From: Alistipes sp.
GTDB taxonomy: Bacteria; Bacteroidota; Bacteroidia; Bacteroidales; Rikenellaceae
Reading direction: 5' to 3'
NCBI GenBank assembly: GCA_017646625.1
Contig: JAGCMF010000026.1
Span: 1-38,507, forward strand
Length of the DNA: 38,507 nucleotides
This document shows positions 1 through 38,507 of this stretch, one piece after another. The position numbers were made by a program, and so were the translations under genes. How positions within the stretch are numbered: position 1 is the first letter of the stretch; each line of letters opens with the position of its first letter. Under the pieces are notes generated by a model that had not been told where the DNA came from, ran no database searches, and worked only from the letters and a program-made list of their open reading frames with translations.

Positions 1-515
1 CCTTGCTGAGACAGATAGACTACAAAAATTTGTTCATCTGTAAATCCATTTGCCTTGGTACACTCTATATATCTTGATAACTGAGCCTCCTGATCTGTTG
101 CGTTATAGATTTTATTCTCGAAAATAATGGCATATCCACCAGCCTTATCTCGCACCCAAAGGTCTATTCGACACTGCTCCTGCGTAATCAATGGTCTCTG
201 GATGGCTATGGAACGATATTCGTTATTTTGTTCAGCTATATACACCAACAGCGATTGTAATACTACATACTCCCCTGATTGCGATTTATATTGCAATAAT
301 TTACATAGTATGCGACTATGTCCGTTTTCGTTGATATGTAGTTCGTCAATCAGATTGAGATGATATGGCAACAGATGTCTATTCTGTTCGATGCAACGCT
401 TTACATCTGCCGCCAACTCCATTACAAAACTGATTTCAGACGCCTGCTGCTTTGCATCTTCGCCAACAATATAATCGACAAAGTCGAGTATCTGAGATAT
501 TCTGTTGTTATCCAT
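1..515 (-). CDS. PD-(D/E)XK nuclease superfamily protein (partial, 3' end missing)
   Basis: Reading the minus strand from an ATG at 515 gives 171 codons with no stop before the window edge, so the C-terminus is missing. The N-terminal half is helical. Near residues 126-145 there is a typical nuclease core: RIDLWVRD, then a short beta strand YAIIFENKI. This gives the D...E-x-K triad of PD-(D/E)XK enzymes, and it is followed by a helix resembling QEAQLSRYIE, as in the PDDEXK_4 type often annotated in Bacteroidota. Such proteins are usually orphan nucleases of unknown target, sometimes linked to defence. A promoter box lies just upstream and the next gene ends 36 bases away, so it is probably transcribed alone. 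The family call comes from the motif only; the specific role is unknown. Confidence 0.75.
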   Translation of the reverse strand, partial: MDNNRISQILDFVDYIVGEDAKQQASEISFVMELAADVKRCIEQNRHLLPYHLNLIDELHINENGHSRILCKLLQYKSQSGEYVVLQSLLVYIAEQNNEYRSIAIQRPLITQEQCRIDLWVRDKAGGYAIIFENKIYNATDQEAQLSRYIECTKANGFTDEQIFVVYLSQQ

Positions 516-537
516 TGTCTTGGGTCGTAGTCTATCA

Positions 538-545
538 CAAATTTA
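538..545 (-). promoter_or_regulatory. Bacteroidota -7 promoter box for the nuclease-like gene
   Basis: The minus strand reads TAAATTTG, matching the TAnnTTTG consensus of the Bacteroidota primary sigma factor. It lies 22 bases before the ATG at 515. The TTTG element expected near -33 was not convincingly seen. Confidence 0.45.
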
Positions 546-551
546 GTAAAA

Positions 552-1575
552 TTATTTCATTCTCACAAACTCATACAACTCGCGCAGGTAGTCGTCGATA
601 TTTTCATCCGAGTAGAAACAATCCTTTTGCGGGCGCCAATGATAATGCACTTTGTCGGAGAATGGCTCCTCCCACGACTCTACGCCCGGTATATCGGCAG
701 ATATATCCTCCAAATAATCGTGGAAATATTGGCGGGTGCGATTGGCTATCTCCTGCCCAAGTCGGATTTGTGGCGCACGATTCTGCTCCGCCTCGCGCAC
801 AAACTTATCCCTAAACTCCTCGAACGAACAATGCTCCCACCACTTCCAACCGCTGCCATCTTGCTCCTCCCAATGCTGATGCGTGACCTTGACCTCCACG
901 CAAAATGTCGGGAATGGAATAGGGCTTGTGGCAACTCAAATCGTGAACGGCGTGGCAGATGCAGAGGTGGCTCAATTTCTCGGCAGCGGGCTGTACGGAC
1001 TCATGCCAAGTCGTGCCATCGTTGAGGTCGTCTTTTATCCTCAACTCTTCGCAGGTCATTTCGGGGCGATAGTCGGCAGGTGAGCGGAGACACCAGCAAG
1101 ACTCTACCTCCTCCAATTTCAGATGCTCGCAAGTGTATAGCCAGTCAATAATGCAAAACATCTCGTAGAATTCCGAGCCGTAGTAGTCGTCATTCGCCAT
1201 TGGCAAAACAGAGCTGTGCCCATTCGGCGAAAACCTAAGCGAGCCCTCGACCTCCACATCGTTGTCAAATTCGGGATCGTAGGTCGAAGTCGCCATCTTA
1301 CGATAGACTGCCTCGGTACGGGCATACATCTTCTGCGTGAGGTCGTACAAACGGTTGTTCACCTGCTCCATACGCACAATCTCCTCGGGGGTAGCGACAA
1401 ACATTTTGTCGAGCAGATATTTGCGCTTCCAAATCAACTTTTCGACCTGCTCACATTTGCGCTGCGAACGAGTCCACTCCATATTAAACTCCACATTCTT
1501 GCCCGTGATGGCAAGAATCTTCTCCTCGATTTTCTGCACTTGCTCCCGCAGATGGGTATATTCTTTGTTTTTCAT
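552..1575 (-). pseudogene. Conserved hypothetical gene split by a one-base frameshift
   Basis: Two overlapping minus-strand frames, 811-1575 (254 codons) and 552-899 (115 codons), read as one protein if a single base is removed at the CCC triplet at 910-912. The joined product is about 340 residues. Its N-terminus is charged and helical (KNKEYTHLREQVQKIEEKI). The middle is Cys/His/Trp-rich (HLCICHAVHDLSCHKPYSIP), and the C-terminus is acidic and aromatic (HYHWRPQKDCFYSDENIDDY). After the join the phrase runs SIP-TFCVEVKVTHQHW, which is far more protein-like than the unshifted tail. I do not recognise the family. The break could be a real mutation, a sequencing error or, less likely, programmed +1 shifting at CCC-G. 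Confidence 0.7.
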
Positions 1576-1598
1576 AATAAGTGGGATGTAATTTTCGG

Positions 1599-1606
1599 CA
1601 AAACTA
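1599..1606 (-). promoter_or_regulatory. -7 promoter box for the frameshifted gene
   Basis: The minus strand reads TAGTTTTG, a TAnnTTTG match 23 bases before the ATG at 1575. Confidence 0.45.
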
Positions 1607-1680
1607 CACCACCAAACTGCCCAAATATGACAGATTAGAATTTCAAAGACAAAAAGAGCAGAATGTTGAATTTTATTTAA

Positions 1681-1770
1681 GCCGTACCAGTAGCACCAAT
1701 TGACTTTAATTTAGACTACATAGAAGACTACACGCAAAGAGATGAATTAGAGTACAAACGATTTCTGTGA
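1681..1770 (+). pseudogene. Possible 3' remnant of a lost gene
   Basis: The plus strand encodes 29 protein-like residues ending in DYIEDYTQRDELEYKRFL and a TGA stop. A TAA lies directly before this stretch and there is no start codon, so it cannot be an intact gene. The charged, regular composition suggests the tail of a decayed gene, but the stretch is too short to exclude chance. Confidence 0.2.
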
Positions 1771-1818
1771 GTATTGTCGTTTTACAGTCTAATAATCCAA
1801 CAGATTGTAAATAAACAA

Positions 1819-1850
1819 TTTCGGCGGTGAAATTTAATTCACCGCCGAAA
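1819..1850 (-). terminator. Rho-independent terminator of the DUF4301 gene
   Basis: A perfect 13-bp inverted repeat (arms 1819-1831 and 1838-1850, core CGGCGGTGAA) encloses a 6-base loop. In the minus direction it is followed by a T-rich run (TTGTTTATTT). It lies about 50 bases after the DUF4301 stop. Confidence 0.8.
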
Positions 1851-1897
1851 AAGGATAATCCTTTTCAGGGTCTCCGCTGCTGAATTATACTGCTCTA

Positions 1898-3331
1898 TTA
1901 CTGGTGCTCTGGGCGTAGAAGGTCCTGAACAACCTTAACAGGTGAGAAGGTGGTGATTGGTACCTCCACGAAGATGGTGTTCCAATTGGCCATTGCACCA
2001 TTCCAGAGACCTGGAAGCTCCTGTGCGCGTAGCTCACGACCACCTGCTGACTTCGATGATATGAAGCCTGTCTTTGGGTCTGTGTACTTTGTGAGGTCGT
2101 ACTTTGTGCCGTCATGGCGCATAACGCCGCAGACGAGATCTACAGGGTTGAAGTGTGTGGCCTCCTTCATAAGGTGCATATCCTCCTTGGCAATCTGGCT
2201 TGACTCGGCAATCTGCAACTGCTCGCGACCCTCATCATCGCGCACCCAGAATGGGCCGCCACCAGGCTCACCCTCATTCTTTACCATGCCGCATACGCGA
2301 ATAGGGCGATCGAGGGTCTTTACTAAAAGCTCGCGTGTGGCATTCTCTGGGAGCTTGCAGCATAGCTCGTCACGAAGGAATGTTGCAGCCTCTGCGGTGC
2401 GGTCCTCGCCAGCCTCAAGGGCCTTTAATAGCTCAAATGAACGACTCTGCAGGCGAAGAAGCTCTCCAGCGAGTACCTTCTTGAATGTTACGGTATCCTC
2501 CTTGCGTTCGTCTGTTGTCACGTTGTCGATGTTCTTCACAAAGATTATATCGGCATTGAGTTTATCGAGGTTGGTGATAAGCGCACCGTGACCCGCAGGG
2601 CGGAAGAGGAGTGATCCATCGTCATTGCGGAATGGTGTGTTGTCAGGGTTTACCGCAATGGTGTCTGTTGCAGGGCTCTGGATAGAGAATGATATGTTGT
2701 ACTTGATGTCGAACTTCTGCTCGTAGTGGCTCTGGCGTTCCTTGAGGAGTGCCTCGAAACCCTCCTGGTGCTCGGGTGATACGGTGAAGTGGAGGTTTGC
2801 AGATGTGCCATTTGAGGCGTATAGCGCTGCCTCCACAAGGTGCTCCTCAACAGGCTTGCGTGCACCATCCTTATATGAGTGGAAGGTTACAAGACCCTTT
2901 GGCTTTGCGCCATAGTTAAGGCCGTCAATGATAATGTTGCGTACGACATCCTTATCGTCAATCTGTGGCTGTAGGTACTTTGCAAGCTCGGGGAAGAAGG
3001 CGAACTTCTCGAGGTTTATGATGAGCTTGTCGATGCCTGGTGTGCGCTTGTCGTCGTTCACATACTCGAACAACTCCTTGAACATACGTGTTGCGGCACC
3101 TGATGCTGGCACAAACTTTATTGTCTTGAGGCTCTTTGCACGTGTGTCATATAGCTCGCGTGCTGCATCTACTTGCTTCTCGTTGAGCTGCTTTACACCA
3201 TCGCCACCCGCCGCTGCGCGGATAACGGGGAGTGCAGGGAAGCCCTTCTTGAAGTTCTCAATCTGTTGCTCTACAGTCTCGACACTTATGCCGCGTGCCT
3301 CGATCTGTGTGATGTCCTGACGTGTAAACAT
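1898..3331 (-). CDS. DUF4301 family protein
   Basis: This 477-residue protein matches my memory of the DUF4301 family, which is almost confined to Bacteroidota and has no assigned function. Residues 76-90 read FVPASGAATRMFK, resembling the glycine-rich G-x-G-x-R-M loop of sugar-nucleotide pyrophosphorylases. The downstream segments KPKGLVTFHSY and KPVEEHLVEAA echo the K-P-x(n)-K-P pattern of those enzymes. A nucleotidyltransferase-like fold is therefore plausible, but that is inference. There is no signal peptide, so it should be cytoplasmic. It has its own promoter box at 3401-3408 and its own terminator at 1819-1850, so it is probably a single-gene transcript divergent from murB. The start ATG at 3331 leaves a leader of about 65 bases. 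Confidence 0.85.
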   Translation of the reverse strand: MFTRQDITQIEARGISVETVEQQIENFKKGFPALPVIRAAAGGDGVKQLNEKQVDAARELYDTRAKSLKTIKFVPASGAATRMFKELFEYVNDDKRTPGIDKLIINLEKFAFFPELAKYLQPQIDDKDVVRNIIIDGLNYGAKPKGLVTFHSYKDGARKPVEEHLVEAALYASNGTSANLHFTVSPEHQEGFEALLKERQSHYEQKFDIKYNISFSIQSPATDTIAVNPDNTPFRNDDGSLLFRPAGHGALITNLDKLNADIIFVKNIDNVTTDERKEDTVTFKKVLAGELLRLQSRSFELLKALEAGEDRTAEAATFLRDELCCKLPENATRELLVKTLDRPIRVCGMVKNEGEPGGGPFWVRDDEGREQLQIAESSQIAKEDMHLMKEATHFNPVDLVCGVMRHDGTKYDLTKYTDPKTGFISSKSAGGRELRAQELPGLWNGAMANWNTIFVEVPITTFSPVKVVQDLLRPEHQ

Positions 3332-3400
3332 AGTCGTATTGTTATTATTGATGTTGTAAATTGTCCACTCTGTAGTGAAGAATATCCGCTAAATAATTCC

Positions 3401-3408
3401 CAAATATA
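3401..3408 (-). promoter_or_regulatory. -7 promoter box for the DUF4301 gene
   Basis: The minus strand reads TATATTTG, a full consensus match, 69 bases before the ATG at 3331. It is almost back to back with the murB promoter box. Confidence 0.65.
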
Positions 3409-3420
3409 GCAAAAATTTTT

Positions 3421-3428
3421 TAACTTTG
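3421..3428 (+). promoter_or_regulatory. -7 promoter box for the murB operon
   Basis: TAACTTTG matches TAnnTTTG and ends only 4 bases before the murB ATG. If it is used, the transcript would start at or next to the start codon and be essentially leaderless. Confidence 0.55.
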
Positions 3429-3432
3429 CGCT

Positions 3433-4446
3433 ATGAAACGCATATATAATGATATAAATCTTCAGAATCGCAATAGTTTTGGTGTTGTGCAGAGTGCTCG
3501 CACGCTTGTAGAGTTTGAGAGTGCAGAGGATTTGCGCAGCTACTTTGCGGAGCATAAGCCCGAAAAATGGTATGTTCTCGGCGCAGGAAATAATACACTC
3601 TTCACAAAGGATTATGATGGTGTGCTCTTCACGCCCGTGTCGCGCGAGGTTAGGGTGCTGGAGGATGATGATAGGGGTGTTATGCTACGCGTGGATGCTG
3701 CGGCTGATTGGGATGAGCTTGTGGCATGGAGTGTGGAGAATGGCCTGTGGGGCATGGAGAACCTATCGGCAATACCGAGCTCTGTGGGTGCTGCGCCCGT
3801 GCAAAATATAGGTGCTTATGGTGCCGAGGCCAAGGATGTGATCACCGTGGTTGAGTATTTCGACACACGCACTTTGGAGGTTGTGCGACTCTCTAATGAT
3901 GAGTGTCGCTTTGCCTACCGTGAGAGTATCTTTAAGCAGGAGCTTAAGGGTGTGGCTATAATTGTTGCTGTGGAGTTCATGCTGCGTCGCGAGGCGAGAC
4001 CTAATCTCGGCTATGGTGATGTGATTAAGGAGGTGGAGGCGCGTGGCGGTGCTACGCTGCGTAACATTAGAGATGCGATATGTGCCATTAGAGCAAGCAA
4101 GCTGCCTGACCCCAAGGTGCTTGGTAATGCTGGTAGTTTCTTTAAGAATCCTATCGTTAGTAGAGGTGTGGCTGATGCGCTGCTTGCTACATATCCCGAT
4201 ATGCCATGCTATGCTGTGCCGGGTGATGAGGGTGTCGTGAAGCTCGCTGCAGGATGGCTCATAGATAAATCGGGGTTGAAGGGTTATCGTCAGGGTGCTG
4301 TCGGTGTTCATGACCGTCAGGCTCTTGTCTTGGTGAACCATGGTGGCGCCACTGGTGGCGATGTTTTGGAGCTTGCATACCATGTCTGCCGATGTGTAAA
4401 GGAGCATTTCGGCGTGGAGATAAGCCCCGAGGTTAATATTTTGTAG
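3433..4446 (+). CDS. murB: UDP-N-acetylenolpyruvoylglucosamine reductase MurB
   Basis: This FAD-dependent cytoplasmic enzyme reduces UDP-GlcNAc-enolpyruvate with NADPH to UDP-N-acetylmuramate, the second committed step of peptidoglycan synthesis. At 337 residues it has the usual type I MurB length. The FAD-binding part shows LGAGNNTLF and LSAIPSSVGAAPVQNIGAYG. The substrate segment CRFAYRESIFK matches the type I Tyr/Arg region. The proton-donor serine is Ser235 in AGSFFKNP, and the C-terminal catalytic glutamate is Glu333 in SPEVNIL. The ATG at 3433 is the only methionine before the conserved NSFG start of the fold. It heads the operon with tilS 2 bases downstream. Confidence 0.97.
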   Translation: MKRIYNDINLQNRNSFGVVQSARTLVEFESAEDLRSYFAEHKPEKWYVLGAGNNTLFTKDYDGVLFTPVSREVRVLEDDDRGVMLRVDAAADWDELVAWSVENGLWGMENLSAIPSSVGAAPVQNIGAYGAEAKDVITVVEYFDTRTLEVVRLSNDECRFAYRESIFKQELKGVAIIVAVEFMLRREARPNLGYGDVIKEVEARGGATLRNIRDAICAIRASKLPDPKVLGNAGSFFKNPIVSRGVADALLATYPDMPCYAVPGDEGVVKLAAGWLIDKSGLKGYRQGAVGVHDRQALVLVNHGGATGGDVLELAYHVCRCVKEHFGVEISPEVNIL

Positions 4447-4448
4447 TT

Positions 4449-5792
4449 ATGTTTCTACTTGACGCATTTGAAAAACATATAGAGGAGAATAAACTCTTTA
4501 CGCACGATGATAAGGTGTTGCTCACAGTGTCGGGTGGTGTAGACTCCATGGTCATGATGTCACTCACGGCAGCTGCAGGCTACCACTTTGGTGTTGCACA
4601 CTGCAACTTCCAACTTCGTGGTAAGGAGAGTGATGAGGATGAGGTGCTCGTGGAGCATGAGGCGAAGCGCTATGGCGCGGAGTTCTTCAATAAGCGCTTC
4701 GACACTACGGGCGAGATGGAACGTACGGGTGAGTCTATGGAGATGGCGGCACGTCGTCTGCGTTATGCTTGGTTCAGGGAGCTCTGCGATGAACACGGCT
4801 ATACTGTCATTGCCATTGCACATCACAGCAACGACTCCATAGAGACCTTCTTCATTAATATGTTGCGTGGTACTGGCTTGCGTGGTCTTACGGGTATCAC
4901 CACACAGGTGGGTCGTGTTGTGCGTCCCATGATGTTCGCAACACGTAAGGATATTCACGACTATGCCGTGGCGCACCGCATACCCTTCAGGGAGGATTCG
5001 TCGAATCGTTCTACGAAGTATCTACGCAATAAGGTGCGTATAGGCCTTGTGCCAATGCTCAAGGAGATAAATCCGCAGTTCACAACGATAATGCGTCGTA
5101 ACATCTCGCGCTTGAGTCAGGCGCAGGACTTCATTACGTCGGCAATAAATATAGTCAAGAGTGAGAGCCTCGAGCAACAGGGAGACATCTACCGTCTCAA
5201 GGTTGCCAACATACGCCCTACACTACCACGCAACTATGTCATATATGAGATTCTTAACTCGGAGTTCGGCTTCAAGGGCGATGTTGTAGATGCCCTATGT
5301 CATGCATTGGATAGTGATGCTACGGGTCGTAGGTTCTATGCCCGAGAGTGGGTTGCGGTGGTTGATAGGGGCGATGTTGTCATTACTACCGTTACGGAGG
5401 ATGATAGCTGTGAGACTATCGTGGAGAAGAACACTATGCGTTCATATGCTGGTGGCTCGGTGCTATACTATGAGTATTGCAATATCGACTTTATTGATAA
5501 TCTCGACCAGGGCGATAATGTGGCCCTCCTCGACGCTGATAAGCTAAAGTTTCCGCTTAAGGTGCGCCGTTGGCAGGATGGCGACTGGTTTGTTCCATTT
5601 GGCATGTCGGGGCGTAAGAAGTTGAGTGACTACCTCATAGATAAGAAGGTCTCTATGGCCGAGAAGAGTCGTCAGTTTGTTCTTGTGTCGGGCGACGATA
5701 TCGTGTGGGTTATTGGTCGAAGACTGGATGATAGATTTGCTATCACTCGCAGGACAGAGAATGTGTTGAGGGTTGTGCGTGATACACTATAA
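4449..5792 (+). CDS. tilS: tRNA(Ile)-lysidine synthetase TilS
   Basis: TilS attaches lysine to cytidine 34 of the CAU-anticodon isoleucine tRNA using ATP, so that the tRNA reads AUA. The N-type ATP pyrophosphatase loop is SGGVDS at residues 28-33, followed by HCNFQLRGKESDEDE, a typical TilS signature. HHSNDSIETFFINMLRGTGL and the segment REDSSNRSTKYLRNKVR fit the catalytic domain. The C-terminal domain (from about residue 360) contains VRRWQDGDWFVPFGMSG and KKLSDYLIDKK, as in full-length TilS. At 447 residues it is complete. It starts 2 bases after murB and is probably translationally coupled. AUA codons occur often in neighbouring genes, so the enzyme has clear work to do. Confidence 0.97.
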   Translation: MFLLDAFEKHIEENKLFTHDDKVLLTVSGGVDSMVMMSLTAAAGYHFGVAHCNFQLRGKESDEDEVLVEHEAKRYGAEFFNKRFDTTGEMERTGESMEMAARRLRYAWFRELCDEHGYTVIAIAHHSNDSIETFFINMLRGTGLRGLTGITTQVGRVVRPMMFATRKDIHDYAVAHRIPFREDSSNRSTKYLRNKVRIGLVPMLKEINPQFTTIMRRNISRLSQAQDFITSAINIVKSESLEQQGDIYRLKVANIRPTLPRNYVIYEILNSEFGFKGDVVDALCHALDSDATGRRFYAREWVAVVDRGDVVITTVTEDDSCETIVEKNTMRSYAGGSVLYYEYCNIDFIDNLDQGDNVALLDADKLKFPLKVRRWQDGDWFVPFGMSGRKKLSDYLIDKKVSMAEKSRQFVLVSGDDIVWVIGRRLDDRFAITRRTENVLRVVRDTL

Positions 5793-5803
5793 TATGTTAT
5801 ACT

Positions 5804-6880
5804 ATGGCAAAGACGTTGAGTTTTAGTGATTCTCTTGCGCGATATAATACAATTATGCAGGATATCGCAGCGCGTAGGTTTGCTCCCATATACCTTCTTT
5901 CTGGTGATGAGGGCTACTTTATTGATGCCATATGTGATGCGCTATCCAAGAGTATCCTTAACGAGGTAGAACGTGCCTTCAATCTGGTTACCGTATATGG
6001 TCAGGATAGTGATGTAGGTAAGGTTGTTATGTTGTGTCGCCAGATGCCCATGATGGGTTCTTATCAGGTTGTCATTGTGCGTGAGGCGCAGCAGCTAACC
6101 AAAATTGAAAACCTTGTACACTACACCTCGACCCCCCAGCCTTCTACGATACTTATTATCTGCTACAAGAATAAGGAGCAGGGGCGTGGTGTTGATAAGC
6201 GCACGGCATTCTATAAGAGTTGTGTTAAGTCGGGTTGTCTCTTTGAGTCTGTGCGTCCACGTGAGTATGAGGTGGATATGTGGCTTAATCCCTATATCGC
6301 CTCTGTAGGGTTCCGCTTTGAGCCCAAGGCGCTTGCCATGCTTAAGGAGCATGTGGGTATGGACTTGTCTCGCATGGCGCATGAGATAGATAAGCTGAAG
6401 ATATCTATGCCAGAGAATGAGCGCACAGTCACTGATAGTAATATAGAGCAGTATATAGGACTCTCAAAGGAGTTTAATAACTTTGAGCTTAACGAAGCTG
6501 TGCTCAAGAAGGATGTTGCGCGTGCTATGTATATCGCCGAGCACTTTGCGCATAACCCAAAGAGTTATCCTGTCACGTTGACCATTGCGATGCTCTTTGC
6601 TCTCTTTCAGCAGTTGTTCCTTCTGAACTATCATATGTGGATGATGCGTAAGAAGCAGGTGCCTCTTCCTCCTGATATGGAACTTATGCGCCTTGTGCGT
6701 GCTAACAACCTATATGCCCTTAAGGAGCTTAAGATAAATGTTGTTAGGTGGCCAAATACAAAGGTATTTGGTATACTTGGCTTGTTGCGCGAGTATGATG
6801 CAAAGAGTAAGGGTGTTGACTCTGGTGGATTGGATGGCGGCGAGTTGCTCAAGCAGTTGCTGCTCATGATATTCATGTAG
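5804..6880 (+). CDS. holA: DNA polymerase III delta subunit
   Basis: The delta subunit is the clamp-opening wrench of the replicative clamp loader. The 358-residue length and layout fit HolA: the early motif FAPIYLLSGDEGYFIDAI, then GSYQVVIVREAQQLTKIENL in the ATPase-like fold. It has no working Walker A motif, as is normal for delta. The middle domain carries HVGMDLSRMAHEIDKL, the family's characteristic LxxExxKL-type segment, and then SKEFNNFELNEAVLKKD. The helical collar domain forms the C-terminus. The gene starts 11 bases after tilS and belongs to the murB operon. Confidence 0.93.
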   Translation: MAKTLSFSDSLARYNTIMQDIAARRFAPIYLLSGDEGYFIDAICDALSKSILNEVERAFNLVTVYGQDSDVGKVVMLCRQMPMMGSYQVVIVREAQQLTKIENLVHYTSTPQPSTILIICYKNKEQGRGVDKRTAFYKSCVKSGCLFESVRPREYEVDMWLNPYIASVGFRFEPKALAMLKEHVGMDLSRMAHEIDKLKISMPENERTVTDSNIEQYIGLSKEFNNFELNEAVLKKDVARAMYIAEHFAHNPKSYPVTLTIAMLFALFQQLFLLNYHMWMMRKKQVPLPPDMELMRLVRANNLYALKELKINVVRWPNTKVFGILGLLREYDAKSKGVDSGGLDGGELLKQLLLMIFM

Positions 6881-6895
6881 TATATAATCCTGTAT

Positions 6896-7666
6896 ATGAG
6901 ATTGTTGGTGTGGGACGATGGATGTGTTGTGGAGGCTTCGCAGTTTAGCCTTCATCACCCCTATGTGCTTCAACGTATACACACCATTGGTTATAAGGCC
7001 TATAACCTCGAACGACATGTTGCGCTTATGCGCGATGCCTCTATTGCTCTCTTTGGCTTCGCTTCGCTATGCCGTGTTGAGGATGCAGCGCACATCATAC
7101 GTAGGCTTCTCGAGGCGTCGCGCGTGTCACTGTCGTTGAGTTGTCCTGTGGCCATGCGCCTCGAGTCATCAGGAAGGCTATCGTTTGAGGTTGAGATGCC
7201 GTCATTTACGGCTGGGTGTTACTTGCGTGCCTCGCGTCCTGTGGCAGCACTCATTCGCGCCTCTATGCCCCAGAGTGTTGTGCAGACATCCGTAACCGTG
7301 GCTATAGATGCTATGACTGATAGTCGTATTGTGGGATATGGTGATGTCGCGCTATGGCTTGATGATGCTGATGAGCTAATAAGTTGCCCCTGGAGGCCTG
7401 TCTTTGGTGTCTATGGAGGTAGGGTGTATACCTCGGCGGAATATGAGAGTGTGGAGTATGTTATGGCGCGCGATGCTATACGTCGTTTGGGCATGGAGCT
7501 TGAGGTGCGAAGCATACCTCTAAATGCTCTTATACATATGGATGAAATCTTTATTGTCGATGTCATGGGTGTGACATCTGTGCTGTCTATAAAAGAGCAT
7601 AGGCTCCTCTCTATGGCCACGTCGCGTATAGCCGATAGAATGGAGCCTAAACCCTCAAAATCGTAA
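6896..7666 (+). CDS. Class IV aminotransferase-like protein, apparently lacking catalytic lysine
   Basis: The overall pattern is that of PLP fold-type IV enzymes such as PabC. An N-terminal segment YKAYNLERHVALMRDA matches the R-x-HLxRL region. The core is GDVALWLDD, then VFGVYGGRVYTS. The C-terminal segment MDEIFIVDVMGVTSVLSI matches the DEVFLTGT...GVTPV region. In PabC the PLP lysine lies about 20 residues before the ALLLD motif; here the whole segment from about residue 108 to 175 has no lysine. The PLP-contacting EG/SN motif is also replaced by SCPW. The protein may therefore be a non-catalytic relative or use different chemistry. At 256 residues it is slightly short. It ends the murB operon and lies tail to tail with the ROK gene, 2 bases away. 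Confidence 0.7.
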   Translation: MRLLVWDDGCVVEASQFSLHHPYVLQRIHTIGYKAYNLERHVALMRDASIALFGFASLCRVEDAAHIIRRLLEASRVSLSLSCPVAMRLESSGRLSFEVEMPSFTAGCYLRASRPVAALIRASMPQSVVQTSVTVAIDAMTDSRIVGYGDVALWLDDADELISCPWRPVFGVYGGRVYTSAEYESVEYVMARDAIRRLGMELEVRSIPLNALIHMDEIFIVDVMGVTSVLSIKEHRLLSMATSRIADRMEPKPSKS

Positions 7667-7668
7667 CA

Positions 7669-8763
7669 CTAAATATTGTTTATTGCGTAGAGATATGCGC
7701 CAAGTGCTACGGCATTGCTTGCGCCTATGTCTGATATCGTTACGCCAATACGTTTCTCGGGGTCATATACCACCTCACGGTCGCTTCCATATACCTTGAT
7801 TTTTGTTGAGTTGCCGCGTGCAAACTTCTCAAAGTCAGCTTCATCATCAAGGTTGTATACACTCATCTGTACTCTATTGAGGCTGTCGCCTGACATGGTG
7901 CTAATCTTCGAACGCATCTCGTCGATGAGTGCTGGCATGAAGTACTTTGCAGCACCTGTCAATCCTCCACCTATAACGATGATGCCATCCATGAGTGTTA
8001 CCGCTGTAGCCATAGCATCACCAGCCACACGGCCCTGTGATGCAAATGCCTCCTTCGCCGCCTCGCTGTTGCCCTCGAGTGTGCCCTCGGCAATCGTGAA
8101 TATGTCGTATGGCTCGAGTGCGCGGTCATCGCCCGAAAGCTCTCTGTATACGCGCTTTATGGCTCGTATTGCTATGCCATCCTCTACGATATATTGTGGG
8201 TTGTCGCGGTGCTTAAGACAGAAGGCCTCAACGCATGAGTTGTCACCGAGGTTTAGCTTGCCATCCATCACGAAGCCAAAGCCAAAGCCTGTACCAAAGG
8301 TGAAGCCGAGGAGGTTGCGATAACGCTTGTCGGAGTTAGCTCTCTCGAGCATGGCGTTCACACGTGGCAGCGCACCACCTACAGCCTCGCCATAGGCGAA
8401 GAGGTCGGCGTCATTGTTGATGAATACGCGGATGCCAAAGTGCTCCTCGAGCATTGGGCCGAGGGCCACACCATCGCGGAACGATGGGAAGTTGGGGAGG
8501 TATCCACCAATGATGCCGTTGCGGTAGTCAGCTGGTCCAGGGAATGCAAAACTGATTGCTACGGGCGGCGTTGGTAGTGTTGCTATAATCTGCTCGAAAC
8601 CCTTGATGAGTGTTCCGAGGCAAAGGTCTAGGTCGTGTGCAGAGGAGGGTAGCGTGATGCTCTCGGCGCATGGCTTACCATCCTGCATGGCTCCAAAAAC
8701 GAAGTTTGTGCCTCCGGCGTCAAGCGTGACGACGATAGGCTTGATGTCATTTTGCTGTTTCAT
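7669..8763 (-). CDS. ROK family sugar kinase (glucokinase-like)
   Basis: ROK proteins are sugar kinases or sugar-responsive repressors. This 364-residue protein has no N-terminal helix-turn-helix, so a kinase is favoured. The phosphate-1 motif is VTLDAGGTNFVFGAM at residues 13-27. The catalytic Asp sits in VFINNDADLFAYGE, and GFTFGTGFGFGFVMDG forms the phosphate-2 region. VIGGGLTGAAKYFMP is the adenosine loop. The canonical ROK zinc motif CxCGxxGCxE is absent; CVEAFCLKHRDN stands there instead, as in several Bacteroidota ROK proteins. The substrate is probably a hexose but cannot be read from sequence. It is a single gene with its own promoter box 6 bases upstream of the ATG. Confidence 0.85.
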   Translation of the reverse strand: MKQQNDIKPIVVTLDAGGTNFVFGAMQDGKPCAESITLPSSAHDLDLCLGTLIKGFEQIIATLPTPPVAISFAFPGPADYRNGIIGGYLPNFPSFRDGVALGPMLEEHFGIRVFINNDADLFAYGEAVGGALPRVNAMLERANSDKRYRNLLGFTFGTGFGFGFVMDGKLNLGDNSCVEAFCLKHRDNPQYIVEDGIAIRAIKRVYRELSGDDRALEPYDIFTIAEGTLEGNSEAAKEAFASQGRVAGDAMATAVTLMDGIIVIGGGLTGAAKYFMPALIDEMRSKISTMSGDSLNRVQMSVYNLDDEADFEKFARGNSTKIKVYGSDREVVYDPEKRIGVTISDIGASNAVALGAYLYAINNI

Positions 8764-8769
8764 AGTTTA

Positions 8770-8777
8770 CAAAGATA
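8770..8777 (-). promoter_or_regulatory. -7 promoter box for the ROK gene
   Basis: The minus strand reads TATCTTTG and ends 6 bases before the ATG at 8763, implying a leader of only a few bases at most. Confidence 0.6.
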
Positions 8778-8881
8778 CAAATAAATTTTATAAATCACAA
8801 TTTATTCATCCAGGGTGAATAATTTTGCACTTTGTGGTGAAAAAAGTGCGATAATAATTACTTTATATTTAAAAAAAAGTC

Positions 8882-8889
8882 TATATTTG
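8882..8889 (+). promoter_or_regulatory. -7 promoter box for the V-ATPase operon
   Basis: TATATTTG matches TAnnTTTG exactly. It lies 108 bases before the first ATG of the operon, leaving a structured leader of about 100 bases. Confidence 0.65.
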
Positions 8890-8900
8890 TGAGATTTTTG

Positions 8901-8942
8901 GCGTCACCTATGGTGTGAGTTTCTGATGTGTGGTGGTGACGT
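8901..8942 (+). promoter_or_regulatory. Leader with two competing hairpins before the V-ATPase operon
   Basis: Two pairings share the same bases. A long one joins GCGTCACC (8901-8908) with GGTGACGT (8935-8942). A short one is CACC-TAT-GGTG (8905-8915). They cannot form together. The region lies in the predicted 5' leader, between the promoter box and the subunit E start. A regulatory switch is possible but unproven; it matches no riboswitch class I know. Confidence 0.35.
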
Positions 8943-8997
8943 GATATAGATGTGTAAACGAAAGAAATAAATATATAAAACTTAAAACTATATTATT

Positions 8998-9609
8998 ATG
9001 GAAAACAACAAACTTCAGGAGTTGACACAAAAACTCTACAATGATGGCTTGGAGAAGGGTCGTTCAGATGCAGAACGCCTTGTTGCGGAGGCACAGGAGA
9101 AGGCTGCTGCAATCCTTGCGGAGGCTAATGCAAAGGCTGATGCTATTGCTAAGGCTGCCGAGGCTCGTGCCGAGGATATCGCAAAGAATGCAATGACAGA
9201 GATCACCCTTGCAGGTCGTCAGGCTGTTTCGAAGATTAAGAGTGAACTAACGGAGGCTGTTATCATGAAGTCTACAGGCGCTGCTGTTAAGGCTGCTACC
9301 ATGGATGCTGCTTTCGTTAAGGAGTTGTTGCTCGCAGTAGCAAAGAACTGGAACGCTGCAACAACAGATGTGTCGCTTAAGGCGTTGCTCGCAGAGGATA
9401 AGAAGGCGGAGTTGGATGCTGTTATGCAGAAGAGTGCCGAGGAGTTGGCGAAGGCTGGCGTCGAGGTAGGCTATTCTAAAGAGGTTAAGACAGGCTTCAA
9501 GCTTGGCGAGAAGAATGGCGGCTACTACATCTCGTTCACTGACGAGAGCTTCGATGCTCTTTTGAAGGAGTATCTCCGCGAGAAGGTGTCTAACATGCTC
9601 TTCAAATAG
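8998..9609 (+). CDS. atpE: V-type ATP synthase subunit E
   Basis: Subunit E forms the peripheral stalk that ties the A/B catalytic head to membrane subunit I. The 203-residue protein begins with an alanine- and glutamate-rich coiled coil (residues about 15-75, with AEAQEKAAAILAEANAKADA), as expected. It ends in a globular part with GFKLGEKNGGYYISFTDESF, the usual E-subunit C-terminal segment. It is the first gene of the operon. The A-rich sequence before the ATG fits Bacteroidota start sites. Bacterial naming varies (atpE or ntpE); the assignment rests on the domain pattern and the operon. Confidence 0.88.
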   Translation: MENNKLQELTQKLYNDGLEKGRSDAERLVAEAQEKAAAILAEANAKADAIAKAAEARAEDIAKNAMTEITLAGRQAVSKIKSELTEAVIMKSTGAAVKAATMDAAFVKELLLAVAKNWNAATTDVSLKALLAEDKKAELDAVMQKSAEELAKAGVEVGYSKEVKTGFKLGEKNGGYYISFTDESFDALLKEYLREKVSNMLFK

Positions 9610-9611
9610 TT

Positions 9612-10454
9612 ATGTTCACCACTGACTATTATTTTTTGGTTGCGGGTCTGCGTGAGTGGACGCTTGACTCTGATACCAAGGGTTTCGATGTTCGCGAGAT
9701 AAAGCAGGAGATTCTCGACGAGCTATCGAAGAGTGATCGTAAGTGTGTGGAGATGCTCTACGCATATTACGATTGCGAAAATATCGTCGCACGCCGCACA
9801 GGTAGCACGCGCTACAATCAGCTCGGTAACCTTACCGTAGAGCAGATTGATGAGGTGTTCCAGCAGCGTAACTACAAGCTCCTTCCCGAGTCTGTTGCCA
9901 AGGTCGTAAAGCTATATGTCGAGGCCGAGGATGAGGATCGTGATGAGGAGATTGTTCTTGACGATACGTTTGAGCATGCTCTCTTTGATGCATACTACCG
10001 TGGCTTGGCATCCTCGGGCTGTCGTTTCTTGGCTGGCTGGGGTGAGTTTGATCGTAACTTGCGTAACATCGCTGCAGCTGTTGCGGCGCGTGAGGCTGGT
10101 CGCCAGGTTAAGGATGTTGTTGTTGGCGCTGGTGATATTGTCGAGCAGTTGTCGCGTTCGTCGGCTGCTGACTTCGGCTTGCGTGGCGAGTTGCCATACA
10201 TCGATGCTGTTATTGCTGCCGTGAGTGATGAGAAGAATATTGTTGAGAAGGAGCGCAAGATTGATGCCATACGCTGGGCGGAGGCGGAGAATATTGCTGT
10301 ATTCGACTTCTTTAACATCAACTTCATACTCTCATATCTTGTTAAGGTTAACATCGTGGCTCGCTGGACACTCCTCTCACCCGAGGTGGGTCGCCAGATG
10401 CTCGATCGTCTTATTAAGGAGCTCGATGCCAAGAATCTTGTGAATAAACAATAA
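9612..10454 (+). CDS. DUF2764 family V-ATPase-associated subunit
   Basis: This 280-residue protein belongs, by pattern and position, to DUF2764, found in V-ATPase operons of Bacteroidota, spirochaetes and chlamydiae between subunits E and A. It opens with YYFLVAGLREWTLDSD and is largely helical. It contains the phrase FRNL-type DRNLRNIAAAVAAREAGRQ and ends FNINFILSYLVKVNIVARW. No canonical subunit C gene is present, so the usual inference is that DUF2764 plays the C/d-like role of linking the central rotor to the K ring. It starts 2 bases after subunit E, so coupling is likely. Its exact structural place is inference. Confidence 0.85.
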   Translation: MFTTDYYFLVAGLREWTLDSDTKGFDVREIKQEILDELSKSDRKCVEMLYAYYDCENIVARRTGSTRYNQLGNLTVEQIDEVFQQRNYKLLPESVAKVVKLYVEAEDEDRDEEIVLDDTFEHALFDAYYRGLASSGCRFLAGWGEFDRNLRNIAAAVAAREAGRQVKDVVVGAGDIVEQLSRSSAADFGLRGELPYIDAVIAAVSDEKNIVEKERKIDAIRWAEAENIAVFDFFNINFILSYLVKVNIVARWTLLSPEVGRQMLDRLIKELDAKNLVNKQ

Positions 10455-10468
10455 AACTACATAAACGA

Positions 10469-12226
10469 ATGAAAACATTAGGACGTGTAAACGGTATTAT
10501 CTCGAACATCGTTATCGCCAAGGTTGATGGTGCGGTAGGTCAGAACGAGATATGCTATGTGTATTGTGGTGACACCCGCATGATGGCGGAGGTCATCAAG
10601 GTCATAGGCGATGAGGCCTATGTGCAGGTCTATGACAGTACGCGCGGTCTAAAGATTGGTGATAAGGTGGAGTTCGAGGGTCACATGCTCGAGGCTACAC
10701 TTGCCCCAGGTCTCTTGTCGCGTAACTATGACGGTCTGCAGAACGACTTGGAGAAGATGAACGGCTTGTTCATCAATCGTGGTTCTATCACCGACCCTAT
10801 CGACTTCGATGCAAAGTGGGACTTCAAGCCACTTGCAAAGGCTGGCGATAAGGTTACTGCTGGTGATTGGCTCGGTGAGGTTAAGGAGCAGTGGGTGGCA
10901 CACAAGATTATGGTGCCTTTCGTAATGCAGGGCAACTATACAGTAAAGAGTGTTGTTGCCGCTGGCGTGTATAAGGTGACTGACACCATTGCCGTTATCG
11001 TTGATGCCGACAATAACGAGTACAACATCACTATGGTTCAGAAGTGGCCTGTTAAGCAGGCAATCCGCTGCTTTACGGAGAAGCCACGTCCATCGCGCGT
11101 GATGGAGACAGGTGTCCGTGCTATCGATACGTTTAACCCATTGGCTGAGGGTGGTACAGGCTTTATCCCTGGTCCTTTCGGTGCAGGTAAGACCGTGCTT
11201 CAGCACGCCATCTCAAAGCAGGCGGAGGCAGATGTTATCATCATCGTTGCATGTGGTGAACGTGCTAATGAGGTAGTGGAGATCTTCGCCGAGTTCCCAG
11301 AGTTGGTTGACCCACGTACAGGCCACAAGCTTATGGAACGTACCATTATTATATGTAACACATCTAACATGCCCGTTGCTGCCCGTGAGGCGTCAGTATA
11401 TACAGGTATGACTATCGGTGAGTACTACCGTTCAATGGGCTTGAAGGTGTTGGTAATGGCCGACTCAACATCACGTTGGGCACAGGCGTTGCGTGAGATG
11501 TCTAACCGTCTTGAGGAGCTTCCTGGTCAGGATGCCTTCCCTATGGACCTCTCGGCTGTCATCTCTAACTTCTACGCACGTGCTGGTCTTGTTAAGTTGA
11601 ACAATGGCTCAACAGGTTCTGTAACATTCCTTGGTACTGTATCACCTGCCGGTGGTAACCTTAAGGAGCCTGTTACAGAGTCTACAAAGAAGGCTGCACG
11701 TTGCTTCTATGCCTTGTCACAGGGCCGTGCTGACTCAAAGCGTTACCCAGCTATCGATCCACTCGACTCATACTCAAAGTATCTTGAGTACCCCGAGGTT
11801 CGCGAGTACCTCGATGAGCATATCGAGAAGAATTGGGTAGATGCCGTATATGCTGGTAAGACTATCATGCAGCGTGGTAAGGAGGCTAATGACCAGATCA
11901 ACATCCTTGGTGATGATGGCGTACCTGTAGAGTACCACGAACGTTTCTGGAAGAGTGAGTTGCTCGACTCTGTAATCTTGCAGCAGGATGCCTTCGATAA
12001 CATCGATGCTAACTGTCCTATCGAACGCCAGAAGATGATGTACAACATGGTGTTGGACATCTGCCGCAAGTCGTTTGATTTGGAGAACTTCGATGAGTGT
12101 TCAAAGTTCTTCAAGCAGCTTATCTACACATTCCGCCAGATGAACTACTCGGAGTGGAAGTCGGAGCAGTTTGAACGTTTCCGTGCTGAAATCGAGGCTT
12201 TGGTAAATGGTAAACTTGCAAAATAA
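10469..12226 (+). CDS. atpA: V-type ATP synthase subunit A (catalytic)
   Basis: Subunit A carries the catalytic nucleotide sites of the V1 head. The 585 residues include the N-terminal barrel, then the A-type non-homologous insertion (about residues 110-200). The Walker A loop GPFGAGKT is at 235-242. VIIIVACGERANEVVEIF and the arginine-bearing segment SRWAQALREMSNRLEELPGQDAFP follow. The conserved GTVSPAGGNLKEPVT block and YPAIDPLDSYSKYL also fit. The protein is full length and every expected catalytic motif is present. It starts 14 bases after the DUF2764 gene. Confidence 0.97.
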   Translation: MKTLGRVNGIISNIVIAKVDGAVGQNEICYVYCGDTRMMAEVIKVIGDEAYVQVYDSTRGLKIGDKVEFEGHMLEATLAPGLLSRNYDGLQNDLEKMNGLFINRGSITDPIDFDAKWDFKPLAKAGDKVTAGDWLGEVKEQWVAHKIMVPFVMQGNYTVKSVVAAGVYKVTDTIAVIVDADNNEYNITMVQKWPVKQAIRCFTEKPRPSRVMETGVRAIDTFNPLAEGGTGFIPGPFGAGKTVLQHAISKQAEADVIIIVACGERANEVVEIFAEFPELVDPRTGHKLMERTIIICNTSNMPVAAREASVYTGMTIGEYYRSMGLKVLVMADSTSRWAQALREMSNRLEELPGQDAFPMDLSAVISNFYARAGLVKLNNGSTGSVTFLGTVSPAGGNLKEPVTESTKKAARCFYALSQGRADSKRYPAIDPLDSYSKYLEYPEVREYLDEHIEKNWVDAVYAGKTIMQRGKEANDQINILGDDGVPVEYHERFWKSELLDSVILQQDAFDNIDANCPIERQKMMYNMVLDICRKSFDLENFDECSKFFKQLIYTFRQMNYSEWKSEQFERFRAEIEALVNGKLAK

Positions 12227-12238
12227 GGAGATCAGGAT

Positions 12239-13558
12239 ATGACAACAAGAGCATTTCAGAAAGTATATACAAAGATTGATAATATCACCAAGGCTACCAT
12301 TACGCTTCGTGCTACAGGCGTAGGTAACGACGAGCTTGCTACCGTAGGTGGTCGTCTTGCACAGGTGGTAAAGATTATGGGCGAGAAGGTTACGCTTCAG
12401 GTGTTCGCCGGTACAGAGGGTTTGGCTACAAACTCGGAGGTTATCTTCCACGGTGAGCCTCCAAAGTTGCGCGTGTCAGACGCCTTGGCGGGTCGCTTCT
12501 TCAATGCTTACGGTGAGCCTTTGGAGGGCGGTGAGCAGATTGAGGGCGAGGCACGTGAGATTGGTGGTCCTACAGTGAACCCCTTCCGTCGTTTGCAGCC
12601 ATCGGAGCTTATTGCTACAGGTATTGCGGGTATTGACCTTAACAACACTATCGTGTCTGGTCAGAAGATTCCATTCTTCGCTGACCCTGACCAGCCTTAT
12701 AACGCCGTTATGGCAAACGTGGCATTGCGTGCGAAGGCTGATAAGATCATCCTTGGTGGTATGGGTCTTACAAACGACGACTTCTTGTACTTCAAGCAGG
12801 TATTTGAGAATGCGGGTGCTTTGGACCGCATCGTATCGTTCGTGAATACTACGGATAATCCTCCTGTGGAGAGATTGCTCGTGCCAGATATGGCACTTAC
12901 AGCAGCCGAATACTTCGCGGTAGATAAGGGTGAGAAGGTGCTTGTGCTTCTTACGGATATGACCCTCTATGCCGATGCTTTGGCTATCGTGTCTAACCGT
13001 ATGGACCAGATTCCTTCGAAGGACTCTATGCCTGGTTCACTCTATTCAGACTTGGCGAAGATCTACGAGAAGGCCGTTCAGTTGCCTAATGGCGGTTCTA
13101 TCACCATCATCGCCGTTACAACACTCTCTGGTGGCGATATCACGCACGCTATTCCTGATAACACTGGTTATATCACCGAGGGTCAGTTGTTCTTGCGTAA
13201 CGATACCGACACTGGTAAGGTTATCGTAGACCCATTCCGTTCATTGTCGCGTCTTAAGCAGCTCGTTATTGGCAAGAAGACTCGTGAGGATCACCCACAG
13301 GTTATGAATGCCTGCGTACGTTTGTATGCTGATGCTGCCAATGCCAAGACAAAGTTGGAGAATGGTTTCGACCTCTCTGACTACGACGAACGTGCATTGA
13401 AGTTTGCACATGACTACTCGGAGAAGCTCCTCTCTATCGACGTTAACATCGAGATTGAGCAGATGCTCGATATCGCATGGTCACTCTTCACGAAGTACTT
13501 CAATAAGGGTGAGGTTAGCATCAAGCAGGAGCTTGCAGAGAAATATTGGAAAGCATAA
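12239..13558 (+). CDS. atpB: V-type ATP synthase subunit B (regulatory)
   Basis: Subunit B alternates with A in the V1 hexamer and completes the nucleotide sites without a functional P-loop. The 439-residue protein has the barrel start TKIDNITKATITLRATG and the segment FNAYGEPLEGGEQIEGE. In place of Walker A it has SGQKIPFFADPDQPYN, as is normal for B. Further hallmarks are VLLTDMTLYADALAIVSNRM and GSLYSDLAKIYEKA. The arginine region is VDPFRSLSRLKQLVIG. It lies 12 bases after subunit A, in a tight operon. Confidence 0.97.
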   Translation: MTTRAFQKVYTKIDNITKATITLRATGVGNDELATVGGRLAQVVKIMGEKVTLQVFAGTEGLATNSEVIFHGEPPKLRVSDALAGRFFNAYGEPLEGGEQIEGEAREIGGPTVNPFRRLQPSELIATGIAGIDLNNTIVSGQKIPFFADPDQPYNAVMANVALRAKADKIILGGMGLTNDDFLYFKQVFENAGALDRIVSFVNTTDNPPVERLLVPDMALTAAEYFAVDKGEKVLVLLTDMTLYADALAIVSNRMDQIPSKDSMPGSLYSDLAKIYEKAVQLPNGGSITIIAVTTLSGGDITHAIPDNTGYITEGQLFLRNDTDTGKVIVDPFRSLSRLKQLVIGKKTREDHPQVMNACVRLYADAANAKTKLENGFDLSDYDERALKFAHDYSEKLLSIDVNIEIEQMLDIAWSLFTKYFNKGEVSIKQELAEKYWKA

Positions 13559-13567
13559 TTGTAATAT

Positions 13568-14182
13568 ATGGCAATCAAATTTCAGTATAACAAGACCTCG
13601 CTCGGTGAGTTGAATAAGCAACTCAAGATCCGAAAGAACGCCTTGCCTACAATCAAGAGTAAGGAGAGTGCGTTGCGTTCGGAGGTTAAGCGTGCGAAGG
13701 ACTCTGCACTTGCGTACCGTAATGAGCTGGACGAGCTTATCGCCCAGTACGACTATATGGTACAGCTGTGGGGAGAGTTTGATTGTGATCTTATCCGCAT
13801 CGTCGATGTCGAGCTATCGTCACAGAAGATTGCGGGCGTCCGTATACCTATATTAAATAATATCGTTTACAACGAGAAGGAGTACGACCTCTTCTCGGCA
13901 CCTGTGTGGTATGCCGAGGGTATCCGTGTCCTCAAGCAGATGTCTCGCTTGGGTATCGAGTTCGAGGTCTACAATCGCAAGATGGAACTCCTGGACTATG
14001 CGCGACGCAAAACTACTCAAAAGGTAAACCTCTACGAGAAGGTTCAGATTCCCGGTTATGAGGATGCCATACGTAAGATTAAGCGATTTATGGAGGACGA
14101 GGAGAACTTAAGTAAATCGGCACAGAAGATTGTAAAAACACGACAGGCGCAAGCCGCGGCTATGGAGGAGCCTAACGTATGA
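13568..14182 (+). CDS. atpD: V-type ATP synthase subunit D
   Basis: Subunit D is the antiparallel coiled-coil axle of the rotor. The 204-residue protein starts IKFQYNKTSLGELNKQLKIR and contains long charged helices at both ends (about 10-75 and 135-200) around a central globular segment. KRAKDSALAYRNELDEL and YARRKTTQKVNLYEKVQIP are the typical inner and returning helix sequences. Its stop overlaps the start of subunit I by 4 bases (ATGA), which implies coupled translation. Confidence 0.92.
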   Translation: MAIKFQYNKTSLGELNKQLKIRKNALPTIKSKESALRSEVKRAKDSALAYRNELDELIAQYDYMVQLWGEFDCDLIRIVDVELSSQKIAGVRIPILNNIVYNEKEYDLFSAPVWYAEGIRVLKQMSRLGIEFEVYNRKMELLDYARRKTTQKVNLYEKVQIPGYEDAIRKIKRFMEDEENLSKSAQKIVKTRQAQAAAMEEPNV

Positions 14183-16038
14183 TAAGTAAGATGATACGCT
14201 ATGACATCGTGCTTTATGCTGGTGAGCAGGAGCACTTTGTGGAGGAACTTCGCACCCTCGGTTTGATGGATATCACCACCACAGGCTGGGAGCCGTCAGA
14301 GTCTGATCGTGCCTTGCTTTTCAATATCGAGGCTTATAATAAGGCTCTTGAGTTCTTGGCATCATATCGCACCTCGGCAGAGTATAACGCAAATGTTGAT
14401 ATCTGCAGCAATGGTGTTGAGGCATATGAGTGCTACGACCGTGCGCGTGCTGAACGTCAGCGTCTTGTACAGGAGATGGCACGCCTTGAGAAGCTTGCCG
14501 ACGAGGTTGCTCCTTGGGGTAACTTCTCAACGTCGGATATAACACGCCTTGCTGATCAGGGTGTAGTGATGCGCTTCTTCACTGCGCAGCCTGCAGCCTT
14601 CGACAAGATTGTCGAGGAGGCCGCAGAGGGTGTTACTATCGCCGAGGTAGGTCGCACACAGTCGGCGGTATACTTCGCCGTTATCACTACTGACAATAGA
14701 GCTATCGTTATCGATGGTCAGGAGGTGCGCCTCCCACAGATGGATAGCGAGGCGCTGCGTTGTGAGGTAGAACGCCTCAAGACCGAGGATAAGGCTCTCG
14801 ATGTGTTGTTCTCGCGTGCTGCTGTCTCAAGCGAGCTTATCGCTGGTGAGTGTGGCAAGCTCAAGGAGCAGCTTCAGGGTCTTAAGGTAGGTGCTATGGC
14901 GCAACGTGAGGCTGATGGTAGACTTCTCATCCTTGAGGGTTGGGCAGAGGCCGATACCGCCACAAAGGTAGATGCTCTGTTGCAGGAGTATCCTAACCTT
15001 ATCTTTGACCGTCGTGATGCTACTATCGACGATGATGCTCCTGTGAAGCTTAAGAATAATAAGTTCGCACGCCTCTTTGAGCTCATCGGTTCTATGTATG
15101 CATTGCCAAAGTATGGTACTATTGACCTTACTGCCATCTTTGGTCCCTTCTACATGTTGTTCTTCGCCATCTGTTTGTGCGATGCAGGTTATGGTCTCGT
15201 GTTGCTCGCAGTGGGCATGGTGCTATTGTTTAAGGGTGGCCAGTCTTTGCGTCAGGCAGCATGGCTCTCTATCGTGTGTGCCTCTACGGCTGTGGCGTTT
15301 GGTGTATATGCCAACTCATTCTTCGGTATGTCAATCTCGGAGATGCTTGGCTATGGCCCTGGCGAGCCTACACCATTCCTCGATTTCCAGCAGGACTTCT
15401 TCTCTGTCTCGTTGGCTATCGGTGTGTTCCAGATTCTTGTAGGTATGGCTATTAACATATGGATGAAGGCGAAGCTCTTTGGCTTCACGTCAACCTTCGG
15501 TCTGCTCGGATGGTTCATCATTCTGCTCTCTGGAGTCTTGGCCGTAGGTCTCCCTATGTTCGATATGGCCATTCCAGGCTTCGATGCTTCGTCTCCCGTA
15601 TTCTACGCCTCAATGGGTGTTGGTGCAGCGCTTATGCTTCTGTTGAACAACGTGAAGCGTAATCCGCTTATCAACCTCGGTGCTGGTTTGTGGGATGCAT
15701 ATAACAATATCACAGGTCTCTTGAGTGACGTGTTGAGTTATATCCGACTCTTTGCTATCGGTTTGTCTGGTGGTGTGTTGGCGCAGGTGTTCAACTCACT
15801 CGCTATGGGTCTCTCGGGACTCTCGGAGGGTATCGATGGCTCGGCGTGGTATATTGTTGCTGCACAGATTGTTGCGGCGTCAATCATCCTGCTCATTGGC
15901 CACGGTATTAACCTCTTTATGTCGGCAATATCATCATTCGTGCACCCTATGCGTTTGACTTTTGTCGAGTTTTATAAGAATGCAGGTTTCGAGATGGGAC
16001 AGCGTTCCTTCGACCCTGTGCGTAAAATGGATAAGTAA
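14179..16038 (+). CDS. atpI: V-type ATP synthase subunit I (membrane stator)
   Basis: Subunit I forms the stator half-channel facing the K ring and anchors the peripheral stalk. The 619 residues split into a cytoplasmic half (1-310) with coiled coils, including ARAERQRLVQEMARLEKLAD, and a membrane half with about seven hydrophobic helices. The membrane half begins near FGPFYMLFFAICLCDAGYGL. The conserved helix LSDVLSYIRLFAIGLSGGVL holds the essential arginine that passes ions to the ring glutamate. HPMRLTFVEFYKNAGFE near the end is also conserved. Start ATG 14179 overlaps subunit D. Confidence 0.96.
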   Translation: MISKMIRYDIVLYAGEQEHFVEELRTLGLMDITTTGWEPSESDRALLFNIEAYNKALEFLASYRTSAEYNANVDICSNGVEAYECYDRARAERQRLVQEMARLEKLADEVAPWGNFSTSDITRLADQGVVMRFFTAQPAAFDKIVEEAAEGVTIAEVGRTQSAVYFAVITTDNRAIVIDGQEVRLPQMDSEALRCEVERLKTEDKALDVLFSRAAVSSELIAGECGKLKEQLQGLKVGAMAQREADGRLLILEGWAEADTATKVDALLQEYPNLIFDRRDATIDDDAPVKLKNNKFARLFELIGSMYALPKYGTIDLTAIFGPFYMLFFAICLCDAGYGLVLLAVGMVLLFKGGQSLRQAAWLSIVCASTAVAFGVYANSFFGMSISEMLGYGPGEPTPFLDFQQDFFSVSLAIGVFQILVGMAINIWMKAKLFGFTSTFGLLGWFIILLSGVLAVGLPMFDMAIPGFDASSPVFYASMGVGAALMLLLNNVKRNPLINLGAGLWDAYNNITGLLSDVLSYIRLFAIGLSGGVLAQVFNSLAMGLSGLSEGIDGSAWYIVAAQIVAASIILLIGHGINLFMSAISSFVHPMRLTFVEFYKNAGFEMGQRSFDPVRKMDK

Positions 16039-16076
16039 TAACAATAATAATTAACAATCTAAAATTTTAAACAATT

Positions 16077-16526
16077 ATGAATTCAGCATTAATTTTGGCT
16101 TATTTGGGCGTTGCCCTCATGGTCGGTGTATCAGGTTTGGCTTCAGCAGTGGCTACCTCACGTTGTGGTATGGCAGCTGTAGGTGCGTTGAAGAAGAATA
16201 GCAGCGCCTTCGGTAGCTACATGATCCTTTCAGCGCTTCCAGGTTCACAGGGTCTCTACGGTTTCGTAGGTTACTTCATGGTATCTGGTCTTATCTCTGC
16301 AGATATGTCTATGTTTGCTGCTGTTGCTATCTTCGGTGCAGGTCTTTTGATGGCTATCGTTTGCTTGTCATCAGCTTTGTTCCAGGCAAAGGTTTGTGCT
16401 AACGGTATTGCAGCTATCGGTAACGGTAACGACGTGTTCGGTAAGACTCTTATCCTTGCTGCGTTCCCAGAGCTTTACGCCATCTTGGGTGTTGCTGCAA
16501 CATTCCTTATCTCATCAGCTATCTAA
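16077..16526 (+). CDS. atpK: V-type ATP synthase subunit K (rotor ring), sodium-type
   Basis: This 149-residue proteolipid is a duplicated hairpin with four membrane helices. The first repeat has LSALPGSQGLYGF without an acidic ion carrier, and the second has AAFPELYAIL with Glu132. The five sodium ligands of Enterococcus hirae NtpK (Leu61, Thr64, Gln65, Gln110, Glu139, from memory) correspond to Leu54, Ser57, Gln58, Gln103 and Glu132. All keep a constant offset of 7, with only a conservative Thr-to-Ser change. This points to a sodium- rather than proton-driven ring. It is the last gene of the operon, 38 bases after subunit I, and ends just before a strong terminator. Confidence 0.95.
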   Translation: MNSALILAYLGVALMVGVSGLASAVATSRCGMAAVGALKKNSSAFGSYMILSALPGSQGLYGFVGYFMVSGLISADMSMFAAVAIFGAGLLMAIVCLSSALFQAKVCANGIAAIGNGNDVFGKTLILAAFPELYAILGVAATFLISSAI

Positions 16527-16539
16527 TCCGGCTGTTGAC

Positions 16540-16586
16540 ACAAATAGTAAGAGCCTATCCACTGCGGATAGGCTCTTACTATTTGT
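16540..16586. terminator. Perfect 21-bp bidirectional terminator
   Basis: Arms 16540-16560 and 16566-16586 pair without a mismatch around a 5-base loop (ACTGC). The lower stem is A/T-rich in both directions (ACAAATAG / CTATTTGT), so it can end both the V-ATPase operon and the convergent ruvB, whose stop is at 16600. Confidence 0.85.
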
Positions 16587-16599
16587 ATGTTGTTACTCG

Positions 16600-17616
16600 C
16601 TAAAATAGCGATGGTGTGTCGTTGCTGTCGTAGGTGTAACCCAGATGGCGATATGCTAACTCTGTTGCCTCACGGCCACGCGGTGTGCGCTTGAGGAATC
16701 CCTCCTTTATGAGGAATGGCTCGTATACCTCCTCCACGGTGCCAGCCTCCTCGCTTACGGCTGTTGCTACGGTGTTGAGACCTACAGGACCGCCGTTAAA
16801 CTTCTCGATGATGGTGGCAAGTATCTTGTTGTCCATCTGGTCGAGACCTCGCGAGTCGATGTTGAGTGCAGCAAGTGCTACGCGCGTGATGTCTACGTCG
16901 ATATGTCCCTCGCCCTCCACCATTGCGAAGTCGCGCACGCGGCGCAGTAGGGCATTGGCGATACGTGGTGTGCCGCGTGAACGTAGTGCAATTTCGAGTG
17001 CAGCATCGTCATCTATCGAGATGTCAAGTATTGATGCTGAACGCTTCACGATGCCCGATAGTACGGGAGCATCGTAATACTCGAGATGACACTGTATGCC
17101 GAAGCGAGCACGTAGTGGTGATGTGAGCAGGCCACTGCGGGTTGTTGCACCTACGAGTGTGAATGGTGCAAGTTCAATCTGTATGCTTCGTGCTGCGGGA
17201 CCTTTGTCCAGCACGATGTCTATTTTGTAGTCCTCCATTGCCGAGTATAGATACTCCTCGACTATAGGACTCAAGCGGTGTATCTCATCTATGAATAGTA
17301 CATCGCCAGGGTTAAGGTTTGTAAGTAGTCCTGCAAGGTCGCCAGGCTTGTCGAGCACTGGTCCCGATGTAACCTTCAACTGTGCCCCCATCTCGTTAGC
17401 TATGATGTTTGCCAGGGTTGTCTTTCCGAGTCCTGGAGGGCCATGCAGAAGCACGTGGTCGAGGGAGTCGCCACGCATGAGAGCAGCCTTAATGAATATC
17501 TTGAGGTTGGAGACTATTTTATCCTGACCAGCAAAGTTTTGCAGTGCCTGCGGACGTATGCGGCCTTCGAACTCCTTATCACTCTCGATATTTCGCATAT
17601 TTCTATCTACGCCCAT
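16600..17616 (-). CDS. ruvB: Holliday junction branch migration helicase RuvB
   Basis: RuvB is the AAA+ motor that drives branch migration with RuvA during recombinational repair. The 338-residue protein has Walker A GPPGLGKT at 59-66, Walker [10 protein letters not shown], sensor segment LVGATTRSG, and the arginine finger region SPLRARFGI. The C-terminal winged-helix domain ends with [20 protein letters not shown]. All family hallmarks are present and the length is normal. ruvA and ruvC are not adjacent. It is a single gene with its own promoter box and a terminator shared with the V-ATPase operon. Confidence 0.98.
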
Positions 17617-17644
17617 ATCTAATACATGTTATCTATTCTTTTTG

Positions 17645-17652
17645 CAAATATA
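17645..17652 (-). promoter_or_regulatory. -7 promoter box for ruvB
   Basis: The minus strand reads TATATTTG, a consensus match 28 bases upstream of the ruvB ATG at 17616. Confidence 0.65.
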
Positions 17653-17702
17653 CGATTTAATGCCGATATATACAATAGTCGGGGTGGTAGGGCATGAAAT
17701 TA

Positions 17703-17761
17703 GTCTCTCTTTATCACTATGTGATAATAGTTATTTTTGGGTGGTGATGATAAAAAGAGAC
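17703..17761. promoter_or_regulatory. Operator-like cluster of TTATCAC/GTGATAA sites
   Basis: A 17-bp dyad TTATCAC-TAT-GTGATAA (17711-17727) is followed by a third half-site, GTGATGATAA, from 17744. The outer arms GTCTC (17703) and GAGAC (ending 17761) also pair. The cluster lies 40-100 bases upstream of the promoter box that drives the nuclease/receptor locus, where an activator or repressor might bind. The cognate regulator is not encoded in the window as far as I can see. Confidence 0.4.
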
Positions 17762-17801
17762 GAAAAGGGCTATTATATTTTCTTTTTTGTAAAATTCATT
17801 C

Positions 17802-17809
17802 TATCTTTG
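17802..17809 (+). promoter_or_regulatory. -7 promoter box of the nuclease/receptor locus
   Basis: TATCTTTG matches TAnnTTTG, 85 bases before the first ATG of the locus. A T-rich segment with TTTG lies a little upstream, though the spacing is short of the ideal. Confidence 0.6.
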
Positions 17810-17894
17810 TCATTCCCCTATTATGCCTTATTGTTTTTGGGGTATTTTGAAAATTTACTAATAAATATTATTTACATTTTAAAAACAAAACATT

Positions 17895-20800
17895 ATGGTA
17901 AACAAACTTTTCAAGTCTCTCTTTGCTGTGATGATGGTCATGGGCTCGGCTCTTGGCTTCGTTGCTTGTGAGGAGCAGGGTGATGATGTTGTTGCGAACC
18001 CCACTGTGGAGGTCTCTACAACATCTATGAACTTTGCAATGGAGGAGGGTAGCCAGAGTGTTGCCGTTACTGCCAATGCTGATTGGAAGACGGAGGTCAA
18101 TGCTGACTGGGTTACTGTAACACCATCTGCAGGTAATGGCAATGCCAATATCACTGTGGCTGTTGCAATGAACGACACAGGTGCTGTGCGTGAGGCTGTC
18201 GTAAGCGTTATTGCTTTGCACAAGACCTATGGTAAGTGGGACACAAAGAAGATTAAGATTATTCAGTCTGCATCAGAGGATGTTCCCGTAACCGAGGAGT
18301 TGCTCTATGGCGATGACTTCGATGGTAAGGAGGCTACACAAACCTATGGCAATGGCTCATCATGGCCTTATGTAGACCAGTTCCCAGAGTTCGCTAACCC
18401 TACAGGTCCTGCTTCAGCGGGTGTAACTTATGAGGGTAAGGGTGTGTCAGTTCGTGCTAACTCGACATCTGACAGCAAATACTCTGACTATGATGGTTCT
18501 GGCTCAAACAACATCTTCTTCGGTAGTAACGCCTACTTCTTGATTAAGAACATCTCGCTTGATGCTGCACAGAAGAGCTATAAGATGACCTTTGGCTCGG
18601 AGAAGTATCTTACGAATGGTGATAGCATGTTTAGCACTAACGAGTTCCATGTATATATCTCAAAGAATGGTGCTGGCTGGGCAGAGCTCGACTACACATT
18701 CGCTGGTACAGAGGGTGGTCGTTGGAATGTAGCTACTGTAGAGTTTACCCTTACAGAGGTTCCAGAGAGCCTATATGTAAAGTTTGTTGCTGATGTAGCA
18801 AGTGCATACCGTCTTGATGATGTTAAGCTCTTCTCGGGTAACGGTGGCCAGTCTGTGACACTTCCCGAGACAGGTGGTGGTGATGGTGGCGGAACTACAC
18901 CAGCTCCTGCGGAGGGTATCTATGCATCAGATGTAGCCTTTGTTTGTGCTTCGGATGACTCTGAAAATGCTGCCTATAGCCTTGGTGCAACAACAATCAA
19001 TGGTAACGCTGTTACAGGCTTCAAGTTGGGTAAGTCAAAGCAGGCTGGTAGATTCACATCTGCTGCTGTTGGTGTATCAGGTGAGAAGTACCTTAACTTC
19101 TATGCCCAGGGCTGGAAGGGTGGCGATGTAACACTCTACTACCGTGTTGATGGTGGTGCTACTATGTCGCAGAAGCTCGCTTCACACGATGGCGTAACAG
19201 GCAACCCTCCATATGTGTCTCTTGCATTTGCTGCTACTGACCACTATTCAGTTAAACTCAATTTGACAGAGACATCAACAATCGAGTTCTCTACTGATGC
19301 TAACTTCGAGAACACTGCTTCGGAGTCAGCAATGGCCACTGCACGTGCTATCGTATGTGGTGTTAAACTCTCTGATGAGCCTATCGAGGGCGAGGATGGT
19401 GGTAATACTACTCCAGAGCCTACACCTGGCGGTGTGATGACTATTGCCGAGGCTATCGCTGCAGCTGCAAATACAGCCGTTATCGTTGAGAACGCTACCG
19501 TTATTGGTGTATATGGCCGTGGCGCACTGATTGAGGATACTACAGGTAAGATTCTTGCCTACGCAGGCTCTGCTGTAGATGTTGCTGTTGGTGACGTAGT
19601 TAAGGTGGAGGGTACGATGACTACACATGGTGGTCTTCCACAGATTGGCGGCACTGTGACATTTACAAAGACTGGCTCAAAGGCGTATACATATCCTACC
19701 GCAAAGGTTATGGATGGTGCCGCTTTTGATGCTTACCTTGGTAACCCCGTTATAGAGTATGTGGAGTATACTGGCACATTGACTATCAGTGGCTACTATT
19801 ACAATGTTGAGATCGAGGGCGCTTCTACTGCTATCGGCTCATTGGCTTATGTTATTGATGGCACTGTAGATCCAGCGTTGAATGGTCAGAAGATTGATGT
19901 TCGCGGTTGGACTATTGGCACATCAAGTGGCAAGTATGTAAATACCATGATTCGTTCGGTAGTTGCTGCTGGCGCAACACCAGAGCCTGACCCAACACCT
20001 GACCCAGAGCCTGACCCAACACCTGATACTCCAGCTGCAGGCTCAAAGCTTACAGTTGAGGAGTTCCTCACTCTTGCAAATACAGAGAATGAGTACGTGT
20101 TGACAGGTGAGATTACTCGTGTTGTTAATACAACATATGGCAACTTCGACCTTACTGACGAGACCGGTACTATCTACATCTACGGTTTGTTGACACCAGA
20201 GGGTGCAGAGAAGACACAGTGGGCAGCCGCTGGCTTGCATGAGGGTGACACTATCACTATCAAGGGTAAGTACTCACTTTACAACAACTCACCACAGATT
20301 CAAAATGCCGTATACGTTTCACACGTGTCAGCTCCATTTGTTAGCGCTGAATCTGTTACAGCTAAAGCCGCAGATACAACTGCGACAATCGCTGTGCAGT
20401 CAAATACAAATTGGTCGGTATCATGCGACGCTACTTGGGTAACATCATACACAGAGTCTGGCTCAAACAATGGTGTTATCAATGTAACCTTCGAGGCTAA
20501 TACAACTGCTAACAATCGTACTGCAACATTCACTATTACAGGTGATGATTTTGATGCATATACCGTTACATTGACACAGTATGGTGCAGGTGCAACCGAT
20601 ACAAAGGGTACATACACAAGCGAGGCCTTCTTCAAGTCAAACTCTGCAAGTGGCAACAATAAGGCTGTTTTTGAGAAGGTAATTATCGCTGGTACTGAAT
20701 ACGATTGCTTGAAGCTTGGTACTTCTGAAGTGGTAGGTAAGTATACCTCAAATGCAGTTAATAAGTCGGGTGATTTGACACTCTCATTCTACGCATTAGG

Positions 20801-21038
20801 TTGGAATAACAAGCAATCAAAGTTGAACGTATACGTTGATGGTAAGAAGGTTGGCGACACAATTACACTAACTTCAAATAGTGGTGTTGCTAGTAACTCA
20901 CCTTATACAGTTACACCATCAGATGCTACTGACTACTACACACTCACATTGACAGGTGTGACGGAGACTTCTACAATCACATTTGAGACTGTTTCTGGTG
21001 CTCCTCGTGCAATCATCTTTGGTGTGCAGTTGTACTAA
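17895..21038 (+). CDS. Large BACON / OB-fold surface lipoprotein
   Basis: This is a 1047-residue secreted lipoprotein: the signal peptide ends in LGFVAC, with the lipidated cysteine at about residue 26. Domains in order: BACON (about 36-110, with the Trp-containing ANADWKTEVNADWVTVTP); a jelly-roll-like module (138-316) starting GDDFDG; a repeated beta module A (341-493); an OB-fold-like region (515-690); a proline-rich linker (PEPDPTPD repeats, about 696-712); a second OB fold (717-815, LTGEITRVVNTTYGNFDLTD); a second BACON (815-897); and module A again (904-1047). OB folds of this kind occur next to secreted nucleases such as YhcR-type proteins. A role in holding nucleic acid at the cell surface is inferred from the two OB folds and the nuclease neighbours; carbohydrate binding is an alternative for BACON. 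Confidence 0.75.
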   Translation: MVNKLFKSLFAVMMVMGSALGFVACEEQGDDVVANPTVEVSTTSMNFAMEEGSQSVAVTANADWKTEVNADWVTVTPSAGNGNANITVAVAMNDTGAVREAVVSVIALHKTYGKWDTKKIKIIQSASEDVPVTEELLYGDDFDGKEATQTYGNGSSWPYVDQFPEFANPTGPASAGVTYEGKGVSVRANSTSDSKYSDYDGSGSNNIFFGSNAYFLIKNISLDAAQKSYKMTFGSEKYLTNGDSMFSTNEFHVYISKNGAGWAELDYTFAGTEGGRWNVATVEFTLTEVPESLYVKFVADVASAYRLDDVKLFSGNGGQSVTLPETGGGDGGGTTPAPAEGIYASDVAFVCASDDSENAAYSLGATTINGNAVTGFKLGKSKQAGRFTSAAVGVSGEKYLNFYAQGWKGGDVTLYYRVDGGATMSQKLASHDGVTGNPPYVSLAFAATDHYSVKLNLTETSTIEFSTDANFENTASESAMATARAIVCGVKLSDEPIEGEDGGNTTPEPTPGGVMTIAEAIAAAANTAVIVENATVIGVYGRGALIEDTTGKILAYAGSAVDVAVGDVVKVEGTMTTHGGLPQIGGTVTFTKTGSKAYTYPTAKVMDGAAFDAYLGNPVIEYVEYTGTLTISGYYYNVEIEGASTAIGSLAYVIDGTVDPALNGQKIDVRGWTIGTSSGKYVNTMIRSVVAAGATPEPDPTPDPEPDPTPDTPAAGSKLTVEEFLTLANTENEYVLTGEITRVVNTTYGNFDLTDETGTIYIYGLLTPEGAEKTQWAAAGLHEGDTITIKGKYSLYNNSPQIQNAVYVSHVSAPFVSAESVTAKAADTTATIAVQSNTNWSVSCDATWVTSYTESGSNNGVINVTFEANTTANNRTATFTITGDDFDAYTVTLTQYGAGATDTKGTYTSEAFFKSNSASGNNKAVFEKVIIAGTEYDCLKLGTSEVVGKYTSNAVNKSGDLTLSFYALGWNNKQSKLNVYVDGKKVGDTITLTSNSGVASNSPYTVTPSDATDYYTLTLTGVTETSTITFETVSGAPRAIIFGVQLY
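19981..20028 (+). repeat. Two tandem 24-bp repeats in a proline-rich linker
   Basis: The unit starting CAGAGCCTGACCCAACACCT occurs at 19981-20004 and again at 20005-20028, with only the last bases differing. It encodes the PEPDPTPD linker. Such repeats can gain or lose units by slippage and so change linker length without breaking frame. Confidence 0.8.
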
Positions 21039-21123
21039 ATCATAGATGAGTAGCGGTGCGAATGATAAAAACGTATTGCCACTTTGAATGATAAGTTTTA
21101 AAAGAGTAATAAAACTCACATCT

Positions 21124-21165
21124 TTCGTTTAACTTGGGTGGGGTAGTCCCACCCAAGGGAACGAA
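21124..21165 (+). promoter_or_regulatory. Two-tier hairpin between the lipoprotein and nuclease genes
   Basis: An inner perfect 10-bp stem (CTTGGGTGGG at 21133-21142 with CCCACCCAAG at 21148-21157, loop GTAGT) sits inside an outer stem of TTCGTT (21124-21129) with AACGAA (21160-21165). No T run follows, so it is not a standard terminator. It could be an mRNA processing or stability element that sets the ratio of the first gene to the rest. No separate promoter for the nuclease gene was found. Confidence 0.55.
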
Positions 21166-21179
21166 GGGGATTTGAAACG

Positions 21180-22409
21180 ATGGTAAGAATTAAAGAAAAT
21201 AATATGCAGAGGCGTGTGTTTAGAGTAATGGCTATGGTTAGCATCTTCGTGATGACTATTTTAGCTGTTGGTTGTGGCGATAATGTTGGTGAAAAGATTG
21301 CGAGCAATGCCTATATTCAGACTCCAGAGGTTAATGGTGAGAGTAGGAACTGCGCTGTGGTGCTACGAGCACAACAGGGTACTTCGTACACGATGACCAT
21401 AGAGTCGGAGGGTAGTTGGGCAACATTCTCTGGCGGTAAGAGTAGTGTCACAGCCGTGATGGAGACATCCGACAAGGTTGTCTACATATACTTCACAAAG
21501 AATGCGTCGGGCATATCACGTGAGGCGAGTGTCGATGTGCGCTTTACGGATGGAGGGGCGTTTAGTCTCCACTTCTGTCAGCATAGCTATGACGATACTA
21601 TAGCCATACAGCGTATGTGGCCAGAGCTGCCTACGTGTCCCGTAGATGATAACTATATCTACAACACGCACTATGGTAAACTCGGCATTAGGAGTGATGC
21701 GCGTAACTACACCTACTGCTTCGATATACGTAATAGAGCCTCTATATGGGTGGCATACCCACTCCATCGTGACCATATGTCGGGTAGTGGTAATCGTAAT
21801 AATAGCGACTTTGGCTACGATCCAGATGTGGAGGATAATCTGCAGGCCGCATTGGGCTTGGGCTCGTATAACGGCTGGTATGACAGAGGTCATCAGCTAC
21901 CTGCAGCCGATAGAAAGTGCTCACAGCAGATGATGGATCAGACATTCTACTCTACAAACATGACGCCGCAGCAGTATAAGTTTAATCAGAATAAGTGGGG
22001 TGTATTGGAGGGTAGAGTGCGTAATATGACATGTAGCGATACGTTGTATGTCGTTACAGGTGCTTATTTCGGCGGCCAACACCACTCGTCTATCGATGCC
22101 TCAACTACCGACCGCAAGGGTAATAAGTGCCCTACGCCCACGCACTACTTCAAGGCGTTGTTGCGCACCAAGTCGGGAAATACGGGTAGACGTATCGATG
22201 AGATAACAAGCGCTAACCAGCTGCGTGCCATAGCCTTCTGGCTTGAACATGAGAATACGGGCAATGACACGGCCATCACAGCAGCCGACTGCATATCTAT
22301 CGAGGAGCTTGAGGCACTCACAGGCATAGAGTTCTTCCCTATTATCGACGATAGTATCGAGGCAGAGGTCAAGACTACGGCTGTACCCTCGGAGTGGGGC
22401 GTGAACTAA
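21180..22409 (+). CDS. DNA/RNA non-specific endonuclease, lipoprotein
   Basis: This 409-residue protein carries a lipoprotein signal ending ILAVGC and a short BACON-like domain (about 40-130). The NUC1 endonuclease domain (about 160-400) follows. The catalytic motif is YDRGHQLPAADR with the general-base histidine His238 in Asp-Arg-Gly-His. The metal-binding asparagine region is STNMTPQQYKFNQNKW. These enzymes cut single- and double-stranded DNA and RNA with a magnesium ion. A second ATG at 21204 gives a more typical signal peptide (MQRRVFRVMAMV) and an A-rich leader, so it may be the true start. The enzyme should be anchored at the cell envelope facing outward. Confidence 0.92.
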   Translation: MVRIKENNMQRRVFRVMAMVSIFVMTILAVGCGDNVGEKIASNAYIQTPEVNGESRNCAVVLRAQQGTSYTMTIESEGSWATFSGGKSSVTAVMETSDKVVYIYFTKNASGISREASVDVRFTDGGAFSLHFCQHSYDDTIAIQRMWPELPTCPVDDNYIYNTHYGKLGIRSDARNYTYCFDIRNRASIWVAYPLHRDHMSGSGNRNNSDFGYDPDVEDNLQAALGLGSYNGWYDRGHQLPAADRKCSQQMMDQTFYSTNMTPQQYKFNQNKWGVLEGRVRNMTCSDTLYVVTGAYFGGQHHSSIDASTTDRKGNKCPTPTHYFKALLRTKSGNTGRRIDEITSANQLRAIAFWLEHENTGNDTAITAADCISIEELEALTGIEFFPIIDDSIEAEVKTTAVPSEWGVN

Positions 22410-22452
22410 CCCATAGGGAGTAAGATAAGACGTAAATTAAAAATATAGTAAG

Positions 22453-23484
22453 ATGAAAAAGAGTTTTTTAATGCTGTGTGTAGCCCTGCTATCGGTTACG
22501 GTGCTATGGGCGCAGGATAAACCCTACATGGTGGCGTTCTACAACCTTGAGAACTTGTTCGACATCTACGATGACCCCGAGACTCACGACGAGGAGTTTA
22601 CTCCCGAGGGTGCCAAGCAGTGGAATGAGATTAAGTATCAGAGGAAGCTGTCGAACATGGAACGTGTGCTGTTTGATATGGCGGCAATACAGAGGGATTA
22701 TCCCATCGTTATTGGCGTGTCGGAGATTGAGAACCGTTCGGTGTTGGAGGATCTCATCTCGCAGCCCAAGCTTAAGGGCGCAAACTACCGTATCTGCCAC
22801 TTTGACTCTCCTGATGCTCGTGGTGTCGATGTGGCATTCCTCTATCGTGCCGACGTATTCAAGGTGGAGGGTATGGATAATATCAAACTTGTTGTTGATG
22901 AGTTACCCGATTTCCGTACTCGTGACCTCGTTGTTATGTGGGGTACTATCGAGGATGAGCCATTCTACTTCCTCGTCTCACACTGGCCATCGCGCCTTGG
23001 TGGCAAGGAGGCTTCGCAGTTTAAGCGTGATGCTTGTGCTCGTCAGATACGTGAGATTAAGGATTCGTTGCTCGCTGCTAACCCCGCTACAAAGGTTATT
23101 GTCATGGGTGACTTCAACGATGATGCCACCGACCCGAGCCTTGTGCGCACTCTGGGCGCCAAGGGTAAGGTTAAGGAACTCGAGGTGGGCGACTTCTTCA
23201 ATCCATACTACTCTATGTTACGTGCAGGTCTTGGCACCTTGGCGTATCAGGATGCATGGAACCTCTTTGATAACATCTGTGTTACTGAAAACCTTGTAAA
23301 TGCTCCAGAGGGTGAGTTGCGCCTTGTCAAGGGTAAGAAGTTCTATGGTAACATCTTCACTCGCCCCTATATGCTTCAACAGGAGGGTAGATATAAGGGT
23401 TATCCGCTACGCACGTTCGTATCTAACAACTTCCAGAACGGCTTTAGTGACCATTTCCCCGTATACATATACATAGGTAAGTAA
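22453..23484 (+). CDS. Secreted endonuclease/exonuclease/phosphatase family protein
   Basis: The 343-residue protein begins with a cleavable signal peptide ending in VTVLWAQ, so it acts outside the cytoplasm. EEP (DNase I-like) motifs appear in order: MVAFYNLENLFD with the metal-binding Asn, VSEIENRSVLED with the metal Glu, SHWPSR, VMGDFNDD with the catalytic Asp/Asn, and NGFSDHFPVYI with the final Asp-His pair. All catalytic positions are present. The family cleaves phosphodiester or phosphomonoester bonds. Beside a NUC1 nuclease, a second extracellular nuclease or a nucleotide phosphatase is most likely. It starts 43 bases after the endonuclease gene. Confidence 0.92.
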   Translation: MKKSFLMLCVALLSVTVLWAQDKPYMVAFYNLENLFDIYDDPETHDEEFTPEGAKQWNEIKYQRKLSNMERVLFDMAAIQRDYPIVIGVSEIENRSVLEDLISQPKLKGANYRICHFDSPDARGVDVAFLYRADVFKVEGMDNIKLVVDELPDFRTRDLVVMWGTIEDEPFYFLVSHWPSRLGGKEASQFKRDACARQIREIKDSLLAANPATKVIVMGDFNDDATDPSLVRTLGAKGKVKELEVGDFFNPYYSMLRAGLGTLAYQDAWNLFDNICVTENLVNAPEGELRLVKGKKFYGNIFTRPYMLQQEGRYKGYPLRTFVSNNFQNGFSDHFPVYIYIGK

Positions 23485-23499
23485 ACTAAAATATTATAT

Positions 23500-26427
23500 A
23501 TGAAAAGATTTTTACTAACAATCATGTGTGCCCTACTCTCGTTGAGTGCTATTGCTCAATCGGGAGGTATGAAGGGTAAGGTTGTGTCACGAGATGATCG
23601 TGAGCCTATTGGCGGTGTCAAACTCTTTGTCGACGAGGTTGCCGTCAATACCACAACCAACGACTATGGTGAGTTTATTATCGAGGGTCTTGCTCCGGGT
23701 GAGTATATCATGCGCTTCGAGGCTGTAGGCTTCGAGGACTTGGAGCTCATGGTGCGTGTTAAGTCTCTTGTTCACGACATGCAACTCGTGATCATGGTGC
23801 CTTCACATGTTACCTTTGTTGATGACTCTGCCTTTGCTGAACTCGATACAGATGTAGAGTCGTCGGGCGAGGGTCAGGCTATGCCTGGAGCACTCTCTGC
23901 ATCCAAGGACCTCTTCAACAACATCGCATCATACCGCTTCTCGGAGATGCGCTTCAACGTGCGTGGTTACGACTCGCAGTATCAGGATGTATACCTCAAT
24001 GGTATCCGCTTTAACGATGCTTTGACAAGCTATGGTCCATGGTCTCTATGGAGTGGTCTTAATGATGCTACACGTAACCAGGAGGTTACTGCAGGACTTC
24101 AGATGTCGGACTATGGCCTGGGTGGTGTTGCTGGTACTACGAATATAAATGCTCGTGCCTCGCAGATGCGTAAGGGACTGAATGTGAGTGTTGTTAACTC
24201 TACACAGCTCTACCGTTTCCGCGCTATGGTAAGCTATGCTTCGGGTGCTTTGGATAATGGATGGTCGTATGGCTTCTCGGTATCTACACGTCAGGGTGGT
24301 AATGGATATGTTGATGGAGTATACTACAACGCATATGGCTACTTTGCCTCTGTGGAGAAGGTCTTTAACTCTGCACACCGTCTCTCGGCAACAATCCTCG
24401 GTGCTCCAACAACACGTGGTGCACAGCAGGCATCTACGCAGGAGGCATATGACCTATGGGGTGACAACTACTACAATCCTAACGTAGGTTTGCAGAATGG
24501 TGAGGAACGTAACTCACGTGTGCGACGTATGCACGAGCCTATCGCCATGCTTAACTACCATTGGCAGATTAACGAGAGAACAAGCCTATCTGTGGCTACA
24601 TCGTTGCGTTTCGGCTTTAATGGCTACTCATCACTCACATGGTATAAGGGTGAGGATCCACGCCCCGACTACTATCGTAAGTTACCATCATACTATGGCG
24701 ATCGCTTGGAACGACGTATGATGCTCAACCAGTATGCCAATGCTAATGACATGGATGCTCCATTTACAGAGGTAGATATAGCCACTGATATCATGAAGTA
24801 CAAGGAGTATCTTGAGAATTGGGATGGTTATATCGACTTTGATGGCCTCATCCAGGACAATATGATGGGTGAGAAGAGTGATATCTATGGCGATGGCCAC
24901 CGTGCGGTGTATATGATTGAGGAACGTCATACCGACCAGCTCGATTACAACTTCGCGGCACAGCTCAATCATGTGTTCCGTGGTGGCTCAAAGATCACTG
25001 CGGGTGTTAGAGCTCGTGTTAACCGCACGGAGTACTATAGCACTGTCAAGGATCTCCTTGGTGGCGACTATTGGCTCGATGTAGATAAGTTTGCAGAACG
25101 TGACTTTGGTAGCAATGTGGTCTCTTACCAGAATAATATGGCATACTACCGTGAGCATGGTCATGCGCAGGCTGTTCGTGAGGGCGATAAGTATGGTTAT
25201 GACTACTATGCACATGTGCGCCAGGGTCAGTTGTGGGCTATGTATGAGATTGCCGCCGGTGGCTTCTCTGCAAACATCGGTGCAGAGGTTGGTCTATCGT
25301 CAATGTGGCGTGAGGGTCTCTGGGAGAAGGGTCTCTTCCTCAATGAGAATGCTGGCGACAACCGAGGTATGACATCTCTTGGTGATTCTGATAAGATTAA
25401 CAACCTTACATATAAGGGCAAGGTGAATCTATCGTATCAGTTCTCTGGTGCTCACTCTATAGAGGCTAATGCTACGATAATGCAGAACGCACCTATGTTC
25501 AACAATGCCTTTGTTTCAGCGCGTACACGTAACCAGATTACCCCTGGCCTCGATGCCGAGAAGATCTATGGTTTCGATATTACATACAACTTGCGTACGC
25601 CATGGATACGTGCTCGCCTCTCGGCATACTACACACAGATGCTCGATCAGTCGAAGGTAATCTCGTTCTACGACGACACGCAGAGCTCATTTACTAACTT
25701 CGCTATGTCGGGTATCGACAAGCGTTATATGGGTGTTGAGCTGGGTGTTAGCATTCCTCTTGTGTGGGGTATATCATTGCAGGGTGCTGTGAGCCTCGGT
25801 GACTATGTCTATACATCTAATCCAGAGTTCACACAGATGATTGATAACTCGGCTACAGATGTGGTACATAGTGTTGTTAATTGGAAGGGCATGAAGGTTG
25901 AGAGTACACCACAGACTGCCATCAACGTAGGTCTCAACTTCCGCGGTCCAGATAATTGGTATGCAACTATAGACTTCAACTACTATGACCGCCTATACCT
26001 CTCTATGAACCCAATGTATCGTACCGACTATCTCGCAGGCGAGATTATGCGCATATATGGTTGGGACTCTCTTGAGACAGGTCGTCAGAAGGCATATGTC
26101 ATCGACATCATTGATGGCATCCGTGCGCAGGAGGAGTTGGGAAGCGCCTACACGTTGAGTGCAAGTGTTGGTAAGACATGGCGCATCAAGTATAAGTATA
26201 CTTTGGGTGTGAGCCTCCAGGTAAACAATATTCTCAATTCGCAGAAGATACGTACGGGTGGTTATGAGCAGATGCGTCTCAACAAACTCTCTGATCCTGT
26301 CCTCTTCCCTGATGCTGATGGCGTGATGCAGATTGAGGCTATTCCTACAACATACTCGCGTTTCGACTCGAAGTATTTCTATATGAATGGTCTCAACTAC
26401 TACCTTAATGTTTACTTCAGATTCTAA
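23500..26427 (+). CDS. TonB-dependent outer-membrane receptor
   Basis: The protein is 975 residues with a signal peptide (LLSLSAIAQ). A carboxypeptidase-regulatory-like beta domain follows (about 24-95, GKVVSRDDREPIGGVKLFVD). The plug (about 120-240) contains FNVRGYDSQYQDVYLNGIRF and ends GGVAGTTNINARASQ. The rest is a 22-strand-type barrel ending in YFRF with the terminal aromatic residue. It imports a substrate across the outer membrane using TonB energy. There is no SusD gene beside it, and it is shorter than many SusC proteins, so it is not a normal SusCD glycan pair. Its partner is probably the DUF5689 lipoprotein that overlaps its stop codon. The nuclease neighbours suggest nucleotides, oligonucleotides or phosphate esters as cargo. 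Confidence 0.93.
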   Translation: MKRFLLTIMCALLSLSAIAQSGGMKGKVVSRDDREPIGGVKLFVDEVAVNTTTNDYGEFIIEGLAPGEYIMRFEAVGFEDLELMVRVKSLVHDMQLVIMVPSHVTFVDDSAFAELDTDVESSGEGQAMPGALSASKDLFNNIASYRFSEMRFNVRGYDSQYQDVYLNGIRFNDALTSYGPWSLWSGLNDATRNQEVTAGLQMSDYGLGGVAGTTNINARASQMRKGLNVSVVNSTQLYRFRAMVSYASGALDNGWSYGFSVSTRQGGNGYVDGVYYNAYGYFASVEKVFNSAHRLSATILGAPTTRGAQQASTQEAYDLWGDNYYNPNVGLQNGEERNSRVRRMHEPIAMLNYHWQINERTSLSVATSLRFGFNGYSSLTWYKGEDPRPDYYRKLPSYYGDRLERRMMLNQYANANDMDAPFTEVDIATDIMKYKEYLENWDGYIDFDGLIQDNMMGEKSDIYGDGHRAVYMIEERHTDQLDYNFAAQLNHVFRGGSKITAGVRARVNRTEYYSTVKDLLGGDYWLDVDKFAERDFGSNVVSYQNNMAYYREHGHAQAVREGDKYGYDYYAHVRQGQLWAMYEIAAGGFSANIGAEVGLSSMWREGLWEKGLFLNENAGDNRGMTSLGDSDKINNLTYKGKVNLSYQFSGAHSIEANATIMQNAPMFNNAFVSARTRNQITPGLDAEKIYGFDITYNLRTPWIRARLSAYYTQMLDQSKVISFYDDTQSSFTNFAMSGIDKRYMGVELGVSIPLVWGISLQGAVSLGDYVYTSNPEFTQMIDNSATDVVHSVVNWKGMKVESTPQTAINVGLNFRGPDNWYATIDFNYYDRLYLSMNPMYRTDYLAGEIMRIYGWDSLETGRQKAYVIDIIDGIRAQEELGSAYTLSASVGKTWRIKYKYTLGVSLQVNNILNSQKIRTGGYEQMRLNKLSDPVLFPDADGVMQIEAIPTTYSRFDSKYFYMNGLNYYLNVYFRF

Positions 26428-27767
26428 TGCTTAAGCGTATGAATATTATGAGATTGAATAGATTATTCACACTTCTTGCCATCAGCATTATGTCTGTGGC
26501 ATGCTACGAGGACTTCACCAGTGTGCCTCCTCGTGAACTATATACAGATGCCTCATTTGAGGAGCAGTTCCCCGAAGCTGAACGTATCACCATCGCAGAG
26601 TTGAAGTATGCATTTGGCACTATCAGCAATACGGGTGTAAATAGTGGCTGGAACAATACTATCTATAAGCTTATTGGTGAGGATATCTTCGCTGGTCACG
26701 ATGTCTATATCAAGGGTAAGGTTACTACTGATGATGAGGAGGGTAACGTATATAAGTCACTCTACATCCAGGATGAAACCTCTGGTATCGAGCTTAAGCT
26801 CAATAACAACGTGGGTCTTCGTTATAAGAAGGGCTCATGGGTATATGTGCGCCTTACAGGTCTATACCTTGGTAACTACCGTATGATGTTGTCGTTGGGT
26901 GGCCCTCCATCAGAGTCGTACAACAAGGCGGAAGAGCATAAGTACTATGCTAACTCAAACATCGAGCTTCAAGAGGTTATCGACCGTCATGTCTTCCCTG
27001 GCCGTAAGGTTGATGGTGGCCTTAAGGTTGGTGACTTCGATGAGTGGTTGCGCTACTCACCAAATGTAGATATCATCACCGTTACTCCTGATAACTACGA
27101 GCAGGTATTCTCGCCCGCAAAGATTGAGATGGAGGGTAAGTTCTATGGCACGGAGAAGACCGATAGCAATGGCATTAAGTATCAGACTTTTGAGATCTCG
27201 CAGCGCGAGCTTATGTTTGGTCGTCTTATGCGCTTTGAGGGTGTTGAGTGTCATTATGCTGGTGTCACTAACCAGGATGGTGTTACCAACCCAGGTTTGA
27301 AGAGTGGCTCATTTGAGAATATATACCCCAGCTGGTTGTATACCGACCCACGTCCTACGGTGTCGAAGCCTTGGTATCATTGGGCGTATAAGGAGGATAT
27401 CACAGGTCGTAGCCTCTATGGCTCTGTGCTCTTCACCTATAATACTGCCGCTACGGTATGCTCTGCTAATGGTGTCTATGCACTCCGTACAAGTGGGTAT
27501 TCACGCTTTGCACGTCGTAACGTATGCAAGGATGGTGAGAAGGCGACAATCATGGCTATCTATGGCATCTATGCGCAGCGTTCAGACTATGCTGGTAACG
27601 CTAACGACTATGCATCGTACCAGCTCACAATCAGCAGTTTCTCGGATATAGAGTTTGAGAATGGCGAGGATGCGCTGCTTACTGATGAGCAGGTTGCAGC
27701 TATGACAACTGAAGATATGAAGACTGTGCCCTGGATTGATGAGGAGGGCGAGTCTGATATACTCTAA
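26427..27767 (+). CDS. DUF5689 domain lipoprotein
   Basis: The 446-residue protein has a lipoprotein signal ending IMSVAC. It matches DUF5689 by memory: an OB-like beta domain with FAGHDVYIKGKVTTDDEEGN, SLYIQDETSGIELKLN, and VYVRLTGLYLGNYRMMLSLG. A C-terminal part (about 290-446) is beta-rich and Trp/Tyr-rich. The OB-like build echoes the two OB folds of the first gene. Its start overlaps the receptor stop by one base (TAATG), a strong sign of coupled translation, so it may act as the receptor's outer lid or substrate binder. Later ATGs at 26439 and 26448 are possible starts with a cleaner signal peptide. The function is otherwise unknown. Confidence 0.82.
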   Translation: MLKRMNIMRLNRLFTLLAISIMSVACYEDFTSVPPRELYTDASFEEQFPEAERITIAELKYAFGTISNTGVNSGWNNTIYKLIGEDIFAGHDVYIKGKVTTDDEEGNVYKSLYIQDETSGIELKLNNNVGLRYKKGSWVYVRLTGLYLGNYRMMLSLGGPPSESYNKAEEHKYYANSNIELQEVIDRHVFPGRKVDGGLKVGDFDEWLRYSPNVDIITVTPDNYEQVFSPAKIEMEGKFYGTEKTDSNGIKYQTFEISQRELMFGRLMRFEGVECHYAGVTNQDGVTNPGLKSGSFENIYPSWLYTDPRPTVSKPWYHWAYKEDITGRSLYGSVLFTYNTAATVCSANGVYALRTSGYSRFARRNVCKDGEKATIMAIYGIYAQRSDYAGNANDYASYQLTISSFSDIEFENGEDALLTDEQVAAMTTEDMKTVPWIDEEGESDIL

Positions 27768-27786
27768 TGTAGGGTAGATGTTTCGG

Positions 27787-27818
27787 ATATGCGGAGGATT
27801 AATTGGTCCTCCGCATAT
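27787..27818 (+). terminator. Terminator of the nuclease/receptor locus
   Basis: A 12-bp perfect stem (ATATGCGGAGGA / TCCTCCGCATAT) with an 8-base loop is followed by TTCTTTGTTT. It lies 20 bases after the DUF5689 stop. Confidence 0.85.
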
Positions 27819-27879
27819 TCTTTGTTTATGAATATGTGATTTGTGGTGATATAGAGTTGTGTGGTAAGAAAATAATCTC

Positions 27880-27887
27880 TATATTTG
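27880..27887 (+). promoter_or_regulatory. -7 promoter box for the small membrane protein gene
   Basis: TATATTTG matches the consensus and lies 30 bases before the ATG at 27918. Confidence 0.6.
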
Positions 27888-27917
27888 TATCAGTTATAAA
27901 CCTTATTTATTTGAGTC

Positions 27918-28319
27918 ATGGGTAAAAATGTTAAAGAAAAGCTGAAATATGTGGTCTTTGTATTGTCCTTGGGCGTTGCTTTTGGTTTATTGGTGTATCT
28001 GCTTGAGGGCCTTGGCTTTTTAGGTCATCTATCGTGGTATGAGACGTTAGTTATCCCCGTATCGTTGACACTGCTTCTGTATGTTGTGCATCGTTATATC
28101 TGTAAGGATAACACCTCGTGGTTTGGTAGGCTTGTAAATATTAGCATGAAGGTTATGTTCTATGCGACCATCATCTTCATTGTTTATGTAGGTTTAGAGT
28201 GGTGTTTCGCCTCTACTGATGCCGACTTTAGTGGCGTTGTTTGGGAGAGGATACTTTTGGTGAGTATATGTGTAAGTGCTGTCGTTAAGATTAATGACAA
28301 CAAAAACAGCAAGGAATAA
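27918..28319 (+). CDS. Small membrane protein of unknown function
   Basis: I do not recognise this 133-residue protein. Hydropathy by eye gives about four membrane helices: 11-33 (VVFVLSLGVAFGLLVYLL), 44-62 (LVIPVSLTLLLYVVH), 76-98 (MKVMFYATIIFIVYVGLEW) and 110-124 (ILLVSICVSAVVKI). The N-terminus is basic (MGKNVKEKLK) and the C-terminus is polar and charged. It has its own promoter box and terminator, so it is a single-gene transcript with no functional link to the locus before it. A real gene is supported by those signals and by the regular coding pattern. Confidence 0.75.
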   Translation: MGKNVKEKLKYVVFVLSLGVAFGLLVYLLEGLGFLGHLSWYETLVIPVSLTLLLYVVHRYICKDNTSWFGRLVNISMKVMFYATIIFIVYVGLEWCFASTDADFSGVVWERILLVSICVSAVVKINDNKNSKE

Positions 28320-28336
28320 CATATATATCTATCTTG

Positions 28337-28369
28337 TAGGCCTGTAAGACATAATGTTTTACAGGCCTA
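28337..28369. terminator. Terminator between the membrane protein and exporter genes
   Basis: An 11-bp stem (TAGGCCTGTAA / TTACAGGCCTA) is followed by TTTTGTTATT on the plus strand. It lies between convergent genes and may also serve the minus-strand DMT exporter gene, whose side is AT-rich too. Confidence 0.75.
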
Positions 28370-28418
28370 TTTTGTTATTGGTTGGTTGGTTGGAGGATTG
28401 CTCTATTCATATCTAAAC

Positions 28419-29330
28419 CTAATTTTGTGTCTCTCGTTTTGTCCTCTGGTAGGATGATATAACCATCCAAACGCCAATGAAGAGCATGGCGGCGAAGAGT
28501 AGGGTGTCGGCATGTAGCTTGTCGAGTCCCATTGCCACGGATAGTGCTACGGCGAGGAGAGGTTGTATGTAGGTGTATGTGCTCGATACTGTCGGCTGCA
28601 AGTAGCGTAGTGAGTAGTTTAGGAGTAGGTTGGGTAGGTATGTTGGCACTATGAGCACGAATGCTGTGGCGAGCCATAGCTTGGTGTTCATGTCGTGAAA
28701 GTCTATCTCTATTACGGAGTCCATGCCTATGGGTAGCATCACCACGGCAGATATGGTGTATATGGCACGTAGTATTGTTGTTATGCGGTATTTGGCGGCT
28801 AAAGGTCTGAAGAATACCATGTAAAGTGCTGTTACCATGCCACTGCATATCATCATAATGTTGCCTCCTATCTCGGAGTTGGTGTGAGAGGGTGAGTCAC
28901 TCGTTACGACTATAGCTACAGCACCCGCAAAGCCAATAATAAGTCCTGCGACTTTGCGTGTTGTTAGCCTATCCACGCGTGCTACAACCGACATTATGAG
29001 TACTATGAGTGGTACTATGGTTGATATTATGGAGCCATCAATGGGCGATGTGCGCGATAGTCCAAACATCATCATCAGCTTGCGTGTCATGCCCATGAGC
29101 AGTGAGGCGATGATTATTATCCCCCAATCCTTTTTGTCGATACGTTCACATCCCTCCCATAGTGTGGGTAGCCACGATAGTGCTGCTGCCACGATTAGCG
29201 ATGCTGTCACCATGGCTAATGGCTCAATATATTTGCCCAATAATAGGTTGTAGAATGGGTAGTCACAAGCCCAAACGATGTTACACCCAATCAGTGCTAT
29301 GTGTGCTCTTATAGCTCCTCTCTTTTCCAT
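28419..29330 (-). CDS. DMT/EamA family transporter
   Basis: This 303-residue protein is almost wholly hydrophobic, with about ten membrane helices arranged as two EamA repeats. The first repeat starts HIALIGCNIVWACDYPFYNL. The second includes IGGNIMMICSGMVTALYMVF and ends YTYIQPLLAVALSVAMG, a typical DMT phrase before the last helix. Such proteins export or exchange small metabolites such as amino acids; the substrate cannot be read from sequence. It lies 40 bases after the SDR gene and is probably the last gene of that operon. Confidence 0.88.
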   Translation of the reverse strand: MEKRGAIRAHIALIGCNIVWACDYPFYNLLLGKYIEPLAMVTASLIVAAALSWLPTLWEGCERIDKKDWGIIIIASLLMGMTRKLMMMFGLSRTSPIDGSIISTIVPLIVLIMSVVARVDRLTTRKVAGLIIGFAGAVAIVVTSDSPSHTNSEIGGNIMMICSGMVTALYMVFFRPLAAKYRITTILRAIYTISAVVMLPIGMDSVIEIDFHDMNTKLWLATAFVLIVPTYLPNLLLNYSLRYLQPTVSSTYTYIQPLLAVALSVAMGLDKLHADTLLFAAMLFIGVWMVISSYQRTKRETQN

Positions 29331-29370
29331 GCTTTGGCGTGCGACAATAATTACGCCAAAGAGGGATATG

Positions 29371-30114
29371 TTATTGCTGCTCCTCCTCGGGGTATATCAT
29401 CTTCTTTGTTACGCCGCCATCTACGGTTATACATTCGCCATTAATGAAGTTGCTCTTATGGTCACATAGGAAGAGGCATGTGTGTGCTATATCTTCTGCG
29501 CGACCGACCCTTCCCGAGAGGTGAAATGCATGGTCTTCGGGGCGCAGTATCTCACTCTCGTTTACGCTTATCCATCCGGGTGCTATGCAGTTTACGGTGA
29601 TGTTGTATGGGGCGAGGGATACTGCCAGTGCGTGTGTTAACGACCATATGCCACCCTTCGATGCGGAGTATGCCTCTGTCCCCGCCTCGCTTTGTAGGTA
29701 GCGCGTCGAGCATATGTTCACTATGCGGCCATAGCTGTTCGTGGCGTGCATCTTCTTTCGATGCATGGCCAGCATGCGTGAGGTGATGAATGCTGGGCGT
29801 AGGTTTGTGTTTATAACCCTGTCGAAGTGCTCTACTGTGGTGTCGGTGATAGGCTCAAACCCGCCGATGCCTACATTGTTAACTATGATGTCTATATCCT
29901 CCCACCTATCAAATAACGTCTGCATAGTCCCCTCTAATGCCTCCTTGTCGCACACGTCGAGGGCGAAGAACTCTGCACCTGTGGCTGCGGCTACATCGTT
30001 GCCGCGTGATGTATCAATGTCGCAAAAGGCAACCTTGTCGCCATGTTTGGTAAATGCCTCTACTATTGCGCGGCCTATGCCGTGTCCTCCTCCTGTGATA
30101 AATACTCGTCGCAT
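29371..30114 (-). CDS. SDR family NAD(P)-dependent oxidoreductase
   Basis: The 247-residue protein is a classical short-chain dehydrogenase. The cofactor loop is TGGGHGIG near the N-terminus. An aspartate after beta-2 (AFCDID) favours NAD over NADP. NNVGIGG matches the NNAG motif. The catalytic Ser lies in NICSTRYLQSEAGTEAY, with Tyr149 and Lys153 in YSASK. The C-terminal FINGECITVDGGVTKKM is the usual SDR ending. The substrate is unknown. It lies 34 bases after the GNAT-MGMT gene and before the DMT exporter on the same strand. Confidence 0.92.
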   Translation of the reverse strand: MRRVFITGGGHGIGRAIVEAFTKHGDKVAFCDIDTSRGNDVAAATGAEFFALDVCDKEALEGTMQTLFDRWEDIDIIVNNVGIGGFEPITDTTVEHFDRVINTNLRPAFITSRMLAMHRKKMHATNSYGRIVNICSTRYLQSEAGTEAYSASKGGIWSLTHALAVSLAPYNITVNCIAPGWISVNESEILRPEDHAFHLSGRVGRAEDIAHTCLFLCDHKSNFINGECITVDGGVTKKMIYPEEEQQ

Positions 30115-30148
30115 TATTATGTTGTTTAAAGTGGGTAGTATAACCTTA

Positions 30149-31042
30149 TTATATCTGTGTGTGGTCTATTTTTTTTATCCTCTTTTCCGCCTCAAGTAGT
30201 GTGCGCTTGCGTTCTATAGCCTCGCCGTCGCGCTTACCGTTGTAGCCACCTATTGTGCCATTGGAGGCTATCACGCGGTGACATGGCACATCGGGGGCAA
30301 AGGGATTTCTCTTGAGTGCTTGTCCTATGGCTTGTGCACTACGACATCCTATGCGTCTCGCAAGTTCGCCATATGTAATCGTCTCTCCTTCAGCGGTGTT
30401 TAGTAACTCTATATATACCTTTCGTTGAAAAGGTGTTATGTGTGTAGATAACTCCACACGTTGGTGTATGTCGAGGTCGGTTGTGCGCTGCAGATGCCAC
30501 ATCGTGTGTCCGAAGAATTGGCGTGTTCCTACGCGCTTGAAGCCGAGTGATGAGTATAGCCTCTCGGCTTTAGTGTTTATGCTATCTACGATAAGGCCTA
30601 CGTGTGCGTGTCCATCGCAAAATGCCATCTTGCAGAATGTCTCTATTAGTCTGCTGCCGACGCCCTGACCTCGGAATTGGGGTAGTACAGCTATGGAGTC
30701 GAGGTAGTATTCGCCAGCCTCCGTCTCATCGGTTATTGATGGTGTGCGACCGATTATGTTGCGTAGCACGGTGAATGTCCCCTCGCGCAGTGCGTGGAGG
30801 CGTGCTCCGTCGTATCCAACGACCGCACCTGCTGTAACACCATCAACCTCGGCTATGAGTGCTTGTTGCCAGCTGTATTGGGTATTTTTTGCGCGCACAA
30901 TATGTGAGAGAGTGGTCATGTAGTCCTCACCACAGTAGTCCTTTAGTGCCTTCTGGTCGCCTATGGCTATGGCGACAGCTTGTGCTATGATGCCAGCGTC
31001 GCGTATGGTAGCTCTCCTTACAATGATATTTCTACTCTCCAT
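30149..31042 (-). CDS. GNAT acetyltransferase fused to an O6-methylguanine methyltransferase-like domain
   Basis: The 297 residues hold two domains. Residues 1-165 are GNAT: the acetyl-CoA loop is VLPQFRGQGVGSRL, followed by SLGFKRVG. Residues 195-297 are the DNA-binding/active-site half of MGMT (Ogt): TPFQRKVYIELL, TYGELARRIG, KRNPF, and the acceptor Cys254 in PCHRV. The N-terminal ribonuclease-H-like half of Ogt is absent, so the GNAT domain takes its place. Counting without gaps from the cysteine, the arginine finger of human MGMT (Arg128, 17 residues before Cys145) aligns with Gln237, while Asn246 matches Asn137. The protein may repair or sense alkylated bases, with the acetyl transfer target unknown. 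It heads an operon with the SDR and DMT genes. Confidence 0.88.
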   Translation of the reverse strand: MESRNIIVRRATIRDAGIIAQAVAIAIGDQKALKDYCGEDYMTTLSHIVRAKNTQYSWQQALIAEVDGVTAGAVVGYDGARLHALREGTFTVLRNIIGRTPSITDETEAGEYYLDSIAVLPQFRGQGVGSRLIETFCKMAFCDGHAHVGLIVDSINTKAERLYSSLGFKRVGTRQFFGHTMWHLQRTTDLDIHQRVELSTHITPFQRKVYIELLNTAEGETITYGELARRIGCRSAQAIGQALKRNPFAPDVPCHRVIASNGTIGGYNGKRDGEAIERKRTLLEAEKRIKKIDHTQI

Positions 31043-31046
31043 ACTA

Positions 31047-31054
31047 CAAAATTA
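31047..31054 (-). promoter_or_regulatory. -7 promoter box for the GNAT-MGMT operon
   Basis: The minus strand reads TAATTTTG, matching TAnnTTTG and ending 4 bases before the ATG at 31042. A leaderless transcript is implied if it is used. Confidence 0.45.
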
Positions 31055-31293
31055 CTACAATATTCGATAAAAGCTAACATGGTAGATTTGAATAATGAAA
31101 AATGTTGTATTGCTATTGTTAATATCGGAAAAAATGTTTAAATTTGTTCAATGTAATAGAGTGTATTGCATTGCAATATCGGCGTTCATACCTCCCCCTA
31201 ACCCCTCTAAAAAAGAGATAACGGATTAGATATGTGTTTATATCAGTCAATTGACGTTTTTTTATTGCCTTGTACATTGGTACCCCATAAAAG

Positions 31294-31322
31294 AGACTAC
31301 CCCGCCACTGGCGGGGTAGTCT
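31294..31322 (-). terminator. Terminator of the korAB genes
   Basis: A 13-bp stem (AGACTACCCCGCC / GGCGGGGTAGTCT) with a 3-base loop is followed in the minus direction by CTCTTTTATG. It lies just after the korB stop. Confidence 0.85.
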
Positions 31323-31343
31323 TGTATTGTCAAGTAGGGGTGA

Positions 31344-32375
31344 TTACTTAATCTCCCATGTCTGACCTGAACGGAGAAGGTCGTCAACACACTTAATCTT
31401 TGCAGTTGCCTTAACCTGCTCAACCTGCTCGGCTACCTTAACATCGTATACGTTCTCATCATCAACATCACGGATTACACCTACAGCAACAGGGTACTCT
31501 GGGTACTTCATCGCTGCAAGCATTGTGTGAAGTGTTGTGTCAGCACACTTTGCATCGTGAGTCAATACATCGTCGATGGTGTAACCATCCTCTCCAATAG
31601 TGACGGCCTTAAGGCGCATATTCTCGAATACGAGACCCTTCTGCTTATCCTTGCCGAAGAGCATCTTCTCACCGTGCTTCAACACGATAGTGTGCTCCTC
31701 ACGAGTAGCCTTGTCGCCTGCAAACAATGCATGTGTCTTGTCGTTGAAGATCATACAGTTTACCAACGCCTCGGTAACAGCCATACCCTTATGCTTTGCT
31801 GCTGCGAGCAAGCACTCCTTGGTAAGCATAACCTCCTGGTCAATAGTACGAGCAAAGAATGTACCCTTCGCACCGATAACCAACTCACCAGGTGTGAATG
31901 GCTTCTCAACAGTACCAAATGGAGATGTCTTTGTTATCTTACCAAGCTTTGTTGTTGGTGAGTACTGACCCTTTGTGAGGCCGTAAATCTCATTGTTGAA
32001 CAAGATTACGTTAAGGTCGATATTACGACGGATGGCGTGGATGAAGTGGTTACCACCGATAGCCAACGAGTCACCGTCACCTGTACATACCCATACAGAG
32101 AGGTCTGGGTTTGCAGTCTTGATACCTGTAGCAATAGCATTTGCACGACCGTGGATGGTGTGGAAGCCAAAGGTCTTCATATAGTAGATGAAGCGCGATG
32201 AGCAACCGATACCAGATACGAACGTGAACTTGTTATGTGGCTTACCAAGAGCATCTGCCACCTCGGGCATAGCTCGCTGCACGGCGTTAAGGATGGCGTG
32301 GTCGCCACAGCCTGGACACCACTTTACCTGTTGATCGCTTTTGAAATCAGCGGGTGTATACTTAAATTCTGCCAT
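31344..32375 (-). CDS. korB: 2-oxoacid:ferredoxin oxidoreductase beta subunit (KorB type)
   Basis: The beta subunit binds thiamine pyrophosphate and an iron-sulfur cluster and, with KorA, oxidatively decarboxylates 2-oxoglutarate to succinyl-CoA, reducing ferredoxin. The 343 residues include WCPGCGDH (Cys20, Cys23), then SGIGCSSRF with another cluster cysteine. HGRANAIATGIK and the TPP/magnesium motif GDGDSLAIGGNH ... NNEIYGLTKGQ follow. The length and the pairing with a gamma-alpha fusion fit the two-subunit KorAB enzymes. It starts 33 bases after korA. Pyruvate or other 2-oxoacids remain possible substrates. Confidence 0.93.
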   Translation of the reverse strand: MAEFKYTPADFKSDQQVKWCPGCGDHAILNAVQRAMPEVADALGKPHNKFTFVSGIGCSSRFIYYMKTFGFHTIHGRANAIATGIKTANPDLSVWVCTGDGDSLAIGGNHFIHAIRRNIDLNVILFNNEIYGLTKGQYSPTTKLGKITKTSPFGTVEKPFTPGELVIGAKGTFFARTIDQEVMLTKECLLAAAKHKGMAVTEALVNCMIFNDKTHALFAGDKATREEHTIVLKHGEKMLFGKDKQKGLVFENMRLKAVTIGEDGYTIDDVLTHDAKCADTTLHTMLAAMKYPEYPVAVGVIRDVDDENVYDVKVAEQVEQVKATAKIKCVDDLLRSGQTWEIK

Positions 32376-32408
32376 AGTTTTCTCTATTTTAAGTTATTTG
32401 TGGTGTTT

Positions 32409-34250
32409 TTACAACATTGAGTTTACCTTATCCTTAATCTCGATAACGGTGAATGGCTGACCCTCTGTCTTGCCATATGACTCGATTACAACATCACGGA
32501 ACTGCTGACGGAGGTAACCTGCGAACTGACCCTCGTTCAACTCACATACCACGATGCGCTTGTAGCGCTTCAATGTCTCCTCTACACCCTTCTGCAATGG
32601 GTAGATGTAGTTGAAGTGGAGGTGAGCAACACTCTTGCCCTCATCCTGAAGCTGCTTAACTGCGCTGTGAAGGTGACCGCGTGTACCGCCCCAACCAACA
32701 ACAAGAACATCAGCCTCCTGTGCACCAAATACCTCAATCTCTGGCAACTCGTCGGCAACAAGCTCAACCTTGCGCTTACGTGTTGTTACCATCTCCTGGT
32801 GGTTCTTTGGATCGTGTGAGATAGTACCTCTCAAGTGGTCCTTCTCCAAACCACCGATACGGTGCTCAAGACCCTCCTTGCCTGGGAATGCCCAGCCGCG
32901 TGCAAGCTTCTCGTTGCGCTCGTATGGCAAGAACTCGCCCTCTGTGCGTGGCTCAACAATAGGAGGCACGATAGCAGGGTAGTCTGACATTGAAGGAATC
33001 TTCCATGGCTCTGAACCATTGGCGATGAAACCGTCAGAGAGCAACATTACAGGAGTCATGTGCTCCATAGCAATCTTACCTGCCATGAAGGCATAGTGGA
33101 AGCAGTCGCTTGGTGATGATGCTGCAATGACAACCATAGGACACTCACCATTGCGACCATAGAGAGCCTGGTTAAGGTCACTCTGCTCTGTCTTTGTAGG
33201 AAGACCTGTAGATGGGCCACCACGCTGTACGTCAACAACAACGAGTGGAAGCTCTGCCATAACAGCAAGACCCATAGCCTCACTCTTAAGTGAGATACCA
33301 GGACCAGATGTTGTTGTTACGGCGAAGTTACCAGCATAGGCTGCACCGATAGATGTACATATACCTGCAATCTCATCCTCTGCCTGTACAGTCTTAACAC
33401 CGAGGTCACGACGCTTTGCAAGCTCCTCGAGGATAACTGTAGCTGGAGTGATAGGGTATGAACCGCAGAAGAGTGGAAGACCCGACTTCTCGGCTGCTGC
33501 GCAGAAGCCCCAAGCGGTAGCTGTGTTACCATTGATAGAACGGTAAACGCCCTTCTCGAGCTCTGCAGGAGCTACTGTATAGTTGTTAGCAAACTGGTGT
33601 GTGTTAGCTGCGTAGTTGTAACCAGCCTCGATAACCTTCTTGTTAGCCTCGGCAACCAAAGGATTCTTCTTTGCGAACTTTGAGTCGAGGTAGCTCTTCG
33701 CGTAGTCGTCTGGGCGGTTGTACATCCAGAATACGATACCCAAGGCAAACATATTCTTACACTTAACAATCGCCTTGTTGTCCATGCCGCTATCCTTCAA
33801 TGCCTCCTTTGTCATTGTGGTGATGTCTGGAATAACCACATTGTAGTCCTGGAGGTTAAGCTCGGCGATAGGATCCATGGTCTTGAAACCAGCCTTTGTG
33901 ATGTTCTCCTCTGTCAAGGTGTCGCCATCGATGATGACTGTTGCTGAAGGCTTAAGCCACTTACGGTTAGCAATGAGAGCTGCTGGGTTCATAGCCACGA
34001 GCACATCGCAGTAGTCACCAGGGTTGTCAACACGGCTTGAGCCGATGTGTACCTGGAAACCTGAAACGCCTGCTACTGTTCCCTGTGGTGCGCGAATCTC
34101 GGCAGGGTAATCTGGGAATGTCGAGATGCCATTACCGAACAGTGCTGATGTATCCGAGAAGAGGGTACCGGTGAGCTGCATACCGTCACCTGAGTCACCT
34201 GAAAAACGGATAACCACATCCTGCAACTGCTGTACATTTACGTTGTCCAT
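32409..34250 (-). CDS. korA: 2-oxoacid:ferredoxin oxidoreductase gamma-alpha fusion (KorA type)
   Basis: The 613-residue subunit joins the gamma domain (about 1-190, with RFSGDSGDGMQLTG at the start) to the alpha/pyrimidine domain (about 210-613). The alpha part carries CGSYPITPATVILEEL, VQAEDEIAGICTSIGAAYAG, TTTSGPGISLKSEAMGL and VDVQRGGPSTGLPTKTEQSD, all typical of this family. CoA and the second half of the thiamine pocket are handled here. The two-gene form without a ferredoxin subunit uses free ferredoxin. It is the first gene of a korAB transcript, with a promoter box about 92 bases upstream. Confidence 0.94.
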   Translation of the reverse strand: MDNVNVQQLQDVVIRFSGDSGDGMQLTGTLFSDTSALFGNGISTFPDYPAEIRAPQGTVAGVSGFQVHIGSSRVDNPGDYCDVLVAMNPAALIANRKWLKPSATVIIDGDTLTEENITKAGFKTMDPIAELNLQDYNVVIPDITTMTKEALKDSGMDNKAIVKCKNMFALGIVFWMYNRPDDYAKSYLDSKFAKKNPLVAEANKKVIEAGYNYAANTHQFANNYTVAPAELEKGVYRSINGNTATAWGFCAAAEKSGLPLFCGSYPITPATVILEELAKRRDLGVKTVQAEDEIAGICTSIGAAYAGNFAVTTTSGPGISLKSEAMGLAVMAELPLVVVDVQRGGPSTGLPTKTEQSDLNQALYGRNGECPMVVIAASSPSDCFHYAFMAGKIAMEHMTPVMLLSDGFIANGSEPWKIPSMSDYPAIVPPIVEPRTEGEFLPYERNEKLARGWAFPGKEGLEHRIGGLEKDHLRGTISHDPKNHQEMVTTRKRKVELVADELPEIEVFGAQEADVLVVGWGGTRGHLHSAVKQLQDEGKSVAHLHFNYIYPLQKGVEETLKRYKRIVVCELNEGQFAGYLRQQFRDVVIESYGKTEGQPFTVIEIKDKVNSML

Positions 34251-34342
34251 TGTAGTGAAGTTTGTAGTTTTATGTAATTAGTTTATTGTTTTATTCAATA
34301 GTCATAATGGTGCATCCTCATGGAGGTCACCCTATTTTCACA

Positions 34343-34350
34343 CAAATATA
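34343..34350 (-). promoter_or_regulatory. -7 promoter box for korAB
   Basis: The minus strand reads TATATTTG, a consensus match 92 bases before the korA ATG at 34250. Confidence 0.6.
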
Positions 34351-34379
34351 ATAAAAAAACTCATAGGGTGTATCAAAAA

Positions 34380-34493
34380 TCACGAATAAATTTCTCTTTT
34401 GACACTATTTATCTCTAATACCTCAATTTTTGCGTCAGCAAAGCTCTTCATGTAATACATTACATCTAAAAAATGAGACTTGTCGGCAACCAT
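34380..34493 (-). CDS. Possible 37-codon small ORF after the beta-barrel gene
   Basis: From an ATG at 34493 the minus strand encodes 37 residues (MVADKSHFLDVMYYMKSFAD...) ending in a TGA at 34380. The composition is protein-like and the frame stays open upstream into the barrel gene's 3' end. Its start lies in the loop of the predicted terminator, and it holds the dyad ATGTAAT-AC-ATTACAT (34450-34465), which argue against translation. It could equally be chance. Confidence 0.2.
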   Translation of the reverse strand: MVADKSHFLDVMYYMKSFADAKIEVLEINSVKREIYS

Positions 34494-34505
34494 CAGACAA
34501 GTCTC
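34475..34505 (-). terminator. Terminator of the beta-barrel gene
   Basis: A 10-bp perfect stem (GAGACTTGTC / GACAAGTCTC) with an 11-base loop is followed by ATTTTTTAG in the minus direction. It lies 10 bases after the stop of the gene at 34516. Confidence 0.8.
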
Positions 34506-34515
34506 CCTATTAATA

Positions 34516-35016
34516 CTAAAATGTATATCCTATGCCGACATTTAGTATTACGGCATTCGAGAATTTAGTCGGTATGCGCCCCATCCATTTGCACTGTAGG
34601 TTCACATCCCAATTACCCCCGAAGTTATACTTCGTGCCCAGGCCGAGATTTAGACCAGCACTCCAGCCCACTACAGTGCCACTTTGCTCGCTTATATGGT
34701 TAGCGCTGATGCCGACAATGGGAAAGACGTGCCAATAACTTGCAATGGAGAGTGGAACTTGAAAATCGCAGTATACATCTATCGAGCTGTTCTGCTTGGG
34801 GATATAATTAATACCGGGTTCAATGTTGAGCCAGTCGGCAAGTCCGTATGTTCCGTATATGCCTAATACATATGCTTTTGCACCAAAGTAGTAACCTGTT
34901 CTAAAGCCGAAGGTAAAGGCCCTATCCTCCTGTGCCGAGGCATGGTTTACGATAGGAGTGATGGCGAATAATGCAACTGCGCAAAGTAGTATAACTCTTC
35001 TCATAATTGTAGACAC
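34516..35016 (-). CDS. Small outer-membrane beta-barrel protein
   Basis: This 166-residue protein has a signal peptide (ILLCAVALFAITPIVNHASA) cleaved before QEDRAF. The mature part is made of alternating hydrophobic/polar beta strands: FTFGFRTGYYFG, VLGIYGTYGLADWLNIEPGINY, SAGLNLGLGTKYNFG and NVGIGYTF. It ends in the aromatic residue needed for outer-membrane insertion. It fits the small 8-strand porin-like (OMP_b-brl) families common in Bacteroidota, whose roles are mostly unknown. It has its own promoter box and terminator and sits between two unrelated oxidoreductase operons. An unusual feature is the phrase IPKQNSSIDVYCDFQVPLSI, with a single cysteine in a strand. Confidence 0.82.
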   Translation of the reverse strand: MSTIMRRVILLCAVALFAITPIVNHASAQEDRAFTFGFRTGYYFGAKAYVLGIYGTYGLADWLNIEPGINYIPKQNSSIDVYCDFQVPLSIASYWHVFPIVGISANHISEQSGTVVGWSAGLNLGLGTKYNFGGNWDVNLQCKWMGRIPTKFSNAVILNVGIGYTF

Positions 35017-35032
35017 GATGTTGTTACCTTTA

Positions 35033-35040
35033 CAAATATA
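35033..35040 (-). promoter_or_regulatory. -7 promoter box for the beta-barrel gene
   Basis: The minus strand reads TATATTTG, 16 bases before the ATG at 35016. Confidence 0.6.
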
Positions 35041-35111
35041 CGAAAAATTATTTATATTGCAAAAGTAACCTCCTTAACCCTTGTTCTACTCTTTATTATG
35101 GATAAAAATAA

Positions 35112-35136
35112 GGGAGCTGCCCCAAGGACAGCTCCC
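35112..35136 (-). terminator. Terminator of the four-gene oxidoreductase operon
   Basis: GGGAGCTG (35112-35119) pairs with CAGCTCCC (35129-35136), with a few more pairs inside the loop. In the minus direction it is followed by TTATTTTTATC. It lies 25 bases after the gamma subunit stop. Confidence 0.8.
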
Positions 35137-35160
35137 AATTGTGCATCGAGTGCAAGATGA

Positions 35161-35706
35161 TTATCGTACCTGACGGATGATCTCGCCACCGTGCTTGATA
35201 GCCTCCTCATTCTGTGGAAGCATCTTCCATGCGCGCTCTGGCAATGTCTTCTTAAGACCAGCCATAACGTTCTCCATAGCCACAACAGGGCGAACCTTAA
35301 GGTAAGCGCCCAAAATCATGGTGTTGAACAACTTCGCCTGACCAAGGCGTGCGCACTCTGCAGTAGCATCAATCTGATATATGCTAATGTCAGTACGTGT
35401 AGGGTGGTGTGTGATACCGTTTGTATCATAGATAAGTACGCCACCTGGCTTCACCTGGCTCTCAAACTTGTCCATAGACTGCTGGTTTAGAACAACAACG
35501 CAGTCAAACTCGTGAGCAATAGGTGATGAGATAGGGCTATCCGAAAGGATAACGGTTACGTTGGCAGTACCACCACGCATCTCAGGACCGTATGAAGGCA
35601 TCCATGTAACCTCCATATCCTGCATAATACCAGAGTAAGCCAAAATCTTACCCATAGTGAGGACACCCTGTCCTCCGAAACCTGCAATGATTATCGTCTC
35701 TTTCAT
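35161..35706 (-). CDS. 2-oxoacid:ferredoxin oxidoreductase gamma subunit
   Basis: The 181-residue gamma subunit opens with ETIIIAGFGGQGVLTMGKIL, the glycine-rich signature of the family, followed by WMPSYGPEMRGGTANVTVILSD. It supplies part of the CoA site and the subunit interface. It is the last gene of a delta-alpha-beta-gamma operon, 6 bases after beta. Names in use include vorC and korC; the substrate (branched-chain 2-oxoacids or 2-oxoglutarate) is not fixed by sequence alone. Confidence 0.9.
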   Translation of the reverse strand: MKETIIIAGFGGQGVLTMGKILAYSGIMQDMEVTWMPSYGPEMRGGTANVTVILSDSPISSPIAHEFDCVVVLNQQSMDKFESQVKPGGVLIYDTNGITHHPTRTDISIYQIDATAECARLGQAKLFNTMILGAYLKVRPVVAMENVMAGLKKTLPERAWKMLPQNEEAIKHGGEIIRQVR

Positions 35707-35712
35707 AACTGC

Positions 35713-36480
35713 TTACTCTTTTGTAGTGTCCTTCAAATCGCCGAGCTCATAGAATGGCAACATGTTCTGCTCGAGCCACTCGTTAGAAGCTACTGGTGAC
35801 AACTTCCAACCACTGTTACATGTAGCAACAATCTCAACAAGGCTAAAGCCCTTACCTGCCATAGCATTCTCAAATGCGTGACGGATAGCCTTCTTTGCCT
35901 TACGAACGTTTGCTGGAGTGTGTACACTCTGACGTGTTACGTAGCATACGCCATCGAGGTGTGCCAACATCTGGCCAATCTTATAAGGATAGCCATTGAG
36001 CTTCGCATCACGACCATAAGGTGTAGTAGCAGTCTTCATACCCAAGAGGGTAGTAGGAGCCATCTGACCACCTGTCATACCGTAGATAGCGTTGTTGATG
36101 TAGATACCAACGATGTTCTCACCACGAGCAGCAGCGTGGATAGTCTCACCAGTACCGATAGCTGACATATCACCGTCACCCTGGTATGTGAAGACCATCT
36201 TATCTGGATTAACACGCTTGATAGCTGTGGCTACAGCGCAAGCACGACCGTGAGCAGCCTGTGCCCAGTCGATGTCGATATAGTTGTATGCGAATACAGA
36301 GCAACCTACAGGTGATACACCAATAGTATCATGCTCCAAGCCCATCTCCTCGATAACCTCGGCTACGAGTTTGTGAACAGTACCGTGGCTACAGCCGGGG
36401 CAGTAGTGCATTACATTAGGCAAGATAAGCTTTGACTTGCCAAATACCAAATTCTCTTTTTTGATTTCAACCTCTGCCAT
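35713..36480 (-). CDS. 2-oxoacid:ferredoxin oxidoreductase beta subunit (TPP-binding)
   Basis: The 255-residue beta subunit shows HYCPGCSHGTVHKL, then GVSPVGCSVFAYNYIDIDW. The TPP motif is YQGDGDMSAIGTGETIHAAARG with NNAIYGMTGGQMAPTT. Here CPGCSHG replaces the CPGCGDH of KorB, and the protein is some 90 residues shorter, so the two enzymes in this window are different subfamilies. It lies 4 bases after the alpha gene. With alpha, gamma and delta it forms a four-subunit complex that passes electrons from 2-oxoacid decarboxylation to ferredoxin. Confidence 0.92.
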   Translation of the reverse strand: MAEVEIKKENLVFGKSKLILPNVMHYCPGCSHGTVHKLVAEVIEEMGLEHDTIGVSPVGCSVFAYNYIDIDWAQAAHGRACAVATAIKRVNPDKMVFTYQGDGDMSAIGTGETIHAAARGENIVGIYINNAIYGMTGGQMAPTTLLGMKTATTPYGRDAKLNGYPYKIGQMLAHLDGVCYVTRQSVHTPANVRKAKKAIRHAFENAMAGKGFSLVEIVATCNSGWKLSPVASNEWLEQNMLPFYELGDLKDTTKE

Positions 36481-36484
36481 AGTC

Positions 36485-37579
36485 TTATCGGTTTATAAGT
36501 TTCTCTTTAAGTGCTTTGAATACCTCGTCTGGTGAGAACAACATGCCACCCAAACGACCGTAGTGCTCAACTGGAGCCTTGCCATTTACTGCAAGACGTA
36601 CATCCTCAACCATCTGGCCAGCGTTAAGCTCGGCGCAAAGGAAGCCCTTAACACCACGAGCAGCAAGCTCCTCGATAGGCTTCTTTGGGAATGGGTAGAG
36701 GGTGATAGGACGCAACAAACCGAGCTTGATACCCTCGGCACGTGCCATCTCAACAGTAGCAGCGCAGATACGTGATGATGAACCGAAGGCTACGATAACG
36801 TAGTCAGCATCGTCACACATGATGGCCTCGTAGCGTACCTCGTTCTCCTCCATAGTACGATACTTCGCCTGCAAACGCTGGTTGTTAACCTCCATAACCT
36901 CTGACTTGAGCTCGAGTGATGTGATCACGTTGCGCTCACGGTCATCAGTCTTACCGATAAGAGCCCAGCTCTTGCACTCTGCAGCAATCTCCTCCTTTGT
37001 CTTGCGAGGACGCTGTGGTGCGAGAACCACCTTCTCCATCATCTGACCGATACAACCGTCAGCGAGGATCATAGCTGGGTTACGATACTTAAATGCGAGG
37101 TCGAAAGCGTCAGCCACAAAGTCGTGCATCTCCTGTACAGAGTTAGGAGCAAGTACGATAAGGTGGAAGTCACCGTGTGCGCCACCCTTACAAGCCTGGA
37201 AGTAGTCAGACTGTGAAGGCTGGATAGTACCAAGACCTGGACCACCACGCTGGCAGTTAACGATAACGCAAGGAAGCTCGGCACCTGCGAGGTAGCTCAA
37301 GCCCTCTGACATAAGGCTGACACCTGGTGATGAAGATGATGTCATCACGCGCTTACCTGTAGCGGCGCCGCCATATACCATATTAATAGAAGAGACCTCT
37401 GACTCTGCCTGAAGAACCACCATACCAGTAGTCTCCCAAGGCTTCTCCTCCATGAGTGTCTCCATAACCTCTGACTGAGGTGTGATGGGGTAGCCGAAAT
37501 AGCCGTCGCAACCGTAGCGAATTGCTGCATGAGCAATCACCTCGTTGCCCTTCATAAGTTTTACCTCTTTCTCTGCCAT
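36485..37579 (-). CDS. vorB: 3-methyl-2-oxobutanoate:ferredoxin oxidoreductase alpha subunit (VorB type)
   Basis: The 364-residue alpha subunit contains FGYPITPQSEVMETLMEEK, VVLQAESEVSSINMVYGGAATG, VMTSSSSPGVSLMSEGLSYLAGAELP and CQRGGPGLGTIQPSQSDYFQ. These match the VorB subfamily as usually annotated in Bacteroidota, which acts on branched-chain 2-oxoacids from valine, leucine and isoleucine. Some databases label the same proteins as 2-oxoglutarate enzymes (KorA), so the substrate is moderately certain. It starts 3 bases after the ferredoxin-like subunit gene. Confidence 0.9.
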   Translation of the reverse strand: MAEKEVKLMKGNEVIAHAAIRYGCDGYFGYPITPQSEVMETLMEEKPWETTGMVVLQAESEVSSINMVYGGAATGKRVMTSSSSPGVSLMSEGLSYLAGAELPCVIVNCQRGGPGLGTIQPSQSDYFQACKGGAHGDFHLIVLAPNSVQEMHDFVADAFDLAFKYRNPAMILADGCIGQMMEKVVLAPQRPRKTKEEIAAECKSWALIGKTDDRERNVITSLELKSEVMEVNNQRLQAKYRTMEENEVRYEAIMCDDADYVIVAFGSSSRICAATVEMARAEGIKLGLLRPITLYPFPKKPIEELAARGVKGFLCAELNAGQMVEDVRLAVNGKAPVEHYGRLGGMLFSPDEVFKALKEKLINR

Positions 37580-37582
37580 AGT

Positions 37583-37810
37583 TTACTCGAATTTTTGGCG
37601 ATACACCGTTAGACAACTATCCGGACAGATGATAGCGCAAGATGCGCAACCAGTACACTTATCCGGCTCAACCATCATAGCGAAGGGATAACCCTTGCCG
37701 TTTACTTCGGCCGATAAACCGAGCGTCTGAGTAGGACATGATGCAACGCATACGCCGCAACCTTTGCAATGCTCTGTATCGACAACAACTGTTCCTTTGA
37801 TTTTAGCCAT
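37583..37810 (-). CDS. Ferredoxin-like delta subunit with two 4Fe-4S clusters
   Basis: This 75-residue protein has two full CxxCxxCxxxCP motifs: Cys15, 18, 21, 25 and Cys52, 55, 58, 62, each followed by proline. It is the electron-carrying delta subunit of the four-part 2-oxoacid oxidoreductase and relays electrons from the beta subunit to free ferredoxin. It heads the operon, with a promoter box 61 bases upstream. Names in use are vorD or korD. Confidence 0.93.
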   Translation of the reverse strand: MAKIKGTVVVDTEHCKGCGVCVASCPTQTLGLSAEVNGKGYPFAMMVEPDKCTGCASCAIICPDSCLTVYRQKFE

Positions 37811-37871
37811 ACGACAGTAGTTTTATAGATTGTTAAAAGTTCGGTTTTCTCTTAATGCGGAATTAACCAAA

Positions 37872-37879
37872 CAAATGTA
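37872..37879 (-). promoter_or_regulatory. -7 promoter box for the delta-alpha-beta-gamma operon
   Basis: The minus strand reads TACATTTG, a TAnnTTTG match 61 bases before the ATG at 37810. Confidence 0.55.
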
Positions 37880-37899
37880 CACATAATTTCGCAAACTAC

Positions 37900-38052
37900 C
37901 TACACTTTTTTGAAATATTTTTTCATCACTTTGCTATGTAGTTGAATTATTAGCTGTTCTGAGACTGGTGGCATAATTTCGATAAGTGTCTTTATGGTGG
38001 ATTTTGAAGCATCAGGCAGAAATAGTGGCCTGGCCAAAGAGTCGTGTTCCAT
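37900..38052 (-). CDS. Possible 50-residue small protein or gene remnant
   Basis: From an ATG at 38052 the minus strand encodes 50 residues ending at a TAG (37900-37902). The peptide begins MEHDSLARPLFLPDASK and ends SKVMKKYFKKV. It is mixed hydrophobic and basic with no recognised motif, membrane segment or signal peptide. No good TAnnTTTG box was found upstream. It lies in a 400-base gap between divergent genes. It may be a small gene, the front of a decayed gene, or chance. Confidence 0.3.
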   Translation of the reverse strand: MEHDSLARPLFLPDASKSTIKTLIEIMPPVSEQLIIQLHSKVMKKYFKKV

Positions 38053-38093
38053 AGAAAAATATATATAATCTTGCAAATTTGGGCTTTTAGGTC

Positions 38094-38101
38094 TATCTTT
38101 G
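38094..38101 (+). promoter_or_regulatory. -7 promoter box for the right-edge lipoprotein
   Basis: TATCTTTG matches TAnnTTTG, and a TTG at 38071-38073 sits about 20 bases upstream where the -33 element is expected. The implied leader is about 105 bases. Confidence 0.6.
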
Positions 38102-38210
38102 CCTCTGTATTCTTAATGTTAAGGTGTGTCGTGAGTGTAGGGTGTGTTGCTCTGCAAGATGAACTCTTTAGGGATACCTATTATAATTATATAATGTAAA
38201 ATCGAATAAG

Positions 38211-38507
38211 ATGAAGAGGTTTTTTAGTGTAGCTCTAACCTATATTGTTATTGTTATGGCTACATCGTGTGCTAATCAAGATGTGGATTTGCGCCCTATT
38301 ATCGGAGAATTGGGAGGTGGCGCACTGCGCGTATCTTTTGAGGAGTCTGCTACACGTACATATATTGATGATACTAACATCTATTGGCATGCTGATGATC
38401 GTGTATCAGTCTTCTATGGTGATAGCAATCTTGTTGAATGTCGTTTCGATGGTTATACTGGTGCTGAGCATGGACTTATTGTTCCTGTTGGAGAGTATGT
38501 CTCAGGA
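38211..38507 (+). CDS. Bacteroidota surface lipoprotein (partial, cut by right edge)
   Basis: From ATG 38211 an open frame of 99 codons runs off the window. The N-terminus MKRFFSVALTYIVIVMATSC is a lipoprotein signal with the lipid-bearing cysteine at residue 20. After a polar linker comes ESATRTYIDDTNIYWHADD, then RVSVFYGD. This T-R-T-x-W-x-x-x-D-x-I/V pattern opens many Bacteroidota surface proteins, including fimbrillin-like and repeat-rich adhesins. The main domain lies beyond the edge, so the function stays open. Confidence 0.8.
   Translation, partial: MKRFFSVALTYIVIVMATSCANQDVDLRPIIGELGGGALRVSFEESATRTYIDDTNIYWHADDRVSVFYGDSNLVECRFDGYTGAEHGLIVPVGEYVSG

What the first reader, a model, noticed from the sequence alone, without database searches (positions are those of the whole stretch)
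17802..27818. Candidate extracellular nucleic-acid capture, cutting and import locus
Seen directly: five codirectional genes between one promoter box and one terminator encode a lipoprotein with two OB-like and two BACON domains, a NUC1 endonuclease lipoprotein with intact DRGH, a secreted EEP enzyme with all metal ligands, a TonB-dependent receptor, and a DUF5689 lipoprotein overlapping the receptor stop by one base. Known: NUC1 and EEP enzymes cleave phosphodiesters; TonB receptors import bound cargo; OB folds often bind nucleic acid. Inferred: the cluster works like a polysaccharide utilisation locus, but for DNA or RNA, with DUF5689 in place of SusD. I know of no named system with this exact set.
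Basis: partly seen in the sequence, partly recalled or inferred. Interest (0 to 1): 0.8.

Follow-up and report, generated by a model that had tools for sequence, protein, structure and literature searches.

The report
DNA-import locus tied to transformation genes
A gut bacterium carries a five-gene cluster that most likely grabs, cuts and pulls DNA in from outside the cell; its receptor and surface partner look like the counterparts of two genes that a duck bacterium needs to take up DNA, and a nuclease gene usually sits beside them in this large group of bacteria.

Summary
Five codirectional genes (17895-27767) encode a BACON/OB lipoprotein, a NUC1 nuclease lipoprotein, an exported EEP nuclease, a TonB-dependent receptor and a DUF5689 lipoprotein. 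The receptor is the reciprocal best hit of a Riemerella gene whose place and domains fit RA0C_RS04915; the DUF5689 gene behind it fits RA0C_RS04920. Published deletions of either abolish natural transformation in R. anatipestifer (PMC8459023). The gene upstream of that pair, RA0C_RS04910 by position, encodes the same EEP nuclease; I found no mutant of it in that paper. EEP adjoins the receptor in 59 of 77 testable neighbourhoods picked from order and phylum draws (55 divergent, 4 codirectional), against 0 of 18 testable around paralogous receptors. The five-gene form with NUC1 and the OB/BACON lipoprotein looks derived, in Rikenellaceae, some Bacteroides and kin. The DUF5689 model's best matches are OB-fold DNA-binding proteins (weak scores). 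I read the locus as a TonB-powered outer-membrane DNA importer with a surface and a probably periplasmic nuclease. Whether it feeds this gut bacterium or serves transformation is open.

The parts
17802..17809 (+). TAnnTTTG promoter-like box upstream of gene 1
   Evidence: sequence: 43 such matches in the window against 18.9 expected, so weak alone; that this is a Bacteroidota -7 element is recalled
17895..21038 (+). Gene 1: 1047-aa lipoprotein with two BACON and one recognised OB domain; surface nucleic-acid binder (inferred)
   Evidence: of 37 upstream lipoproteins scanned (window plus 36 of 72 relatives) BACON in 30, DUF5689 in 12, tRNA_anti OB in 12
21180..22409 (+). Gene 2: NUC1 (Endonuclease_NS) nuclease lipoprotein
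   Evidence: R-G-H, N, E core kept; lipobox in 61 of 81 relatives by a simple rule
22453..23484 (+). Gene 3: EEP nuclease (Exo_endo_phos_3), signal peptide without lipobox, probably periplasmic
   Evidence: ligands intact; 119 of 138 relatives have a signal peptide without lipobox by a simple rule; 41% identical over 301 aa to the EEP beside the Riemerella pair
23500..26427 (+). Gene 4: TonB-dependent receptor, reciprocal best hit of the Riemerella receptor that fits RA0C_RS04915
26427..27767 (+). Gene 5: DUF5689 lipoprotein, partner of the receptor (its Riemerella counterpart fits RA0C_RS04920)
   Evidence: model mean pLDDT 69.6, best matches OB-fold DNA-binding proteins at weak scores
27785..27820 (+). 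Intrinsic terminator-like hairpin, 16 pairs

Best explanation
A TonB-powered outer-membrane DNA importer. Surface lipoproteins (OB/BACON gene 1 and DUF5689 gene 5) bind DNA; the surface NUC1 lipoprotein nicks or cuts it; the receptor (gene 4) pulls it through the outer membrane with TonB energy; the exported EEP nuclease (gene 3), probably periplasmic, degrades the incoming DNA or one of its strands. The widespread core is EEP, receptor and DUF5689; the gut lineage has NUC1 and the OB/BACON lipoprotein in addition. SHOWN here: gene content, linkage, reciprocal best hits of the receptors, ligand conservation, export signals by rule. SHOWN in print: RA0C_RS04915 and RA0C_RS04920 are each required for natural transformation of R. 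anatipestifer; that the genes I read are these two rests on primers, gene order and domains. INFERRED: DNA as substrate in this host, direction of transport, the place where EEP acts, the role of NUC1. My guess for this lineage is mainly nucleotide or phosphorus salvage, with transformation possible because ComEC is present.
For: Reciprocal best hits: window receptor in G840, E 1.5e-86 (next place 1.7e-26); G840 receptor in the own genome, E 1.9e-87 (next 1.0e-26). Riemerella recognised by a published comEC primer, exact in 2 of 320 family genomes, both of one genus, second primer exact too; gene count from recA to DUF5689 fits locus tags 04870 to 04920 in steps of five. Published markerless deletions of RA0C_RS04915 and RA0C_RS04920: transformation below detection. 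tonBA and tonBB mutants lower transformation, tonBA without an iron defect. EEP beside the receptor in 59 of 77 against 0 of 18 testable paralogue loci. Receptor tree separates 41 orthologues from the paralogues. DUF5689 model: POT1, MCM10, MCM and SSB OB folds among the best matches. OB domains recur in gene 1 relatives. ComEC in the own genome.
Confidence: 0.68

Rival explanations
1. Pure nutrient system: the locus digests DNA or RNA outside the cell to nucleotides or short oligonucleotides and imports these for phosphorus, carbon or bases, with no transport of long DNA.
For: Two nucleases in the cluster, one probably on the surface. Flavobacterium johnsoniae raises extracellular nucleases, TonB transporters and SusCD-like PUS clusters under phosphate depletion (PMC8115612, passages). 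The order binder, surface cutter, receptor, second enzyme is PUL-like.
Against: The matching Riemerella pair is needed for transformation, which needs long DNA. The core without NUC1 is the commoner form in the draws (55 divergent against 4 codirectional of 59).
Confidence: 0.35
2. Competence locus: the gut form serves natural transformation as in Riemerella, with NUC1 and EEP making the entry cuts and degrading one strand.
For: Reciprocal best hits and published phenotypes; ComEC in 36 of 36 genomes given; the Riemerella paper leaves the strand-degrading step unknown, naming ComEC as one possibility.
Against: A surface non-specific nuclease would destroy transforming DNA; ComEC and HHH proteins are too widespread to discriminate; no EEP mutant is reported in the passages I read.
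Confidence: 0.25
3. Envelope or cargo-unrelated role: the receptor/lipoprotein pair imports another ligand or affects LPS, and the Riemerella transformation defect is secondary.
For: M949_1556, namesake of the NCBIfam lipoprotein family, was reported as an LPS/antigenicity gene.
Against: Conserved linkage to an intact EEP nuclease, recurring OB domains, loss of transformation in separate deletions of both genes.
Confidence: 0.15
4. Chance neighbourhood of unrelated genes.
For: None found.
Against: DUF5689 in 79 of 80 and EEP in 59 of 77, against EEP in 0 of 18 testable control loci.
Confidence: 0.01

Closest known systems
Riemerella anatipestifer RA0C_RS04915 / RA0C_RS04920 (natural transformation pair; PMC8459023, passages and sections 18, 19, 21)
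   Same: Receptor that is the reciprocal best hit, followed by a DUF5689 lipoprotein on the same strand, with an EEP nuclease gene directly upstream of the receptor (matched to the tags by primers, gene order and domains).
   Different: In the window EEP is codirectional and NUC1 and an OB/BACON lipoprotein are added; the DUF5689 protein has no choice-of-anchor J match; transformation untested in this host.
SusC/SusD polysaccharide utilisation loci
   Same: TonB-dependent receptor with CarboxypepD_reg domain, surface lipoproteins and degradative enzymes in one apparent transcription unit.
   Different: No SusD or glycan enzyme family among the five genes; receptor not named SusC by NCBIfam.
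Phosphate utilisation systems (PUS) of Flavobacterium johnsoniae (PMC8115612, passages)
   Same: PUL-like clusters proposed to bind and import phosphorus compounds, with phosphodiesterases.
   Different: Built on PusC/PusD or other TonB transporters with other lipoproteins; regulation by phosphate not tested here.
BtuB-BtuG vitamin B12 receptors of Bacteroides thetaiotaomicron
   Different: Different ligand; BtuG is a beta-propeller (recalled), DUF5689 looks OB-like.
ExeM/NucH extracellular nucleases
   Same: EEP weakly matches NF033681 (28 bits, cut-off 300); LTD domains in 3 of 37 upstream lipoproteins scanned.
   Different: Far below that family's cut-off; a separate EEP family (PF19580).

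Membership tests
Riemerella-type DNA-uptake pair | Receptor is reciprocal best hit | tested here: met
Riemerella-type DNA-uptake pair | DUF5689 lipoprotein directly downstream, same strand | tested here: met
Riemerella-type DNA-uptake pair | Lipoprotein carries a choice-of-anchor J domain | tested here: not met
   no NF038128 match in the window protein; present in Riemerella. Several Bacteroidales relatives are also too short to hold it, so I treat it as variable, not defining
Riemerella-type DNA-uptake pair | Both genes required for transformation | not testable with these tools
   published for R. anatipestifer only
Riemerella-type DNA-uptake pair | ComEC in the same genome | tested here: met
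   E 1.1e-46; not discriminating
SusC/SusD PUL | SusD-like lipoprotein beside the receptor | tested here: not met
   no SusD family among the five genes
SusC/SusD PUL | Receptor recognised as SusC/RagA | tested here: not met
   no NCBIfam family for the receptor at E up to 0.01
Phosphate utilisation system | Induced by phosphate depletion | not testable with these tools
   no expression data
NUC1 (PF01223) nuclease | Profile match over cut-off and R-G-H, N, E core | tested here: met
EEP (PF19580) | Profile match over cut-off and metal ligands | tested here: met
   (ligand positions recalled)
TonB-dependent transporter | Fold of TonB-dependent transporters | tested here: met
TonB-dependent transporter | TonB and proton motive force needed | not testable with these tools
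   tonBA/tonBB effect published for R. anatipestifer only
OB-fold nucleic-acid binder (DUF5689) | OB fold | tested here: inconclusive

The most novel reading that the evidence does not exclude
EEP, receptor and DUF5689 form a pilus-independent DNA import machine of the class Bacteroidia, with EEP as its missing processing nuclease; gut Bacteroidota turned it into a DNA-eating locus by adding a surface nuclease and DNA-binding lipoproteins, and may take up genes by the same route.
Probability: 0.42. Interest if true: 0.9.

Novelty: new variant of a known kind. Interest (0 to 1): 0.74.

Why it matters
How DNA crosses the outer membrane in Riemerella, where no pilus homologues were found, is open, and its authors leave the strand-degrading step unknown. 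This work links their two essential genes to a third, conserved gene, an intact nuclease, and finds the set in about half of the genomes drawn from the order Bacteroidales-type hosts of this window and in further families of the class, including gut Alistipes and Bacteroides. If DNA import is confirmed in gut species, it would bear on how they feed on DNA and how they may acquire genes. The prediction is directly testable by gene deletions.

Tried and rejected
Chance clustering: rejected by the linkage counts and the paralogue control. SusCD-type PUL: no SusD family, receptor not named SusC. Linkage to comEC as general evidence: of the 25 genomes, 23 have the receptor orthologue, and in none does comEC lie near it on the same contig (nearest about 240 kb; many on other contigs); among the 11 only G553 has it near (about 12 kb), and G840 about 4.3 kb. 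HHH_3 co-occurrence as a competence test: not discriminating. DUF5689 as a marker alone: it also sits behind large receptor/SusD-like pairs (SusD-like judged from sequence) and beside 5 of 20 paralogous receptors, directly downstream in 4. Sequence search of solved structures: five matches for the receptor, all to its CarboxypepD-like domain, one at E 0.41 for DUF5689, none for EEP. hhalign of DUF5689 against gene 1: only the signal peptides aligned. The two putative OB regions of gene 1 against each other: 20 bits. Paper searches without a relevant system: (no paper); only one held paper contains 'DUF5689', so statements about what is in print are limited to this open-access library and to the passages read. 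SusC chains are not among the 50 rows and SusD not among those, which excludes neither.

Choices and dropped rows: of 98 of 197 order genomes with an orthologue-level receptor (E up to 1e-60; counted by eye in the table, own included) I fetched 60, the best 40 besides the own and 20 others picked by me; of 39 in the phylum draw (E up to 1e-130; by eye, own and two already held included) I fetched 20 picked by me. Neighbourhoods with too short flanks were left out of the counts (77 of 80 kept for EEP). Of the 20 control loci, 2 have under 1 kb upstream, so 18 are testable for EEP; the Fisher value printed used 20. Of 11 further loci (L223-L233) EEP adjoins the receptor in 10 and DUF5689 follows directly in 9; L225 has its DUF5689 hit 2 kb further on, L233 has neither and falls among the paralogues. 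Of 83 codirectional EEPs 26 plus the window went into the EEP tree. L235 was too short for the receptor tree. In G840 a 121-aa ORF that overlaps the 145-aa gene on the other strand was not counted as a gene; with it the tag count would be off by one.
Full report
OBSERVATION. The five genes are present as described. Gaps between them are 141, 43, 15 and -1 bases. Pfam finds BACON twice and one OB domain in gene 1, Endonuclease_NS in gene 2, Exo_endo_phos_3 in gene 3, CarbopepD_reg_2 and a plug below its cut-off in gene 4, and DUF5689 in gene 5. The claimed second OB domain is not recognised. A 16-pair hairpin follows gene 5; the scan as a whole found 8 sites against 7.8 expected. The promoter box is weak evidence: 43 matches in the window against 18.9 expected. 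The genes upstream (V-type ATPase subunits; ruvB named from its sequence, no call) and downstream (EamA transporter, short-chain dehydrogenase) are ordinary. Named records show the host group: the nearest receptors, up to 85% identical in the best segment, are from Alistipes/Rikenellaceae MAGs of animal guts.

LINKAGE. In a draw of 197 genomes of the order, 98 have a receptor match at E 1e-60 or better, and the next best genome is at 3.7e-47 (counted by eye). In a phylum draw of 247 genomes, 39 have a match at 1e-130 or better (by eye), all in the same class; the next, at 1e-107 or weaker, were taken as paralogues. I fetched 40 + 20 neighbourhoods of the first set and 20 of the second, chosen by score and by me, not at random. 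DUF5689 follows the receptor on the same strand in 79 of 80. EEP lies within 1.7 kb upstream in 59 of 77 with enough flank, 55 divergent and 4 codirectional. The exception for DUF5689, L177 (G213), has one on another contig. Among the 80 best named loci EEP is codirectional in 78 of 78, NUC1 in 75 of 75, the upstream lipoprotein (by my gene 1 or DUF5689 profile) is there in 67 of 68 and DUF5689 in 77 of 77 testable; these are the nearest relatives, not an independent sample. Control: around 20 paralogous receptors EEP and NUC1 were not found; 18 of the 20 have 1 kb or more upstream; a DUF5689-like gene lies beside 5 of 20. Fisher p for EEP, 59 of 77 against 0 of 18, is 8e-10 (related genomes, so the p overstates). 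Among 15 genomes with and 15 without the receptor, PF19580 occurs in 15 and 7; in 14 of the 15 it is beside the receptor, in G125 on another contig.

EVOLUTION. In the EEP tree the 27 codirectional EEPs form one side of a branch (100/99), so the five-gene form looks derived once; of 22 unlinked EEP rows 13 fall outside the linked groups and 9 (two of them the same gene) within the divergent group, so EEP has also moved or been duplicated apart from the receptor. In the receptor tree 41 orthologues from at least two orders separate from the paralogues at 100% (quick method, SH-aLRT only); L233, fetched as a possible orthologue, falls among the paralogues. The close kin G106 and G196 lack the orthologue.

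LINK TO NATURAL TRANSFORMATION. The only held paper with the word DUF5689 is the R. anatipestifer transposon screen (I read passages and sections 18, 19 and 21). It reports that markerless mutants of RA0C_RS04915 (CarboxypepD_reg outer-membrane protein) and RA0C_RS04920 (DUF5689, DUF5017, choice-of-anchor J) cannot be transformed (below detection; wild type 5.4e-5), and that RA0C_RS04910 is the upstream gene, whose transcription the insertion does not change. To find the matching genes I searched the 320 held genomes of family f116, in which G291 has a lipoprotein over the cut-off of NF052645, the family named after R. anatipestifer M949_1556, for a published comEC primer: 2 of 320 match, both exactly, both in the genus of G553; a second comEC primer also matches exactly. 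In G840 (2,164,087 bases, one contig) the order is recA, dinB, sdhB, sdhA, sdhC, comEC, a 145-aa gene, a carboxyl transferase, EEP, receptor, DUF5689 (sdhB and sdhC named from sequence and place; one overlapping 121-aa ORF not counted). Steps of five from recA = 04870 give comEC = 04895, receptor = 04915 and DUF5689 = 04920, as published, and EEP = 04910. Domains agree (DUF5017 only below its cut-off). The window receptor and this receptor are reciprocal best hits, 27% identical over the whole length; the EEPs share 41% over 301 aa. The DUF5689 proteins share only a 71-aa core at 41%. A companion paper reports that tonBA and tonBB mutants lose transformation frequency, tonBA without an iron defect (PMC8383284, passages with part of the abstract). 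M949_1556, namesake of the lipoprotein family, was reported as an LPS/antigenicity gene (passages and reference titles only). This is a real alternative reading of the phenotype.

READING. The best account is a TonB-powered DNA importer whose core is spread through much of the class and whose gut form adds a surface nuclease and OB/BACON lipoproteins. The chain surface capture, surface cut, import, periplasmic digestion resembles a PUL in logic. Feeding and transformation are not exclusive; NUC1 speaks for feeding in this lineage, the Riemerella genetics for transport of long DNA. Neither has been tested in a gut species as far as my searches show. ComEC is in the own genome and a 366-aa multi-HHH ORF too, but both are widespread.

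Noticed in passing
L220:9207-10737 (own genome C3): Two tandem small DUF5689 lipoproteins without a receptor match beside them.
   Followed up: partly
L220:172-3648 (own genome C3): A Cas9-like ORF, judged from its N-terminal sequence only.
   Followed up: no
L034:15558-16580: The genome G152 has a second EEP, of the divergent-type group, head to head with the OB lipoprotein gene of the five-gene form.
   Followed up: partly
L074:4269-7600: In a close Alistipes relative the upstream OB/BACON lipoprotein itself carries a DUF5689 domain, 5.4e-29.
   Followed up: partly
L214, L215, L218: In other genomes a DUF5689-bearing or similarly placed lipoprotein gene follows a large receptor and a SusD-like gene (judged from sequence), a different context for the domain.
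   Followed up: partly
window 30149-31042: Fusion of an acetyltransferase domain with an O6-methylguanine DNA methyltransferase DNA-binding domain.
   Followed up: no
window 27918-28319: 133-aa ORF after the terminator without a Pfam family.
   Followed up: no
G418:C19:401297-404102: The receptor orthologue is split into two frames with in-frame stops in one genome of family f117, perhaps a pseudogene or a sequencing error.
   Followed up: no
G311:C1:162198-162944: ComEC match with two in-frame stops in a genome that has the receptor.
   Followed up: no
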